Shown in pieces: positions 1 through 64,000 of a DNA stretch of 64,000 nucleotides. This DNA is from Lysobacterales bacterium (GTDB lineage: Bacteria > Pseudomonadota > Gammaproteobacteria > Xanthomonadales > SZUA-36). The notes below the pieces were generated by a model. It had not been told where the DNA came from. It ran no database searches and saw only the letters and a program-made list of their open reading frames with translations. The DNA is taken from assembly GCA_021648125.1 (NCBI GenBank), contig JAKITK010000010.1, positions 1-64,000 of the forward strand, in the 5' to 3' direction. Each line of letters opens with the position of its first letter. The stretch's first letter is position 1. The position numbers were made by a program, and so were the translations under genes.

Positions 1-4
1 ATTT

Positions 5-124
5 GAACACCAATTCCGGAAAAATTGGAAAAGTGTTCAGATAAAACCAGAATCAGTGTTCACATAAAACCGGAATGGGTGTTCAGATTGAACCAGAATC
101 AGTGTTCAGATTGGGCCGGAATAT
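5..124. repeat. IS21-like multiple terminal repeats
   Basis: Four tandem 23-bp units (33-55, 56-78, 79-101, 102-124) all begin GTGTTCA and contain a CCGGAAT/CCAGAAT core. One partial copy in inverted orientation lies at 5-19. Multiple short terminal repeats of this kind are typical of IS21-family ends, so the body of the element (istA/istB) would lie to the left, outside the window. The family assignment is inference: no transposase is visible here. The block stops exactly where a coding sequence for an SDR enzyme begins. Confidence 0.5.
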
Positions 125-586
125 GCACTTGGTTCTTATAATATGAGCAAATATGCGATGGAAGCTTATTCTGATGCGCTTTATGCTGAAATGAAAAAAT
201 TTGATGTGCAAGTCAGCATTGTAGAGCCAGGCAATTTTAACTCTAAAGTGATCCAAAACATGAAAACTCGAATCAAGAAAAACAACAGCACCTATAAAGA
301 ATCATTATTTAAACAAGAAATGCTGGGGCTGGAACAATATTTCCCCACAGATCGTTCAGTTTTCGAGAGTCCAGATGCTGTATCGGCTGCTGTTATGGAC
401 GCCTTGTTTTCTGAAAACCCAAAACGGCGCTATATGGTAGTGCCTTCGCAAGGTGAGGCAGAGTTTACGATTAAAGGGGCAATAAACACGCTTGTTGAGC
501 TAAATAAAGGCCATGCTTTTAGTTATGACAAAAAAGCCATGATGTTAATGTTGGAACAAGCTATTGATAAATCATCTTCAAAGTAG
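125..586 (+). pseudogene. 5'-truncated short-chain dehydrogenase/reductase
   Basis: This is the C-terminal half of an SDR oxidoreductase. The active-site YxxxK is intact: the Tyr codon is at 137-139 and the Lys codon at 149-151, followed by KYAMEAYSDAL and a VSIVEPGNF segment typical of SDR enzymes. The Rossmann GxxxGxG half is absent because the frame runs directly into the IS-like repeats. An ATG at 143 lies inside the YxxxK motif and cannot be a genuine start. The reading frame is otherwise clean to its stop, so the truncation looks recent. Interpreted as a gene cut by insertion of the element on the left. Confidence 0.75.
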
Positions 587-589
587 CTG

Positions 590-649
590 TAGGGTGCTCA
601 TGCCTATCTTTTTCTTAAAGAATTGATTGACGAGCATGACCCACCCTAT
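590..649. terminator. imperfect inverted repeat after the SDR remnant
   Basis: TAGGGTGCTCATGC at 590-603 is mirrored by GCATGACCCACCCTA ending at 649, with a short T-run in the loop. It could act as a terminator or be a dispersed intergenic palindrome. There is no clear U-tract at its end. Confidence 0.35.
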
Positions 650-694
650 AGTTAAATTTCAAGTTGAAAAGTCAATATTACTAATCTTTATATT

Positions 695-1603
695 ATGAAA
701 AAATTTATACAAAATATCACCCAAATTAAAGCCAATGAACTTAAAGCAACATTGGCTTCATTTGCCATGGTTTTTATACTCATGGCTTGTTATTTTATCT
801 TACGCCCTGTGCGAGATTCTATGGCCAGTGACTGGAGCGACACCGAAGTCAGTATGCTCTGGAATTTACAATTTTTTATCAGTATTGGCATAGTGGCTAT
901 TTATGGTCTTATTATATCAAAGATAAAGTTTAAAAATGTTGTACCTATTGTTTACAGCAGTTTTTCTGCCAGTTTTTTTGTGTTTTATCTAAGCACCCAA
1001 AACTTATCCGATCCCGTACTGCTTGAAAAGTCCTTTTATGTTTGGGTGAGTGCTTTTAGTTTGTTTAACTTATCAGTGTTTTGGAGCTTTATGTCAGACA
1101 CCTTTAATAAAGAGCAGGGCAAACGGTTGTTTGCTATCATAGCTGCTGGCGCTAGTTTTGGAGCAATAATTGGGCCGATAATTCCTGCTTTGTTCGCCAA
1201 ACAACTGGGTGTGCACAATCTCATGTTAATTGCCGCTGTTGGGTTGTTAATGGTTATTCCATTGATACTGTATATTTACCACTTAAAAACTCATGAACTT
1301 AATAATCAAGGGTTAAAGGTCGATTTATCCCAACAAAAACTCAGCAATTCATGGTTCAGTGGTTTTAAATCAGTTATCACCAATCCCTATTTATTAAGCA
1401 TCGGGCTATTTATTCTCCTCTATGTTTTTATCGCGTCATTTGTGTATTTTGAACAAAAAAACCTATTGGCTGAGTTTTCGCGTGCACAGAGAGTTGAAAT
1501 ATTGGGTAGTATCGACTGGATTGTCAACTTCTTAACCTTCTTCATGGCCTTTTTTGTTACGGGTCGGGTTGTGAAAAAATATGAAAAACCATCCTTCCTG
1601 TAG
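695..1603 (+). pseudogene. truncated MFS/Npt-type nucleotide-transporter-like protein
   Basis: 302 residues with about eight hydrophobic segments. The N-terminal LRPVRDSMA motif and a GASFGAIIGP segment resemble the MFS-like proteins related to ADP/ATP (Npt1/Npt2, TlcA) translocases found in free-living gammaproteobacteria. Relatives are about 400-450 residues, so roughly four membrane segments are missing. The protein ends abruptly after a VTGRVVKKY segment that would normally lead into the next helix, and no continuation is found in other frames downstream. Called a 3'-truncated remnant. The substrate is unknown. Confidence 0.55.
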
Positions 1604-1793
1604 CAGTTGCTTGAGATGATTTTAAGATAAATACCCTGCAGCGATGAAGTGCCTGTAGAAAGCAAATTGCATAGACCAATTGCCGAGACTACTTTAAACG
1701 ACTAAACTGATGCAGTAATAAAACTTATTCAGACCATTGCGGTCGTACTAGTACAATAATTAGTATTGAAGCAATTTTCAACAGGAGAACCTC

Positions 1794-2480
1794 ATGAAAT
1801 CCACTAAGTTTTCACTTATTCTTGTCAGTCTGGCGGTTGCCGGCTTGGCTACCTCTCCGGTTTGGGCAAAAGATGATTTGCCGGCAATTAATGCCGACGG
1901 TATGGAGTTAGTCAAAAGCAATAAAATGACCACGGTGTATAAAGACCCGGGTGCGGATCTCGGTGGTTATACCAGTTTTATCCTTGAGGATGCCAGCGTG
2001 GCCTTTAAAAAGAACTGGAAACGGGATCAAAACAGAGAGGCCATAAGCCTTTCTGGCAAGGCAAGTGACAAAGATATGCAGCGCATCAGAGATAAAATCT
2101 CCGCTTCTTTCAGAGATACCTTCGAGAAAGAATTGACAGCGGGTGGTTACCAACTGGCTGACCAACCCGGCGAAAGCGTGTTAATTATTAGACCAGCAAT
2201 TGTTAATTTAGATGTCAATGCACCTGATCTCAGAACATCTACACGCAGCCGAACTTATTCGGAATCCGCAGGCGAAATGACCCTAAACCTTGAACTGATT
2301 GACTCGCTAACAAACGATAAAGTCGTTATTGTGAGAGATCGTAAGCGGGATTTAGGCTACGGTTATGTGCAATGGCGAACCAGCGGCAGGAACCAGGCTG
2401 ATGCAAAACGAATGATGCATTCCTGGGCAAAATCTTTCCGGCAAGCACTGGATGATGCCAGAGACTCAGTCCGTCAATAA
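1794..2480 (+). CDS. DUF3313-like exported protein, copy 1
   Basis: 228 residues with a classical signal peptide (KFSLILVSLAVAGLA, cleavage near SPVWA-K). The mature part has the DUF3313 layout: an early TTVYKDPGADL segment, a central YTSFILEDASVAFKKNW and a GEMTLNLELIDS beta-strand region. Function is unknown; family members are periplasmic or outer-membrane-associated. The ATG at 1794 has a good AGGAG 7-8 bases upstream. It is followed 33 bases later by a clear paralogue, so the two probably form an operon. Confidence 0.75.
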   Translation: MKSTKFSLILVSLAVAGLATSPVWAKDDLPAINADGMELVKSNKMTTVYKDPGADLGGYTSFILEDASVAFKKNWKRDQNREAISLSGKASDKDMQRIRDKISASFRDTFEKELTAGGYQLADQPGESVLIIRPAIVNLDVNAPDLRTSTRSRTYSESAGEMTLNLELIDSLTNDKVVIVRDRKRDLGYGYVQWRTSGRNQADAKRMMHSWAKSFRQALDDARDSVRQ

Positions 2481-2513
2481 AGTGATAGACGGGATCTACT
2501 GAAGGTCACAAGT

Positions 2514-3188
2514 ATGAAATCGATAAAATCTGTTCTTATCCTCTTTGCCCTGATAATGGCGGTTTCTACTGTCTGGGCAAAGAAGAACTTACCGGCGGTA
2601 AATGCTGACGGTATGGAGTTAGTGAAAAACACCCGGTTAACGACTGTGTATGCAGATCCGGGTGTTGACCTCAGTGCTTATACCCAAATCATGTTGGCAG
2701 ATATCAGTGTTAGTTTCCGAAAAAACTGGAAACGCGATCAGAACAGCATTTCCCGAGGTCGCGCTATTAAAGTTAAAGACAGCGATATGGAACGGATTAA
2801 AGAACGCTTGGCTGCAGACTTTAGAGCTATTTTTATGCTTGATTTGCAAGCCGGTGGTTATCAGATGGTCGATAGCCCGGGCAAATCGGTATTAATCATT
2901 AAACCAACAATTGTCGATTTGGATGTGGTTACACCCTATATTAAGGGTCCTTCCCGATCAGTAAGTTATTCAGATTCTGCCGGTGAAATGACTTTAAAAC
3001 TTGAGCTTTTCGATTCCATTACGAATGACAAAATTGTAATAATAAGGGATCGCAAGAAAGATTTTGGACACGGCTCAGCCAGTTGGTGGACTAGCGATAA
3101 TGTGGAGGATGCCCATCGGATAATTACCGCATGGGCAAATGCACTTCGGCAGGGACTGGATGAGGCGCGCGGCAGTCTAAAACAGTAA
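2514..3188 (+). CDS. DUF3313-like exported protein, copy 2
   Basis: 224 residues, homologous over its full length to the preceding gene (shared ADGMELVK, FRKNWKRDQN, SAGEMTLKLEL and DRKKDFG segments). It has its own signal peptide ending at TVWA. This is a tandem gene duplication with substantial divergence, so it is not recent. Function unknown. A weak AGGC...GCCT stem just downstream, at the converging end of the next gene, may separate the two transcription units. Confidence 0.75.
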   Translation: MKSIKSVLILFALIMAVSTVWAKKNLPAVNADGMELVKNTRLTTVYADPGVDLSAYTQIMLADISVSFRKNWKRDQNSISRGRAIKVKDSDMERIKERLAADFRAIFMLDLQAGGYQMVDSPGKSVLIIKPTIVDLDVVTPYIKGPSRSVSYSDSAGEMTLKLELFDSITNDKIVIIRDRKKDFGHGSASWWTSDNVEDAHRIITAWANALRQGLDEARGSLKQ

Positions 3189-3222
3189 TCGCTATTATTT
3201 CAAACACAATAGAGGCGGGTTT

Positions 3223-3552
3223 TTACCTGCCTGAAAGCCACTCGATGGTATCACCGTCACTGCGTTCGATAGTGATCATTTCCGCTTGATCGCCTTTCAT
3301 CCAGATACTGCCATTTTTACGGCTGATACCGTCTTCACTATAGTCAAACTTGAACTGGCGTCTCAGGGTTAGCCCGCCGCGTGAACTACGCGCAATTTTT
3401 AGCCCGGCTAAGGCGACACTCTGGTCCAATAACTGCAATTGATATTGTTTGCACAGGCGAGCAACGGCGCTACGGGCACGGTCGCGGGCGCGCATGGTTG
3501 TTAGCCAGGAGGCAGAGATGGCGACCAGAACAATGATAAGTAATAATTCCAT
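3223..3552 (-). CDS. DUF3301 single-pass membrane protein
   Basis: 109 residues: an N-terminal membrane helix (LLLIIVLVAISASWL), then a basic RARDRARSAVARLC segment and the DUF3301 core with LLDQSVALAGLK and LRRQFKFDYS. The function of the family is unknown. The gene begins at 3552, and the upstream bases are a duplicated copy of the 3' end of smr (see the direct repeats at 3540 and 4480). Originally it probably lay directly after smr in the same transcript. Confidence 0.75.
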   Translation of the reverse strand: MELLLIIVLVAISASWLTTMRARDRARSAVARLCKQYQLQLLDQSVALAGLKIARSSRGGLTLRRQFKFDYSEDGISRKNGSIWMKGDQAEMITIERSDGDTIEWLSGR

Positions 3553-3620
3553 GGCTTAGATTTGGTGGTTGTCGGGGCTGCTTTCAATCCCTTGGTTGGT
3601 TATTCTTGCTTTGTAACAGC
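3540..3620. repeat. left copy of VapBC-flanking direct repeat
   Basis: About 80 bp here match 4480-4560 in the same orientation, 940 bp away. The first 36 bases differ at only two positions and the remainder is more diverged. The copy carries the first codons of the DUF3301 gene plus a decayed version of the last 20 or so codons of smr. It marks the left border of the inserted toxin-antitoxin module. Confidence 0.8.
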
Positions 3621-3741
3621 AAATACGGGTGGGGAGAAAGATAGAGTATAAAATAGGAGTCAAAGAAAGATAGGGCTCAACCTGACCCTTTTTTGGCCCA
3701 GAACCCTTCTTGAGATGTTTATAGCTGTCAATCGTTTTGCA

Positions 3742-4125
3742 TTATTTAGGCCTTGTCTTTGGTATGTAATTGACATTTGCTAGGTTTTTAAAATCAATGT
3801 CTTGAGTCCATACCGTAGCATTATATTGTTTTGCAGTTGTGTATATAATGCTGTCTGCCATTGGTAATTTATACTTTAAACTAACCTTTGCAGCAGCAGT
3901 TGAAATTGATGGCGTAAGCGCTACAATTTGCCCTTTTTGAATAGCTGCAAGAGCTTGTAACAAGTGATGCTCATCACTTTCGCGAAGTATTACTTTTGAT
4001 ATCTCGTAAATACATATTGTTGGTACTATAAGTTCATTGGTTTTTTTTATAGGAGCAGAGAATTTTTTGGCATTCTGGCCACCTTCAAAGTATTCAAGCC
4101 AGCCTGAAGTATCTACAACATTCAC
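3742..4125 (-). CDS. PIN-domain ribonuclease toxin (VapC-like)
   Basis: 127-residue PIN domain. Conserved acidic residues are visible at the N-terminus (VVDTSGWLEYF), in the middle (ICIYEISKV) and near the C-terminus (LPMADSIIYTTA, TQDIDFKNL). VapC toxins cleave RNA, often initiator tRNA or rRNA. The start is GTG at 4125, overlapping the antitoxin stop by four bases (GTGA), so the pair is translationally coupled. All motif positions look intact, so this copy is probably functional. Confidence 0.85.
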   Translation of the reverse strand: MNVVDTSGWLEYFEGGQNAKKFSAPIKKTNELIVPTICIYEISKVILRESDEHHLLQALAAIQKGQIVALTPSISTAAAKVSLKYKLPMADSIIYTTAKQYNATVWTQDIDFKNLANVNYIPKTRPK

Positions 4126-4328
4126 AGCCTATCATTTTCTCTAGTGAATGATGTATCAATACCTTTAAGAAATCCCTCAAGTTCGCCTATGTCTCTTTCC
4201 AGGATAAATTCGATTCTGTTTTCGTATTGAACAACCTGCATCTGTTGACCAGGTGATAGGTTTAATGACTCTCTAATCTCTTTAGGAATAACAACTTGGA
4301 ATTTAGGTGACACTTTAACACTTAACAT
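4122..4328 (-). CDS. AbrB/MazE-type antitoxin (VapB-like)
   Basis: 68 residues with a SpoVT/AbrB swapped-hairpin DNA-binding domain (VSPKFQVVIPKEIRESLNL) followed by an acidic toxin-binding tail ending in FTRENDRL. The ATG at 4328 is chosen because a GGAG lies about 8 bases upstream and the AbrB fold begins there; an upstream in-frame ATG at 4439 would add a non-homologous extension. It should neutralise the adjacent PIN toxin and repress its own promoter. Confidence 0.85.
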   Translation of the reverse strand: MLSVKVSPKFQVVIPKEIRESLNLSPGQQMQVVQYENRIEFILERDIGELEGFLKGIDTSFTRENDRL

Positions 4329-4479
4329 TATCAACTCTCCTATCGATAAAGGCATGGTATTACCATAGTCGCATCGATACGGTTTGTCAATTGCATGAGA
4401 CGGCGAAAACTGAGTTAGACTGTCGCTCAAGTAATGCATATATATCCAAAGGAGATTATTTTTGGAACATAGGGAAATA

Positions 4480-4560
4480 GTAATAATTCCATTGCTTAGA
4501 TTTGGTGATTGTCGGGCTCGGATTGATTTTCCGGTTGGTTTTTATTGTTTTTTAACAGCA
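4480..4560. repeat. right copy of VapBC-flanking direct repeat
   Basis: Partner of 3540-3620. It includes the genuine 3' end of smr (stop at 4496-4498) and, on its left, a leftover of the first five or so codons of the DUF3301 gene, which are useless here. Together the two copies show that the module between them arrived at the smr/DUF3301 junction with duplication of the junction. Confidence 0.8.
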
Positions 4561-5095
4561 CAATAACCGCACCGCTACCGCCATCGGCAGGCTTGGCAGA
4601 AATAAAAGCCAGCACCGTCGGATGGCGCCGCAGCAGGTGATTGCACAGAGTTTTAAGCACCGGCCTTGGGTTTTTCGAGCGCAAGCCTTTACCATGGATG
4701 ATATTGATACACCGGTAGCCTGAGTGTTTGGCGTGATTGATAAAGTCGAGTATCAACTCCTCGGCCGATTGCTGTTTTAGGCCATGAAGATCCAGTTGGT
4801 CTTCAATCGGGAATTGCCCTCGGCGTAGCTTACGCAATATTTGCTTTTGCAGTCCGCTGCCAAGATAAACCAATTGTTCATTGGTTTCTAGTTCGTTAAT
4901 ATCGTGCGCATGGCCAAGTAAATCATCACGATTAATTTTTAATCCAGTGCGATTAGTCTTAGGCAATGGTTTTTGTAGTGGTCGCTGTGTATGGCGTTCA
5001 CTGACCGTGGGCAGGGGGCGGGTATCGCCAACAGCTTGACGAAATAGGTCACTATCTTCTTGGCTGAGGCTGGTTTTTGAAGTTTTTATAGTCAT
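4496..5095 (-). CDS. Smr-domain endonuclease family protein
   Basis: 199 residues: a polar N-terminal region, then a C-terminal Smr domain (about residues 100-185) with the hallmark DLHGL, IIHGKG and GGSGAVIVLL motifs. Stand-alone Smr proteins of this size in gammaproteobacteria (SmrA/SmrB type) are nucleases; SmrB cleaves mRNA at collided ribosomes. I cannot separate SmrA from SmrB by eye. The start at 5095 gives the usual family length. Confidence 0.8.
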   Translation of the reverse strand: MTIKTSKTSLSQEDSDLFRQAVGDTRPLPTVSERHTQRPLQKPLPKTNRTGLKINRDDLLGHAHDINELETNEQLVYLGSGLQKQILRKLRRGQFPIEDQLDLHGLKQQSAEELILDFINHAKHSGYRCINIIHGKGLRSKNPRPVLKTLCNHLLRRHPTVLAFISAKPADGGSGAVIVLLKNNKNQPENQSEPDNHQI

Positions 5096-5251
5096 GCAGG
5101 TGCTTGCAAGAGTGAAATCAACGGGTAGCTAGCATATCAGTTTCTGTAGAGGAGGTGCTTTGGCATGCAAGCAAAGGCGCTAATAAACCGCCTATTAAGG
5201 CACGATTCAGGTATAGTTAGCAGTCAATTAATAGCGAAGAAAACCCTCGGT

Positions 5252-6022
5252 ATGTATCTTTTAGTAAGCAACGATGACGGCTATCACGCAAGCGGTATTC
5301 AGGCACTTGCAAAGCGCCTATCACAATTTGCCACAGTGACTATAGTGGCGCCAAGCTCGAATCGCAGTGGTGCCAGTAATTCGCTGACACTTGATGGCCC
5401 AATAAGGGTTACAAAAATGGCTGAGAACCAGTTTAAATTATCCGGTACGCCCACAGATTGCGTACATATCGCCTTAACCGGGATGCTGGATAAAGATCCG
5501 GATATGGTGGTTTCCGGTATCAACCATGGGGCTAATCTTGGCGATGATGTGCTTTATTCCGGCACTGTTGCCGCGGCCATGGAAGGGCGTTTCCTCGGAC
5601 TGCCCGCGCTGGCTATCTCTTTGTTATGGAGTTCGGGCAAGCAGCATTTTCAGACAGCAGCTGAGGCAGCAGCTCTAATAGTTGAGAAGCTTCGCATGGA
5701 TCCTTTACCAGCCGATACCATCTTGAATGTAAATGTACCGAATTTACCCTGGGAAGAAATCCAAGGGTTTGAAGTTGCCCGGTTGGGTCATCGACACCGA
5801 GCCGAAGCTGCCATTCCCATGCAGGACCCTCGTGGTCACTTGCATTATTGGATTGGAGGGCCCGGTAAGGAAGAGGATTCCGGCCCCGGAACTGATTTTG
5901 ATGCGGTGAGTCGTGGGTATATATCAATAACACCTATTCATGTCGATTTAACCCGTTATCAGGCACTCGAGCAGGTTTCCAATTGGGTTGGCAGTTTGCA
6001 GCCTGAGGGAATGAAAAAATAA
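5252..6022 (+). CDS. surE: 5'/3'-nucleotidase SurE
   Basis: Metal-dependent nucleoside monophosphate phosphatase. The ATG at 5252 gives [10 protein letters not shown], where the SNDDG metal-binding motif sits at the N-terminus as in all SurE proteins; the frame is open 29 codons further upstream but that stretch has no homology. Other motifs: [29 protein letters not shown] and NVNVPNL. At 256 residues it is standard length. Its stop overlaps the pcm start (TAATG), and the surE-pcm-nlpD order is classical. Confidence 0.93.
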
Positions 6023-6690
6023 TGCAGCGTCAGCATGCCAGTATTCATGGTCAGGGAATGACATCGAAAACCACCCGCGACAAACTGGTGTTTCGTTTGC
6101 AGGAAAAAGGTATTAATGATAAACGGGTATTGCAGGCTATTACCGATGTGCCAAGGCACCTGTATGTAGATGAAGCGTTATCATCGCGTGCCTATGAAGA
6201 CACCGCTTTGCCAATCGGTTTAGGCCAGACCATTTCACAGCCCTATATCGTGGCGCTAATGACTCAGGAATTACTAAAAAACGGCATTCCTAAAAAAGTA
6301 TTAGAAGTCGGTACTGGCTCAGGTTATCAAGCGGCGGTACTGGCACAACTGGTATCTCAGGTATTTAGTGTAGAGCGAATTGAAAAACTGTTGCGGGAAG
6401 CCCGGCGCACATTTCATCGCACCGCGCAGCGAAATATCTACACTCGCCACGCCGATGGCAGGCTGGGCTGGCCCACCCAAGCTCCATTTGATGCGATAAT
6501 TTTAACTGCGGCAGGAACTGACCTTGAAGAAGATTTATTGGATCAACTGGCTGATGGCGCCTGCCTTATAGCACCGCTCGGAGGTGCACAGGGCCAGCGA
6601 CTGGTAAAATACACTCGCCAAGCTGATGAATTTACCCGTGAAGAGCTTTGTGATGTCAGCTTTGTACCCTTATTGAGTGGGTTAAGCTGA
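6022..6690 (+). CDS. pcm: protein-L-isoaspartate O-methyltransferase
   Basis: 222 residues. SAM-dependent methyltransferase that repairs isoaspartyl residues in ageing proteins. Motif I VLEVGTGSGYQAAVLA, the upstream LPIGLGQTISQPYIVALM and the post-I VFSVERIEKL are all present. The start ATG overlaps the surE stop by one base, implying coupled translation. A later ATG at 6058 is a possible alternative start. Confidence 0.93.
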   Translation: MQRQHASIHGQGMTSKTTRDKLVFRLQEKGINDKRVLQAITDVPRHLYVDEALSSRAYEDTALPIGLGQTISQPYIVALMTQELLKNGIPKKVLEVGTGSGYQAAVLAQLVSQVFSVERIEKLLREARRTFHRTAQRNIYTRHADGRLGWPTQAPFDAIILTAAGTDLEEDLLDQLADGACLIAPLGGAQGQRLVKYTRQADEFTREELCDVSFVPLLSGLS

Positions 6691-6714
6691 GTATGGTTAT
6701 GTGGGATTTTAACG

Positions 6715-7299
6715 ATGTTTAAAAAACTTTACGACCGTACCCTTAAACTGTCGGGACACCGGCATGCTCCCCGTTATCTTGCCGGCTTGAGTTTTGCTGA
6801 AGCCACCTTTTTCCCTATTCCACCGGATGTCATACTACTGCCAATGTTAGTTGCCAAACCTGAGAAGGCTTGGTATTACGCATTTATTTGCACGATGGCC
6901 TCGGTGGTAGGTGGGGTTTTCGGTTATTTGCTGGGAAGCTGGGGCTTTGAGCTGTTTTCCGATTGGTTGGAAACATCCAGTTATTATCCGGCATTTTTGC
7001 AAGCAAAAGAGGCGTTAAATCGTTGGGGATTCTGGGTTATTCTAGTGGCTGGATTTACCCCAATTCCGTATAAAATATTTACCATTGCGGCAGGTGTTAT
7101 CGGCATGCCATTTTTTCTGTTCCTTGGTGGCTCGGTTGTTGGACGCGGCGCGCGATTCTACCTGGAGGCAGCGATTATTCGTATATGGGGCGAGTCTGCT
7201 GCCGGACAGATCCGGCGCTGGGTAGATTGGTTGGGCTGGGGTGTGGTTGTTGCTGTTGTTCTAATCATCGCTTACTTGATGATTAATTACCAAGGCTAA
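6715..7299 (+). CDS. YqaA/DedA-like inner-membrane protein
   Basis: 194 residues with four or five hydrophobic segments and the VTT (SNARE-associated) features FAEATFFPIPPDVILLP and AGFTPIPYKIFTIAAGVIG, typical of YqaA-type relatives of the DedA family. DedA proteins influence membrane lipid and proton-motive-force homeostasis; the role of YqaA is not established. Placement between pcm and nlpD is common in gammaproteobacteria. Confidence 0.85.
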   Translation: MFKKLYDRTLKLSGHRHAPRYLAGLSFAEATFFPIPPDVILLPMLVAKPEKAWYYAFICTMASVVGGVFGYLLGSWGFELFSDWLETSSYYPAFLQAKEALNRWGFWVILVAGFTPIPYKIFTIAAGVIGMPFFLFLGGSVVGRGARFYLEAAIIRIWGESAAGQIRRWVDWLGWGVVVAVVLIIAYLMINYQG

Positions 7300-7307
7300 G
7301 ATGTCAT

Positions 7308-8198
7308 ATGATGAATAGTCGCCTTATTCTGCTTATTTGTTCTGTTGTACTGCTGACCACAGCCTGCAGCAATCGCTGGGCCGCGCCAGTTGAAGAACGC
7401 AGTATGAGTAAACTACCCGCGCAGCGATCAGTTGCTAAGGCACAGCCGGAAATTTATACTGTCAAACGCGGTGACTCACTCTATACTATCGGCTTCCGCT
7501 ACGGCCTTGATTACCACAGTATTGCCAGTTGGAACCAGCTAAAAAAACCGTACACAATCTTTCCTGGGCAGAAGCTGCATTTGCAGTCCGGGAAAACAGC
7601 ATTCAAAAAGTCATCTACAGTGACAACCCAGCCACTTAAGCCAAAGTCATCGGTAAGTGTAGCCGCAAAACCGGTGACCAAGTCAGTATCACAATCAGCA
7701 CCAAAATCAGCACCAAAATCAGCAAAGGTGGCAAGCGTTAGCGACACTAAACCAGCAGCGAAAAAAAGCACGGCTAAACCAGCGCCTGCAAAACCTGCCA
7801 ATAGCAGTGTTGCATCGGGTCGCGGTAAGGTGCATTGGCAATGGCCAACCAATGGTACAGTGATTGAAAGCTATCTGGCCGGCGATCCAACCCGAAGTGG
7901 TTTGGATATCGCCGGTAAAGAAGGCCAAGCTATTCGTGCCGCCGCCAGAGGTAGTGTGGTCTATAGCGGCAATGGTTTGCTGGGTTATGGCGAGCTTATT
8001 ATCATTAAACACAATGATCGCTTTCTATCGGCGTATGCCCATAACCGGGTGCGTCTGGTAGCGGAAGGTGAAAGTATTCGTGCAGGTCAAAAAATTGCCG
8101 AAATGGGCCGAGGTGATAACGGCCGAATTAAATTGCATTTTGAAATCCGCGCCAACGGCAAGCCAGTGAATCCGCGGCAATACCTTCCAAGGCGCTAG
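7308..8198 (+). CDS. nlpD: NlpD-like murein hydrolase activator lipoprotein
   Basis: 296 residues. Lipoprotein signal with lipobox LLTTAC (Cys at about residue 21), one LysM peptidoglycan-binding domain (YTVKRGDSLYTIGFRYG), a Lys/Ala/Pro/Ser-rich linker and a C-terminal LytM/M23 domain. The LytM metal ligands are degenerate: the usual HxxxD is replaced by RSGLDIAG, as expected of an EnvC/NlpD-type activator of AmiC amidases rather than an enzyme. Its usual downstream neighbour rpoS is about 20.4 kb away in this genome. Confidence 0.88.
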   Translation: MMNSRLILLICSVVLLTTACSNRWAAPVEERSMSKLPAQRSVAKAQPEIYTVKRGDSLYTIGFRYGLDYHSIASWNQLKKPYTIFPGQKLHLQSGKTAFKKSSTVTTQPLKPKSSVSVAAKPVTKSVSQSAPKSAPKSAKVASVSDTKPAAKKSTAKPAPAKPANSSVASGRGKVHWQWPTNGTVIESYLAGDPTRSGLDIAGKEGQAIRAAARGSVVYSGNGLLGYGELIIIKHNDRFLSAYAHNRVRLVAEGESIRAGQKIAEMGRGDNGRIKLHFEIRANGKPVNPRQYLPRR

Positions 8199-8274
8199 TT
8201 TATTCTTACTGAAAATTCTTACCGCAGAAAAAACTTAAGCGGCTGGAATTAAACTTTACTCGACTGAGGATTTA

Positions 8275-8715
8275 ATGAAACTTCTCAAATTATTATTCAT
8301 TTTCACGCTTGCAGTTGTAACAACTTTTTTATTAATGAGCTTGGTTGGTACACAATTGGTGATCGCAGATATTACAAGTTTTGGGATAGAAGTCTCCCTC
8401 GCCGATAGAGTGTCGGCCAGTCTGCATGACATATTTGGTTTGCTGCCTATCCTATTGGCTCTGGTCAGCGTAGCCCAGGCCGTTGCTTTTTCTCTGGCCA
8501 GTAGGTGTATTCGGTGGTTTGCAGGCAGCCAGACTTTTTGGTATAGCTTTGCCGGGCTTTGCTCTATGCCGGCCGCATTATTGCTGATCAAATATTTTAT
8601 GGGCATAACAATATTCGCAGCGGCACGGTCGAGCCTTGGCATGTTTCTGGTCAGCTTGTGCGGCCTTGCCGGTGGCTGGGTATTCGCCCAATTAATGCAG
8701 AAGAGGAAAGTCTAG
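8275..8715 (+). CDS. four-helix integral membrane protein, unknown function
   Basis: 146 residues with about four hydrophobic segments (near residues 5-30, 54-75, 86-107 and 118-140). No catalytic motif was recognised. Its stop TAG is immediately followed by the ATG of the sugar dehydrogenase gene with no gap, so the two are almost certainly co-translated. A GAGG sequence precedes the ATG at 8275. It may assist or anchor the dehydrogenase, but that is only context. Confidence 0.75.
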   Translation: MKLLKLLFIFTLAVVTTFLLMSLVGTQLVIADITSFGIEVSLADRVSASLHDIFGLLPILLALVSVAQAVAFSLASRCIRWFAGSQTFWYSFAGLCSMPAALLLIKYFMGITIFAAARSSLGMFLVSLCGLAGGWVFAQLMQKRKV

Positions 8716-9804
8716 ATGAAAACCCTGACAAGATTATTCATAGTCCTGCTATTTCCTCTAAGTATTGTCAATGCGGCTGAGTATAAAATCGAAACCGTAG
8801 TTGAGGGTCTAAATTACCCTTGGGCTATGGCGTTTTTACCTGCCGGTGATATCCTAGTTACTGAACGCACGGGCCAGCTGCGGCGAATACACCAGGGAAA
8901 ACTTCTGCCAGAACCCATCAAGAACTTGCCTGCGTCATTTTCAGGCGGGCAAGGTGGCTTGCTGGATATTATTCTTGACCCTGAATTTCAAAATAATCAA
9001 CGGGTTTATATTTCCTTGGTAGCCCGCAATAATAAAAACAATACGCTTGAAGTTATCAGTGCGCGCTTGGGTGACAATAGCCTTGAAGAGATAAAAACAA
9101 TTTTCACATCAACTGCCTACAAAACCCCGTATCATTTTGGTGGAAGATTGGCATTCCTACCGGACCAGAGTTTATTGATTACCGTAGGTGATGGTTTCGA
9201 TTATCGCGAAAAGGCCCAGTCACTGGATACCCATTTTGGTAAATTAATACGCATACAGCGTGATGGTACGGTGCCTGATGACAACCCATTTGTTGGTAAC
9301 AAGGATGCCTTGCCTGAAATATGGACTATTGGTCATCGCAACCCCCAGGGTTTGCTGGTATCAACCGATGGCACGGTATGGTTACATGAGCACGGGCCCA
9401 AGGGTGGTGATGAGCTGAATAAGATCGAAGCCGGCCAAAACTATGGTTGGCCTGCTATCAGTTATGGAATTGATTATTCCGGTGCCTATGTCAGTCCTTA
9501 TACAAGGGCGGAAGGTATGCAACAACCGATTGTTCACTGGTCACCCTCGATTGCTCCATCCGGGTTTTGTGAATATACAGGGGATGTTTTTCCGCAATGG
9601 CGCGGCAATTTGTTTGTTGCCACGCTAGTTGAAAAAAGCGTGCGTAGATTGGTGATGGAGCAGGGCAGGGTAGCCTCGCAGGAAATTATGTTTGTAGAAT
9701 TAGAGCAACGAATTCGCGAAGTTAAAGCAGGTCCTGATGGTTATCTGTATTTGCTTACTGACAGTGACAGCGGGCAGTTGCTAAGAGTTCTTCCAAAAGA
9801 CTAA
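8716..9804 (+). CDS. soluble PQQ-dependent aldose sugar dehydrogenase
   Basis: 362 residues with an N-terminal signal peptide (cleavage near NAAEY) and a six-bladed beta-propeller of the GSDH/YliI family. Key segments: YPWAMAFLPAGDILVTER, PYHFGGRLAFLPD, IGHRNPQGLL, HEHGPKGGDELN and GQNYGWPAISYG, which line the PQQ and Ca site in family structures. It oxidises aldoses in the periplasm and passes electrons to a respiratory acceptor. A homologous gene fused to a cytochrome c lies at 12417. Confidence 0.9.
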   Translation: MKTLTRLFIVLLFPLSIVNAAEYKIETVVEGLNYPWAMAFLPAGDILVTERTGQLRRIHQGKLLPEPIKNLPASFSGGQGGLLDIILDPEFQNNQRVYISLVARNNKNNTLEVISARLGDNSLEEIKTIFTSTAYKTPYHFGGRLAFLPDQSLLITVGDGFDYREKAQSLDTHFGKLIRIQRDGTVPDDNPFVGNKDALPEIWTIGHRNPQGLLVSTDGTVWLHEHGPKGGDELNKIEAGQNYGWPAISYGIDYSGAYVSPYTRAEGMQQPIVHWSPSIAPSGFCEYTGDVFPQWRGNLFVATLVEKSVRRLVMEQGRVASQEIMFVELEQRIREVKAGPDGYLYLLTDSDSGQLLRVLPKD

Positions 9805-9876
9805 ACTCAGTTTTACAGGGTTTCGATAGCTAATGTTTTTATCAAAGGAGCACATCAGTGAGAACTGGAATTGTCG

Positions 9877-9907
9877 AAAACCCCCGAGGCTTATCCCCGG
9901 GGTTTTT
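9877..9907. terminator. bidirectional rho-independent terminator
   Basis: AAAACCCC at the left and GGGGTTTT at the right form the stem, with an inner GAGG/CCCC part, and the T-run and A-run lie on the outer sides. It sits between the converging dehydrogenase and S46 peptidase genes and can serve both strands. Confidence 0.8.
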
Positions 9908-9949
9908 CAGAAGTATGCTAAGCGCACATCAAGCATTAATCAGTTATGT

Positions 9950-12133
9950 CTAGCGAATAATTTCCATTTCTTTAATCAAGTTATCCGCACCATCAATATA
10001 TTCCATTACCCATAACATATAACGCGAATCAACACTGATTGAACGATTAAGTTGCTCGTCATAGTCCCAGTCGCCAATAATGCTTTCATAGACACCATCA
10101 AATGCCAGGCCGACAAATTCAGCCCGTGCATTCAGCGTTGGAGAGCCTGAGTTACCACCGGTAATGTCGAGTGTACCGAGGTAGTTAACCGGTACCGAAC
10201 CCAGGCTTTTACTCAGATATTTTCCATAGTGTTTCTGTTTAATCAGATCCATTTGTTTGTCTGGAGCATTAAACGGTTTTTCGCCTGTGTGTTTCGCCGC
10301 TACGCCCTCAAGTGTAGTGAAGGGCAGTGCCAGCATGCCGTCCGCAGGCGAATAGGACTTCACATTGCCGTAGGTGATCCGAAGGGTGGAGTTGGCATCG
10401 GCATAAACTGCTTTTCCGATGCTTTTGTAATAGGCAATTAAAGCTTCCATGTACTTGGGTCGGAAGGCCTGAATATCCCCGGAAAGCGCGTCACTGCTAT
10501 CGCTGATGGCTTCTCTTTCTTTGTATGTTGCTACCGCCAACTGGATGAATGGGTCGCTACTCTGTTCAAATTCAGTCAGGGATTTTTTCATCCACTGGAG
10601 GCGTATTTCTTCATCACCAAGCTTTGTTTTGCTAAACATATTATCTAAGAGTTTTTGCAATTCCACATCGTTGACTTCATTGTTAAGTGCAAAAAACTTA
10701 TCCAATGATTTGATTTTTTGTGCTTGCGGAATAGTGGTGTAGTGTTTAATGAAGTGTAATAACACGGCTTTATCAATATCACTATCGTAACGGCGGTTAA
10801 TACTTTTCATGCGCTGTTCAAAGCGAGCAATGTCGCGTTGCTGATATCCCTGGTCGCGCTCCAGATCAGGTTTTTGTGATTCATTCGCAAGTTTATACAG
10901 GGCAAGGGCAGTGCTCATCATGGTGGTTCTAGCCATGTAGGACATCACTAAGTCACGCTCTTTATTTTCCTGGCTTTGCAGAATTAAACCATTAAGCCCC
11001 TGTAGCGAGTTTGCATACTTTTCTGTTCGCGTCGGTAATTCTGCAACCCAGCTAGCCAAATCTTTTTCCATTTGGTCTTTGCGCTGTTGGGTAGTGCCTT
11101 TGTTATAGCTGGTGATCATGCTGCCAAAGTTTTTAGCATAGTTGGCCAGGCCAGCAAGTGTACCTGCGTATTTTATTCGAGCATCACTACCTTCAGCAGA
11201 ATTGGCCTTGATAATATCGATGTATTCTTCACGGTATGCTTTGGCGGCAGGGTAGGTCCAAGTGAAGTTGTTTTTTACTTCTATGGAGGTTCTATAACGG
11301 TTGGTCCGGCCAGGATAGCCTAGCACCATAATATAATCATCCGCGCTGAGACCGCTGGCGCTGATCTTTAAAAAATGTTTGGGTTTGTATGGAACATTAT
11401 CTTCACTATAGTCAGCCGGTAGCCCGTCTTTGTCTACATAGGCACGGTAGAATCCAAAATCGCCGGTATGTCGCGGCCACATCCAGTTGTCGATATCGCC
11501 ACCGTACTTTCCAATGCTTGTAGCTGGTGCATAAACCATGCGGATATCGCGAAGCATTAATTGCTTGAACAGGAAGTACTCCATGCCGCCATGAAAACTA
11601 ACCACCCGGCAGCGGTAGCGTTTGTCATATTCACATTCAGCAACCAAAGCTTTACGGTTCTTGTCGATAGTTTTGAAGCGTTCTATACCGGTTACCTTCT
11701 CGCCCAGGTCACCGACAATATCCGCACTTACCTTAATAATTTCTTCGGTGACATAAATTCGGCTGCCCGGAGTCGCCTGGAGTTCTTGATCCATTGATTT
11801 TGCCAGGAAGCCATTTTTTAATAAATTATTATCTTCAGTCGAGTTGTATTGAATCGAACCATAGATGCAGTGGTGGTTGGTGGCAATAAGCCCCTGTGGT
11901 GAAACAAATGATGCGGTGCAGCCGCCAGTACTAACGATTGCCCCCATCGGGAAGCCGGTCAAATCCGTTAAGGATTCAGGTTCCAATTCTAAACCGGCGG
12001 CTTTGAGCTGCTCTGCAATTTCAGGTAACTGATGAGGTTGCCACATGCCTTCATCTGCAGATACTGTAGTGGTTGCGAAACTGAAACAAAGAGCTAATAA
12101 AGCTGCGGTAAGCAAATTGGAGCGCTTAATCAT
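9950..12133 (-). CDS. S46-family dipeptidyl-peptidase
   Basis: 727 residues with a signal peptide (cleavage near VSADEG). Chymotrypsin-fold serine peptidase of family S46 (DPP7/DPP11 type), which releases dipeptides from the N-terminus of peptides in the periplasm. The catalytic His is in SPQGLIATNHHCIYG, the Asp candidate in the GGDIDNWMWPRHTGDF region, and the nucleophile Ser in DITGGNSGSPTLN near residue 660. Length fits the family (about 700-730). The gene points opposite to the flanking dehydrogenases. Whether it prefers acidic or hydrophobic P1 residues cannot be read with confidence. Confidence 0.92.
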   Translation of the reverse strand: MIKRSNLLTAALLALCFSFATTTVSADEGMWQPHQLPEIAEQLKAAGLELEPESLTDLTGFPMGAIVSTGGCTASFVSPQGLIATNHHCIYGSIQYNSTEDNNLLKNGFLAKSMDQELQATPGSRIYVTEEIIKVSADIVGDLGEKVTGIERFKTIDKNRKALVAECEYDKRYRCRVVSFHGGMEYFLFKQLMLRDIRMVYAPATSIGKYGGDIDNWMWPRHTGDFGFYRAYVDKDGLPADYSEDNVPYKPKHFLKISASGLSADDYIMVLGYPGRTNRYRTSIEVKNNFTWTYPAAKAYREEYIDIIKANSAEGSDARIKYAGTLAGLANYAKNFGSMITSYNKGTTQQRKDQMEKDLASWVAELPTRTEKYANSLQGLNGLILQSQENKERDLVMSYMARTTMMSTALALYKLANESQKPDLERDQGYQQRDIARFEQRMKSINRRYDSDIDKAVLLHFIKHYTTIPQAQKIKSLDKFFALNNEVNDVELQKLLDNMFSKTKLGDEEIRLQWMKKSLTEFEQSSDPFIQLAVATYKEREAISDSSDALSGDIQAFRPKYMEALIAYYKSIGKAVYADANSTLRITYGNVKSYSPADGMLALPFTTLEGVAAKHTGEKPFNAPDKQMDLIKQKHYGKYLSKSLGSVPVNYLGTLDITGGNSGSPTLNARAEFVGLAFDGVYESIIGDWDYDEQLNRSISVDSRYMLWVMEYIDGADNLIKEMEIIR

Positions 12134-12379
12134 AATAATTTCCTAGCAAATATTTGGTTGGGGAATGCTGAGCTTTAAGAGAACTGAGAGAACATTAGGT
12201 GAAATTATATCAAATATTTCTCCGAATCATCAGAATTTTAAAGTTCGTAGCCTGAAACGGCGTATTACCACAGCGTACCATTGAAGGGTGTTTTTAGTTA
12301 AGCAGTTGGCATGCACCTCATCCACTATGTTTGTTAATATAGTGTCGGTCAACATGTAACTGATTTAATTTGCTGCCCC

Positions 12380-12402
12380 GTGTCCATTTAACAATGGGCA
12401 CA
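12380..12402. promoter_or_regulatory. inverted repeat upstream of dehydrogenase-cytochrome gene
   Basis: CGTGTCCATT and AATGGGCACACG face each other across TAAC, 15-40 bases before the ATG at 12417 and just ahead of the AAAGGA ribosome-binding site. The position would suit an operator or an mRNA hairpin that masks initiation. No regulator is identifiable. Confidence 0.35.
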
Positions 12403-12416
12403 CGAAAGGAAATGTA

Positions 12417-13907
12417 ATGAATGCTATCTTTATCTCTCATCAATTTTGGCGGAATTTAATATTTGGCCTATTGCTGGCGCCCTTAATTCTGATCGCAGAA
12501 ACCACAAAATCCACTCAGAAGATGATGGATGATATTTGGTTGCCTGTACATCAGGGTGCACTCAAGGGCGTGGTTGATTTAAATGTTCGAGATGCGGTGC
12601 TTGAGGAAGTTCTTGGTGGATTGACCTATCCGTGGGCATTTGAATTTATCAATGACGATGAAATCCTTATTACCCAACTATCCGGGCAGTTATTTCGATA
12701 TCAACTTTCCAGTAAAAAATTAATTGAAGTTAGTGGGTTACCAGAGATTGCCGATGGGTTTCCACAGGTAGGCTTGCTGGATGTAGAGATTCACCCTGAG
12801 TTTGCAAAAAATCAGCGTATTTACTTTAGTTATGTGCAACTTGATCCTGTCACCCAACAGTTTTTTCGAACTGCAGTGGCAACAGCCGTGTTGCGCGATA
12901 AACAACTGCTTAATGTGCGAAATATCCTTGAATCAGAACATTTCAGTTGGTCACCCTCTAATTTTGGCGGGGCGCTTGAATTTGATGATAAAGATTACCT
13001 GTATATATCGATTGGAAATCGTTCAGAAGATTGGAATGCAGCGATAAAGGGGCGCCTTGAAGGAAAGATTTTACGCTTGCACGATGATGGATCGGTGCCC
13101 AAGGACAACCCATTCGTCGGTGTTGAGGGAATTGATGACAGAATATATGCGCTTGGGGTACGCAACTCACAAGGATTGCACTTTGATAAAGTCAGCGGCC
13201 GTATGTTCGAGTCTGAACATGGCCCGATGGGTGGGGATGAAGTCAATATTATTGAAGCCGGTAAAAACTATGGCTGGCCAGAGATTACTTATGGCAGAGA
13301 TTACACCATGGATCCCATCGGTTCGGGAACTCATAAAAAAGGCTTACAACAGCCGATTTTTTATTACCTTCCTTCGCAAGCAATTTCTCCGATTACGATT
13401 TACCGAGGAGATATGTTCAAAGAGTGGGAGGGTGACCTGCTGGTTGGGGCGCTTAAAGGAAAGCTGATTAGTAAGTTAGACCTTGATGGTGACCGGATTC
13501 GTTCCGAGCATGATATCTTGAAGCAATTAGATGCTCGGGTGCGGGATATCAAAGTCGCAAGTGATGGATCCATATACGTACTTACACAGACCGGGTCTCT
13601 TTATCGACTCAGCAGAAAGGCGAAGAAAGATACGCCAGAGCCGCCGGCTAACACCGCGTTAATTTATGAATTGATATGTTCGGGCTGTCACGCTTCCGGT
13701 GCGTATGAAGCCCCACGCTTATCAGAATTTACAGATTGGAAAGAAACACTTGAGCAACCGATTGAAAAAACCTACCAAAATACTATTGCAGGGTATGCTG
13801 GGATGCCTGAACGAGGCCTTTGTGGTATGTGTACTGATGAGTTCTTGAAATTGCTTGTTGATGAGATGCTGGATAAAGTACGGCAACTGGATCAAGCTTC
13901 TGAATAA
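12417..13907 (+). CDS. PQQ sugar dehydrogenase fused to cytochrome c
   Basis: 496 residues: a signal peptide, a GSDH-type beta-propeller (about 55-405) and a C-terminal c5-like cytochrome c domain (about 415-490). Propeller motifs match the gene at 8716: YPWAFEFI, HFSWSPSNFGGALEF, LGVRNSQGL, HGPMGGDE and GKNYGWPEITYG. The haem motif is CSGCH, with the distal ligand region in YAGMPERGLCGMC. The fusion allows direct electron transfer from the sugar to haem and on to the respiratory chain. The ATG has AAAGGA a few bases upstream. Confidence 0.9.
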   Translation: MNAIFISHQFWRNLIFGLLLAPLILIAETTKSTQKMMDDIWLPVHQGALKGVVDLNVRDAVLEEVLGGLTYPWAFEFINDDEILITQLSGQLFRYQLSSKKLIEVSGLPEIADGFPQVGLLDVEIHPEFAKNQRIYFSYVQLDPVTQQFFRTAVATAVLRDKQLLNVRNILESEHFSWSPSNFGGALEFDDKDYLYISIGNRSEDWNAAIKGRLEGKILRLHDDGSVPKDNPFVGVEGIDDRIYALGVRNSQGLHFDKVSGRMFESEHGPMGGDEVNIIEAGKNYGWPEITYGRDYTMDPIGSGTHKKGLQQPIFYYLPSQAISPITIYRGDMFKEWEGDLLVGALKGKLISKLDLDGDRIRSEHDILKQLDARVRDIKVASDGSIYVLTQTGSLYRLSRKAKKDTPEPPANTALIYELICSGCHASGAYEAPRLSEFTDWKETLEQPIEKTYQNTIAGYAGMPERGLCGMCTDEFLKLLVDEMLDKVRQLDQASE

Positions 13908-14079
13908 TATCAAACCTTGCTCAAGGCGACAGACATAGTTGGGCGAAACCGGCTTTCCACTGTTAATGCCCGCACGGGCAGGGGTTGTCGGGTCATCTGG
14001 CCGCTTAGTCAACAAGATTGACTAAACCAGCAAAATTTGCTAATTTTGAAGCGCTTTTGCCAATTTTGGAGACCAAGAA

Positions 14080-14241
14080 TTGACTTCAGATATTTTAGAT
14101 ATTGCTCAAATTTCACAACGATTGAATAAAGCGGGATTTTCTCCCGTAAGCGTGGGGGAGGAAGTGGTCTTGCAGCCTTTTGATGCCTGTGGATGTCTGG
14201 TGGTTTTTGAAGGTGAGAATTCTAGGGAAAACACGCAATGA
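14080..14241 (+). CDS. small protein with TTG start coupled to ATC hydrolase
   Basis: A 53-codon frame beginning TTG at 14080, preceded by TTGGAGACC (GGAG about 7-8 bases upstream), and ending with a TGA that overlaps the next ATG (ATGA at 14238-14241). The product starts MTSDILDIAQISQRLNKAGF and includes FDACGCLVVFEG, a short Cys-containing C-terminal piece. No family was recognised. The strong coupling suggests a functional partner of the next gene. Coding status is inferred from the ribosome-binding site, overlap and open frame only. Confidence 0.6.
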   Translation: MTSDILDIAQISQRLNKAGFSPVSVGEEVVLQPFDACGCLVVFEGENSRENTQ

Positions 14242-14717
14242 GCCATTCGATTTCAATATTGGAACTGCGGCGCATTGAAGCGACTATTCTAAAAGATGTT
14301 TATGACACTGTGCTTGAGCTTCATGGGGCCAAAGAAGCAGAGAAAATTGTCGCTGCTTCGGTTAAAAAATCTGCCATAGCCCAGGGTAAATCCATGCGAA
14401 GCCTGGCAAAAAAAACTGATGCTCAACATCCTGATTTAGAGGATTTTGCCAATCTTATTCCCCTTTGGGAAGTTGATGGAGCCTTGGAAATTGAAATGCT
14501 GCATAGCTCCAAAGACCGGCTGCAATTTAATATACGCCATTGCAAATATGCGCAAATGTACAAGGAAATGGGCCTCGGTGAAATCGGCCATTTATTGTCG
14601 TGCAATCGCGACGCGGCATTTTGCATTGGCTATAATCCAGATATGGAATTGACCCGCACCCAGACCATTATGAAGGGCGCAAAATTCTGTGACTTTCGTT
14701 ATAAACTCAGAGCTTAG
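14238..14717 (+). CDS. L-2-amino-thiazoline-4-carboxylic acid hydrolase family
   Basis: 159 residues resembling the ATC-hydrolase family (Pfam PF14196). C-terminal signature elements are CKYAQMYKEMG, LSCNRDAAFCIGYNP and the terminal CDFRYKLR, with conserved Cys residues. The founding enzyme opens a thiazoline ring on the route to L-cysteine, but most family members are uncharacterised, so the substrate here is unknown. It overlaps the 53-codon gene upstream by four bases. Confidence 0.75.
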   Translation: MSHSISILELRRIEATILKDVYDTVLELHGAKEAEKIVAASVKKSAIAQGKSMRSLAKKTDAQHPDLEDFANLIPLWEVDGALEIEMLHSSKDRLQFNIRHCKYAQMYKEMGLGEIGHLLSCNRDAAFCIGYNPDMELTRTQTIMKGAKFCDFRYKLRA

Positions 14718-14864
14718 GAAGGATAAAGGCCCTTTTCCATGAAATTGACAAGTACCGAAGCAGTTTTTTGCATCGATTTTTCAGGTTTCCAGTTAGATTT
14801 TCGTGAAAGCTCACAAAAGTTCTGGATTCAATCCGGTAATAAAGGTTTATAAGGAGATTTCGTT

Positions 14865-16439
14865 TTGAATTACATCGTTAACATCAGTTCTAAACTCATC
14901 ATCGGGCTATTTGTATTTATGCTGCCGGCACTGGCTACAGATAAACCGCTAGCTGATTACCCTCACTACACACTGGCCAGCAGCGATGCCTATGATTTTA
15001 GCCAAATTTCTGCCTATGCAGGTAAACATGGGCGTATATACGCGTATATTGATGAAAACCTAGATGACCATTTTAAGAATATTCAGCGTTGGGTACGCCA
15101 GCGCTCGATTAGTGCGCAAAATGTTGGTATCACCGAAATGGCAGAGTTATTGCGGGATGACCTAGCAGCAATTGGTTTTTCAGAAACAACCCTAGTGCCA
15201 AGCGCGGGTCACCCCGGTGTGTGGGGCTATTATGATGCCGGGGCAACAAAAACCTTGCTGGTTTATATGATGTACGATGTTCAGCCGGTTAACGAAGACG
15301 ACTGGGAAAGCCCGCCATTCGAGGGTAAGTTGGTCGAACGGGACTTCGGTCAGGTTTTGATGGCACGCGGTGCTACCAATCAAAAAGGACCACAGCGGGC
15401 ATTTCTAAATGCTATTGAATCAATCATCAAAGTTAACGGCACACTGCCGGTGAACCTGATGGTGCTGGCCGAAGGCGAAGAGGAATTGGGGTCACCAAAT
15501 TACCCGCAACTGGTAGATGCTTATGAAGCGCGACTGAAGACAGCTGATGGGGTATTGTTTCCGTTTAACTCGCAAAACCTCAAGGGTGAATTAACTGTAT
15601 TGCTCGGGGTTAAGGGAATCAACTACTGGGAGCTTGAAAGCAAGGGCGGTAGCTGGGGAGGGCCGGGTAAATCAGAAATCCATGGATCCTACAAATCGGT
15701 GGTTGATTCACCCACGCAAAGATTAATTGCTGCGATTGCATCGATGACAACGGCCGACGGCAACACCATCTTGATCGATGGTTACTATGATGATGTGCGC
15801 CCGCCTACGGTTGAAGAATCCATGCTGATTAATGCCATGAGTAATAAATGGTCGGCCGCAGACTGGAAAAAACAACTGTCACTCAGCCAATTTATTCATG
15901 ACCAGAAAGGTGAGGCCGTACTGATGCGTTATCTTTACGATGTCACCCTGAATGTGGATGGTATCTGGAGCGGCTACACCGGCGAGGGTGTCAAAACCAT
16001 ATTGCCGCATATCGCTACCGCTAAAATGGACTCCCGCCTACCCATGGGAATAGATCCTGACACTCAGTTTGCCCGCTTACGCAAGCACCTGGATGAGCAC
16101 GGATTCAGTGATATTATCATTCGTAAATTATCCGGCTATCCAGCGGCGCAGACATCGGTAGATGCACCTTTAGTGCAGGCGGCAATGGGTGTTTTCTCGA
16201 AATGGGCGAATATTACCAGCGTGATGCCGCGTATTGGCGGCAGTGCGCCGTTTTATCAATTCACCGAGCGCCTAGGCCTGCCGCTTGTTTTTAACGGTCT
16301 AGGGCATGGGTCGGGTGCCCACGGACCAAACGAATATATGCTAATTTACCCACATAAGGATTCAAAAGTTGCAGGTTTGGCAGATATTGAAAAAAGTTAT
16401 GTTGACCTGTTGTTCGCTTTGGCGGAGCCTGCAAATTAA
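14865..16439 (+). CDS. M20-family peptidase with atypical metal ligands
   Basis: 524 residues with a signal peptide (cleavage near PALATD). Start is TTG at 14865, supported by AAGGAG eight bases upstream. The M20 scaffold is clear: YDVQPVNEDDWESPPFEG, AEGEEELGSPN, MDSRLPMG and GLGHGSGAHGPNEY. Two canonical positions differ: the first metal-ligand His of the usual GHxDVxP reads YMMYDVQP, and the bridging Asp of RGAxD reads RGATNQKGP. The Glu pair and the later Asp and His are kept. Probably a periplasmic dipeptidase-like subfamily with altered or mononuclear metal use. Confidence 0.85.
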   Translation: MNYIVNISSKLIIGLFVFMLPALATDKPLADYPHYTLASSDAYDFSQISAYAGKHGRIYAYIDENLDDHFKNIQRWVRQRSISAQNVGITEMAELLRDDLAAIGFSETTLVPSAGHPGVWGYYDAGATKTLLVYMMYDVQPVNEDDWESPPFEGKLVERDFGQVLMARGATNQKGPQRAFLNAIESIIKVNGTLPVNLMVLAEGEEELGSPNYPQLVDAYEARLKTADGVLFPFNSQNLKGELTVLLGVKGINYWELESKGGSWGGPGKSEIHGSYKSVVDSPTQRLIAAIASMTTADGNTILIDGYYDDVRPPTVEESMLINAMSNKWSAADWKKQLSLSQFIHDQKGEAVLMRYLYDVTLNVDGIWSGYTGEGVKTILPHIATAKMDSRLPMGIDPDTQFARLRKHLDEHGFSDIIIRKLSGYPAAQTSVDAPLVQAAMGVFSKWANITSVMPRIGGSAPFYQFTERLGLPLVFNGLGHGSGAHGPNEYMLIYPHKDSKVAGLADIEKSYVDLLFALAEPAN

Positions 16440-16451
16440 GAATAACTGCTG

Positions 16452-18254
16452 CTAAAACCAGTCTGCCTGCATCTCAAAGCAAACAGGATCCAGGTCTTCC
16501 AACAATTGTAATAAATGGAAGACTTCAGGTAGTTCCCAGTTAATATAATAACTGGCGGCTTGAATTTTGCCGTGAAGAAAAGCCTGCTCTGATGGCTGAG
16601 TGGCTGTTGCAGAGAGTTTATTCTTGGCAACGACAGCCTGTTTCAACCACAACCAGGCCACTACAATGCGGCCGAAGCTGTCCAAGTATAGACTGGCATT
16701 TGCCAGAGTTTTATCCGCGCCTTCAGTGGCTAAAGCTTTCCCCAGAACCCGGGTGACCTCAGCAAGTCGACCAGTAGCCTTTTTGAGGGTGGCGGCCTGA
16801 GCCACTAAGCCGGTTTTTTCAGCCAGTTGTAGCGTGTCGTTTATCAGCCCTAACAGCTGTTCAAATGCCCGGTTATTGTCCTGCCAAAGCTTGCGCCCGA
16901 GCAAATCCAGTGCCTGAATACCCTCAGTGCCCTCATGTATCGGGTTTAAACGATTATCTCGGTAACATTGCTCTACTGGGTAGTCACGGGTATAACCTGA
17001 GCCACCGAGTACCTGAATTGCAAGATCGTTGGCCTTGGTGCCATAAGTGGAGGGGAACGATTTAACCACGGGAGTAAGTAAGTCCAGTAGCTGTCCTGCA
17101 GCCAATTTTTCTGATGTGTCAGTGGCCGCTTCAGATAAGTCCATAAGTTTGGCCGCATACAGGCACAAGGCAAGGCTGCCTTCAACATAGGATTTTTGCG
17201 CCAATAACATGCGCCGGACATCGGCATGCTCAATTAACTTCACGGGTTTGCTGGACGAATCTCGGTTCGATGGCAGGCGGCCCTGCGGTCGATTGCGGGC
17301 GTATTCGAGCGAACTTAAATACCCTCGATAACCAATCATTGCCGCACCCAGTCCTACGCCAATACGGGCCTCGTTCATCATTTTAAACATATACAGCAAA
17401 CCCTGGTTCGGCTCTCCAACCAGATAACCTTGGCAGTTATCCTTGTCGCCGAAATTCAAAACGGTTGAGGTTATTCCACGATAACCCATCTTGTGCAACA
17501 GTCCGGCCACCTGAACATCATTTCTTGAGGCGTTTTCAGCGTTCTCATCCAGCAGGAATTTAGGTACGATAAATAATGAAATGCCTTTCACACCGACAGG
17601 CGCCGTGGGCATTCTTGCCAGCACCAGATGCACAATATTTTCGCTTAGCGGATGGTCGCCTGCAGAGATAAACATTTTCTGACCTTTAATCAGGTAACTG
17701 CCATCAGCTTGTGCAGTGGCTGAAGTTTTAAGGTCTCCCAATGAAGAGCCAACATCAGGCTCTGTCAATGCCATAGTGCCGAAAATACGACCATCAAGAA
17801 GACCAGGTAAATACTGGCGTTTTTGGGATTCGCTGGCAAAGGCGGCAATTAAATTGGAAGCTGCTGTGCTTAAAAACGGATAGCCGGCGGTAGAGGGGTT
17901 GGCGGAAAAAAAGAAACTTTGGCAGGCCGAGGCAATCACAGCTGGCATCTGCATACCGCCATTGGCGTAAAGGTGCCTGGCCGCAATAAAGCCCGCGGCT
18001 GTATATTCTTCAAGCGCTGGTTTAACTTCCGCAATGATGCTGATGTTATCTCCATCAAACTCCGGCTCTATAGCGTCGGCTTTCGCGTTATGCGGCAGAA
18101 AGTGTTTGCGCGCGATTTTATCCGCGATTTCAATAAATGCATCAAAGGTTTCGCGGCTATGATCCTCATAATGGGGGTAGCTGAGTAATGACTCTGCGTC
18201 TAGTAAGTCATAGAGCAGGAATTCAAGGTCCTGTTGATTGATAAGTTGGTTCAT
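16452..18254 (-). CDS. acyl-CoA dehydrogenase (DmdC/AcdB-like)
   Basis: 600 residues, the long acyl-CoA dehydrogenase type that includes 3-methylmercaptopropionyl-CoA dehydrogenase (DmdC) relatives. FAD/substrate motifs: MALTEPDVGSSLGDL, IKGQKMFISAGDHPL, QVLGGSGYTRDYPVEQ and RDNRLNPIHEGTEGIQALDLLGRK, plus a C-terminal helical extension. The catalytic Glu is probably in the HEGTEGIQ loop. The substrate is not determinable. Its first 38 or so codons and upstream region are duplicated as a decayed copy near 26.9-27.2 kb. Confidence 0.88.
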   Translation of the reverse strand: MNQLINQQDLEFLLYDLLDAESLLSYPHYEDHSRETFDAFIEIADKIARKHFLPHNAKADAIEPEFDGDNISIIAEVKPALEEYTAAGFIAARHLYANGGMQMPAVIASACQSFFFSANPSTAGYPFLSTAASNLIAAFASESQKRQYLPGLLDGRIFGTMALTEPDVGSSLGDLKTSATAQADGSYLIKGQKMFISAGDHPLSENIVHLVLARMPTAPVGVKGISLFIVPKFLLDENAENASRNDVQVAGLLHKMGYRGITSTVLNFGDKDNCQGYLVGEPNQGLLYMFKMMNEARIGVGLGAAMIGYRGYLSSLEYARNRPQGRLPSNRDSSSKPVKLIEHADVRRMLLAQKSYVEGSLALCLYAAKLMDLSEAATDTSEKLAAGQLLDLLTPVVKSFPSTYGTKANDLAIQVLGGSGYTRDYPVEQCYRDNRLNPIHEGTEGIQALDLLGRKLWQDNNRAFEQLLGLINDTLQLAEKTGLVAQAATLKKATGRLAEVTRVLGKALATEGADKTLANASLYLDSFGRIVVAWLWLKQAVVAKNKLSATATQPSEQAFLHGKIQAASYYINWELPEVFHLLQLLEDLDPVCFEMQADWF

Positions 18255-18535
18255 AAAGTGGTCGCTCAGCTGGGATAAATCTAATAAATACCATTATGAG
18301 TGATGTTAGGTTGGTTGCCAATGGGTCTTGGCGGAAGTCCCACGGCTAATTTACTCTAAGCTGGAACACTAGGAAATAAGCCATTTTAGCTTTCGGCTCA
18401 AACTATAAAAATCAATGACTTAGAGCGAGAACGAATTAGCCGTGGCGGAAGTCCCCGTTAATCATGCAGTTGAAGCCTGATTTTGCAGCTTCAGCGACAA
18501 CCCGCTCAATTAGATCAAAGGATGGTATATATGTG
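18142..18535. repeat. left copy of island-flanking direct repeat
   Basis: The 5' end of the acyl-CoA dehydrogenase gene plus its upstream region, repeated in the same orientation at 26910-27189. Removing the 114 bp of insertion plus one target repeat (18341-18454) leaves about 280 bp, the same length as the other copy. Only a few single or triple-base indels and scattered substitutions separate them. Both copies end at the same ATATATGTGC. Confidence 0.88.
18331..18454. mobile_element. 104-bp MITE-like element with 10-bp target duplication
   Basis: The element spans 18341-18444 with perfect 11-bp terminal inverted repeats CACGGCTAATT...AATTAGCCGTG; a second matching block, CTCTAAG/CTTAGAG, lies inside. 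It is flanked by identical GCGGAAGTCC at 18331-18340 and 18445-18454. The homologous sequence at 27099-27115 lacks the element and has one copy of the target. It has no coding capacity and would need a transposase elsewhere. The terminal repeats do not match any family I can name. Confidence 0.75.
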
Positions 18536-18546
18536 CTACATACATA

Positions 18547-18614
18547 GGGTAAATTTACCTTATTCAGGCAGGGTAAAGTTACCTATTGATGGTTTGTAAA
18601 AACTTTGCTACTGT
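18547..18614 (+). promoter_or_regulatory. promoter with two GGTAAATTTACC-type operators (copy 1)
   Basis: Palindromes GGTAAATTTACC (18548-18559) and GGGTAAAGTTACC (18571-18583) lie directly before a -35-like TTGATG (18586-18591) and a 17-bp-spaced TACTGT (18609-18614). The same layout, operator touching the -35, recurs at 21266-21309. Position upstream of a weak -35 suggests activator binding, plausibly by the AraC-type regulator of this island. Confidence 0.5.
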
Positions 18615-18630
18615 GGAGCTGTCATCGCAA

Positions 18631-18697
18631 ATGGAGCTTGTGGTGTTGCATTGATGTGATTGGCAAGAGGGAGCCGTGAGATCCAGTTAACTGGATA
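18631..18697 (+). repeat. microcin-island leader repeat, copy 1
   Basis: Shared with 21326-21392 and, from GATGTGAT onward, 27744-27788. It contains GGAGCTTGTG (a ribosome-binding site plus a four-codon mini-frame GTG GTG TTG CAT TGA), a GGC...GCC hairpin within GGCAAGAGGGAGCC, and a 16-bp perfect palindrome ATCCAGTTAACTGGAT. It joins directly to a truncated CPBP gene. Confidence 0.65.
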
Positions 18698-19079
18698 TTT
18701 ACTATCTCGCTATAAAGTCAATACGGCCATAATTTTATCAGCCATTATTTTTGGTATTTTTCATGGCAGTGGGTTTTTTAGTGCTTTTTTCGGAGGTGTT
18801 TATTTGGCAGTTGTTTATATGATTTTCCAGAATATTTTTGCGTGCATTATGGCGCATAGCATGGCAAATATATTTGTATTATTTGCCCCAAAGTTAGTGG
18901 CAAACTTCATACCTTACTCATTACAGCAAGTGAACGAGTCTCCTTTTATTGCTTTAAGTATTATTCCCCCAGTGTTGGTTTTGACTTTTTTTGTGGTGTT
19001 TATTGCTGTTTTTTGGGACAAAAGAAAGAACCATCCTTTTTCCTATAAGAAAAAATACTGGAGAAAAAATACTAGGTAG
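18698..19079 (+). pseudogene. 5'-truncated CPBP intramembrane protease
   Basis: The 3' half of a CPBP (Abi/CAAX) glutamic protease gene. Motif 2 AIIFGIFHGSG and motif 3 IMAHSMANIFV are present, but motif 1 (EExxxR) is missing; the coding sequence starts abruptly at GYLLSRYKVN right after the leader repeat. The only in-frame starts lie in the leader repeat, so it is unlikely to make an active enzyme. CPBP proteins are often self-immunity proteins in bacteriocin loci, which fits a lost immunity gene of an earlier cassette. Confidence 0.7.
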
Positions 19080-19344
19080 TTATTACTTGATTAAACTTAA
19101 CCCCTAGTCTCTAGAAAATTAATTTGCTAAGGCGCAAACTGCAGAGACAGAGACGAAGAAGGAAAAATCAATAGAATGTATCCCTGTGAATGGCGATTTA
19201 GATGGTATTCAGGAAAATGGCAACAATGGGGATGCCTACCCATCTGAAAAGCAAACTGCGCTCACGCGATTAGTTTTTTGCGTAGCCGTTTAACATGCCT
19301 GACTCGCTGCGCTCGGGTCAGCAAGAAAGTGAGTGTGCTTGCAA

Positions 19345-19364
19345 TAGCTACAAAATAGTAGCTA
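19345..19364 (+). promoter_or_regulatory. operator-like inverted repeat of the BrnTA module
   Basis: TAGCTAC and GTAGCTA flank AAAATA ten bases before the BrnT start. BrnA antitoxins bind their own promoter, so this is the natural operator candidate. Sequence-based inference only. Confidence 0.45.
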
Positions 19365-19373
19365 CAATGCAGC

Positions 19374-19647
19374 ATGCGGTTCGATTGGGACGAAAACAAA
19401 AACAAGCGCAACCAGGTTAAGCACGGGGTGAGTTTCAACCTTGCAAAAAAAGTCTTTGGGGATCCCCACATAGGACAGGCTCGAAGATGGCGAGGAGCGT
19501 TGGCAAACTATCGGCTTGGTGAGCGGGGTTCTGCTGTTGCTAGTCGCGCACAAATATCAGGATTCTGGTAAGGATGAATTCATCCGAATCATATCGGCGA
19601 GAAAAGCCACAAAATTTGAGAGAAAAAATTATGAGCGAAACCACTAA
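19374..19647 (+). pseudogene. BrnT-like toxin, frameshifted
   Basis: The first frame encodes FDWDENKNKRNQVKHGVSF and AKKVFGD, the diagnostic BrnT N-terminus. At about 19478-19480 the homologous frame shifts by one base and continues LEDGEERWQTIG, then LLVAHKYQDSG and IRIISARKAT, the classic BrnT C-terminus with its RxxSARxA-like motif, to a stop at 19645-19647. BrnT is an RNase of type II toxin-antitoxin systems. The frameshift should inactivate it unless it is a sequencing error. Confidence 0.75.
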
Positions 19648-19723
19648 AGTACAAAAATCTGAAATAGCTAATTTGGCCGTACAAAGAGCAAGTGCCGAGG
19701 ATAGTGTTGTTTTGATAGATTAA
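19631..19723 (+). pseudogene. truncated BrnA-like antitoxin
   Basis: A 30-codon frame starting at the ATG that overlaps the BrnT 3' end by 17 bases, the normal brnT-brnA arrangement. BrnA proteins are about 80-100 residues with a C-terminal ribbon-helix-helix, which is missing here. The stop codon lies inside the left arm of the hairpin at 19714-19751. Confidence 0.5.
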
Positions 19724-19751
19724 TAGAATCCTAGCATCCTATTAATCTATC
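19714..19751. repeat. perfect 13-bp inverted repeat
   Basis: GATAGATTAATAG (19714-19726) and CTATTAATCTATC (19739-19751) separated by 12 bases. The stem is AT-rich without a T-run, so it is a poor terminator. It caps the broken brnA gene and may be a recombination or insertion scar. Confidence 0.7.
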
Positions 19752-19801
19752 ATAATGCCGGGAGCGGGGTTTTAAAGATTTTGAGGCCAATTTTGCATTA
19801 T

Positions 19802-19823
19802 CATTATAACATGCGTTATAATG
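19802..19823 (+). promoter_or_regulatory. operator/promoter of the RHH-like pair
   Basis: CATTATAAC and GTTATAATG form a perfect 9-bp inverted repeat around ATGC, and TATAAT on the right arm can serve as the -10 box. A smaller GTTA...TAAC repeat follows at about 19827-19839. Location 38 bases before the ATG at 19861 suits autorepression by the first gene product. Confidence 0.6.
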
Positions 19824-19860
19824 TTTGTTAATTACTAACGAAACGGAAACGAGTTGAATT

Positions 19861-20130
19861 ATGCCAGCTAAAACAGAAAGAGTTACTATATTAACAACGC
19901 CTGATTTTAAAAGTTACTTAGGTGAACAAGCCATAAAAATGGGGGTAAGTGTATCTGAATTAATACGCATGAAGTGTATTGAAGATGCCACACCAAGCAA
20001 TGATGAAATGCTATTAAAAGAACTTATAGCCCAAAGCAAACGGTCTATCAAAAAAGCCAACTTGTCTTTGGATAAAGGTTTAAATGATGTCTCTGAAACA
20101 CTGGCTTATTTAAAACAACAAAGGGCTTAA
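19861..20130 (+). CDS. putative ribbon-helix-helix small DNA-binding protein
   Basis: 89 residues. The N-terminus reads RVTILTTPDFKSYLGEQAIKMGVSVSELIR-like, a beta-strand followed by two helices as in RHH repressors (presented in pieces: RVTILTTPDF, MGVSVSELIRMK). The C-terminal half is a charged helix that could be a coiled coil. No family name can be given. It is followed after one base by a second small gene and preceded by a palindromic operator, an organisation like a toxin-antitoxin or maintenance operon. Confidence 0.7.
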   Translation: MPAKTERVTILTTPDFKSYLGEQAIKMGVSVSELIRMKCIEDATPSNDEMLLKELIAQSKRSIKKANLSLDKGLNDVSETLAYLKQQRA

Positions 20131-20131
20131 T

Positions 20132-20332
20132 ATGAGTTTACTTAAAGATGCAATTAACTCAATGAAAGAAGTTATCTTGTTGTCAGACAAGGTTGAGAGA
20201 GCTGGTAAAGGATTAACAGAGGTTTCAAAGGAATTGAGAAATCACGGCGACAGACTGATAAGACTTGAAACTTTGGTTGAGGTTGCAAAATCTCGAAACA
20301 ATTTAATAGAAGACAAAATTCTAGCACCCTAG
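20132..20332 (+). CDS. small coiled-coil protein, partner of RHH-like gene
   Basis: 66 residues, almost entirely helical with heptad-like leucine/valine spacing (VILLSDKVERAGKGLTEV, RLIRLETLVEVAKSR). No catalytic motif or membrane segment. It starts one base after the stop of the preceding gene. Function unknown; could be an antitoxin or a toxin acting by binding. Confidence 0.65.
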   Translation: MSLLKDAINSMKEVILLSDKVERAGKGLTEVSKELRNHGDRLIRLETLVEVAKSRNNLIEDKILAP

Positions 20333-20362
20333 CATTTTTCCAAAGCAAAGATTCTTTTCTTT

Positions 20363-20382
20363 TGTACTCCAAATGGAGTGCA
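20363..20382 (+). promoter_or_regulatory. operator-like inverted repeat before dinJ-like gene
   Basis: TGTACTCC and GGAGTGCA flank AAAT, with one mismatch, ending eight bases before the ATG at 20391. RelB/DinJ antitoxins repress their own promoters through such palindromes. Confidence 0.45.
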
Positions 20383-20390
20383 ATCACAGC

Positions 20391-20651
20391 ATGAGTGTAA
20401 AAATACAAGCACGAATAGATGAAACCCTAAAAACAGAGGGTGAGTTAATTCTTAAAAAAATTGGATTAACTACCACTGAGTTAATGAAAATGACTTTTAG
20501 GCAACTGGTCATACGTAAAGGCCTTCCTTTTGAAGCCACTATTCCTAATGTACAAACGCTTAAATCTTTTGATGAAGCTAATAACCCTTCAGAAAACATA
20601 ACTTATAAAGATGCAAAATCTGCATTAGATGATGTTTGGGACGAAGATTAA
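20391..20651 (+). CDS. RelB/DinJ-family antitoxin
   Basis: 86 residues. N-terminal RHH segment (VKIQARIDETLKTEGE, IGLTTTELMKMTFRQLV) followed by the typical KGLPFEATIPN linker and an acidic toxin-binding tail ending DDVWDED. The ATG at 20391 is chosen over one at 20373 because the family begins MSVKIQAR-like and the operator lies just upstream. The cognate YafQ-like toxin downstream is broken, so this antitoxin is now an orphan. Confidence 0.85.
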   Translation: MSVKIQARIDETLKTEGELILKKIGLTTTELMKMTFRQLVIRKGLPFEATIPNVQTLKSFDEANNPSENITYKDAKSALDDVWDED

Positions 20652-20653
20652 TT

Positions 20654-20860
20654 TTGCGTCAACCTAAGTTCACTACAAGTTTTAAAAGAGATTTAAAACG
20701 CCAAAAAAACGCGGAAAATTACGTGTCAAGATTCAAACCGTAATCGAATTAATTTGTCTTGATGGTGATGCCCCCTGCTGAATACTTGCCACATAATTTA
20801 TCAGGAAATTGGAAAGGTTATCGAGAATGCATAGCTGTTGAGGGTGAACGATGCAATATT
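20654..20860 (+). pseudogene. YafQ/RelE-like toxin remnant
   Basis: Reading across frames gives RQPKFTTSFKRDLKRQKKRG, then KIQTVIELICLDGD, PEYLPHNLSGNWKGYRECI, a recognisable YafQ toxin interrupted by at least two frameshifts and a stop (TGA near 20780). YafQ cleaves mRNA on the ribosome. The catalytic C-terminal His region is not preserved. No functional toxin is possible. Confidence 0.7.
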
Positions 20861-20964
20861 TGCGTTCGCCACTGCGGTAGGCGTTCACCTTTGGGTCGAT
20901 AGGCTATCACCTTTCAAACCACTATTCTAAGGAAATATAAATAAGTTATCATTTCCTCTAAATT

Positions 20965-21255
20965 CTTTAAGGGAACCTCTATTAATTGGTTTTTTTGAAG
21001 CAAAAAATTCCCACTTCGAAACTTACGCTTGAAAATATCAAAATCCGCCTCTTATCGAACCATTTTGTCAGATAATATCTGCTTTTTGACGCTTTATCGC
21101 TTTCTTTCCATTTTTAATGGCGCACTAACCCTCTCAAGAAAACACAATCGGCTCATGTTAATACACTATATTCATCATGCCGATTTCTGTTCTCGCGTAT
21201 TGCGCTGCACCGGTGCCGGCACAATACTAGCGTCAACAATTTGTCCCTGGCGTGC
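20965..21255 (-). pseudogene. IS5-like transposase remnant
   Basis: On the minus strand, 21160-21255 encodes GQIVDASIVPAPVQRNTRE, a conserved DDE-region segment of IS5-family transposases carrying the first catalytic Asp. The rest toward 20965 is full of stops and ends near AGAGGTTCCC, a plausible element end. This is a heavily deleted insertion sequence immediately upstream of the microcin-island promoter. Confidence 0.5.
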
Positions 21256-21265
21256 AACTAACAAA

Positions 21266-21309
21266 GGGTAAATTTACCCATTGACACATTGTAAAAAGGT
21301 TGATATCTT
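21266..21309 (+). promoter_or_regulatory. promoter with GGGTAAATTTACCC operator (copy 2)
   Basis: A 14-bp palindrome GGGTAAATTTACCC (21266-21279) sits one base before a consensus -35 TTGACA (21281-21286); 17 bases on is TATCTT (21304-21309). It drives the leader, the octamer ORF and the AraC-type gene. Same architecture as 18547-18614. Confidence 0.65.
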
Positions 21310-21325
21310 AAAATTTACATCACAA

Positions 21326-21392
21326 AAGGAGCTTGTGATGTTGCATTGATGTAATCGGCACTAGGGAGCCGCGGGATTCCATTAACTGGATA
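21326..21392 (+). repeat. microcin-island leader repeat, copy 2
   Basis: AAAGGAGCTTGTGATGTTGC begins the copy: a good ribosome-binding site followed by GTG ATG TTG CAT TGA, a four-codon mini-frame. Then come a CGGC...GCCG hairpin and a decayed version of the GTTAAC palindrome (CCATTAACTGG). It lies in the untranslated leader of the AraC-type gene. Confidence 0.65.
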
Positions 21393-21416
21393 AATTAAAA
21401 AGGAGTTGTACCTAAC

Positions 21417-21509
21417 ATGGCCCACAAGCCCACAAGCCCACAAGCCCACAAGCCCACAAGCCCACAAGCCCACAAGCCCACAAGCCCACAAGCCCGGGCG
21501 GCAACCTAA
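21417..21509 (+). CDS. octamer-repeat ORF upstream of araC-like gene
   Basis: ATG at 21417, with AAAGGAG ending 11 bases upstream, opens a 30-codon frame made of nine CCCACAAG octamers (21421-21492). The product is a repeating AHKPTSPQ octapeptide. Its TAA overlaps the next ATG (TAATG, 21507-21511), so translation may be coupled to the AraC-type gene. Loss of one unit, or gain of two, would fuse this start in frame to that gene. Candidate phase-variation switch. Confidence 0.55.
   Translation: MAHKPTSPQAHKPTSPQAHKPTSPQARAAT
21421..21492. repeat. nine tandem CCCACAAG octamers
   Basis: A pure simple-sequence repeat with nine identical 8-bp units. Because 8 is not a multiple of 3, slipped-strand changes alter the reading frame. 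None of the three frames of the repeat contains a stop on the plus strand. Confidence 0.95.
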
Positions 21510-21907
21510 TGGGCAGCGTTGCGAGATATTACCACGAAGAGATATGTTCAAAACAATTGCAAACTAAACTCAACGAACTAATTGAGTTGTCTTATCATCG
21601 AGCAGATCTAAAAAACAGTTGCCTAGCTAAACAGCTTGGTTTAAGCAATAGAGATTTAAATCGAAAATGTAAGGAACATTTTCAAATGACCCCCAAAGCT
21701 TACCTCACCGATTACCGACTAAATAAAGCCATTGAGTTTATCCTTGAGGGCCAAGCGGTTGGAAATATTGCTTTTGATGTCGGCTTTTCTACGCACAGCT
21801 CCTTTGGAAGGAGCTTCAAGAGACATTTTGGCTGTAGCCCTTCGGAATATACTGAGAAATATATGCACAAATATGCTCAAAACTCCGATTTGGCCGAAAA
21901 TGGATAG
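21509..21907 (+). CDS. AraC-family transcriptional regulator (DNA-binding domain only)
   Basis: 132 residues from the ATG at 21509, or about 160 if fused to the octamer peptide. It contains the full AraC/XylS double helix-turn-helix: LKNSCLAKQLGLSNRDLNRK, then FILEGQAVGNIAFDVGFST and HSSFGRSFKRHFGCSPSEY. The N-terminal sensing domain usual in the family is absent. There is no good ribosome-binding site for 21509 itself, so expression probably depends on the upstream ATG at 21417. It heads the microcin genes and is the likely activator. Confidence 0.8.
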   Translation: MGSVARYYHEEICSKQLQTKLNELIELSYHRADLKNSCLAKQLGLSNRDLNRKCKEHFQMTPKAYLTDYRLNKAIEFILEGQAVGNIAFDVGFSTHSSFGRSFKRHFGCSPSEYTEKYMHKYAQNSDLAENG

Positions 21908-22033
21908 CGATTGGCCATTTATGGATAACGGGAAGGCGCTTTTGTCCAGTACTATTATTGCGTCCGGTCACAACTGGACATTGTCTTTTAACTTGAAGTG
22001 TTACAACTAAAGTAGCATGCAAAGGAGTTTGAT

Positions 22034-22240
22034 ATGCGTGAATTAAGTATGAATGAAATTAGTATTGTAAGTGGTGGCCATAATGATGATGGTGGTGGTG
22101 ATTCGAGCCGTAGAGATGGTCCAGATGATGAGACATGGTGGGATACAGTTCGCAGGGCCGTAAGGGAAATACCTGAGCTGCATGACGATGCTGTTACGGC
22201 TATTGTGGATGTAGCATGCAGGGTCACCGGTAAGTGTTAA
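22034..22240 (+). CDS. double-glycine-leader microcin precursor
   Basis: 68 residues. The leader MRELSMNEISIVSGG closely resembles class II microcin leaders such as that of colicin V (MRxLxxNExxxVSGG). Cleavage after GG would give a 53-residue peptide that begins HNDDGGGDSS, is acidic and Gly-rich at first, amphipathic in the middle (WWDTVRRAVREI) and ends CRVTGKC, where two Cys could form a disulfide loop with each other. AAAGGAG lies seven bases before the ATG. Export and processing would be by the C39 transporter encoded at 23434. Confidence 0.82.
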   Translation: MRELSMNEISIVSGGHNDDGGGDSSRRDGPDDETWWDTVRRAVREIPELHDDAVTAIVDVACRVTGKC

Positions 22241-22270
22241 AGAGCCATAATATTAACCTATTGGTAACTG

Positions 22271-22295
22271 AAAAAGGCGGAGTGACCGCCTTTTT
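22271..22295 (+). terminator. rho-independent terminator after microcin gene
   Basis: A perfect 10-bp stem AAAAAGGCGG / CCGCCTTTTT with loop AGTGA and a T-run. It lies 30 bases after the precursor stop and before the CPBP gene. Partial read-through would give more precursor than export mRNA. Confidence 0.9.
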
Positions 22296-22327
22296 CTTAT
22301 TTTTTACACAGATTAGAATTTGTAACT

Positions 22328-23119
22328 GTGTTAACTCTTAGTGATGGAAAAATAACTTTTGTACGCCTGGTTTTTGGCTATTTAATTGGCAGCTTAATCT
22401 CGTTAACTTTATACTTCACCTTTTTTGAAGATAGTCAATATAGTCTGGCTTATACGCATTTGGTTAAGTTTTCATTCCTGCTATTTTGGTTCACTGTTTG
22501 TTTCTACCCAAATAAGCTGTGGTACAAAACAGTCTTTAAAGTTGAAAATAAACTTCCCCCTCTTTATTTGCTAGTTTCTTGTTTGATTGTAGGTGCCATT
22601 CTCTTCAGAGTGGGTTATGAAAACTTATTATACAACTATAAGTTTTATTTCACCCCGGAAACATTGAGTCATATTGCTGGCTCAACTAAAAGTATGCGCT
22701 TAGGATTGGGTGATATTCTGGGCTCAGTAATAATGGCGCCGATAGTTGAAGAGTTTTTTTTCAGAGGAGTATTGCTTTATTATTTATGTAATAAAATGCA
22801 GAAAAAGTATGCCATTATCTGTTCTGCTATTTTGTTTGCGCTTCCACATATGACTCTATTTATGGTTATTCCCGGGATCTTATTAGCCAGTGTATATTTA
22901 AGATATGGTATCTTCGCATCCATTCTGGTGCATGCGCTAGGCAACTTAACTCTTTTTATTATTTACATAAGTACGAGCACGAGTAGACTTGATTATCTAA
23001 ATGTAATAGATAGTATTTGGGCAGAAATATTAGGGGCTATAGTTTTTGTTATAACGTTATTTTTTCTATATACCCTCATACCAAAGAGAATGTTTAGTAA
23101 TAGAAGTCGAAATGTGTGA
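22328..23119 (+). CDS. CPBP-family intramembrane protease, candidate immunity
   Basis: 263 residues, GTG start, about seven or eight hydrophobic segments. All CPBP motifs are intact: IVEEFFFRGVLLYY (EExxxR), AILFALPHMTLF (FxxxH) and ILVHALGNLTLF (HxxxN). The family includes CAAX-type prenyl proteases and, in bacteriocin loci, self-immunity proteins whose protease motifs are needed for protection. Its place between the precursor and the exporter makes immunity the best hypothesis; a maturation role is the alternative. Confidence 0.85.
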   Translation: MLTLSDGKITFVRLVFGYLIGSLISLTLYFTFFEDSQYSLAYTHLVKFSFLLFWFTVCFYPNKLWYKTVFKVENKLPPLYLLVSCLIVGAILFRVGYENLLYNYKFYFTPETLSHIAGSTKSMRLGLGDILGSVIMAPIVEEFFFRGVLLYYLCNKMQKKYAIICSAILFALPHMTLFMVIPGILLASVYLRYGIFASILVHALGNLTLFIIYISTSTSRLDYLNVIDSIWAEILGAIVFVITLFFLYTLIPKRMFSNRSRNV

Positions 23120-23156
23120 AATTTCACTAATAATCCGAACCCAATGAATTGTGACT

Positions 23157-23385
23157 GGATATCTATTCCGCCAACAAGCGATCGACGAGCAAAAAGATCG
23201 TTTATATGGTGAAGTCATCATCACTCAACCACTCTCTTTTTACCTGATCACTTTTGGTGTTTTGGTTATTGTTGTTTGCCCTACACCTAGAACGGATCAC
23301 TGATATTGCCCATGCAGTGCCTGAGGCCATAACTACGCTTGCCCCAGTTACTCAAGAAGAAGGGGTTGCAGGCCATATTGAATTA
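23157..23385 (+). pseudogene. chimeric scrap of hlyD-like and exporter genes
   Basis: 23157-23277 translates as LFRQQAIDEQKDRLYGEV then TQPLSFYLITFGVLVIVV, an HlyD-family N-terminus related to but distinct from the intact gene at 25584. It is joined at 23278 to 108 bp nearly identical to 24794-24900, the linker between the membrane and ATPase domains of the intact exporter. Frames are broken. The scrap is evidence of a second exporter/adaptor set that was largely deleted by recombination. Confidence 0.8.
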
Positions 23386-23433
23386 TATCATGGACTTTAA
23401 TAGCAGCTCCCTTTTAAGGGAAAGGGTTAATGC

Positions 23434-25530
23434 GTGATCAGCGAACTTAATTTTTCAGGCCGAAAGCGTCTTCCGGTTATTTTACAAACGGAAGCTATGG
23501 AGTGTGGTTTGGCTAGCCTGACCATGATTGCCCGGTATTATGGTCATGATGTTGATCTTAATGGCATGCGGCAAAAGTTTTCTGTGTCCCTCAAAGGCGC
23601 ATCTCTGGATGCTATCATTGATATGGCAGCAGCGCTTGATTTAGGCTCGCGGGCTTTGCGTCTTGAGCTTGAACATTTACCACAGCTACAAACCCCTGCC
23701 ATATTGCACTGGGACTTAAATCACTATGTTGTACTCAACAAAATAGTAGGTGAAAAAGTTCACATTCACGACCCGGCCCTGGGTCTGAAAGTTATGAGCC
23801 TAAAGAAATTTTCCGAGCACTTTACCGGTGTGGCACTTGAGCTGACTCCAACAATGAGTTTCACAAAACAGGTCGCTAAGGAGAAAATGCGACTGTCGCA
23901 ACTTTGGGGGAGATTGGTTGGGCTTAAACGGGCGCTCTTGCAACTGCTGATATTGTCTATTGTAATGCAGCTTATCGTACTTGCCTCGCCGTTTTATCTG
24001 CAACTGGTTGTTGATGAGGCTGTGGTCAAGTTTGATGCTAAATTTTTGCTGGTGCTTGCCCTTGGGTTTGGTGCACTAACTGTCATTCAGCAAATTGCCA
24101 GTTTGATGCGCGAATGGACAATTCTTTATTACGGCCATCAGATGTCATTCCAGATGGTGGCTAATATCTTCAAACACCTCATTCACCTGCCTACGGATTT
24201 CTTTGAGAAGCGACATATTGGCGATATCCTGTCGCGTATGGCTTCCACTGCCCCGATCCAAACAGCGCTCACTCAAAGCCTGGTCGCTGGGATTATTGAT
24301 GGCCTTATGGCGGTGATTACAGGAGTCGTTATTTTCATTTATAGCCCACTATTGGGTGCCGTTGTACTAGTATCGGTGTTTCTATTGTTATTGGTGACAA
24401 GCTTGTTTTATCCGTTCCTGCGACGCGCGCAGGAGGAAACTATAATCACCAGTGCCAAAGAAAACACGCATATGATTGAGAGTATTCGGGCTGCCACCCC
24501 AATTAAATTATTTTCTGCACAAAACCATAGAGTATCAATATGGCGTAATCTGTTTGCCGATACGATCAACGCGAATGTGGTGCATGGCAAATATGGCATA
24601 TGGTTGAGCACACTACAGGGTCTTATCACCGGCTTGCAAACCATACTTGTCGTCTACTTTGGGGCGAAACTAATTTTATCAGGTGAGGTTATCTTTACCG
24701 TTGGCATGTTGTTTGCTTTCATGTCATATCGACAAAGCTTTACCAACAGCATTACTTCTTTATTTAATAAGTTTATCGAGTTCAGATTGCTTGGCCTACA
24801 CCTAGAACGGATCGCTGATATTGCCCATGCAGTGCCTGAGACCACAACTACGCTTGCCCCAGCTACTCAAGAAGAAGGGGCTGCAGGCCATATTGAATTG
24901 CGAGACATCCGTTTCAGGTACTCACCAGCGGATCCGTGGGTGTTGGACGACATAAGCCTAGATATTAAAGCGGGTGATTTTGTGGCTCTCACGGGCCCAT
25001 CTGGTGGTGGTAAAACCACACTGCTAAAGCTTATGTTGGGGCTTTATGTGCCAACCGAAGGTGAAATATTAATAGATGATCACCCATTGACTGATGCCAA
25101 TAAAATGGCTTGGCGCAGGAAAATTGGTGTGGTTATGCAAGACGACCAACTGCTCTCCGGTACAATTGCTGACAATATCAGTTTTTTTGATCCGAAAATT
25201 GATATGGAGCATATTTACAAAGTCGCCGCCCAAGCCCAAATACACACTGATATTCTCGCCATGCCTATGGGCTACCTGTCTATGATCGGTGATATGGGCT
25301 CGGCCCTGTCTGGTGGGCAAAGGCAGCGCGTTCTATTAGCAAGAGCACTCTACAAAAATCCGCAAGTGCTCTTTCTTGATGAAGGCACAGCAAATCTTGA
25401 CGCAGATACTGAAAAGGTCATCGTAGATGTTATCGCCGGTCTCCCGATTACAAGAATAATCGTTGCTCACCGGCCGGAGTTTTTACAAAGAGCGGATTAT
25501 AAAATTGTAATAAGTAATATTGCAAAGTAA
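23434..25530 (+). CDS. C39-peptidase ABC exporter for microcins
   Basis: 698 residues, GTG start behind AAGGGAAAGGG. Domain order: C39 peptidase (1-135) with the catalytic Cys in QTEAMECGLASLTM and the His in HWDLNHYVVLNK followed by the Asp of HDPALG; a six-helix membrane domain (about 160-440); an ATPase with Walker A GPSGGGKTT, signature LSGGQRQR, Walker B VLFLDEG and H-loop AHRPE. CvaB-type: it cleaves double-glycine leaders and exports the peptide. All catalytic residues are present, so it is probably functional. Confidence 0.93.
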   Translation: MISELNFSGRKRLPVILQTEAMECGLASLTMIARYYGHDVDLNGMRQKFSVSLKGASLDAIIDMAAALDLGSRALRLELEHLPQLQTPAILHWDLNHYVVLNKIVGEKVHIHDPALGLKVMSLKKFSEHFTGVALELTPTMSFTKQVAKEKMRLSQLWGRLVGLKRALLQLLILSIVMQLIVLASPFYLQLVVDEAVVKFDAKFLLVLALGFGALTVIQQIASLMREWTILYYGHQMSFQMVANIFKHLIHLPTDFFEKRHIGDILSRMASTAPIQTALTQSLVAGIIDGLMAVITGVVIFIYSPLLGAVVLVSVFLLLLVTSLFYPFLRRAQEETIITSAKENTHMIESIRAATPIKLFSAQNHRVSIWRNLFADTINANVVHGKYGIWLSTLQGLITGLQTILVVYFGAKLILSGEVIFTVGMLFAFMSYRQSFTNSITSLFNKFIEFRLLGLHLERIADIAHAVPETTTTLAPATQEEGAAGHIELRDIRFRYSPADPWVLDDISLDIKAGDFVALTGPSGGGKTTLLKLMLGLYVPTEGEILIDDHPLTDANKMAWRRKIGVVMQDDQLLSGTIADNISFFDPKIDMEHIYKVAAQAQIHTDILAMPMGYLSMIGDMGSALSGGQRQRVLLARALYKNPQVLFLDEGTANLDADTEKVIVDVIAGLPITRIIVAHRPEFLQRADYKIVISNIAK

Positions 25531-25583
25531 GTGCTACAAATTCTAGTCATATGTAATGTGTTAAATTTAACCATGGTGGTTTT

Positions 25584-26819
25584 ATGAGCGGGCTATTCCG
25601 GAAAGAGGTAATTGAGAAGCAATCACAACGCCATTTGGGTGATGTGTTTTTGTCCACTCCATTAAGTTTTTGGGCCATTACTGGGCTGCTTGCGCTTATT
25701 ATGGTCGGCTTGGTTATTGTGGCAGTATTTGGTGAGTATGCACGCAAGGAAAGAGTTGTAGGTGTTATTGTCCCAAGTAAAGGCTTGGTGCAAATTATCC
25801 CCCAACAAACAGGCGTGTTTGCAGAGATATTTGTCGATGTTGGCGATATTGTTGATCGGGGCACACAGCTTATCAAGATTAATAATGATACCGCACTCGC
25901 AGGTGGAAATTCGATATACGAGGCCTTACTTGCTGAAATGGGAACCGAGAAAGCGAACCTGGTTTCTCAGCTACAAGCTGTCCCAAGTCAATACAAATTA
26001 ACTAAAGCTCGCCTTAAAGCCCAAAAAGCGGAATTTGCAGCCGAAGCAGAGCGGGCGCTTGCTCAAATTCAAATTCAAACTCGGACTGTAGAGCTTGAGA
26101 AAGATTTATTGAAGCTAATGCAAAAGCTGTTTAAAGATGAAGTGGCGTCCATGCTTGAAGTGAGCGCTCAGGAAAGAAGTTATCTTGCTACTAGGCAAGC
26201 CTTGAATAATCAGGAAAATAACCGCTTAAAAGTTTTGGCACAAGTTGGGGATATTGAATCACGGATTGTGATGTTAGACCTTGAGCAAGCCGCCCAAGAG
26301 AATAAAATCAAAAACCAGATAAGTGCTTTAGAGCAAAGCATAATCCGCACAGACTCCCAAGGTAGCTTAATCATCCGCTCGCCTGTAAAAGGCCATGTCA
26401 CTACGATAATCGCCCGCAAGGGTCAGGCGACGAGTACCAAAACAGTTATGTCGATACTACCAGAAGGTGGGGAGTTGCTAGTGGAATTATTTGTGCCTAC
26501 GCGTGCAGCAGGGTTTGTGAAAGCGGGGCAGCCTGTACGCTTGCTTTATGATGCATTTCCATATCAGAAGTTCGGTTTCTTTAATGGACGAGTTGAGCAG
26601 GTTACTAAAACTGTTGTTAATACAGCTAACTTTACTAATGCACCGCAACTCGCGGAACCTGTGTTTTTGGTTACCGTATCGGTCGACCAACAATTCATAG
26701 ATACAATGGGCGAAAGATTTCCATTACAGGCAGGTATGTCTTTATCAGCCGACTTGATATTGGAAGATAGAAAAATATGGGAATGGGCCTTTGGGCAATT
26801 ATTGGGTGCTACGCAATAA
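25584..26819 (+). CDS. HlyD/CvaA-type periplasmic adaptor
   Basis: 411 residues. A cytoplasmic start SGLFRKEVIEKQ, one membrane helix (ALIMVGLVIVAVFGEY), a lipoyl/barrel half-domain (GLVQIIPQQTGV), a long alpha-hairpin (about 110-250), the second half-domain with IRSPVKGHVT and a beta-barrel. It links the ABC exporter to an outer-membrane TolC channel. No tolC is in the window, so a chromosomal TolC must be shared. It forms an operon with the exporter, 53 bases apart. Confidence 0.92.
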   Translation: MSGLFRKEVIEKQSQRHLGDVFLSTPLSFWAITGLLALIMVGLVIVAVFGEYARKERVVGVIVPSKGLVQIIPQQTGVFAEIFVDVGDIVDRGTQLIKINNDTALAGGNSIYEALLAEMGTEKANLVSQLQAVPSQYKLTKARLKAQKAEFAAEAERALAQIQIQTRTVELEKDLLKLMQKLFKDEVASMLEVSAQERSYLATRQALNNQENNRLKVLAQVGDIESRIVMLDLEQAAQENKIKNQISALEQSIIRTDSQGSLIIRSPVKGHVTTIIARKGQATSTKTVMSILPEGGELLVELFVPTRAAGFVKAGQPVRLLYDAFPYQKFGFFNGRVEQVTKTVVNTANFTNAPQLAEPVFLVTVSVDQQFIDTMGERFPLQAGMSLSADLILEDRKIWEWAFGQLLGATQ

Positions 26820-26909
26820 TATCAGGTGTGAATCCAAAAAACATGGTGCGATTTTCCCCAGGGGAAACTCGGAAGAAACTCGGGCAAAAGGCGCCTGCTC
26901 CCAAGGTTT

Positions 26910-27189
26910 TCAAAGGTTTCGCGGCTATGGTCCTGGTAATGGGGGGTGACAAAGCAATGACTCTACATCTAGTAAGTCATAGAGCAGAAATTCAAGGTCC
27001 TGTTGATTGATAAGCTGGTTCATGAAATGGTCGCTCAGCTGGGATAAGTCCAATAAATGCCATTATGAGTGATGTTAGGGTAGTTGCCAATGGATCTTAA
27101 CGGGAAGTCCCCGTTAAACATGCAATTGAAGCCTGATTTTGCTGCAGTGGCAGTTCGCTCAATCAGAGCAAAGGATGATATATATGTGC
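26910..27189. repeat. right copy of island-flanking direct repeat
   Basis: Matches 18142-18535 without the MITE-like insertion. It carries a decayed first 38 or so codons of the acyl-CoA dehydrogenase gene (minus strand), its promoter area and a TAACGGG...CCCGTTA hairpin (from about 27098) that is the uninserted target of the element. It has no gene attached and is clearly the derived copy. Confidence 0.88.
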
Positions 27190-27252
27190 GGCTAATGGGG
27201 GAGCACAGGATCGTGAATATTAGCTCAATTAAACTGCAAACAGCGGCCAATC

Positions 27253-27342
27253 ATACAAATCGCTCCACTGGACGCGTTTAGACCTAGGGGCGCGATTTCG
27301 CGGAAAGTGCAATCATGCGCGCCAGTAAACTCAATCGTTAGA
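27253..27342 (+). other. integron attC-like site
   Basis: An imperfect palindrome: ACTGGACGCG (27267-27276) against GCGCGCCAGT (27317-27326), pairing except for one unpaired A as in the extrahelical base of attC sites. The right end GTTAGA (27337-27342) fits GTTRRRY-like R''. The left ACAAATCGCTCC (from 27255) resembles attC left ends, but the expected YAAC is degenerate (ATACAA). It is followed by a toxin-type gene remnant, a common integron cassette content. No integrase in the window. Confidence 0.42.
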
Positions 27343-27390
27343 AAAGTACAAAATAAATAAAAACTTGCAAACCTCATATGCGTAATACTA

Positions 27391-27717
27391 CAATGGTATC
27401 ACCATTATGTTAGAGGTGATCTTATTAACTCTATTGTTTATACAGAAGTTTCTATAGGATTTAAGAAAATAGAAGAAGTAGAAAAAGCAATCTCAGCGCT
27501 TAATATAAAAGTTTTAGAAATTCCTAGAGAAGCATTATTTCTTACAGGTAAAGCATATTTGAAATATAGAAAAAATAAAGGAACAAAAAACTCACCTTTA
27601 CCAGGTTTTTTTATTGGTGGACACGTTTCTGTAGAAAATTTTAGTTTAATAACACGAGACATAAACAAATATAAAACCTACTTCCTCAAAGTTAAACTTA
27701 TTCATCCTGAGCATTAA
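27391..27717 (+). pseudogene. 5'-truncated PIN-domain toxin
   Basis: An open frame without a usable start encodes RGDLINSIVYTEVSIGFKKI, a charged helix, PLPGFFIGGHVSVENFSLIT, then RDINKYKTYF and LIHPEH: the C-terminal three quarters of a VapC PIN protein. The N-terminal strand with the first catalytic Asp is missing, and the usual D of PDFFIGAHA-like motifs is G here. Inactive remnant with no antitoxin next to it. Confidence 0.7.
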
Positions 27718-27743
27718 CTATGACAGTAATTAATTTTCTAACA

Positions 27744-27788
27744 ATGATGTGATCGGCACGAGGGAGCCGTGAGATTCAGTTAACTGGG
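27744..27788 (+). repeat. microcin-island leader repeat, copy 3
   Basis: GATGTGATCGGCACGAGGGA, then GCCGTGAGATTCAGTTAACTGG: the second half of the leader repeat found at 18631 and 21326, with the CGGC...GCCG hairpin and CAGTTAACTG palindrome. The upstream operator and promoter half are absent. It ends 40 bases before the second precursor gene. Confidence 0.65.
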
Positions 27789-27827
27789 CATTCAATGTGT
27801 AAATTTTAAATTAAATAGGAAAAAAAT

Positions 27828-28010
27828 ATGCGTGAATTACCAATGAATGAAATAGAGGAGGTTAGCGGGCGGGGGCCTGCTCCGGTAGTTTGGGCCGCAG
27901 CCCAAGTCGCTAGGTGTGTAGCAAGTAAAGCTTGTGAAAATTCAGTAAAAGTAGGTGGTTTTGCCGCAGCTGGCGCTGCTGCAGTTGGGTACGGAAACAA
28001 CAAAAAATGA
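27828..28010 (+). CDS. second microcin-like precursor with GR processing site
   Basis: 60 residues. The leader MRELPMNEIEEVSGR is a clear paralogue of the leader at 22034, but the last Gly of the double-glycine is Arg. The core begins GPAPVVWAAAQVARC, contains two Cys six residues apart in a helix, and ends in an Ala/Gly-rich hydrophobic stretch FAAAGAAAVGYG with a basic tail, typical of pore-forming class II microcins. TAGGAAA precedes the ATG. Whether the C39 peptidase accepts GR is uncertain. Its stop overlaps the next start (ATGA). Confidence 0.75.
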   Translation: MRELPMNEIEEVSGRGPAPVVWAAAQVARCVASKACENSVKVGGFAAAGAAAVGYGNNKK

Positions 28011-28165
28011 AATTTCGGGAAAAATCCATAGAGAAGAATTGGTTCTGGATAGCACTTCTAATAGTTGTCGTCTTTGGGTATACCTATGGGAAAGATCGGG
28101 CACTAGGAGACAATGTTTGTGTTCAATCTATTGTTTTAGCTTTTGAAAGGAGTAAATTGATATGA
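28007..28165 (+). CDS. 52-residue single-TM protein, candidate immunity
   Basis: Starts at the ATG overlapping the precursor stop by four bases. The product has a basic N-terminus (MKFREKSIEKN), one membrane helix (WFWIALLIVVVFGYTYG) and a short tail with one Cys. Size, topology and coupling to a precursor are what small microcin immunity proteins look like. No sequence family was recognised. Confidence 0.65.
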   Translation: MKFREKSIEKNWFWIALLIVVVFGYTYGKDRALGDNVCVQSIVLAFERSKLI

Positions 28166-28338
28166 GAGAGCTGTGTAATTGAAGAAAGAGCGTGCGTTAG
28201 CGGCGGTTTCTTTTGGGTTGCGTTACCCATAGCATAGTTGTTGGGACTGGTTATCTTTTGGTCAAGGATCGCGCTATTCGTGATAACGAACGCGAAGATG
28301 ATAAAAAACATCGTGTCCATTTGCAATTATTCGACTAA
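28162..28338 (+). pseudogene. decayed third precursor/immunity pair
   Basis: AAAGGAGTAAATTGAT leads to an ATG at 28162 giving MREL and then a stop: the start of another MREL-type leader. Downstream, an open stretch encodes SIVVGTGYLLVKDRAIRDNE and ends LQLFD at about 28338, similar to VVVFGYTYGKDRALGDN in the 52-residue candidate immunity protein. So a third precursor-immunity unit existed and has decayed. Confidence 0.5.
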
Positions 28339-28603
28339 TATGAGGGCTACCTTTTTTCGGACACATGATTTAAAAACAATTCATTTCGCTTACGAGTAAT
28401 ATGCAAAATACAAGACTTGGCGCCTGTCTTTTTTAGCCAAAAATAAAATGTTTGCTTGTAATTAAATCTAGTGTGTGCTAGCTTATTATGTGGTTTTTAT
28501 AACTACTGAGCAAGGGTATCGCTGCTAGAGTCTTACTTAACAAGGCGATAAGTAACTATAAATAACAGGTCTTTGTGCCAAATTATTGCTACGGGGGGTA
28601 GCC
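28339..28603 (+). promoter_or_regulatory. rpoS upstream region
   Basis: About 265 non-coding bases between the decayed microcin unit and rpoS. AT-rich, with no clear consensus promoter. In relatives the main rpoS promoter lies inside nlpD; here nlpD is 20 kb away, so rpoS must have acquired a promoter in this stretch or in the island. Only the GGGGGG ribosome-binding site before 28604 is obvious. Confidence 0.35.
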
Positions 28604-29560
28604 ATGACTAGAACAGTCAATTTTTCCAATCATTCCGGGAACATCATTCCCGTATCACTTATATCGTCTGAGATTGAAAGCTCTCAGCAGAAAGTGAATC
28701 CGGTTAAAGCAAAAGTTCGGGCAACTAACAGCACTGATATAACCCGTATCTACCTAAATGAGATTGGGCGATGGCCATTACTCAATCGGGAACAGGAAAT
28801 TCAACTCGCTCAAAAAATCAGCGCAGGTTGTGAAAAAAGCCGTCGACGGTTGATTGTCTCGAATTTGCGCCTGGTGGTGAATATCGCTAGAAACTACTTA
28901 AACCGTGGGCTCAGTCTTCTGGATTTAATCGATGAGGGCAACTTGGGGTTGATCCGGGCGGTAGAAAAATTCGACCCTGAACGCGGTTGTCGTTTTTCAA
29001 CCTATGCCACATGGTGGATCAGGCAGGCAGTTGATCGCTCAGTGATGAACCAGAGTCGAACAGTGCGCCTACCTATCCATATCATTCGGGGACTTGCATC
29101 CTATCTTCGGGCAATTCGTGCCCTCGAGCAGCAGCTTGGACGCTGCCCGCATATCGAGGAAATAGCGACTGAAATCGGCATCACTAATGCTCAAGCTAAT
29201 ATGTTATTTGTGGTCAATGACCAGCACGCAATAACCGGCGATATTCAGTTGAAAGATGGTAATATCAGTTTACTCGACTCACTGCCTGCGGCGACTGAAG
29301 ATGTTCCGGATCAGCTGGCTGCAAAAGATTCAGCCGGACTGCAATTGAGCCAATGGCTGGATAAACTAAACCAGCAACAACGGGCGGTAATGATCCACCG
29401 CTTTGGTCTGGATGGTCAAGGTGGCAGAACACTGGAGCAGGTAGGCGATATTCTGGGCGTTACCCGTGAGCGGGTGCGTCAGGTGCAGATGTCAGCATTG
29501 AGGCGCCTACGGGAGATCTCAGCGCGTTCAGGCATTACTGAAGTGCCCTTGCTTGACTAA
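28604..29560 (+). CDS. rpoS: RNA polymerase sigma factor RpoS
   Basis: 318 residues from the ATG at 28604, chosen over an upstream TTG at 28586 because GGGGGG lies directly before it. Regions: 1.2 ([17 protein letters not shown]), 2 ([32 protein letters not shown]), 3 (RTVRLPIH) and 4.2 ([20 protein letters not shown]). The RLPIH and family layout fit RpoS better than RpoD or RpoH. Master regulator of stationary phase and general stress. Some positions differ from classical RpoS ([11 protein letters not shown] for VVKELNVYLR), so it is somewhat divergent. Confidence 0.85.
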
Positions 29561-29596
29561 CAGTTGTATGTGACCTGAGGGTTTTAGCGGATTGGT

Positions 29597-30955
29597 TTAA
29601 TGGGTTAAAAGCATGCTGGCAAGCCCAACAAAGGCAAGAATTCCAACTACATCAGTGACCGTGGTTAATACCACTCCACCTGCCAATGCCGGGTCAATTC
29701 GAATTTTTTTCAGCACTAAAGGGATTACGGTGCCGGCAATAGCGCCCGCCAGTAAATTAATCACCATGGCGGCGGCCATGACTGCACCGAGTTTGTAATC
29801 CTGATACCACCAAGCCGCAATGGCGGCGACGATACCTGCAAAGAATATGCCGTTGAGGATACCAACAGCGACTTCTTTACGAAAAATAGCCCCGGCATTG
29901 CTGAGACTTACTTGCCCTGTAGCCATACCCCGGATCATTAAGGTAAGTGTTTGTGTGCCGGCAATACCGCCCATACTCATTATCACCGGAAATAATATCG
30001 CTAATGCTACGATTTGTTCGAGTGTGGGCTCAAAGAGTGAAAGTACCAAGGCAGCAATAAAGGCAGTTACCAGGTTAACCGTTAGCCAAATCCAGCGCCG
30101 TTTCGCAGTCTGCACAACTGGCGCAAACATATCGTGCTCCTCGTCCAAGCCTGCCATGGTTAATACTGAGTGTTCTGCTTCATCACGGATGACATCAACG
30201 ACATCGTCGATGGTAATTCGACCAACAAGGATGCCGTTCTCATCAATAACAGGCGTTGAAATCAGGTCGTGGTGTTCGAATTCCTGTGCCACTTGGCTGT
30301 CGTGTAAGTCTGCCTGTAGCGCGGGTATATCAGTATCCATGATTTCCGAAACAATCAGTCCCGGGTTGAGTATTAGCAAGTCAGTTAGTTTTACACTACC
30401 CAGATAACGACCGCGACGATTGACAACAAACAATTGATCTACCATTTCAGGGATTTCTCCCCTGAGGCGCAGATAGCGTAAGACTACATCGAGGCTAACA
30501 TCCGGTCGTACAGTCACAACATCCGGGTTCATTAAGCCGCCGGCTGAATCCTCAGGGTAGGAGAGTACCTGTGCAAGGCGTTCGCGATCCTGCCGATCCA
30601 TAGCAGTTAAAATTTCGCGGATAACAGTATCTGGGAGATCCTCAAGGATATCAGCGAGATCATCAAGGTCAAGATCACCAGCGGCGGCAACCAAGTCAGT
30701 TTGACTCATGTCCTTAATCAGGCTGGCACGCACCTGATCATTCACATGTACCAGTACATCACCTTCGATCACTGGGTCGACTAGGCCCCAAACAAGCAGC
30801 CGGTTGGCGAGCGGGAGTGACTCCAGTAACTCACCAATTTCTGCTCCAGTGAGGCTGTGCAGCATGCCCTCAACCTGGGTTTTAGTTCCGCTACCGAGTG
30901 CCTCGGAGATCTTTTGCAGGTGACGCGCCGTTTTTTCTTCGTATTTTTCTTGCAT
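29597..30955 (-). CDS. mgtE: magnesium transporter MgtE
   Basis: 452 residues: N-terminal superhelical Mg-sensing domain (about 10-130, with DLDDLADILEDLPD), a CBS pair (about 135-255) and five C-terminal membrane helices (about 280-450) with the pore region PVIMSMGGIAGTQTLTLMIRG. Mg2+-gated channel/transporter of the inner membrane. It converges on rpoS. Antisense open frames over this gene are shadows. Confidence 0.93.
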   Translation of the reverse strand: MQEKYEEKTARHLQKISEALGSGTKTQVEGMLHSLTGAEIGELLESLPLANRLLVWGLVDPVIEGDVLVHVNDQVRASLIKDMSQTDLVAAAGDLDLDDLADILEDLPDTVIREILTAMDRQDRERLAQVLSYPEDSAGGLMNPDVVTVRPDVSLDVVLRYLRLRGEIPEMVDQLFVVNRRGRYLGSVKLTDLLILNPGLIVSEIMDTDIPALQADLHDSQVAQEFEHHDLISTPVIDENGILVGRITIDDVVDVIRDEAEHSVLTMAGLDEEHDMFAPVVQTAKRRWIWLTVNLVTAFIAALVLSLFEPTLEQIVALAILFPVIMSMGGIAGTQTLTLMIRGMATGQVSLSNAGAIFRKEVAVGILNGIFFAGIVAAIAAWWYQDYKLGAVMAAAMVINLLAGAIAGTVIPLVLKKIRIDPALAGGVVLTTVTDVVGILAFVGLASMLLTH

Positions 30956-31098
30956 TACGGCATCCCCGGTTATAGTTTTATTCCAGTCTCTGCTACATAT
31001 TATGCGATGTGTGGCGGTTCAGGTCTAGGCGCGGATATGTAACAGACCAAGCTATCTTGTTAAAAGCAGTGTCGGGATGAAGGGTTTATTGAAGGGTC

Positions 31099-31998
31099 TT
31101 ACTCAAGTTCCCGATGAACCAGCTGAAGTTTTTTGAATTTTCCTCTAAGTTGTTCTGCCAATCGTTCTGCGAGGTAAACTGATCGATGCTGACCACCGGT
31201 ACAGCCAATACCAATAGTGATATAGCTGCGTTGAGATTCAACGAATTTCTCCAGCCAGCGATTTAGGAAGGCAAAAGTATCAGCCAGATACTCAAGGGTC
31301 ATTTCATCACTTCCTAGCCAGTCTATGACCGCTTGATTTCGGCCACATTGGCTGCGCAACTGAGTTTCCCAGTGTGGGTTCGGCAGGCACCGGACATCAA
31401 AGAGAAAATCAAGATCTTCTGGAATGCCTTGTTTAAAAGCGAAAGATTGCAATACCAGTGTCATTGTCTCAGATTGCTTGTGCTGAGTAATAAGCCGTGC
31501 AATTTGTCGACGCAATTGATGCAAATTGATATCACTGGTATTTATGACATGATCGGCTGCGCATTTAAGCGGTGCAAGAATTTCTTGCTCCAAATCGAGG
31601 GCAGTAGGCAGGGTGATTATTGCACTGGTTAACGGATGTCGTCTTCTGGTTTCACTAAAGCGTTGAAGTAGAATTTTGCGACTTGCGGTTAAAAAAAGCA
31701 AATGACTGTCTATGCCCTTGTCAGCGAGTTTTGATAGCCAACGGGGAATATTCCCCAAGTCTTCACTGCGGTCGCGCGCATCGATGGCGACAGCCACCGC
31801 CGGATATCGTTCTGGCTGTTCAAGAATTTGCAGAATAAAAGCTTGTAATAAACCGGATGGAAGGTTGTCGACGCAATAATAGTTGAGGTCTTCCAATGCG
31901 TGCAAAGCAATAGTTTTACCACTGCCAGATAGCCCGCTTAAAAGTACCAGTTGCTGTTTTTCTGGGGCCTGTTTTGATGCCTTTATTGCAGAACTCAT
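31099..31998 (-). CDS. rapZ: RNase adapter RapZ
   Basis: 299 residues. Walker A GLSGSGKTIALHALED near residue 22, YYCVDNLP, Walker B-like AVAIDARDRSED and the C-terminal GIGCTGGQHRSVYLAERL. RapZ binds glucosamine-6-phosphate and directs RNase E to small RNAs in enterics. Adjacent to ptsN as usual, but the npr (HPr-like) gene that normally follows is missing. Confidence 0.93.
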   Translation of the reverse strand: MSSAIKASKQAPEKQQLVLLSGLSGSGKTIALHALEDLNYYCVDNLPSGLLQAFILQILEQPERYPAVAVAIDARDRSEDLGNIPRWLSKLADKGIDSHLLFLTASRKILLQRFSETRRRHPLTSAIITLPTALDLEQEILAPLKCAADHVINTSDINLHQLRRQIARLITQHKQSETMTLVLQSFAFKQGIPEDLDFLFDVRCLPNPHWETQLRSQCGRNQAVIDWLGSDEMTLEYLADTFAFLNRWLEKFVESQRSYITIGIGCTGGQHRSVYLAERLAEQLRGKFKKLQLVHRELE

Positions 31999-32050
31999 AA
32001 TTTGATAGAATGCCTTTGCTCAAATGCCTTCAATTATTGCTTTGCTAAGT

Positions 32051-32506
32051 TTAGTTTTTCCAGTTGGCGAGTAGCTCTTGTAGTTTTACTGCTGAATCTA
32101 CCGTACGCAGCTGCTCGCGGAACTCTGTACTGGAGAACATATCTTCAACTTGGCCGAGGAGCTGTAAGTGATCCTCGCTGCAATGTTGCGGTACGGTAAT
32201 CGCAAACAACATATCCACAGGTTCACCATCCTCTGCTTCAAATTGAATCGCCTTGCGTAGCCTTACAAAGGCAGCCCGGGCACTATTTAAGTCAGATACA
32301 CGACCATGCGGGATGGCAACGCCGTTGCCGATGCTGGTGCTGCCTAGCCGTTCGCGTGAACAAAGGCTCTCGAACACCAGCCTGACATCATTACTATCTT
32401 CTTTGTTGACGAGAAGATCGCTAAGGATTTCCAGAAGCTTTTTCTTGCTGCCGGCATGTTCGTTAAGGCTGATGCGCTCAGGCGACAGCAAATCACTTAC
32501 TTGCAT
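32051..32506 (-). CDS. ptsN: nitrogen PTS EIIA component PtsN
   Basis: 151 residues. EIIA-Ntr domain with the phosphorylated His in GNGVAIPHGRV and the following FVRLRKAIQFEAEDG and FAITVP segments. Regulatory phosphotransferase that controls potassium and other functions. It lies 14 bases downstream of hpf in the rpoN operon order. Confidence 0.92.
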   Translation of the reverse strand: MQVSDLLSPERISLNEHAGSKKKLLEILSDLLVNKEDSNDVRLVFESLCSRERLGSTSIGNGVAIPHGRVSDLNSARAAFVRLRKAIQFEAEDGEPVDMLFAITVPQHCSEDHLQLLGQVEDMFSSTEFREQLRTVDSAVKLQELLANWKN

Positions 32507-32520
32507 TTTCTATAGTCTCT

Positions 32521-32826
32521 TCACTGGCCCCGGTGGTGGTCTTTGAGGATTTCTTTATGCCGGATGACCTGGCGATCCAGCTTGTCGATCATCATATCAA
32601 TAGCAGCGTAGAGATCTGGCTCAGTCGAACTTGCAACAATGGCTTTACCGCCACCAGCAATGCTCAGGTTAGCTTCGGCTGTGTGATTGTTTTTGACCAC
32701 ATCGAGCACCACATGCGCGGAAACGATTTTATCGAAATGACGCTCCAGCCGGGTGATTTTCTCAGTAACATAAGCGCGTAAAGAGGCGGTTACATCAATG
32801 TGTTGACCTGAAATTGTTAGTTGCAT
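32521..32826 (-). CDS. hpf: ribosome hibernation promoting factor (short HPF)
   Basis: 101 residues from the ATG at 32826 (GGAGCAAACC directly upstream; the frame is open further but without homology). S30AE fold: MQLTISGQHIDVTASLRAYV, RLERHFDKIVSAHVVLDV and AAIDMMIDKLDRQVIRHKE. Binds 30S subunits and promotes 100S dimers in stationary phase. Confidence 0.92.
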   Translation of the reverse strand: MQLTISGQHIDVTASLRAYVTEKITRLERHFDKIVSAHVVLDVVKNNHTAEANLSIAGGGKAIVASSTEPDLYAAIDMMIDKLDRQVIRHKEILKDHHRGQ

Positions 32827-32916
32827 GGTTTGCTCCTTAGTTATACCGAACAGTAATCTAACTGCATAATTCAGCAGCACTTAGCTGGTGAGTATGCAGC
32901 ATTTGTGGGTGGTTGG

Positions 32917-32935
32917 TCCGTTGGCTACCAACGGA
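32917..32935. repeat. 8-bp perfect hairpin in hpf upstream region
   Basis: TCCGTTGG CTA CCAACGGA, in the 293-bp gap between yajQ and hpf. Without a T-run on the minus strand it is more likely an mRNA structure or attenuator than a terminator. Confidence 0.4.
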
Positions 32936-33119
32936 TAGTACGGCTGCTTTCATATTTTAATTTTATACTTGTTTGCAGAAAAATCCTAGGGTTTTTCGTA
33001 GCTACTATTATGGGTTTGTTTTTGAGTAAGGTTTTTACTGGTATTTAGCCTGCGTTAAACAGGTGCACAAAAATGCCGATAACCCATATCTTCTGATAGA
33101 AATCCACAACAAACATCAA

Positions 33120-33602
33120 TCAATCCCTGAAGTTTTTATATTGTAAGGGCATCTCGCAATCCGCGTTTTTAAGTAGGGCAATTGCAGCTTGTAGATCATC
33201 ACGCTTTTTTCCAGTAATGCGTAGCTGTTCGCCCTGAATGGCGGTTTGCATTTTCATTTTGCTGTCTTTAATCAGCTTAACTAACTTTTTCGCTTCCTCG
33301 GTTTGAATACCTTCCTTAACTAGAATCTTTTGGGTGGCCGTGCGCGCATGAATCACGGCTTCTTGTGGATCCAGGCATTTTAAGTCGATGCTGCGTTTGA
33401 CCAGTTTCCCGGCGAGCACATCATTCATTTGTTGCAACTGAAAATCAGCCTGCGCAGTCAAGGTTATGGTGTTCTCCTGTAACTCGAAATTGGCACCGCT
33501 ACCTTTGAAGTCAAAACGGGTTTTGATTTCACGATTTGCCTGGTCAATGGCGTTACTGAGTTCGTGATAATTGATTTCTGATACAACATCAAAAGAGGGC
33601 AT
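33120..33602 (-). CDS. YajQ-family nucleotide-binding protein
   Basis: 160 residues with the full YajQ/UPF0234 signature: MPSFDVVSEINYHELSNAID, RFDFKGSGANFEL, RSIDLKCLDPQ, and KDSKMKMQTAIQGEQLRITG. Relatives bind cyclic di-GMP and act with transcription factors. Its place between rpoN and hpf interrupts the usual adjacency. Confidence 0.92.
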   Translation of the reverse strand: MPSFDVVSEINYHELSNAIDQANREIKTRFDFKGSGANFELQENTITLTAQADFQLQQMNDVLAGKLVKRSIDLKCLDPQEAVIHARTATQKILVKEGIQTEEAKKLVKLIKDSKMKMQTAIQGEQLRITGKKRDDLQAAIALLKNADCEMPLQYKNFRD

Positions 33603-33686
33603 ATAGTCTCCATGTGTAAGTTTGCGGACTGTGTTTGGTCGGCGAATGTTTAAGCTGAATATTTATGGTTAAGGTTTTTTTTGATC

Positions 33687-35102
33687 CTAAAAATGTCGGA
33701 GTTTCTCACGCCGTTGATTGCGTCGCCGTTCGGCAGATGAACCAATGCCCAGTGCTTCCCGGTATTTTGCTACGGTACGGCGGGCAATGCGTATTCCTGA
33801 ATCCTGTAATTGTTCGGAAATTTTGAGATCGCTTAAAGGTTTTTGTACGGATTCAGCGCTAATTAGTTCGGCGATCCGGGCTTTGACGGCAACTGAGCTG
33901 ACGGTTTTGCCATCCTGTGTGTTTACATGGCTGGAAAAGAAATACTTTAATTCAAATATTCCTCGTGGGGTAAGGGCATATTTACGCGTTGTAGCTCTGG
34001 AAACGGTAGACTCGTGTAAACCGGTTTCTGCCGCAATTTCACGCAATACCAAGGGTTGCATGGCTTTATCACCACCTTCGAGAAATTTTTGCTGGTGCTG
34101 TACGATGGCATTAGAAACCAGCATTAAGGAGCGGTTTCGTAAAATCAGCGCATTCATCAGCCAACGAGCTTCCTGTAAGTGCCCCTGCAGGTAATCCGAC
34201 TCTTTCTTGCCTTCCGAGCGCAGCAGCTGGATATAATAGTTATTCAGCTGTAGTCTGGGTTCGTTTTCGGGGTTCAATGATACTCCCCAGCCGCTGTCTT
34301 GTTGCAGGAAATAGACATCTGGCACGATATATTCATCCCGGCGGTTGTCATAGCGCGATCCAGGGCGAGGCTCTAAGGACTGGATCAGTTCGATGGCCAG
34401 AATGATTTTTTCCCTGCTGGTATTAAGCCTTTCAATTAGGTCGTCCAGTTGCCCGTCGATTAATAAATCGAGACCATCTCGGGCGAGGTGGGCGGCAGTA
34501 TTCCTGCCCGGAGTATCCTGGGGTAGGGCAGCTAATTGAACTTGAATACACTCGCGCGCATCTGCACAGGCAACCCCGACAGGCTCCATCCGTTGGATAC
34601 GATGGAGTACTGCTGTAACTTCCGCAGCTGACACAGTAACTTCCGGTTGCAGGCTCTGCTGTATATCTTCAATGCTGTCGGCTAAATAGCCGTCGCCGTC
34701 GAGGGCAAAAACAATAGCTTCAGCGATTGCACTGTCAATATCAGAAAACGATGTTAAGTTGATTTGCCAGAGCAGGTGGCTCTGTAAACTGGCGTCATCC
34801 TGATCCGGTAGACTATCGAGAATATAACCACTGCTGGCAGAGCTGCTCTGGGTAGAACCAAGACCCTGCGAGCTAAGCCACTCTTCGGTTGAGGGCTCAT
34901 CGGAGCTTGATTCATTTGATTCTACAAAGTCAGGGTCAGGGCTTTCTTCACCTTCCCGCTCTAGTAGTGGATTGCTGTCGAGAGCTTCTTGCACATAGTC
35001 ACGCAGTTCAATCCGCCCTAACTGCAGTAACTTAATTGCCTGCTGCAACTGCGGCGCCATACTGAGCTGTTGTTTGAGTTTAAGTTGTAGCCTTTGTGCC
35101 AT
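33687..35102 (-). CDS. rpoN: RNA polymerase sigma-54 factor RpoN
   Basis: 471 residues from the ATG at 35102. The frame is open further upstream into lptB, but only from here does it match: MAQRLQLKLKQQLSMAPQLQ, the Gln-rich activator-interacting region, is the family start. Then an acidic linker, the core-binding region, a helix-turn-helix (LHESTVSRATTRK) and the RpoN box ARRTVAKYREALGI near the C-terminus. Confidence 0.93.
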   Translation of the reverse strand: MAQRLQLKLKQQLSMAPQLQQAIKLLQLGRIELRDYVQEALDSNPLLEREGEESPDPDFVESNESSSDEPSTEEWLSSQGLGSTQSSSASSGYILDSLPDQDDASLQSHLLWQINLTSFSDIDSAIAEAIVFALDGDGYLADSIEDIQQSLQPEVTVSAAEVTAVLHRIQRMEPVGVACADARECIQVQLAALPQDTPGRNTAAHLARDGLDLLIDGQLDDLIERLNTSREKIILAIELIQSLEPRPGSRYDNRRDEYIVPDVYFLQQDSGWGVSLNPENEPRLQLNNYYIQLLRSEGKKESDYLQGHLQEARWLMNALILRNRSLMLVSNAIVQHQQKFLEGGDKAMQPLVLREIAAETGLHESTVSRATTRKYALTPRGIFELKYFFSSHVNTQDGKTVSSVAVKARIAELISAESVQKPLSDLKISEQLQDSGIRIARRTVAKYREALGIGSSAERRRNQRREKLRHF

Positions 35103-35124
35103 GAGTTTAGCGTCTAGTCCGAGG

Positions 35125-35844
35125 TTAAATTCTGAAAGAGTCGCCGAGATAAACATCTCGTACGGACTGATTATTAAGGACTTCCTCCGCGCTACCGGCC
35201 GCCAGCTCTTTGCCGTCGCTGAGGATATAGGCGTAGTCGCAAATATCGAGAGTTTCGCGTACATTGTGGTCGGTAATTAATACCCCAATGTCACGGCTGA
35301 CCAGATGAGTGACGATTTTTTTGATATCACTGACGGAAATCGGATCCACTCCGGCAAAGGGCTCATCAAGTAGCATAAATCGCGGGTTTGCTGCCAGCGC
35401 GCGTGCGATTTCCACACGCCGTCTTTCGCCGCCTGAAAGGCTGATGCCGGTTTGCTGGGCAAGATGGCTGACCGATAACTCCTCCATCAAATGCTCGAGC
35501 TCCACTCGGCGCATTTTTTTATCCATATCTGAACGCATTTCAAGGATCGCAAGAATATTATTTTGGACTGACAGCTTGCGGAAAATAGAAGCGTCCTGCG
35601 GCAGGTAGCCGATCCCCTGTTTAGCGCGCAGGTTAACCGGCTTGCGTGTCAGATCCTGCCCGTCAATCGTTATTTGTCCCTCGTCAACTGGAACCAGCCC
35701 TACAATCATATGAAAACAGGTGGTTTTTCCGGCGCCATTAGGCCCCAATAAACCAACTACCTCGCCCTGTTTTACTTTAAGGGATACACCGCTGACAACT
35801 TCACGGCCCTTATATTGCTTGTGCAGATTTGTTGCCCGTAACAT
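35125..35844 (-). CDS. lptB: LPS export ATPase LptB
   Basis: 239 residues. Walker [17 protein letters not shown]-loop, signature [14 protein letters not shown], Walker [14 protein letters not shown] and switch His in [10 protein letters not shown]. Powers lipopolysaccharide extraction with LptFG. Its start overlaps the lptA stop by one base. Confidence 0.95.
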
Positions 35845-36413
35845 TAGTTCACACCACCGTCTTTTGTAGTCTGGCTTTTTTCAGCCTGGCCCTCTCCAGG
35901 TTCGCTGCTGTTAGCCGCGGTATCTTTTTGTGATGGATTGATGCGAAAATGAACCCGGTCATCACCACCGGCACTGCGGGTAAAAAAGCGTTCATTGTTG
36001 AGGTCATAGCGAACCCGGTGGCCTTTTATTTCACCTTGCGGGTGCTTAATTTTGACATCGCCTAAGAGCACTATTTCGGCTTTTTCCACTTCATAGTTAA
36101 TGGTGCTTGCTTGGGCATCCAGGGTTCCGCCTTCTGGTAATTGTTGGTGCCAGCTAACCGGTGTGCCCTTCAGTTCAATCCGTACCACTTTAGAGTCGTT
36201 GGTGTGAATTTTGCCTAAATCAGCAATAATCTCCAAGCCCCCCTGTTTTATGTGGACATTTTTCTTCAAAATAGTGACACCATCACCGAGCGCAGAATCA
36301 CTGCTGTCGGCGGTAATATCAATGGGCAGGTCGCTATGGGTGCCAAAACCGGCAGCGGCTACATTGCAGCTACCGAAAGCGAGGAATAACAAAATTAATC
36401 TATTCAGTTTCAT
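35844..36413 (-). CDS. lptA: LPS transport periplasmic protein LptA
   Basis: 189 residues, signal peptide (cleavage near NVAAAG), OstA/LptA beta-jellyroll from about 30 to 155 ([44 protein letters not shown]). Carries LPS across the periplasm. Overlaps lptC by 14 bases. Confidence 0.92.
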
Positions 36414-36975
36414 ATTGTCCTTTGACCTGTTGTTGCAGGCTGATTTGTTCGGTTTCGAGATTGGCGTTCATACCTGTACCGCTGAGCTGAAGGCCCGGCG
36501 CTGTTAATGAAATCAGTACATTGCTGGTCAGTAATCGGTCGGTTTGATTAAACGATAGCTCTTCGGTGCGAAGAATTATCGGTTGGTTGTCGTTTCCCTC
36601 TAGGGTTGAGCGTGATTTAACCACGACCCTACCGCTAAGGTGAATTTCATTCTGATCATCACTGATAAGACCGGAATCGGCAAGCAAAGTGGTCTTTTTA
36701 TCGGTTTTTCTTTGCGGCCAGAGTATCCGCGGGTGACTGACGCGGGTAACACCGCTGTTAGTATCTTTACTCATTCTGGGCGCATTCATTTGAAATACTA
36801 AAAAACCTTTTTCATCGAAGCTTCTGGCAACAAAATTCTCAAGCTCGTAGTCAATTGTGCTGCGCTGGTTTGACGCTGTTGCCCCAATTTCATCGGATTG
36901 TTGATTAACCATCCACCGACTGAACAGCGCGAGGCCGGCAAATAGGAATATCGCGAGAAGTGTCCGCTTACGCAT
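36400..36975 (-). CDS. lptC: LPS export membrane protein LptC
   Basis: 191 residues from the ATG at 36975, which puts the single N-terminal helix (LLAIFLFAGLALFSRWMV) at the start as in the family and five bases after kdsC. The periplasmic jellyroll has ISDDQNEIHLSGRVVVKS. Links LptBFG to LptA. Confidence 0.9.
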   Translation of the reverse strand: MRKRTLLAIFLFAGLALFSRWMVNQQSDEIGATASNQRSTIDYELENFVARSFDEKGFLVFQMNAPRMSKDTNSGVTRVSHPRILWPQRKTDKKTTLLADSGLISDDQNEIHLSGRVVVKSRSTLEGNDNQPIILRTEELSFNQTDRLLTSNVLISLTAPGLQLSGTGMNANLETEQISLQQQVKGQYETE

Positions 36976-36979
36976 GAGC

Positions 36980-37543
36980 TTAGCCCTGCCCGGCGTCGCT
37001 TGGACTCGTGTCCAGGCATTCGGCCAGCCAGGTTTTTTCACTGTCCTGAGCCTGCATGATCAGATGGCATAGTTCGCGTACCGCACCACGACCGCCCTTG
37101 CGGGTAGAAACCCAGTCGGCGCGTTTACACACTTCAGGCTCGGCATCAGCGACGGTTGCAGCCAGGCCCACTTGTGACATAACCGCGAGATCGTTCCAGT
37201 CATCGCCAATGTAACAAACCTGTGAATCGCTCAATTGTAGTGATTGTATGAGCTGTCTATAGACGCTGATTTTTCTATCCTGTCCCTGAAATAAGTGCTT
37301 AACCCCCAGTTGGCGGGCACGGGATGTCAGCAGTTCAGATGTGCGCCCGGTAATAATGGCAAGCTCAATACCAAAGCGTTGGAGGGCTACCAGTCCTAAT
37401 CCGTCACGCGAGCTGAAGGATTTTAGTTCTTCGCCCGTATCAGAAAAAAACAGGCGGCCATCGCTAAGTACGCCATCCACATCCATGATTAATAAACGCA
37501 CCGCTTTGGCTTTTGCTAACACTTCTGCTGTGAACTGGCTCAT
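36980..37543 (-). CDS. kdsC: KDO-8-phosphate phosphatase KdsC
   Basis: 187 residues, HAD superfamily without cap: motif I LLIMDVDGVLSDG, motif II ITGRTS, motif IV CYIGDDWNDLAVM. Removes phosphate from KDO-8-P in LPS core synthesis. Overlaps kdsD by four bases. Confidence 0.93.
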   Translation of the reverse strand: MSQFTAEVLAKAKAVRLLIMDVDGVLSDGRLFFSDTGEELKSFSSRDGLGLVALQRFGIELAIITGRTSELLTSRARQLGVKHLFQGQDRKISVYRQLIQSLQLSDSQVCYIGDDWNDLAVMSQVGLAATVADAEPEVCKRADWVSTRKGGRGAVRELCHLIMQAQDSEKTWLAECLDTSPSDAGQG

Positions 37544-38511
37544 ACAACACCTGCCTGGAGTAAATCCTGAAAGTTTAGGGCGCCAACCAGCTGTTGCTTA
37601 TGGTCTACCACCAGTAGTCCCTGAATACGGTGTTTCTGCATTTTGTTAAGTGCGTTTACCGCCAGATCATTGCGGCGGATGGTGACAGGGTTTTTATGCA
37701 TAAGTTCGGCTATGGGGGTGCTTGTCGGGTTTTGTCCAAATTCCAGGCTGCGGCGTAGATCACCATCAGTATATACGCCGAGTATGTGGTTTTGAGTATC
37801 AACTACCGCTACCATCCCGAGGCGCTTACCGGTCATTTCCAGAATGCCATCGGTGAGCATTGCAGTTTCAGTGACTTTCGGAATATCCTCGCCCTTATGC
37901 ATAATCTCTTTAACATGCAGTAACAGGCGACGGCCTAATTGACCTGCGGGGTGCGATTTGGCAAAATCTTCGCGGGTAAAGCCGCGCGATTCAAGCAGAG
38001 ATATCGCCAATGCATCACCCATAACAAGAGCAGCTGTAGTGCTTGATGTCGGTGCCAGACCAAGCGGACAGGCTTCTTTGGTAACGGCAACATTAATGTG
38101 TACATCGGCGTGTCGGGCAAGGGTTGAATCCGGCTTGCCGGTCATGGCTACCGACTTAGTGCCTAGGCGCAGTAATTGCGGTAATATTTGGTTTACCTCA
38201 TGAGTTTCGCCGCTACTGGAGATAATCAGCAGGACATCCTCAGTGGTGATCATGCCAAGGTCTCCGTGACTGGCTTCTGCGGGGTGTACAAAGAATGCCG
38301 GCGTGCCGGTACTGGCGAGAGTGGCGGCAATTTTGTTGCCAATATGGCCGGACTTCCCCATGCCGATGACGATGACTCTACCCTTGCAGGAAAGCATGAT
38401 TTTGCAGGCCTCGACGAACTGGTCATCAATTTGATTAAGCAGGCCACTAATGGCTTCCAGCTCGGTTTCAATGACTGCAGTGGCTAATTGTTTGATCGCA
38501 GTTTGATTCAT
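37540..38511 (-). CDS. kdsD: arabinose-5-phosphate isomerase KdsD
   Basis: 323 residues: SIS domain (about 35-180; GMGKSGHIGNKIAATL, HPAEASHGDLGMI) and a C-terminal CBS pair (about 205-320). Converts ribulose-5-P to arabinose-5-P, the first step to KDO. Confidence 0.94.
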   Translation of the reverse strand: MNQTAIKQLATAVIETELEAISGLLNQIDDQFVEACKIMLSCKGRVIVIGMGKSGHIGNKIAATLASTGTPAFFVHPAEASHGDLGMITTEDVLLIISSSGETHEVNQILPQLLRLGTKSVAMTGKPDSTLARHADVHINVAVTKEACPLGLAPTSSTTAALVMGDALAISLLESRGFTREDFAKSHPAGQLGRRLLLHVKEIMHKGEDIPKVTETAMLTDGILEMTGKRLGMVAVVDTQNHILGVYTDGDLRRSLEFGQNPTSTPIAELMHKNPVTIRRNDLAVNALNKMQKHRIQGLLVVDHKQQLVGALNFQDLLQAGVV

Positions 38512-38587
38512 GCAAGCTAGTTTAACCGACTTGGCACATATATTGCAGTTGACAGTCGTATTATTAGTAGTTTACTCGAAGGCAGCT

Positions 38588-39556
38588 TCAAGCTAGTGTT
38601 TGCCAAATCACTACAGCGTTATAGACCAAATAAAGTAATAACAGGGCTAAACCTTCTAAGCGGGTGATTCGACCCACACCTTTGAGTCGCCAAGCAACTG
38701 CAAATAACAATAGGGTAAAGCCAAACATAACAATCACATCGCGATTGAGAATAAAACTTTCGAGTGTGATCGGTGTCAGTGCCGCACCAATACCGAGAAC
38801 TCCCAGCAAATTAAACATATTTGAGCCGATGACATTACCAATAGCAATATCATCTTCATGTTTGAGGGCGCTGGATATTGATGCTGCAAGTTCTGGCAGA
38901 CTGGTGCCAAAGGCGACAATGGTTAAGCCGATTATGGTGCTTGATATACCATAGATTGTGGCTACGGTTACCGCACCTTCGACTAAGAAAACGGAGCTGA
39001 GGGGTAGCAGAATCAAGCCTATAACCAGCCAAAAAATTGCCGTTTTCATTGGCATGTCACGCGGGATTTCAGCTTCAAATTCCTGAATCAAGGGATCGGA
39101 GTCGCCTCGTTCCATGCCCACAATAACCATATATGTCAGCAGTACAATGAGTCCTACCAACAGGATATAGCCGTCAACCTGAGTTAACACCCCATCCCAC
39201 ATTAGCAGGGTGGCTATTATCATAATAAATAACAGGATAGGAAATTCTTTACGCAATAAGCCGGATTCTACTGTCAGCGGATAAATGAGCGCGGTAACAC
39301 CGAGAACCAAGCCAATATTAGTAATGTTAGAGCCGATGGCGTTGCCTACCGCTAATCCGGGGTTACCCTGTAGGGCAGCAATGGCAGAAACCACCATTTC
39401 AGGCGCGGAAGTACCAATACCGACGACAGTTAAGCCGATAACCAATGGCGAAATACCGAGGTTAGATGCAGTAGCGGCAGCCCCTGCTACCAGTCGGTCT
39501 GCAGCCCATATTAATAAAATGAAACCGCCAATAATCTGGATCAGGGCAATTAGCAT
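38588..39556 (-). CDS. calcium/sodium antiporter (YrbG-like)
   Basis: 322 residues, ten hydrophobic segments in two inverted halves. Each half carries an alpha repeat: GIGTSAPEMVVSAIAA with GNAIGSNITNIG, and AFGTSLPELAASISSA with GNVIGSNMFNLLG. K+-independent Na+/Ca2+ exchanger family. Divergent to ibaG with only 193 bases between; the mla genes usually found there are missing. Confidence 0.92.
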   Translation of the reverse strand: MLIALIQIIGGFILLIWAADRLVAGAAATASNLGISPLVIGLTVVGIGTSAPEMVVSAIAALQGNPGLAVGNAIGSNITNIGLVLGVTALIYPLTVESGLLRKEFPILLFIMIIATLLMWDGVLTQVDGYILLVGLIVLLTYMVIVGMERGDSDPLIQEFEAEIPRDMPMKTAIFWLVIGLILLPLSSVFLVEGAVTVATIYGISSTIIGLTIVAFGTSLPELAASISSALKHEDDIAIGNVIGSNMFNLLGVLGIGAALTPITLESFILNRDVIVMFGFTLLLFAVAWRLKGVGRITRLEGLALLLLYLVYNAVVIWQTLA

Positions 39557-39749
39557 GCGTTGGTAAGCCTGCGGTTTGCATTGATATTATTCGGGCTGAC
39601 TGTAAGACAATCATTAAAAAGCCTGAATTTAGTCAGATTCATCTAATTGTTTCCATATTTTATCTTGATAAGGCTGTTAAAATGACCATTCTAAATCGCC
39701 TAGTTTTTTAATGCCAACCGGGCAGGCGAGATATACATATGGATAGTCT

Positions 39750-39992
39750 ATGGATAGCAAGACAATAGAGCAACTGATTCGCGCAGGAATCGCGGATGTT
39801 GAGGTGAAAGTTCAATCTGATGACAATGTGCATTTTGAAGCAGTGGTCAGCAGTTCGGCATTTCTTGGCAAAAATCCCTTGCAACGGCACAGGATGGTCT
39901 ATGCCACTTTAGGTGATTTATTGGGTGGTGAAATTCACGCTTTGTCGATTCAGGCAAACTTACCGGATACCCCGCAAGACAATGCGGGCTAG
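39750..39992 (+). CDS. ibaG: BolA-family protein IbaG
   Basis: 80 residues: short BolA fold (DVEVKVQSDDNVHFEAVVSS, LQRHRMVYATLGDLLG). BolA/IbaG proteins work with monothiol glutaredoxins in iron-sulfur handling. The conserved Cys/His-loop His is in FEAVV..RHR. Lies 18 bases before murA. Confidence 0.9.
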   Translation: MDSKTIEQLIRAGIADVEVKVQSDDNVHFEAVVSSSAFLGKNPLQRHRMVYATLGDLLGGEIHALSIQANLPDTPQDNAG

Positions 39993-41273
<1,281 letters not shown>

Positions 41274-41366
41274 TTCCCCGGCGACAGTTTCTAGGGCGGC
41301 GTCTGATACGGACGGACGGCTTGTTGATGGTAACGACCCGCCAGTTCACGATTATCGCGTTGTATT

Positions 41367-42179
41367 TCAAGGTCGCCCAGTACCTTGCTGACAACGGTCT
41401 TTAACGGCGACTGTTTGACCCTGGATATGTAGTTTTTTTAGGGTCAGGCTGATAGTGCGTTTATTGGTTTTACCGGTGTCGGTACGCACTACAATATGGT
41501 TCAATTGAGGTGCTAGCCAATGGTGTTGAAATTTACCCGGTTTTTTGTAAATACGCTCAATTTTAATCGTCGGCAAACAGCCAAATACGGTCTGTAGATC
41601 TTCTTTGCCACTGAATTTGTAGTGTTTCGTTTCTATTTCATCTTTGTCGAGGAATGGATAACTGAATTCCGTTTCGCCTTTAGCAACCGCATCTTGCATG
41701 CTGAATAGGAAGGTCACGGGATCAAGCGTGCCGGGTTCTAGTTTCAGGTCGAATGTATCATCATTGTGACGAATTGATACCTGCATCGACTGCCAGTTAA
41801 ACGCGGCATGCCAATGTTCCTTTTTACCGAGATATTTTAGCTTTCGGGTGAAAATTAGCGCTTGGGGTTTGCCCTGATTCCAGTTGAACTCACCAATTTC
41901 GGTATCTTGGGCGCGTGCCAACCAGGCAAGGCCTTTTTCACCGCGTGCTTTTAAAGTATAGCGAAAGCGGTCATCACCCAGAGATTCCAGTTTGGCTGAG
42001 GGTCGGCTTTGTAGTTTGCCGTTGTAAGTCAATTCAAGTTCGGCGGTGTAGGCTTCTAGCTGACTTGGCGATTGTTCAGGTGGATGATTATTAAGGCTAG
42101 CTGCGCTGGTTGAAGTAGCCAGCAGAAATAAGACGGCCATCAGCGGCCAGTAGTAGCGGTTTTTTATGCAGTTTTCCAT
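41367..42179 (-). CDS. DUF3108 exported protein
   Basis: 271 residues from ATG 42179; a later ATG at 42140 is also possible. Signal peptide [20 protein letters not shown], then the DUF3108 beta-rich domain (YTAELELTYNGKLQSRPSAK, EIGEFNWNQGKPQA, TFLFSMQDAVAKGE). Unknown function. The start overlaps the 3' end of purN by roughly 80 bases, a conserved neighbourhood. Confidence 0.82.
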   Translation of the reverse strand: MENCIKNRYYWPLMAVLFLLATSTSAASLNNHPPEQSPSQLEAYTAELELTYNGKLQSRPSAKLESLGDDRFRYTLKARGEKGLAWLARAQDTEIGEFNWNQGKPQALIFTRKLKYLGKKEHWHAAFNWQSMQVSIRHNDDTFDLKLEPGTLDPVTFLFSMQDAVAKGETEFSYPFLDKDEIETKHYKFSGKEDLQTVFGCLPTIKIERIYKKPGKFQHHWLAPQLNHIVVRTDTGKTNKRTISLTLKKLHIQGQTVAVKDRCQQGTGRP

Positions 42180-42792
42180 CAATGTGAAGCATATCATCAA
42201 TCAACTCTACTGTATGCCGGCTGAATAACTCGAGACTAGCGACCAGTAGTTGGTGTTCGACTGGTTGTAAACGACTTGCCATAATTTCGGCGGTATCACC
42301 AGGTTCAATTGCCAGTACGGCCTGGCCGATGAGCGCGCCGGCATCGAGTTCAGGGGTAACAAAGTGAATACTGGCACCATAGTGGCTGTCACCCGCGGCT
42401 AATGCCCGCTTATAGGTATCTAGGCCGGTGTATTTGGGTAGCAAAGAGGGGTGCAAATTAATCATACGACTGCGGTATGCATTGACCAACTCTGCCCCAA
42501 GGATGCGCATGAAGCCTGCCAGTAGGATAAGCTCAGGCTGCCATTCCCGGATAAGCTGGGCAAGTTGTCGATCGTAACTTTGCCGCTCAGGGTAACTCAG
42601 TGGATCAACAAATATGGCAGGAATATCAGCCTGACGGGCTATTTCCAGACCGGGAGCCGCGCGGCGGTTGCTGATAACGGCACAGATATCCAGCGGCAAA
42701 CGGCCGCTGTCGCGGGCAGTAATCATCGTGGCCAGATTGCTGCCACGGCCGGAAAGTAGAACAAGGCAGCGAAGTTTGGGCATTTTACTCAA
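42097..42792 (-). CDS. purN: phosphoribosylglycinamide formyltransferase PurN
   Basis: 231 residues, slightly longer than usual at the C-terminus. [46 protein letters not shown] with catalytic Asn/His region, and the Asp in [10 protein letters not shown]. Third step of purine synthesis. Overlaps purM by four bases. Confidence 0.94.
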
Positions 42793-43880
42793 TCTGAATA
42801 AATAACTCTGGGATCTGTAGCAGAAGCTAGGCTTCGTACAGTTCCAATAACCATCGCATCTTCACCGAGTGCCTGTGCTGCGGCACAAATGCTGTCAGCA
42901 TCGGCCGCTGCAACCAGCAATACCATGCCAATACCACAGTTAAAGGTTCGCAGCATTTCTTCACGACTGATATTCCCTTGCTGCTGCAGCCAGTTAAATA
43001 CGGCCGCTTGTTGCCAGCTGTTGAGATTGATTTCAATACCGTAGTCATCCGCCAGCACGCGAATGATATTTTCGGTGATACCGCCGCCGGTAATATGGGC
43101 AATGCCATCAATTTGATGTTTTTCGAGTAGCTGGAGGATGTTTTTTACATAAATTCGGGTAGGTGCCAGTAAGACATCAGCTAGGCTCTTTGTGCTGCCT
43201 TCAAGCTCAGAGTTAAGATCTGCGCCGCTGTGTTGTATCACCCGGCGAATCAGCGAATAACCGTTAGAATGAGGTCCGCTGCTGGCTAGGCCAATGAGCT
43301 TATGGCCTGCGCCAATGGCACTTCCATCTATTAATTTAGGTTTATCCACCACACCGACAGTGAAGCCTGCTAGGTCATAATCACCGGGAGGATACATGCC
43401 CGGCATTTCTGCGGTTTCACCACCGGTTAAGGCGCACCCAGCTTGGCGGCAACCCTCGGCTATTCCCTCTATAACTTCTGCTGCCTGCTCAATTTCAAGT
43501 TTGCCGCAGGCAAAATAATCCAGAAAGAAAAGCGGTTCAGCGCCTTGGGCAAGGATGTCGTTAACACACATCGCCACCAGATCGATACCAATGCTGCCAT
43601 GCTGATTGAGGTCGCGAGCGAGCATCAGTTTGGTGCCAACCCCGTCGGTTCCGGAAACCAGGATGGGTTGTTTGTACTTCTCCAGATCCAATTCAAACAG
43701 CGCTCCAAATCCTCCCAGGCCGGAAACGACACCAGCGCGGTGAGTGGTTTTAACAGCGGGTTTTATGCGTTCTACCAAGGCGCTACCGGCGTCAATATCT
43801 ACACCTGCATCTTTGTAGCTGACAGAGGGTTTGGTGCCGGGATTAGAGGCGTTCGCGGTTTTAGGGCGTTTTTCACTCAT
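42789..43880 (-). CDS. purM: phosphoribosylformylglycinamidine cyclo-ligase PurM
   Basis: 363 residues: [63 protein letters not shown]. Standard AIR synthetase with a short N-terminal extension. Divergent from the DUF2066 gene. Confidence 0.95.
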
Positions 43881-43972
43881 TTTGCCTTCCTTCAGGGCCG
43901 TTTAGAGGCTCTTTTTACTGGTGTATATGGTATCTTATTACGAGTAAGTAAATTGGGATTTTAAGAAAAACA

Positions 43973-45106
43973 ATGAGCATCCGCAAACAAGGATTTATCC
44001 ACAAGCTGATATATGTGCTATTGCCCGTTCTGCTGCTGTTAAATAATGGCTTGAGCGCGGCCGATACGCGCCAGTATACGGTTGAAGTTGAGGTTGCAGA
44101 TCGCAGTCAGGCTGCCGTCGACCGAGCTCTACCGGTAGCACTAGATAGGATCCTGGTGAAACTTTCGGGACAGGCCTATGCCACAGCGAATGGTGCTTAT
44201 AACAGCGTGCTTAAATCATGGGTGCAACGATATGGTTTTCGTACACAGCTGGTTCCAATGGCCGATGGTAGCCGCGAAAAACAATTGCGGGCTGTAATCA
44301 GCCTTGATCCGGTAGAGGTAGATCAGGCGCAGGCAGCATTAGGGCTGCCTATTTGGAGCGGTGAGCGACCTGAAATTGCCTTATGGGTGGCCCAGGACAA
44401 TAACGGTTTGCGTAGTTTTCTTCCGGAAGGTGCTGAATACACCCGCCATATGTTGCAGGATATTTCCCGTCAGCGGGGTGTCAGTTTGCAGCAACCAGCA
44501 GTAGAGGCCGATGGCGAAGCCATTGAGGGTGCCCCACAACTCGCAGATGTATGGGGTGGTTTCCCAGAACAACTCAGTGCCGCAGCGAGTGCTGTTTCCG
44601 CTGACACAATTTTGTTGGCAGCGGCAAGTCAACGAAACGATTACTGGCAAATTCGCTGGAATATGCAGTCCCTACAAAGTAATGCTTCTTTTAGCTCTCA
44701 AGCCCCGGTGTTTGAACAAGCCCTGGTTGATGGTCTTAACCAGGTGATAGACAGCATTGCCAACTTACAGTCGATCAATGTCTCCGACCAGGGGCATTGG
44801 CAGGAATCGATAGATATCATTCACCTGCCGGATGCTAGCGCATACCAGCAGCTCATGTACAGCTTGCAAGAACACCGTCTGGTAACGGGTGTGCAAGTAG
44901 ACTCGGTCGCCGGTCAGCGGCTGCGCCTGGTTTTGAGTGTGAATGCATCGCCGGGTATTGTCTGGGGTGAATTGAATAACATGCTAGAGCTGGCCTATAT
45001 TGGAACCGGTATTGGCGGGGTAGCGGCAGTATTTGAATACCAGCAGCAGACGCTAGCGGTGGAAACACCTGCAGAAACACATGTAGAAACACTAAATGCT
45101 CAGTAA
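43973..45106 (+). CDS. DUF2066 exported protein
   Basis: 377 residues with a signal peptide (LIYVLLPVLLLLNNGLSA) and the DUF2066 N-terminal motif RQYTVEVEVADRSQAAVDRA. Unknown function; conserved next to purM and hda in Pseudomonas-type genomes. The last 11 bases overlap the next gene. Confidence 0.85.
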   Translation: MSIRKQGFIHKLIYVLLPVLLLLNNGLSAADTRQYTVEVEVADRSQAAVDRALPVALDRILVKLSGQAYATANGAYNSVLKSWVQRYGFRTQLVPMADGSREKQLRAVISLDPVEVDQAQAALGLPIWSGERPEIALWVAQDNNGLRSFLPEGAEYTRHMLQDISRQRGVSLQQPAVEADGEAIEGAPQLADVWGGFPEQLSAAASAVSADTILLAAASQRNDYWQIRWNMQSLQSNASFSSQAPVFEQALVDGLNQVIDSIANLQSINVSDQGHWQESIDIIHLPDASAYQQLMYSLQEHRLVTGVQVDSVAGQRLRLVLSVNASPGIVWGELNNMLELAYIGTGIGGVAAVFEYQQQTLAVETPAETHVETLNAQ

Positions 45107-45692
45107 CCTTCCCAATATGCTTACAATCCTGCGTCTGCTGGCGGTATTTCCGCTGGTGTACTGGCTGCTTACTGGCGCCTATCAACCAGCATTGATTCTG
45201 GCTTTTATTGCCGGAATAAGCGACTGGGTAGATGGTGTTCTGGCGCGTCGCTTTGGCTGGACATCCCGCTTTGGCGGAGTTATGGATCCACTGGCAGATA
45301 AACTCATGCTGGTAAGCCTGACATTGGCGCTAGCATATATCGGGGAATTTCCTCTCTGGTTGGCGTTATTAATTATTTTTAGAGATGTTGTGATTGTGGC
45401 CGGCGGGGTCATTTATAAATACCGCTTTGGTCCGGTTGATGTAGCTCCGTTTCGTTTAAGTAAGTGGAACACCGGCTTGGTGATTTTATTGGTGCTGGTG
45501 GTCATGTTGCGACTCAATGGCATCCAGCTGAATATAGCGGGGCAGGCGATCATACCGCTGTTAGAAGATGGGCTAATCTTGCTGGTTACCGCGACAACGA
45601 TTCTTAGCGGTATCCAGTATGTTTGGGTTTGGGGTGCTAAGGCGATTGGCTTGCATCAATCGGCGAAGACTAAAAAGGATGACAGGGTTTGA
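45096..45692 (+). CDS. CDP-alcohol phosphatidyltransferase
   Basis: 198 residues with five or six membrane helices and the signature D-x2-D-G-x2-A-R...G-x3-D-x3-D visible as DWVDGVLARRFG and FGGVMDPLADK. Such enzymes make phosphatidylglycerophosphate or cardiolipin-type lipids. Probably a PgsA-like paralogue at this conserved locus rather than pgsA itself. Confidence 0.88.
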   Translation: MLSNLPNMLTILRLLAVFPLVYWLLTGAYQPALILAFIAGISDWVDGVLARRFGWTSRFGGVMDPLADKLMLVSLTLALAYIGEFPLWLALLIIFRDVVIVAGGVIYKYRFGPVDVAPFRLSKWNTGLVILLVLVVMLRLNGIQLNIAGQAIIPLLEDGLILLVTATTILSGIQYVWVWGAKAIGLHQSAKTKKDDRV

Positions 45693-45716
45693 GAGGGCAG
45701 GGTTTGAGAGGGCAGT

Positions 45717-46844
45717 ATGGGTAAAACAAAAAATATAGCGGCGGCTGTGGAAACTAACCGCGTTGCAATCACTGATTCACAAAAATGGTTGATACTCGCT
45801 TCTGTGTTGGCGTTGGTGTGGTTTATTCGTGCCCTCGGGCCAGTATTAACCCCGTTTGTAGTATCGGCGGTGCTGGCTTATCTTGGAGACCCGCTAGTTG
45901 ATCGTCTGCAAAAATGGATGTCGCGGACCAAAGCGGTGCTGCTGGTTTTCTGCGGTATGTTATTAAATTTAGTCTTGATTGTGTTGCTGTTATTGCCCCT
46001 GCTGGAAAAGCAAATCAGTTATCTGATAAGTAACCTACCCATGTATGCCGATTGGCTGACCAATACCGCCTGGCCCTGGTTGCAACAGCGCTTTGGCTTA
46101 CAGGAAGTCGACCTAGGTATGGCGCAATTAACCGACCTGCTTAAAGATCACTGGCAGGAAGCGGGTGGTCTGGCGGCTGCAGTATTGGGTAATATCACTC
46201 AGTCGGGGATGGCCTTTCTGGCAATGATTGGTTTAGCTTTTTTGATCCCGGTGATTACTTTCTACTTGCTGCGGGACTGGGATGATCTGGTTGAAAATAT
46301 CCGTCAATTGTTACCTCGCTATGTAGAGCCAGGAATTAGTAAGCTTGCGGGCGAGTCGAATGAAATGTTAGGGGCTTTTTTTCGCGGGCAAATATTGGTG
46401 ATGATAGCCTTGGCGGTTATCTATGCCATCGGTTTGTCGTTGATAGGGCTGAAACTGGCTTTCCTGATAGGTCTGGTTGCTGGCTTGTTGAGTATCGTCC
46501 CCTATCTTGGTTTTGCGGTAGGTCTAATCGCTGCCCTAATTGCGGCGGTCGTTCAGTTCCAGGATATTTGGTATGTGGTAGCGGTGTTAGTGGTGTTTGG
46601 CATTGGTCAAATGCTCGAAGGCATGGTGTTGACCCCGTGGCTGGTTGGTGACCGCATTGGTTTACATCCGGTGGTGGTCATTTTTGCCGTTCTGGCAGGC
46701 GGTCAGCTGATGGGCTTTGTTGGTATGTTAATCGCATTACCGGTAGCGGCCGTGCTGAATGTGTTGTTGCGCCATGCCAATGAGCTTTACCGTGGTAGTC
46801 AATTGTTTGATCGGGAAGTGAAGATCAAGATTGAAAAAGTATGA
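45717..46844 (+). CDS. AI-2E family transporter (PerM-like)
   Basis: 375 residues, about seven or eight membrane segments, with the PF01594 features SAVLAYLGDPLVDRL, GQILVMIALAVIYAIGL, SIVPYLGFAVG and LTPWLVGDRIGLHPV. Substrate undefined. A 15-bp direct repeat GGTTTGAGAGGGCAG occurs twice just before the start codon. Confidence 0.88.
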   Translation: MGKTKNIAAAVETNRVAITDSQKWLILASVLALVWFIRALGPVLTPFVVSAVLAYLGDPLVDRLQKWMSRTKAVLLVFCGMLLNLVLIVLLLLPLLEKQISYLISNLPMYADWLTNTAWPWLQQRFGLQEVDLGMAQLTDLLKDHWQEAGGLAAAVLGNITQSGMAFLAMIGLAFLIPVITFYLLRDWDDLVENIRQLLPRYVEPGISKLAGESNEMLGAFFRGQILVMIALAVIYAIGLSLIGLKLAFLIGLVAGLLSIVPYLGFAVGLIAALIAAVVQFQDIWYVVAVLVVFGIGQMLEGMVLTPWLVGDRIGLHPVVVIFAVLAGGQLMGFVGMLIALPVAAVLNVLLRHANELYRGSQLFDREVKIKIEKV

Positions 46845-46866
46845 TCAAAAGATATGATGAAAAGGT

Positions 46867-47604
46867 ATGAGAGATACCCCGCAGATACCGCTATCATTTA
46901 AGGCTCGCAGAAATGATAGTTTCGAGGACTTTGTTATCGGCAACAACCAGCTTGCCTATGCGAGCGCCAAAAACTTTCTACAGTTCCACGAAAACATCAA
47001 TGCTACCAACAGTCCGTTCAGCCGAAGATTTCTCTATATAAAAGGGGGTTCCGGTAGTGGTAAAACCTTGTTGCTGAACGCTGTAAGTAATCAGGCAAGC
47101 TCGCTAGGGAAAGTGGCGATTTATTTACCCTTACGACATTTGATTGACCAGTGTGGCGTGCCACCTAGCGACCTTCGCGGGGTGGAACTGCTGTGTCTGG
47201 ATGATCTTGATGCACTTGCCGGGGAGCCACAGTGGGAGGAGGCGGTATTTCACTACCTCAACCAGATGCGTTCACAGTCTGCTTATGTGCTTTTGGCCGG
47301 GCGACAGGGCCCCGGGAATTTAAACATTGAACTACCTGATTTGCGTTCCCGGCTGGCATGGGGTGAAGTTCACGGACTCAAGGTTCTGGCAGACTATGAC
47401 AAAAAATTGGTGCTGCAACAGCATGCTAATTCTCAGGGCACAGAAGTGCCAGATGAGGTTTTAAACTATCTGTTGAAGTATGGTAAACGGGATATGAAAA
47501 ATCTGTTGCGGGTGCTCAATTTATTGCAACAGCAGGCCTTTGCCGCCAAAAGATCACTAACAGTACCGCTTTTGCGCGAAGTGCTCAAAAATAATACTGG
47601 GTAA
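46867..47604 (+). CDS. hda: DnaA regulatory inactivator Hda
   Basis: 245 residues, AAA+ domain homologous to DnaA domain III: Walker A KGGSGSGKTLLLNA, Walker B LLCLDDLDAL, sensor LAGRQGP. The N-terminal QIPLSF is the clamp-binding motif by which Hda docks on the DNA polymerase sliding clamp to promote DnaA-ATP hydrolysis. Confidence 0.9.
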   Translation: MRDTPQIPLSFKARRNDSFEDFVIGNNQLAYASAKNFLQFHENINATNSPFSRRFLYIKGGSGSGKTLLLNAVSNQASSLGKVAIYLPLRHLIDQCGVPPSDLRGVELLCLDDLDALAGEPQWEEAVFHYLNQMRSQSAYVLLAGRQGPGNLNIELPDLRSRLAWGEVHGLKVLADYDKKLVLQQHANSQGTEVPDEVLNYLLKYGKRDMKNLLRVLNLLQQQAFAAKRSLTVPLLREVLKNNTG

Positions 47605-47666
47605 ATTGTGAGATAATATTTCGTTATAAAAAACCATTCATTACAATAATAATAAGGAGAACATCA

Positions 47667-48440
47667 ATGTTAAGTAAATTGGAAATAACCCGTAACTGGC
47701 TACCGCGGTATACCGGTATGCCCTTGGAAAAGTTTGGCGACTATATCTTGCTGACGAATTTTGATTTTTATGTGCAGGAATTTGCTGAAAAATACTCGAC
47801 TGAAATTTACGGCGAAGGTCGTCCGATGCAGGCCGCCAGTAACGATCAGGGCCTGACTATCATCAACTTTGGCATCGGCTCAAGCAACGCTGCCACCATC
47901 ATGGATTTGTTATCGGCTATAAAGCCCAACGGCGTTTTATTCCTGGGTAAATGCGGTGGGCTGAAAAAATCTTCAGAGTTAGGACACTTTATTCTGCCCA
48001 TCGGCGCTATTCGTGGGGAGGGTACAAGTGATGATTACTTCCCCCAGGAAGTTCCCGCTTTGCCATCTTTTAAGCTACATAAATTTGTTTCCGACAAGAT
48101 TGTTGAACGCGATCTGGAATATCGGACGGGCGTAATCTACACAACCAACCGTCGGGTTTGGGAACATGACCTTGAATTCCATGCCCGCTTGCATGCAATG
48201 ACCTGTATCGGTATTGATATGGAAACAGCCACAATATTTATCGTTGGCCATGCAAATGAAATTGCTAGAGGTGCGCTATTACTGGTATCAGATGTGCCGG
48301 TGACACCAGAAGGGGTTAAAACAGAAGCCTCTGATAGTAAAGTGACTTCGAGCTTCGCCGACCTGCACTTGCAGCTGGGCATTGACGCGATGACAGATTT
48401 GGGTCTAAAAGGTGAAAAAATTAAACATTTTCGGTACTAG
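47667..48440 (+). CDS. amn: AMP nucleosidase, short form
   Basis: 257 residues, the catalytic nucleoside phosphorylase-like domain without the long N-terminal regulatory domain. IINFGIGSSNAATIMDLLSA, LFLGKCGGLK, TCIGIDMETATIFIVGHANE, LLVSDVPVTPEGVKTE. Cleaves AMP to adenine and ribose-5-phosphate. AAGGAG precedes the ATG. Confidence 0.88.
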   Translation: MLSKLEITRNWLPRYTGMPLEKFGDYILLTNFDFYVQEFAEKYSTEIYGEGRPMQAASNDQGLTIINFGIGSSNAATIMDLLSAIKPNGVLFLGKCGGLKKSSELGHFILPIGAIRGEGTSDDYFPQEVPALPSFKLHKFVSDKIVERDLEYRTGVIYTTNRRVWEHDLEFHARLHAMTCIGIDMETATIFIVGHANEIARGALLLVSDVPVTPEGVKTEASDSKVTSSFADLHLQLGIDAMTDLGLKGEKIKHFRY

Positions 48441-48447
48441 AAATACA

Positions 48448-48474
48448 GGGGGCGGTACCTCAAGGCACCGTCCC
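48448..48474. terminator. GGGACGGT-type hairpin, copy 1
   Basis: GGGGGCGGTACC / GGCACCGTCCC across TCAA. The same hairpin recurs at 53903 and 55203, each time between converging genes and next to a copy of the lipoprotein gene's 3' end. Confidence 0.75.
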
Positions 48475-48479
48475 TTCGG

Positions 48480-48660
48480 TTGTTGCTATATTTTAGTTGG
48501 TCATGTTTGAAAACTACGCCCTTGCTGGCAGTTGTCGATAGGGCATCGGCTATTACAAGAGTCTTTAGATCATTAGCGAGTGATTGTTGTAACTCGATGG
48601 TAAAGTTGGATTTATATTCTTTAACGCTAAGGCTGTGATACCCACTGTGCATACGCGGAA
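48480..48660 (-). pseudogene. internally deleted lipoprotein-gene copy
   Basis: Minus-strand fragment RMHSGYHSLSVKEYKSNF, IELQQSLANDLKTLVIADAL, then directly SKGVVFKHDQLK. The first part matches residues about 310-360 of the lipoprotein at 55242, the last part its C-terminus, so some 200 internal codons were deleted. The N-terminal third is gone as well. Confidence 0.8.
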
Positions 48661-48984
48661 AGTCTTTGCGTTACGCACGCCAATGCTGTATAAATTGGAC
48701 TGAAACTGGTTGAAACTAATATCAACTGTGCCTGGCCACTCATTTCAGTGTATACCCCAAATATCGTATTTTCCACTCGACTTTGGCGCATACTGAATGC
48801 TCCCAACAAAGTGGTATGGCATATTTCAGGAAACCCCTCGCTCTCCGTTCGAACAATAACAGCTGATCTAGGGCTGATTTCAAGGCTGCTTCCACCTTGG
48901 ATATCAACACGGTCTACGGCACCAAAAATGACATCACTTTCACAATTTTCTGTACTCGCAGGAGCGCCAGTGAAGTGAACTATA
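48661..48984 (-). pseudogene. unrecognised open stretch between remnants
   Basis: On the minus strand this is open for about 100 codons: ESDVIFGAVDRVDIQGGSSL, AVIVRTESEGFPEICHTTLL, SRVENTIFGVYTEMSGQAQ. Beta-rich, no start with ribosome-binding site, no recognised family. It is sandwiched between two clear pseudogene fragments and is best treated as another remnant. Confidence 0.35.
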
Positions 48985-49400
48985 CTCCTGAGTTGTTGAC
49001 CATCCTGACAAGACTTATTAGCAGTAATCTGCCGGTTTGCAGCACAAATGGCGCTGGCTCAGTTTCAATAGCTGCCGTTTCAACAGCTGCTCGTATCAGC
49101 AATTCATGGGCCTTCTGCTAGGGAACATCATTACCAATGGTAATGCTGGTGTGCAGCATAACGCCCGACTGCTCGGCCTTCAGTGTTATTGATTTTAATT
49201 CGATCACCTATTTTAAGCGCACGGGTGTAAGTAATTACAATGCCGGATACAGCATTGGCTACCGCTGAGGTTGATCCGAGCGAGAAAAGCACTCCAAAAA
49301 ATATGGACACTCCCTGGAATGCTGGAGAGTCTGAGCAGGGCAGATAGGGAAAAATAATTACCACCGTTGCTGGATGCTTTTGTTGAATTTGCACCACTTA
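48985..49400 (-). pseudogene. MscS-type mechanosensitive channel remnant
   Basis: Minus strand: FPYLPCSDSPAFQGVSIFFG, VLFSLGSTSAVANAVSGIVI, TYTRALKIGDRIKIN, i.e. pore helix TM3 and the start of the beta domain of MscS. After frameshifts it continues HELLIRAAVETAAIETEPAP and FVLQT, the cytoplasmic cage domain. In-frame stops and missing N-terminal helices make it non-functional. Confidence 0.75.
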
Positions 49401-49686
49401 CCATATCCGCTACTACCACTACTATCCAAATTCGGTGGTGGTACTGCATCAGGTAAGCTGCTAATTTTCAGTAAAACATGACATTGATTGACGCATTTTG
49501 CTCACAGCGATTTGAGAATATGCCCACGAACAGAATCTGGGGATTTCCTGGCTATGGGAAGCTGACGATTGTGGTGTTTTAGAGAAACTGGGGGAAAGCG
49601 AAGATATCAGATGACTTCATTACCCTTGATTTCTGAAGAAATAGCCTTTATTCTCCTTATATTCGATATTCAAGGAGTTTGCCGTT

Positions 49687-49887
49687 ATGCCAACTGAAGA
49701 ATTATTTGGAGCATACCATTTTTCACAACCTACCTCTGGTGAAAAGGCTCAGATCACCCGTAAGCTCAAAGCAGCAGGCATGAATTTGTCGACTCGAGGG
49801 CTGGATCAGGTGTTACGGGCAGCGGTGGTCAGCAATTCAAATGACCGGCGGGTGCTGGCCAAAATCGTGGGTAAATTGGCCAAATGA
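49687..49887 (+). CDS. small hypothetical protein
   Basis: 66 residues with CAAGGAG a suitable distance before the ATG. Basic in the second half (RGLDQVLRAAVVSNSNDRRV), probably helical, no signal peptide or membrane segment. No family recognised. It is the only apparently intact small gene among the remnants here. Confidence 0.45.
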   Translation: MPTEELFGAYHFSQPTSGEKAQITRKLKAAGMNLSTRGLDQVLRAAVVSNSNDRRVLAKIVGKLAK

Positions 49888-50054
49888 TAGAGCAGCTGGT
49901 CGGCGGCTAAAGGCCTATAGCGCTTTCGTGATTGTCTGGTACGCTTCTGCATTTTGTATTTGCGCACTTCCAATCCGAAAACCGACTGCCACCTTTCGGG
50001 AAGTCCGCTAGAATCAAATAGTTGCTACGATCATCTTATACCTCAGGGTGCGTC

Positions 50055-50475
50055 ATCCATGGACCCTCTAGTCAAGCCCGAAGAAGCGCTGGAAGAGGTC
50101 AATTTTTCCCATTTGCCATTCGGGCATCTCTCGACCGGCCAGCGCCGCCGGGTGGCCATCTGTCGGATGATGATCAACTCCCGCCCCCTGTGGCTGCTTG
50201 ATGAACCCACTTCCGGGCTCGATGCGGCTTCAGACAACGCTTTGCCCAAATCATGCGGGATCATCTGGAAGGCGTGGGCATGATCGGGGTTCTGTTTTTT
50301 CTGGCAGTGATTGTTGTCGTGCCATTGGTCCTGATCTCAACCTGTTGGCCCGAATCGGTCGGGCGATATTGTGGATTGGCGCACTGCTTGCCAGCCTATT
50401 GGGCCTGGAACGGTTATTTCAGATAGATCGGGAAGACGGTTCCCTTGACCAGATGCTACTGACATCCCAGCCCCG
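50055..50475 (+). pseudogene. ccmA-ccmB fusion remnant
   Basis: Frame 1: ALEEVNFSHLPFGHLSTGQRR (split motif LSTGQRRR), LWLLDEPTSGLDAA: the signature and Walker B part of CcmA. After a shift, FAQIMRDHLEGVGM runs straight into IGVLFFLAVIVVVPLVL and LARIGRAILWIGALLASLLG, LFQIDREDGSLDQMLL: the N-terminal region of CcmB. Cytochrome c maturation genes, 5' truncated, fused by deletion, and frameshifted. Confidence 0.75.
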
Positions 50476-51235
50476 TTGCCGGCCGCCGATCTTGCGTTTT
50501 TGTTGGTTGGTGATAATTCAGCAAGTAACTGCTTCCCACCAGAGCTGCTTGGACGCGTGGGAGGTCTGGCATATTTTTATGAAGCAGCTTTCCCATTCGG
50601 CTTGTCAACGGCTGCTTATGCCATAGCCAATCTAACCGCATCGCACGAGATTGGGCATTTGCTTGGTGGAGATCATTCTGATGGAGGTACTGGCACAGCC
50701 AATGGCACCACAGTTTACGCACATGGAATGATTGAGACTACAGGAGCGTGGCAATCAATGATGGGGGCTTACAACCCTGATACTCTATTGTTTATTTACT
50801 GGATTATCTTCGGATTGTGAACGAATTGCCTATTTTACCAACCCACAACTGACCTATAACGGCGTACGGTTGGGTGCGTACGGCCCTAATGGTAGAAACA
50901 TGAGAAAATGGTTGTTCAAAACAGCGATGAACACAGTGTCTAGCTATAACGACGACCCACTGCCTCCGCCAGCAGCCCCTAACCCAATCTCAGTTTCGAT
51001 TGATCCTTGTTATGGGTATAATGATGTTAACTAGACCGCACAACCAAGCGCGACAGATTACAAGTTATACAAGTCAGCCTCATCAAGCTTCACGAGCCCT
51101 ACGCTTGTGTATAGCGGCATACAACTGTAAATGTGAACCCCGAGTAGCACATGGTATCTCAAAGCACAGGCCTGTAATGCTACAGGCTGTGGTGCTTATA
51201 GTACCCAGGTAACAGCAAATTACTCAAATATTTGC
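50476..51235 (+). pseudogene. metzincin protease remnant with FN3-like tail
   Basis: LPAADLAFLLVGDNSASN, GLAYFYEAAFPFGLSTAAYA, then the zinc site ASHEIGHLLGGDHSD (HExxHxxGxxH) and a Met-turn region SMMGAYNP. After a frameshift: SSDCERIAYFTNPQLTYNG and YGPNGRNMRKWLFKT, and further on VNPSSTWYLKAQACNATGCG, an FN3-like end. The N-terminus is missing. Distantly related to the intact protease at 59131. Confidence 0.7.
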
Positions 51236-51286
51236 CCATAGTAGGCAGCTGAAGAAGGTGGACATGCAAATAAAAAGAAATTGAAG

Positions 51287-52214
51287 ATGATAAGTATCAT
51301 ATTGATGGTATTTGGATTGGGCGTGCCCACCGCTGTTGCTTTTGCACAAACAGGTGTTGAAGTCCCCCTGCATCAATTGTGAGCAATACACATAGAGAAC
51401 AGAGCCAGCCACTGGTTTATGGTACAACAAAGACCAAACGGCCCAGGGATTTAATTTTGATATCCAAAACGGCAGGGTTGCTGGCATTTACTATGGCTAC
51501 GATGAAGCGGGTACCGCAATCTGGTTGACATTTAATGCTGATCTGGTGCCTTCAGAAGACCCCGGAGTAATGTGGACCATAGATACAAAATTACAACAGT
51601 TCTCAAACAGCAATTGTTTTAATTGCCCGGTTGAGGATTTTGATATCGAGGATTCTGGCCGTGTATAAGTTGAGTTCCGACAAAAGAATCTGGCTAGTGT
51701 TAGTTTTGATGATGGTCCCTGGCAGAATATTACACCTCTGATTTTTGGTCATGCAGCAACCGCTGATTTTCCAAACAGGACTGATTATTTATTTCCAGAA
51801 TTAGACGGGTTGTGGACCTTTGTATACCATGTCAATGGAGAAGCAGTAGCCGACATTCTCTCTATTGGTTATCAGTGGGCTTTTTCCTCTGAAGTACTAA
51901 GACTGTCGAAAAAACAAATTCACGAAACAGCAACTGGCCGAGAAGTGGTTTATGCGGTTGTAAAATACTCCCCACCCCCCGAAGCATTGATAATTGGTAG
52001 TATTGTTTGCAAGTTGACGGATGTAGAAGGTCAGCTAAAAGGTCCTTCTTGTGTTTACGACAAAAGAAATGGTTTTTGGTTTGATGGTTTCGGTGTTAAT
52101 CGCGAATTCAATTTTCCGCTGGGTGGCTTAGGAGCTTATCGAATATTTGGGGAGACCATAGATGGGCATACTTTCGAGGCAATAAAAATTGACTCGACTC
52201 TATTTAATACATAG
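51287..52214 (+). pseudogene. decayed exported protein of unknown function
   Basis: A signal peptide SIILMVFGLGVPTAVAFAQ opens the gene, a frameshift follows near 51370, then ATGLWYNKDQTAQGFNFDIQ, NGRVAGIYYGYDEAGTAIWL, a premature TAA at 51666-51668, and an open remainder to 52214 (ITPLIFGHAATADFPNRTDY, LGGLGAYRIFGETIDGHTFE). One frameshift plus one stop disable an otherwise complete gene. Confidence 0.65.
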
Positions 52215-52248
52215 TAGTTTTGAGCTTTTAGATTTCTCTTCATGATTG

Positions 52249-52288
52249 GAGCCAGCTTCCCTGCGGGGTATTAGGCTGGCTCTTTTTT
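52249..52288 (+). terminator. rho-independent terminator
   Basis: GAGCCAGC (52249-52256) pairs with GCTGGCTC (52275-52282), followed by six T. It ends the transcript of the decayed exported-protein gene. Confidence 0.88.
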
Positions 52289-52417
52289 AAGAGGGTAATG
52301 TGTGATCACTTTTAAAAATTAGTGGCATTCAGATTTCTTGGAGCAGACACCACATAGGTAGGTTTTATTTGATACCTGTCCTTGATTAGCTCCCTAATGA
52401 CCGGCGTCTCGTTGATT

Positions 52418-53322
52418 CGCTTTATCCAAAGCTCCAACAAGTGTTGCGAAAGCTCTCAATGGTCGAGGCAGCGAAATCAGCCGCTTATAGCGCCATGAGG
52501 GTTCTGCGATCATTTGCTTCTGCTTTCAGAATATCAATGGGGGATATGTCACTTTCTGTTGACCCAGTAGTTGGCACCGCAGACAGCGGTGTGCTTGAAT
52601 ATGATTTAAGTGAGTTATTCGTTAGTATTGGTGAGGCAGCACAATCTGCAGGAAGGGCGTGGACACTGTTGATTGATGAAGTTCAATACCTGAAGAAAGA
52701 TGAGCTATCGGCTTTAATAGTCGCAATTCATAGAGTCAACCAGAAGAAGCTCCCGGTTATGTTCTTCGGTGCCGGCCTGCCACAAATCGCAGCATTGACA
52801 GGTGATGCTAAATCTTACTCTGAAAGGCTTTTCAACTTTCCACCCGTTGGCCCCCTTGATGAACCTGCCGCAACCTCCGCAATTAAACAACCCATTCAGG
52901 CTGAAGGAGAAAGCATCACTAATGCCGCAATAGAGATGATTTATAAGAAGACCGAAGGCTATCCTTATTTTCTGCAAGAATGGGGGTTTCAGGCGTGGAA
53001 CTTAGCCGATAAATCACCCATTAACGAAGGTGATGTTGAAAATGCGACTGTGGCGGCATTTCGTCGCCTAGATGATGGTTTTTTTCGGGTTAGGTTTGAG
53101 CGGTTAACACCTAAAGAACGAGAATATGTTATTGCAATGGCCTCTCTCGGCAACGGCCCCTATCGATCATCAGATGTCGCTGATGTACTCGGTGAGGATA
53201 TGCGATCCCTTGGGCCAAGGCGTGCAAAAATAATTCATAAAGGGATGATTTATAGCGAAGCTTATGGAGATATTGATTTTACAGTGCCGATGTTTGAGGG
53301 TTTTTTGAATCGTTATACATAA
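52418..53322 (+). pseudogene. 5'-truncated AAA ATPase
   Basis: About 300 residues beginning SLYPKLQQVLRKL without a start codon of its own; the first ATG in frame is internal. Walker B WTLLIDEVQYL, sensor-like MFFGAGLPQIAALTG and a winged-helix C-terminus (LTPKEREYVIAMASLG) are intact, but the N-terminal Walker A region is missing. Family resembles stand-alone AAA_16 ATP-binding proteins. Probably non-functional. Confidence 0.6.
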
Positions 53323-53470
53323 TATCATCTATTAGATGATGTCAGTCTGGCCCGAGTCGTAACCACTGGACAGGTACCCCAAACAAGGTTTGAGTCAAAT
53401 AAAGGTTGGCAAACAGACCAGACCAGACCAAGCTAAATTGTATATATAAATACCTTATTAGGGTGTAAGC

Positions 53471-53731
53471 ATGGAAATCACTAATATTTCTGAAGCCAAA
53501 GCCAGCTTGTCCCAGTTAATTAAGCGGGTTCAGGAGACAGGCGAGTCAATCATTATTGGTAAGGCGGGCAAGCCGGTTGCTGTGCTGTCGCCATACCGGG
53601 CGGATACCACTGTGCGTAAACTTGGCGGTAGCTGGGAAGGAAAAGTTGAAATCTCAGAAGAATTTGATGCCCTTGACTCTTCTATAGAAAATAGTTTTTA
53701 CAAGGCATCGGTTTTTCCCAAAAACGAATGA
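53471..53731 (+). CDS. Phd/YefM-family antitoxin
   Basis: 86 residues: EITNISEAKASLSQLIKRVQ, ESIIIGKAGKPVAVLSPYRA, then a C-terminal toxin-binding segment. Start ATG at 53471. Its stop overlaps the start of a PIN toxin by four bases (ATGA), but that toxin is truncated, leaving an orphan antitoxin. Confidence 0.85.
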   Translation: MEITNISEAKASLSQLIKRVQETGESIIIGKAGKPVAVLSPYRADTTVRKLGGSWEGKVEISEEFDALDSSIENSFYKASVFPKNE

Positions 53732-53799
53732 ATCTGTTGCTTGATACCCATGTTCTGGTTGTCAGTTGTGTACTGAGGAACGCTTTTTTCCTGAAGTAA
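53728..53799 (+). pseudogene. truncated PIN-domain toxin
   Basis: MNLLLDTHVLVVSCVLRNAF: the first strand of a PIN domain with its catalytic Asp (LLLDTH), then unrelated sequence and a stop after 23 residues. Remainder deleted. Confidence 0.7.
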
Positions 53800-53819
53800 A
53801 TCAGTGCACCTCAAAAACT

Positions 53820-53876
53820 ACTAGCGAAGCTACCAACAGAATGATTTTGAAGGATCAGCTTGAGAAGCAAGAATAG
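53820..53876 (+). pseudogene. tail of a second Sel1-like gene copy
   Basis: The last codons read LKDQLEKQE before TAG, matching YKGQVEKKE at the end of the gene that stops at 55203. It is followed by the same hairpin and a lipoprotein 3' fragment, so a whole convergent gene pair was once duplicated. Confidence 0.5.
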
Positions 53877-53902
53877 GGGGCTTTACCGTATCTAATAAAA
53901 AA

Positions 53903-53928
53903 GGGACGGTACCTGAAGGCACCGCCCC
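53903..53928. terminator. GGGACGGT-type hairpin, copy 2
   Basis: GGGACGGTACC / GGCACCGCCCC with TGAA in the loop, between the tail at 53820-53876 and the lipoprotein fragment. Confidence 0.75.
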
Positions 53929-53939
53929 TGCGGTTGTTG

Positions 53940-54220
53940 CTATTTTTTTACTTGGTCATGTTTGAAAACTACACCCTTGCTGTTAAAGCTAGCACTAAAA
54001 TAGAGCCGCTCAAAAAGTGTAGAGATGAAGGGGTGTGTAGTTAGGCTGGGATTCTGTTCTTGCATAAATGTGTTACTTGCAGCTTGCATCTCCAATAGCA
54101 GTTTTGAATCTATACCCAGACTAATAAACTCGCCGTTTTTACTGTCTCCATCGTTCAGAAAACTCAGTAACTCGGTGTGCATGCCTTCTCCTACTGCAAT
54201 GCCTATAGCCGTCTTGCTGC
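53940..54220 (-). pseudogene. C-terminal fragment of lipoprotein-gene copy
   Basis: KTAIGIAVGEGMHTELLSFL, NGEFISLGIDSKLLLEMQAA, LFERLYFSASFNSKGVVFKH: the last 90 or so residues of a paralogue of the lipoprotein at 55242. Homology ends near 54220 and the gene has no 5' part. Confidence 0.82.
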
Positions 54221-54246
54221 GTTGGTCATCCATATTGATTATTTTA

Positions 54247-55203
54247 ATGTTTTTTTCTGGTTCAAGTTATGCTCAGGATCAGGAGGTTTGTATTCCTGGT
54301 GATATTTTAGGGCTAGTGTTAGTAGGCCTGTTTTTATTTGGTAATCCACTGGGTCAATTTTCTCAGCTTAGTTCAGAGAAAGTGTCACTTACTACAGCTT
54401 CAAAAATAGATAAGCCTAACAACCAGCTCAATAACGATAAGGTTTTTGACAGTGATAAGCTGCTTAGGTCAGGCAGGTCAAAGGAAACCAATGATCACAT
54501 CGGAACTTACAAAAATCATCGCGCCCAAGATGGTAATCTGAGCTTTGACCATGAGTATAGGGAGCGTTTATTAACACATGTAGGTCCAATATCAGAAGTC
54601 TTGCCAGATTTGCTAGAACTTGCTAATGCTGACGCTAAATTCAAGCTGTTTAGCGCAGCTTTAACATTTTGTGGTATTAAGAGTGAGCATGTAAAAGATT
54701 TTTGTCCTCAGGAATTAAAAAATTATAAACATGATACTTCGTATAAACAAGGTACTTCGACTGTATCGATATTTCACTTCGTAAAAAAGCTTGCTAATGA
54801 TGGTAGTGTAATGGCAATGTCGAATCTAATGTTCTTTGTGCCAAGCGCATTCAAAGACAGGTTAGATATGGAGAGAAATCTTTTACTGCGAATACAAAAC
54901 GCTGATGTTGTAACTGAATATTATCAATCTGTCAGGAAGTTCCTTGGAAATGCCGCCAACTCAGGATACCCTAATGCTATGCTCTCTATGGTCGATATAT
55001 ATTTATCCGGCTCAGGCATTGTAGGGCGTATGAATTACGCGACGGAGCATTTTTTTCTGGCCACTTTGGCCTTAATGCTATTTTTTTTTATTATAATAAA
55101 GTCTATGCATGATTTAATTTTGATATATTTAGCTCGTAGAAAATTTAATGAATATACTACCGATAGAGTAAGTTACAAGGGTCAGGTTGAGAAAAAAGAA
55201 TAG
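54247..55203 (+). CDS. Sel1-like exported/membrane protein
   Basis: About 318 residues if started at ATG 54247, which gives only the second half of a signal peptide (MFFSGSSYAQ). The frame is open upstream, but that part is antisense to the lipoprotein fragment, so the true 5' end may be lost. Helical repeats with Sel1-like spacing (FLGNAANSGYPNAMLSMVDI), and a C-terminal membrane helix (FFLATLALMLFFFIIIKSMH). Function unknown. Confidence 0.5.
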   Translation: MFFSGSSYAQDQEVCIPGDILGLVLVGLFLFGNPLGQFSQLSSEKVSLTTASKIDKPNNQLNNDKVFDSDKLLRSGRSKETNDHIGTYKNHRAQDGNLSFDHEYRERLLTHVGPISEVLPDLLELANADAKFKLFSAALTFCGIKSEHVKDFCPQELKNYKHDTSYKQGTSTVSIFHFVKKLANDGSVMAMSNLMFFVPSAFKDRLDMERNLLLRIQNADVVTEYYQSVRKFLGNAANSGYPNAMLSMVDIYLSGSGIVGRMNYATEHFFLATLALMLFFFIIIKSMHDLILIYLARRKFNEYTTDRVSYKGQVEKKE

Positions 55204-55228
55204 GGACGGCACCTCAAGGTACCGTCCC
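55203..55228. terminator. GGGACGGT-type hairpin, copy 3
   Basis: GGGACGGCACC / GGTACCGTCCC around TCAA, directly after the TAG of the Sel1-like gene and 14 bases before the end of the lipoprotein gene. Serves both converging genes. Confidence 0.8.
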
Positions 55229-55241
55229 TGTTTTAGGCGCG

Positions 55242-57032
55242 TTATTTTTTCAGTTGAGTTGTTTGATTAATAACTATACCCTTGCTAGTGAAGCTGGCAC
55301 TGATATAGAGTCGCTCAAACAGTGGCGGGATAGCAGGCGTAGTCTGGCTGGAATGATCATCTTGCATAAACGCTGTACTGGCAGCTTCCATCTTCGACTG
55401 GAATTCTCCATCTATACCTACGCTAATAAATTCCCCGCCTTTACTGCCTCCGTCTGCGAGGAAATCCAGTAGTTTTGTGTGCATGCCTTCACCTGCGGCA
55501 ACGCCGATAGCCGACTTACTTATCGCGGCCCACACGGGTTCATCGGGTTTAGGTATACCCTCAAGCGTCAGTTCGACTGGGTCAGCGCCGGGGCTCAGGT
55601 CGAGTTCAGCCAGTTCAGGCAAAAACATTTGACCCATACCTACCAACATTTCAGGATTACTGGTCAATAAGGCAAGCATGGCCTTGATTTTTTGTGGTAC
55701 AGGGTTGGACATCGCGATTTGCCCGAGGTCCAGTTCATCAATAAACAGCTTAAAACCGATGAGATTACCCACAAATGGCGGCATTGGACGGTTCAGCCCT
55801 TCATAGGCTTGGGCATATGTCTGATTTAACCCTGCCAATTGCTCACATTTATAGGGGTTTTCAACGCGTTTTTTTGCAGTTTCCAGTAACCATTCACGCG
55901 CTTTAGCAAAATTCAACGCGAAGCCGATGTTCAGCAACCCTCCGCTGCCAGTTGTCGATAGGGCGTCAGCTATCACCAGGCTTTGTAAATCATTCGCGAG
56001 TTCCTGTTGTAATTCAATAGTGAAGCTGGATTTAGTTTCTGTTGGGCTGAGGCTGTGATAACCGCTGTGCATACGCGGGTAAGTTGCCGCCATTGAATTA
56101 TACTCATCGCGGCATATCTGGGTGATTGACTGAGCATCAAATTCGAGCATCTGTCGCATTGTGGAGGCAGCGCTGGAATCACTATTCAAAAACAAATCAA
56201 ACAGTTTGAGAGTATCTAGCCAGCCACTACCATAGTTTGTGTAATCGTTGTTTTGATTAAGTGTGGTCAGTGATTTAATAAGGTCTAACTGATTTTCCGG
56301 TTTGCTCTGTGCGAGGATGTTAGGCAACGCTTCTGTGGCCAAGCTGGTTGGAATAAAACTGAGGGCAAACTCATTGGCATCAATGCTGGTGATAAGTTGA
56401 AACTGGTCATTTCCTGCTTGCCAGTACTTTCTTCCATTCAGCGTTTTCTCTTCAGGGATACCGCCAGCCTCAGTGAAGGCTTTTTCAAGCGTGGCGCGTA
56501 AACGCGCCTCGTCACCAATTTCCATACGCACTACCGGGAATAAGCCTAAACCATAAATTACAGATTTGGCATCCGCGCTGAAACCGATTTTCTCAATCCC
56601 TTCTATCCCCGGATTGTTGATTAAATCGTTAAGAATTGAGTGGACAAATGCGAGATGTGCGAAGCTGGTATCATCGAGAAAATTATTGTCGCTATCGTTA
56701 TTCACATCCTTATCGACACCGGTATCGATATCGCTGGTCGGAGTGTCGTCTGTCAATTGCTCTGAATCCTTTACGAAGCCAGCGATATTGTCGCGTAGGC
56801 TGGTATATAGTGGTAGGGCATTTTTCAGATAAGCATCGGTCACATCGCTGGGAATGCTCTCAAGATTTGCAAACAGATAGGGTGTATCTGCCGGGACAAA
56901 TTCAAAAAGCTCAGATTTAGTTTTAGTGACCGTTGTTGTGTTGGTTGGCGGGCTTGTTGTTTCATCGCTTTGCTTGCAGGCAGTCAATAAGAGCGGTGTT
57001 GAAATAGCCAGTATCAGAAGTATGCGTTTCAT
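55242..57032 (-). CDS. large lipoprotein of unknown function
   Basis: 596 residues. Lipoprotein signal with lipobox LLLTAC (Cys about residue 19), then a Thr/Ser-rich linker and a long globular part (FVPADTPYLFANLESIPSDV near the start, KSAIGVAAGEGMHTKLLDFL and FERLYISASFTSKGIVI near the end). Resembles DUF3352-type proteins in the opening motif only. Intact copy of the family whose fragments lie at 48480 and 53940. Confidence 0.82.
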   Translation of the reverse strand: MKRILLILAISTPLLLTACKQSDETTSPPTNTTTVTKTKSELFEFVPADTPYLFANLESIPSDVTDAYLKNALPLYTSLRDNIAGFVKDSEQLTDDTPTSDIDTGVDKDVNNDSDNNFLDDTSFAHLAFVHSILNDLINNPGIEGIEKIGFSADAKSVIYGLGLFPVVRMEIGDEARLRATLEKAFTEAGGIPEEKTLNGRKYWQAGNDQFQLITSIDANEFALSFIPTSLATEALPNILAQSKPENQLDLIKSLTTLNQNNDYTNYGSGWLDTLKLFDLFLNSDSSAASTMRQMLEFDAQSITQICRDEYNSMAATYPRMHSGYHSLSPTETKSSFTIELQQELANDLQSLVIADALSTTGSGGLLNIGFALNFAKAREWLLETAKKRVENPYKCEQLAGLNQTYAQAYEGLNRPMPPFVGNLIGFKLFIDELDLGQIAMSNPVPQKIKAMLALLTSNPEMLVGMGQMFLPELAELDLSPGADPVELTLEGIPKPDEPVWAAISKSAIGVAAGEGMHTKLLDFLADGGSKGGEFISVGIDGEFQSKMEAASTAFMQDDHSSQTTPAIPPLFERLYISASFTSKGIVINQTTQLKK

Positions 57033-57127
57033 AAGTATTCCTTTTTAAATGGTGATGTAGTGAAGTATAACACTAAGTGTCGATATTTTCAATAAATTTT
57101 ATCACTTTTCTGGGCCCTTGCTAAGCT

Positions 57128-57808
57128 TTATTGGTGGACTGCAGCCACTTTTTTGCGCAATAACTCCAGCCTTTTGCGGGTGCCGCTATCATACCAGTGT
57201 CCGTGAAAGACTTCCCCTGTCACTTTAGCAGCGACCATGGCAGTTTTTAGCAGTGGTACCAGGCTGTATTTACCGGCGCTACTGGCTGCGAACAGTTTTG
57301 GATGGTAGATACCGATACCGCTAAAAGTGAGTTTATCAGCAGGGCTTGATGCAGTATCAGCTTTAATCAGTCCGTGGTTAAGGTAAAAATCACCCTCGGG
57401 GTTGTGCTCAGGGTTGGGCACCATAACTAAGTGAGCATGCGAGCAGTGGTGGTTGCGCAGCTTATACAGGGGGTAATCTGTCCAAATATCAGCATTGATG
57501 ACCAAAAATGCAGAGTCACCCAGTAGGGGAAGGGCTTTAAAAATACCGCCGCCAGTTTCTAAGGCTTCCGATTCACGCGAATAATGGATATTAATACCCC
57601 AGCGATCGCCATTCCCGGCAAAGGCTTCTATTTGTTCACCAAGGTGGGCCAGGTTAATAATAATTTCTCTAAAGCCAGCGCGCGCCAAATTTTCCAGGTG
57701 CCACTGCAATAAGGGTTTGCCATTGACATCAATTAGAGCTTTCGGAGTGTGGTCGGTCAAAGGCTGCAAGCGTTCGCCACGACCGGCGGCGAGGATCATT
57801 GCGCGCAT
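57128..57808 (-). CDS. murU: MurNAc-1-phosphate uridylyltransferase MurU
   Basis: 226 residues, nucleotidyltransferase: MILAAGRGERLQPLTDHTPK, the metal Asp in LVINADIW, ETGGGIFKALPLLG. With AmgK it forms the anabolic peptidoglycan recycling route that bypasses de novo synthesis. Follows amgK on the same strand after about 120 bases. Confidence 0.9.
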   Translation of the reverse strand: MRAMILAAGRGERLQPLTDHTPKALIDVNGKPLLQWHLENLARAGFREIIINLAHLGEQIEAFAGNGDRWGINIHYSRESEALETGGGIFKALPLLGDSAFLVINADIWTDYPLYKLRNHHCSHAHLVMVPNPEHNPEGDFYLNHGLIKADTASSPADKLTFSGIGIYHPKLFAASSAGKYSLVPLLKTAMVAAKVTGEVFHGHWYDSGTRKRLELLRKKVAAVHQ

Positions 57809-57929
57809 AGCTGTGTGCCTTGAAGGTAGCGTTCAGTCGCCATAAAATTACCTTGTGCTTATGTCAATTATTTAGCCTAGGTTGCGACTAAAACATAACC
57901 CAATTTTACCCTGATACAACGCGCTCTGG

Positions 57930-58901
57930 TTAACTTTTCGATATTTTCCTGCTGTTAAGGGTGTTCAAAAGCGTTTCAAATTCAGGGTAACGCTGAAGAA
58001 TATCCAGGCAGTAATCATGAAACCTTGGAATCATCTCCAGATAACCACTTTTTTTATCGCGGTAATGGAGTCGCGCGAATATCCCTACAATCTTTAAATT
58101 TCGCTGTAGACTCATAAAATCGCATTGCCGTTGCCATTCCTCAACAGAAATATCCAGCACCAGCTGTTGCCGAAACTGCTCGCACCAAGCGGTTATTCTA
58201 TCGCGTGGCCAGCTGATATAACGATCCCATAATAAGGAAACCAGATCATAACTAATAGGACCGATGAGGGCATCTTGATAATCAATAATACCGGGGTTGT
58301 TATCTTCAGTTTTCAGCAGATTACAAGAGTGGAAGTCACGATGCACAAAAACCTGCGGTTGCGATTGGGCTGATTGAATCAGCGTATTGCACAGTTGTTC
58401 CCAGCTTAATTGTTCGCTGAGGCTAAACGGCTGGTGTTTATGTTGGCTCAGATACCAGTCGGGAAACAGGTCAAGTTCCGTTTGCAGCAAGCGGGAACTA
58501 TAGCTGGGTAAACCGCTAGTATTTACATTTTTCGCAAACTCCCCCAATACCCTAAACAAGGGCTGAAAACAGTCATCAGCAGTTTCATCCTCAATTAGCG
58601 GCTTATATTGGGTATCACCCAAGTCCTCTAATAACAACAGACCATTTTGCAGATCAATGCGCAAAATTTCAGGGGCATGCAAACCGGCATCCCGTAAGCG
58701 CTGGGTTATTTCAATAAAGGTGGTGCAATCTTCTTTATCCGGTGGCGCGTCCATTACTACCCAGCTTTGATGCTTGAGGCGCAGGCGAAAATAACGCCGA
58801 AAGCTAGCATCCTCAGCGATAGTCGTTATTTCCATAGCATCATCTTTTAGCCAATCTAGGCCGAACTGATGGACTAATTGTTTTCTTTGGTCGTTAAGCA
58901 T
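57930..58901 (-). CDS. amgK: anomeric MurNAc/GlcNAc kinase AmgK
   Basis: 323 residues, aminoglycoside phosphotransferase fold: FRRYFRLRLKHQSWVVMDAP, HRDFHSCNLL (catalytic Asp) and IIDYQDALIGPISYDLVSLL (metal site). Phosphorylates amino sugars at C1 for MurU. In Pseudomonas-type genomes lptD is divergent to it; here the neighbour is a protease gene. Confidence 0.9.
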   Translation of the reverse strand: MLNDQRKQLVHQFGLDWLKDDAMEITTIAEDASFRRYFRLRLKHQSWVVMDAPPDKEDCTTFIEITQRLRDAGLHAPEILRIDLQNGLLLLEDLGDTQYKPLIEDETADDCFQPLFRVLGEFAKNVNTSGLPSYSSRLLQTELDLFPDWYLSQHKHQPFSLSEQLSWEQLCNTLIQSAQSQPQVFVHRDFHSCNLLKTEDNNPGIIDYQDALIGPISYDLVSLLWDRYISWPRDRITAWCEQFRQQLVLDISVEEWQRQCDFMSLQRNLKIVGIFARLHYRDKKSGYLEMIPRFHDYCLDILQRYPEFETLLNTLNSRKISKS

Positions 58902-59130
58902 AGGTGCTTGCTCTTAATTAGGTGATAACGCTTTACGGCAATTAAATTATGATGGTGTAATGTTAATCTAAACAGGTTTTTTTACTAGGGGTTCTACCCC
59001 GAATAGATGGACATCTCTAAAATACATTAATAATAGTCACGGATGTGTAATATTCTGGTTATCTACCGTGCTACACGAATACAGTGAGAGTATAGGCTAT
59101 ACTATAAAGTCTTCACATGAAGGATGGGTT

Positions 59131-60519
59131 ATGAAGATACTATTCACTGGAATGATAGCTTTATTGTTGGCCTTTACGGGCAATGCGGCAGCGGATATTC
59201 TTGGCCTCGGGTCGCCATCAGTAAGTAAATCAATATTAACCACTCAAACCGAACAGCAGCCAGCAAAGGTAGCTGTTGAGCAAAGCTGGCAGCTATCCTC
59301 GGCGACTGCAACGGCTTTACTTAGTACCAAAATAGGCCAGTCGCTGATTATTAACGACTTCCCACAGCTAACGCAACAGCCCCAAAAAAAATCCGTTAGT
59401 AACGCCATTACCCTGAAGCGGTATGAGTTATTCGCTCCCGGTGCGCGTATCATTGTTATCTCCGATCAAGGGCAACAAGAAATTATTCGCCCCCAGCTTT
59501 ATGCATTCTCCTCAAGCAAAGACGGTGTTGGGCTATTGGTAGATCCCCGTACTGGTAATGTTACTGGGTTGCATAACCAGGCTGGTATCAGTATGGATAT
59601 TACCGGTAATCTTAACTCCGGCCTGAACTTCAAAAAAACCCTGAGCGACCAAGCTGGCGCCGAATCCTTATACCAATGTGGAACCACAATGGCGAACCAA
59701 CCTGGAGATCCATTTGCCCAAGTTGCTGAAGCATTAAGCTCAAGAAGCGCCAGTATCAGCACCACAAGCACGACTAGTTACCAAGCGGTAATCGCTGTAG
59801 ATACAGATATGCAGTGGATGGACGGAAAAGGTAACAACACCACAACTGCGATGAATTATATCAATACCATTTTCGTTAATATGAATGTATTTATGGAAAG
59901 GGATCTGTCATTACGCCTGCTAATCGGGGTTACTTACCTGCGAATCGGCTCAGACCCAATCCCACCTGAAGACGATATCGCCGCCTATCTTAACGACTTT
60001 GGTGAGTACTGGAGAGTCAACCAAACTGCTGTAGAGCGAGACTTTACCGTACTTTTTAGTGGTGAGAATATTGCCTCAAACGCATTCTCAGGGGTTGCCT
60101 GGCTGGATCAATATTGCCAAAATGGATTTGTATTCGGAGCCAACAACACCGCTGGTAGTTATAGCGTAAACAGGATTGGCTCTAATGCCAGCGCCGGCTT
60201 TATTTCCCAATTTGTAGGGCATGAGCTGGGGCATAACCTCGGTTCTCCGCATACCCACTGTTACACTCCTGCAGTAGACACCTGTTTTAATGCTGAGGCT
60301 GGTTGCTATACTGGTGGGGTATCCTGCCCGGTTGGCGGTAAGGGTACTATTATGAGCAATTGCCACTTTGGTGCTCCAAACGGTGCGGGCTGTGGCTTAA
60401 GCAATAGTGAGTACCACCCTACCGTAATTGGACTGTTAAATAGCCGAATAACGGCTAATAGCCCGAGTTGTATCGCGCCACTTATGCTGACTGGAATTTT
60501 TGAAGACGGCTTTGAGTAG
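59131..60519 (+). CDS. secreted metzincin (M12-like) metalloprotease
   Basis: 462 residues from ATG 59131 (GAAGGATGG just upstream; family-like signal peptide ILFTGMIALLLAFTGNAAA starts here). Propeptide-like region to about residue 200, then a catalytic domain with FVGHELGHNLGSPHTHC (HExxHxxGxxH) and Met-turn GTIMSNCH, with many Cys. The last residues IFEDGFE match a short C-terminal tail seen on secreted proteins of gammaproteobacteria. Confidence 0.85.
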   Translation: MKILFTGMIALLLAFTGNAAADILGLGSPSVSKSILTTQTEQQPAKVAVEQSWQLSSATATALLSTKIGQSLIINDFPQLTQQPQKKSVSNAITLKRYELFAPGARIIVISDQGQQEIIRPQLYAFSSSKDGVGLLVDPRTGNVTGLHNQAGISMDITGNLNSGLNFKKTLSDQAGAESLYQCGTTMANQPGDPFAQVAEALSSRSASISTTSTTSYQAVIAVDTDMQWMDGKGNNTTTAMNYINTIFVNMNVFMERDLSLRLLIGVTYLRIGSDPIPPEDDIAAYLNDFGEYWRVNQTAVERDFTVLFSGENIASNAFSGVAWLDQYCQNGFVFGANNTAGSYSVNRIGSNASAGFISQFVGHELGHNLGSPHTHCYTPAVDTCFNAEAGCYTGGVSCPVGGKGTIMSNCHFGAPNGAGCGLSNSEYHPTVIGLLNSRITANSPSCIAPLMLTGIFEDGFE

Positions 60520-60651
60520 CTAGTGTTGTTATTGCCACGGTAGAAACTGAGGCGTACTGTGCATGTCCTATACCGTTACTATACCGTTACACCTTAAACT
60601 ATCTTACACAGAGGCACCGAGCGGGCGAAAAATCTATTCCTCTGATAGCCA

Positions 60652-61908
60652 TCAACAAAATTCTTCGAGTGTTTTCTGCAGGGCATAGACCGCATCCCGT
60701 AGTTGCTCATCAGTGATGACCAGCGGCGGCATCAGGTAGAAAACATGACCGAGCGGCCGGAACAGATAGCCCTGTTCGAGCAGGGATGCTTTGATTTTCG
60801 CCACCGGAGGCTTGGTTTCGGGCTTGAGTTCAACCACGCCAATCATGCCGAGAAATCGCAGTTCTTTCACGCTATCTAATTCCGTCATCGGCTGCATCCA
60901 TTGCCGCATTTTTTCGGCCATCTCGGCGGCGCGCTCAACAGTGGCTTCAGCCTCGTAGATATCAAGTGCGGCGAGTGCGGCGGCGCAGCCAATAGGGTGC
61001 CCGGCATAGGTGTTGCCGTGGTAAAAGGTGCGGTCAGATGAGCCGGTGTCGGAGAAAGTAGCGTAGATTTTGTCCTTCACAATGCAGGCGCTCATAGGCA
61101 TGTAGCCAGCCGTCAATGCCTTGCCGACAGTGACCATATCGGGGTCAATATGTGCATGATTAAAGGCGAATCTCTTGCCCGTGCGGCCAAAGCCCATGGC
61201 TATTTCATCAACGATTAACAATACCTCGTTGGCGGCACAACATTCAGCCAATTGTTTGAGGTATTCCGCTGGATAGATCTTCATGCCCGCAGACCCCAAG
61301 CACAGTGGCTCGACAATCACAGCAGCTAATTTATCTTTATGTTCTTCAATCACTTTTTGGCTGGCAGTAAAATCGCCATTCAGCGGAAACGGAAGTTTGG
61401 CTGGATGTGATACAATTTTTTCAAACGGTTTATGGAAGCCATCTACAAATCCGACGCCAAGTGCGCCAAGCGAGTCACCGTGGTAGCCTTGGTCCATTCC
61501 GATTACCCAGGTTTTTTCTGGGCGACCGAGATTATACCAATATTGGATCGCGATTTTCAGTGCCGCCTCCACAGCCGAACAGCCATCACTGGCAAACAGT
61601 GTATGGCGATCAGGGGAGGGCATCAGTCCAGCAAGCCGATCGGCCAACGCCAATACACTCGGATGGGTGAGGCTCCCGGTAATACTGTGCTGCAAAACGC
61701 CTGCTTGCTGCTGGATGGCTTTCACCACCTGCGGATGCCCATGGCCCAGCGCACATGCCCACCAACTAGAAACAATATCTACATAGCGCTTACCAGTGTC
61801 ATCGAAGAGGTAAATCCCCTCACCACGCAAGATATTCGGAAAACCCTTTTCAATCGCAGAAAACGGCGTGTATGGGTGGAAAACTTTATTTTTCATGGTG
61901 TTTCTCAT
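60652..61908 (-). CDS. bioA: adenosylmethionine-8-amino-7-oxononanoate aminotransferase
   Basis: 418 residues, class III aminotransferase: SSWWACALGHGHP, SDGCSAVEAALKIA, GYHGDSLGALGVG, VEPLCLGSAGM, LIVDEIAMGFGRTG and PLP Lys in TVGKALTAGYMP, FYHGNTYAGHP. Biotin synthesis. MRNTMKN start at 61908 or 61896. No other bio genes lie nearby. Confidence 0.92.
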   Translation of the reverse strand: MRNTMKNKVFHPYTPFSAIEKGFPNILRGEGIYLFDDTGKRYVDIVSSWWACALGHGHPQVVKAIQQQAGVLQHSITGSLTHPSVLALADRLAGLMPSPDRHTLFASDGCSAVEAALKIAIQYWYNLGRPEKTWVIGMDQGYHGDSLGALGVGFVDGFHKPFEKIVSHPAKLPFPLNGDFTASQKVIEEHKDKLAAVIVEPLCLGSAGMKIYPAEYLKQLAECCAANEVLLIVDEIAMGFGRTGKRFAFNHAHIDPDMVTVGKALTAGYMPMSACIVKDKIYATFSDTGSSDRTFYHGNTYAGHPIGCAAALAALDIYEAEATVERAAEMAEKMRQWMQPMTELDSVKELRFLGMIGVVELKPETKPPVAKIKASLLEQGYLFRPLGHVFYLMPPLVITDEQLRDAVYALQKTLEEFC

Positions 61909-62359
61909 TTTTTAAGAAAATGCTATCGATCCAGCAAACCTTCAACTTCCACTCACGCAGACTTAACGCACCGCACAAAGCACTAGTTAGCATTTAGAGT
62001 ATAAGTAGGATTAAAGCTCTTTTCCATAATTTTGCAGTTAATTCTTCACGGTTTTTTACAGTGTTCTTTATGGCTGTTGCCGTCATTCATTGAATTGGCT
62101 AGCTTTGGTAAGGTTTTTCCCAGACTCACTTGCATCCGCGTTACTCATGATAAAAGCTAAGCCTAGCCATCTAAAATTTAGATGCGTTGCCTCACATTAG
62201 AGGTAACTTTAACTTTCTTGAAAATCAGCCGAAGTTTCCTCAAGGCTTTGTTTGATACTGCTGAACGATGGTTGGGCGAAGCTACTTTAGCATCCGAAAG
62301 TAAGTTTCTCATTGACCACCTGATACAAAAATTTGAAAATCGGTCAACCCGGTTCGGTA
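61909..62359. other. intergenic region upstream of bioA
   Basis: About 450 bases without a convincing gene. It must contain the bioA promoter on the minus strand. I saw no clear BirA-type operator or terminator. A 71-codon plus-strand frame at 62182-62397 lacks a ribosome-binding site and overlaps the fructokinase end. Confidence 0.5.
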
Positions 62360-63322
62360 TTATTGGCCTGGGTTTAGCATTTTCTCTTGCGCCATGAACT
62401 CAGTAACTTCCTGTTGCGTGGGCGCTGAACACCCAGGTCTCGCTAGGTTAATTGCAGCGGCTGCACAGGCGAAATCAAGGGCGCTTGCAAGCACGCCAGG
62501 GCTGCACTCTGAAATAGGTCTGGACAATTCACCGCTGCGGCTGAGACAGGCGAGAAAGGCCGAGTGAAAGGTGTCACCCGCACCCACCGCATCCACACGA
62601 GACGGAACCGGATAGGACGGCTGGTCAATCGCACCTTGTTCACTGAACAGCACAGCGCCACCGGTGCCCAGGGTTAACAACAGCAAGCCTGACCCCATCT
62701 CTTTAAATATGATTTCAGCGCTCTGTCTGGCATCCGCAGCGAGTTGGAATGCTGCCAAATCATCATCACTTGCTTTAACAATATCCACATCTTTTAACAA
62801 TGAGCGCACACCATCTAGGTATTTTTTCTCATCAATGCTTGCACCTAGCCGAATGTTGATATCAACGCTGATCAGCAAGTCGCGTTGGTGTATCAAATCA
62901 AAGATTTTTCTGATCTTGGGTAGTTGGCTGGGTGTGATCGCGAGTGACCCTGTGTGAAAAACGCGTAGATCATCTGGTAGGTTTTCAACGACTTCTTCAA
63001 ATGAAGTGTCTTTGTCGGCGATGCCCTCACGATATAGCCGGTAGGTTGCTTGGCCAAGATGGTCGACCGTCACCAGTGCGATGGAGGTTGGCCACAATGA
63101 GCGCCGTTTTAGCGGTACTCCTACGCCTTCGCGGACCAGCGATTGGTGAAGCTGGTCACCGAATATGTCATCTGAAAGTGATGACAGATAGCTGGTTTTA
63201 ATACCTTGCCGTGCCAGGCCGATCGCGACATTGTAAGGAGAACCACCAAGATGCGGGCGGAATGTGCCATCATCGCTAGAAATCAGGTCAATTAATGCTT
63301 CACCGAGAATAGCTATCGTCAT
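62360..63322 (-). CDS. PfkB-family carbohydrate kinase (fructokinase-like)
   Basis: 320 residues: ILGEALIDLI, GGSPYNVAIGLARQG, TSYLSSLSDDIFGDQL, and the anion-hole/catalytic DAVGAGDTFHSAFLACLS. Fructokinase-type by the early GEALID and GGSPYN motifs. Next to a GPH sugar symporter on the same strand, suggesting a disaccharide or fructose utilisation operon that extends to the right. Confidence 0.88.
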   Translation of the reverse strand: MTIAILGEALIDLISSDDGTFRPHLGGSPYNVAIGLARQGIKTSYLSSLSDDIFGDQLHQSLVREGVGVPLKRRSLWPTSIALVTVDHLGQATYRLYREGIADKDTSFEEVVENLPDDLRVFHTGSLAITPSQLPKIRKIFDLIHQRDLLISVDINIRLGASIDEKKYLDGVRSLLKDVDIVKASDDDLAAFQLAADARQSAEIIFKEMGSGLLLLTLGTGGAVLFSEQGAIDQPSYPVPSRVDAVGAGDTFHSAFLACLSRSGELSRPISECSPGVLASALDFACAAAAINLARPGCSAPTQQEVTEFMAQEKMLNPGQ

Positions 63323-63404
63323 CGAACTACTATTCCTGCGCGATTGTCTCTTGCGTTGAACATTCTGGTGAATACTGATCCCAGGTTATAAGGCTGAGAG
63401 TACA

Positions 63405-64000
63405 CTAGCTCTGAATCTGCTTGACATCGACTGGCTGCTCCGCACGACGCTCAAGAAGGTCCGCTTCCACGCGCAGCAGGGTTGCCCGGTCGATCCGGTA
63501 GAAAAACATTAGTAATCCAGCCGCCAGGAAAAAGAAAGTGGGCACTATATTGAACATCATTCGAATCCCGGTAATCGCTGATTCACTCTGAACTTCGTTG
63601 GCAACAAAGCCAAACCAGGCCAGCATGAACCCGGGGATTGCGGCACCTACTGCCGACCCGAGCTTCAGTGAAAACATAGACGCCGAAACTGTCAAACCGG
63701 CGGTCTGTTTACCCGTGCTCCATTCACCGTACTCGGCACAATCGGTGTACATCGAAAACAACAAGGTGATGGTAACACCGAAAGTCAAAATACCGATACT
63801 GTGTATCAACACAATCAGGGCGAATTGCTCGGGTGGTATGAAAAAGCAGAGAGCAAGCAAGGCTGCATGCAACAAATTCATACCAATAATCAGGTGGTGC
63901 TTTTCGCATCTGGCTGCGAGCATCGGCGTAATCAGCGCGCCGATCAACTGCCCGATCAAGCCAAAGGAGGTAAGTATTGCTATACGGTCGAAAATCAGAA
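63405..64000 (-). CDS. GPH-family sugar:cation symporter, 3' part
   Basis: The frame is open to the window edge, so the gene continues to the right. The visible 198 residues cover about five C-terminal membrane helices with the MelB-type motif DCAEYGEWSTGKQTAGLTVS in the loop and KLGSAVGAAIPGFMLAWFGF. Takes up glycosides or hexosides with Na+ or H+. Stop at 63405. Confidence 0.88.
   Translation of the reverse strand, partial: LIFDRIAILTSFGLIGQLIGALITPMLAARCEKHHLIIGMNLLHAALLALCFFIPPEQFALIVLIHSIGILTFGVTITLLFSMYTDCAEYGEWSTGKQTAGLTVSASMFSLKLGSAVGAAIPGFMLAWFGFVANEVQSESAITGIRMMFNIVPTFFFLAAGLLMFFYRIDRATLLRVEADLLERRAEQPVDVKQIQS

Follow-up and report, generated by a model that had tools for sequence, protein, structure and literature searches.

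A tandem octamer behind a start codon as a likely contingency switch of an AraC-type regulator beside a bacteriocin-like operon

The locus and its genes

The window, i.e., the whole stretch of DNA that was analysed, is the first 64 kb of contig C26 in a draft genome of 3.23 Mb and 111 contigs, and the features of the locus within it are collected in Table 1. A tandem octamer array starts one base 3' of an ATG at 21417 and leads up to the gene of a short AraC-type regulator, beyond which lies a microcin-like gene cluster. The regulator has the two-HTH DNA-binding domain of the AraC/XylS family (PF12833, 5.3e-26), and in its 132 residues only this domain was matched, the ligand-binding/dimerisation domain that is usual in most members not being found. 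Better matches to the AraC domain elsewhere in the order lay within open frames of about 865-1500 aa. A distant Bacteroidales match to the domain, at 33%, was set aside. A RelB-type antitoxin gene (20373-20651) was noted upstream of the AraC module.

The genes that follow the regulator include a double-glycine precursor, a C39 ABC exporter and an HlyD adaptor, the three constituents by which a class II microcin operon is recognised. No Pfam or NCBIfam match was found for the 68-aa microcin-like precursor itself, and the cluster is likely a bacteriocin-like exported-peptide operon whose antibacterial activity is inferred. AraC operators are typically direct repeats at two-turn spacing, and the TGGATAGC repeats of the direct-repeat box fit this description. 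The box is exact only here and twice in the locus of a sister species, in the latter as a 21-bp array of 2.9 copies; there were no further convincing copies of the box TGGATAGCnnTTGGC in the window. That it serves as an operator for the AraC protein is possible from sequence alone, there being no binding data, and control of the microcin operon by the regulator is inferred, not shown, resting on adjacency, on the conserved direct-repeat box between the genes, and on the shared leader described below.

Two duplications were observed at the cluster. The 5' end of an acyl-CoA dehydrogenase gene, with its upstream region, is duplicated at 84-88% on either flank of the microcin segment (18142-18341/26910-27111 and 18447-18536/27103-27189), which looks as if the segment may have been inserted with part of the target copied. 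In addition, 113 bp of the C39-ABC exporter gene (24787-24899) are copied just upstream, at 23272-23384 (94%).

Table 1. Features of the locus in window coordinates, followed by leader-bearing loci on other contigs of the genus
Feature	Position or contig	Strand	Remarks
Third leader copy	18624..18707	+	Upstream of truncated CPBP gene 18660-19079; no array
Palindrome GGGTAAATTTACCC	21266..21279	.	Perfect; just upstream of the -35 box
Sigma-70-type promoter, TTGACA-17-TATCTT	21281..21309	+	TG before the -10 box; 10/12 matches; a lone such hit is not significant
Conserved 5' leader element, genus-specific	21319..21397	+	Lacks 10 nt kept in the sister copy
Shine-Dalgarno AAGGAG of upstream start	21400..21405	+	Predicted anti-SD duplex -8.2 kcal/mol; identical in G003
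Frame of upstream ATG, nine units as assembled	21417..21509	+	30 aa; TAA overlaps the AraC ATG
Octamer array	21421..21492	+	Nine perfect CCCACAAG units
AraC-type regulator	21509..21907	+	132 aa; DNA-binding domain only, HTH_18 at residues 39-116
Direct-repeat box TGGATAGC-N13-TGGATA	21901..21927	+	At the AraC end, upstream of the peptide gene
Class II microcin-like precursor	22034..22240	+	68 aa; double-glycine leader MRELSMNEISIVSGG
Rce1/CPBP-family membrane protein	22328..23119	+	PF02517, 3.6e-16; possible immunity protein
C39-peptidase ABC exporter	23434..25530	+	
HlyD-type adaptor of the exporter	25584..26819	+	
Second leader copy	27720..27801	+	Upstream of second double-glycine-type peptide 27828-28010; no array after ATG
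CAACACG array	C125 (G003)		3.1 copies; after leader and ATG
CAACACAG array	C134 (G003)		5.4 copies; after leader and ATG
CAGCA array	C79 (G000)		4.8 copies; after leader and ATG
CAACA array	C100 (G002)		3.0 copies; after leader and ATG

The octamer array and its reading frames

The array, called by TRF at 21420-21495 (period 8, 9.5 copies, 100% match), is by far the strongest short-period array of the 64-kb window, its whole units being trailed by a partial CCC. Targeted pattern searches, which were not exhaustive across the genome and the genus, found it once in the 3.23-Mb draft genome and, in 39 genomes of the family, sampled at one genome per species, only in the window species and the sister species G003. 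No array or module was found outside the genus in viral contigs, plasmids or a sample of 369 genomes of the class. A scan of 145 kb for perfect arrays (period 5-9, three copies or more) returned only two besides both AraC arrays, and a chance origin is therefore excluded.

A perfect non-triplet tandem array directly 3' of a start codon is one criterion for a contingency locus, and it was met. The repeat contains no stop in any frame because its 8-bp unit yields the same eight codons in each, the translation being AHKPTSPQ in rotation. With the nine units of the assembly, the frame of the upstream ATG stops at a TAA (21507-21509) whose last A is common to the AraC ATG at 21509 (TAATG). With 8, 11 or 14 units the upstream ATG is fused in frame to AraC, giving proteins of 160, 168 and 176 aa, and with 10 or 13 units it reads a third frame that stops 59 nt beyond the AraC ATG. 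The further criterion, that unit number sets whether the full ORF matches the frame of the strong start, was thus met in silico.

The regulator's own ATG has a predicted anti-SD duplex of -5.8 kcal/mol, the median over 44 long window ORFs being -3.75, and its predicted accessibility (0.20 vs a median of 0.42) is below that of most. The poor accessibility is attributed, again by prediction, to pairing: the start codon lies within AUGGGC, and every GCCCA of the repeat is a potential pairing partner for its UGGGC. As the predicted SD is usable, the regulator may be made in all three frame states, and a start that is weaker, not dead, raises the possibility that these states differ in level (high, medium, low) and do not simply turn the regulator on or off, an inference from sequence alone.

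An earlier note, made before any of these comparisons, had described nine perfect units one base past an ATG with its own Shine-Dalgarno sequence, a TAATG junction at nine units, fusion at eight or eleven, and a third frame at ten; all of these claims held exactly. Its claim that no good ribosome-binding site precedes the regulator's ATG held only in part: that start is weaker and less accessible, yet has a usable predicted SD.

The promoter and the leader element

The predicted promoter is conserved in G003, and its TTGACA is also present in the leader copies of C125, C134, C79 and C100; lying upstream of the array and being conserved in the sister species and most leader copies, it should therefore transcribe the array. 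When two mismatches to the palindrome GGGTAAATTTACCC were allowed, three sites were found in the window (21266-21279, 18547-18560 and 18571-18584) against 0.35 expected. All three adjoin leader promoters, and similar boxes are present in the G003 copies; the palindrome may be the operator of a dimeric regulator that remains unidentified, for which there is only sequence evidence.

Comparison of the window with itself showed the AraC promoter-leader to be repeated at 18570-18697 and partly at 27742-27804, and a covariance model raised the count to eight leader copies in three species of the genus: three in the window, the AraC leader of G003, and those of G003 C125, G003 C134, G000 C79 and G002 C100. 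Outside these species, the same model detected the leader element neither in the rest of the family nor in 398 genomes of the order. The third window copy, together with the truncated CPBP gene that it precedes, is likely a decayed member of the leader family.

Whether the leader acts as a structured RNA is less clear. An Rfam search gave only chance-level matches, none on the leader, and single-sequence folds of leader plus array were no better than those of shuffles. RNAalifold, run on an automatic leader alignment, produced one 4-bp hairpin. A hand alignment suggested a three-way junction, for which 6/300 column shuffles were as good and towards which the alignment leaned. A structured leader is thus possible and its structure unproven.

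The locus in a sister species

G003, a congeneric species, has a regulator that is 80% identical to that of the window and shares the promoter, leader, Shine-Dalgarno sequence, ATG and TAATG junction. The number of array units differs between the two species, being nine in the window species and 13, i.e., the third frame, in G003. The coding flank is 14% divergent, and both arrays are perfect, with all nine shared units identical. At 14% divergence the chance of seeing no difference over 72 sites is 1.9e-5, and such perfection would be expected if slippage homogenised or turned over the array. The interval between the array and the AraC ATG has two substitutions, both synonymous in the fused frame (Pro CCG/CCA and Asn AAC/AAT), which hints, if only weakly, at translation of the fused frame.

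The core of the regulator is under purifying selection, with a pN/pS between the two species of 0.16 over codons 15-116, and codons 2-14 are unconstrained (1.15). The core is constrained even with the strong upstream start out of frame in either assembly, and the pattern would fit an N-terminal tail that is tolerated before a functional domain.

The surroundings of the module differ between the two species both upstream and downstream. The cargo 3' of AraC is the C39-ABC microcin cluster in the window and, in G003, a thioredoxin-like/HlyD-like/MacB-like cluster with Cys-rich peptides; in both species it resembles an exported-peptide cluster.

Two G003 contigs end inside arrays. Contig C6 ends within the octamer array, having exactly 133 bases in common with the start of C96, which bears the 13 units and the regulator; after its terminal ...CCCA the next base would be G in the 13-unit allele and C in a longer one. 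Contig C46 ends within a (CAACA)11 array directly 3' of an ATG, and after its terminal ...CA the sister loci continue with G (exit), whereas a longer allele would continue with A. Contig ends at the bases where alleles diverge are what mixed unit numbers would give, and this is a possible reading of C6 and C46; low coverage, amplification stutter and assembler limits are not ruled out, and contig-end overlaps elsewhere in G003 left the assembler k-mer length undetermined. The end of C46 (4890-5120) has leader-like sequence, an SD and an ATG before its array, and C46 likely carries a further repeat-gated locus, the gene of which the assembly lacks.

Other repeat-gated loci and alternative readings

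Each leader copy on C125, C134, C79 and C100 precedes an SD and an ATG, with a tandem array starting directly after the ATG (Table 1). Behind each of the four arrays is an ORF with a hydrophobic, signal-peptide-like start and cysteines, the signal peptides having been judged by eye. In G003 (C96) the peptide that comes first behind AraC has this layout too, with ACAAC in 4.6 copies, though no leader was detected. Seven loci have a known downstream gene; at each of them only one of three unit-number classes reads the full ORF, and the assembled arrays are out of frame at six of the seven, near the two thirds that might be expected for randomly drifting frames. In C134, C79, C100 and the C96 peptide there is no in-frame start before the signal peptide save the ATG that precedes the array, and the array must therefore gate expression at those loci.

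The C79 and C100 ORFs are 41% identical and share a neighbourhood, both lying beside the same 613-aa transporter-like gene; both are intact and out of frame as assembled, with a pN/pS of 0.64 and synonymous sites near saturation. The secreted protein of C125 is followed by a CPBP/Rce1-family protein, a family also found behind the window microcin. On C134 (111-2060) and C79 (1404-2357), unannotated proteins with a single hydrophobic stretch at the N terminus (about 225-317 aa) come after the gated secreted genes; the C134 pair is 53% identical, and the partners of C79 and C100 are 28% identical.

These loci bear on three rival readings of the array. The first is length tolerance, i.e., that translation of AraC begins at its own ATG (21509) in every case and that the upstream ATG and array form a short leader ORF of irrelevant length. 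In its favour are the predicted SD at 21509, the conservation of the AraC ATG and HTH domain whatever the unit number, and the assembly of both species outside the fused frame. Against it, the four loci just described have the array-preceding ATG as their only in-frame start, the better SD and its ATG are conserved, and the AraC start region can pair with the repeat; we consider it unlikely.

The second is a leader-peptide switch, in which array length moves the point where ribosomes stop and so acts on translation of the regulator (coupling) or on transcription (attenuation), fusion being incidental. The TAATG overlap is conserved, and a repeat-bearing leader peptide is documented to control pili in this way (pil1, Streptococcus gallolyticus; PMC3894217). 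No terminator-like hairpin was found on the + strand between 21309 and 21907, however, so that attenuation is without a key part, and the arrays of the sister loci sit inside the secreted gene's own frame. We regard this reading as very unlikely.

The third holds that the repeat is neutral, has no regulatory effect and is merely carried by a mobile promoter-leader-AraC module; it draws on the differing genomic surroundings in the two species, which would allow the module to have moved as a unit. It is all but excluded by the presence of independent arrays (CAACACAG, CAACACG, CAGCA and CAACA) in the same place, behind the same leader and before unrelated genes, the background being about two arrays per 145 kb.

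A proposed switch

Our preferred reading, which we consider likely, is that the array is a simple-sequence contingency switch, worked by slipped-strand mispairing, that gates a stand-alone AraC DNA-binding protein encoded next to a bacteriocin-like operon and within a set of repeat-gated secreted peptides. Transcription would start near the predicted promoter and ribosomes at ATG 21417, on its good Shine-Dalgarno sequence, and the gain or loss of 8-bp units would cycle the frame of this ATG through three states. Where n = 2 mod 3 (8, 11, 14), the AraC DNA-binding domain would be fused via a probably disordered AHKPTSPQ tail and fully expressed. Where n = 0 mod 3 (nine, as assembled here), ribosomes would stop at TAATG and the regulator would arise by re-initiation or from its weaker, partly occluded start, at an intermediate or low level. 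Where n = 1 mod 3 (13, as assembled in G003), ribosomes would pass the regulator's start out of frame and expression would be lowest. By prediction, the AraC start codon may be opened only by ribosomes that translate through the array. The regulator would in turn use the 21-bp direct repeats that lie in the gap to act on the adjacent exported-peptide operon. Other genes for secreted proteins that are repeat-gated stand behind this promoter-leader too, and together with the AraC locus they form a set confined to the genus.

The data establish the anatomy of the locus, the differing unit numbers of the two species, the recurrence of the leader and the purifying selection on the regulator. How the three states rank and which operon is the target are inferred, as is slippage within cultures, no unit change having been seen within a lineage. 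Also weighing against a switch, several sister arrays have only about 3-5 units and perhaps seldom slip, two window leader copies have no array, and AraC codons 2-14 are unconstrained.

The earlier note had proposed that slipped-strand mispairing switches the dose or form of the regulator, which is supported, with in-culture switching and microcin control inferred only. Of the two results that it had named as refuting, a transcription start downstream of the repeat was not found, a conserved promoter being predicted upstream, and unit number proved not to be invariant among relatives (9 vs 13). Beyond its reach was the recurrence of the leader, four other copies of which drive an ATG and a 5-, 7- or 8-mer array, with only one of three frames giving a signal-peptide protein.

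A bolder reading, which we are inclined to doubt without dismissing it, is of a genus-specific portable cassette, comprising promoter, possibly structured RNA leader, start codon and short repeat, placed before bacteriocin-like peptides and the AraC gene, so that each cell would have a random mix of active peptides and the regulator three outputs (fused, coupled and blocked). Repeat-driven phase variation is best known from the surface structures of host-adapted bacteria; here, in an organism of which only draft genomes are known, what it apparently gates is a regulator of transcription together with several bacteriocin-like peptides that are exported. If this is true, antagonism would be a bet-hedged trait, with only some cells paying for, or advertising, a given weapon. 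One recurring leader with arrays of differing units also offers a natural series on how switches arise and spread between genes.

Comparison with known systems

Our literature search found no repeat-gated or phase-variable microcin regulator or bacteriocin-like peptides; its coverage was limited, and this is weak evidence of novelty. The mechanism proposed is like the simple-sequence contingency of opa, modA and lic1 (PMC3960869, PMC3899988). In Neisseria opa (CTCTT, in the signal-peptide coding region) a non-triplet array near the start sets the frame by its unit number and a gene family shares the device, as do the loci here (PMC3960869, PMC3899988), and the sister secreted-protein loci would work in the same manner. 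The opa products are outer-membrane adhesins of pathogens, whereas those here are bacteriocin-like secreted peptides and an AraC protein, with units of 5, 7 or 8 bp and a shared promoter-leader.

The pil1 leader peptide of S. gallolyticus (GCAGA) likewise has its array in a short upstream ORF whose stop is shifted by unit number (PMC3894217), but pil1 uses a premature terminator that is absent here, where one frame runs into the regulator as a fusion and a second stops at its start codon. Repeats that alter the form or dose of a regulator, and through it the targets, are known from the Mga poly-C tract and the Spy1336/R28-Spy1337 intergenic tract of Streptococcus pyogenes (PMC10330708, PMC7098570). 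Those are homopolymer tracts, within the Mga gene or intergenic, whereas the repeat here is an octamer in a 5' coding region, before a stand-alone AraC domain and a bacteriocin-like cluster. The hmwA octanucleotide GCATCATC of Haemophilus influenzae biogroup aegyptius also has an 8-bp unit, varying in number between strains (PMC3309571), but it is in the promoter region and would act on transcription, whereas the array here is 3' of both promoter and ATG. As for the cluster, class II microcin operons are alike in their double-glycine precursor, C39 ABC exporter and HlyD adaptor, and the CAAX-protease-like neighbour is as in microcin S, the immunity gene of which was reported to be of the CPBP/Rce1 family (PMC3316575).
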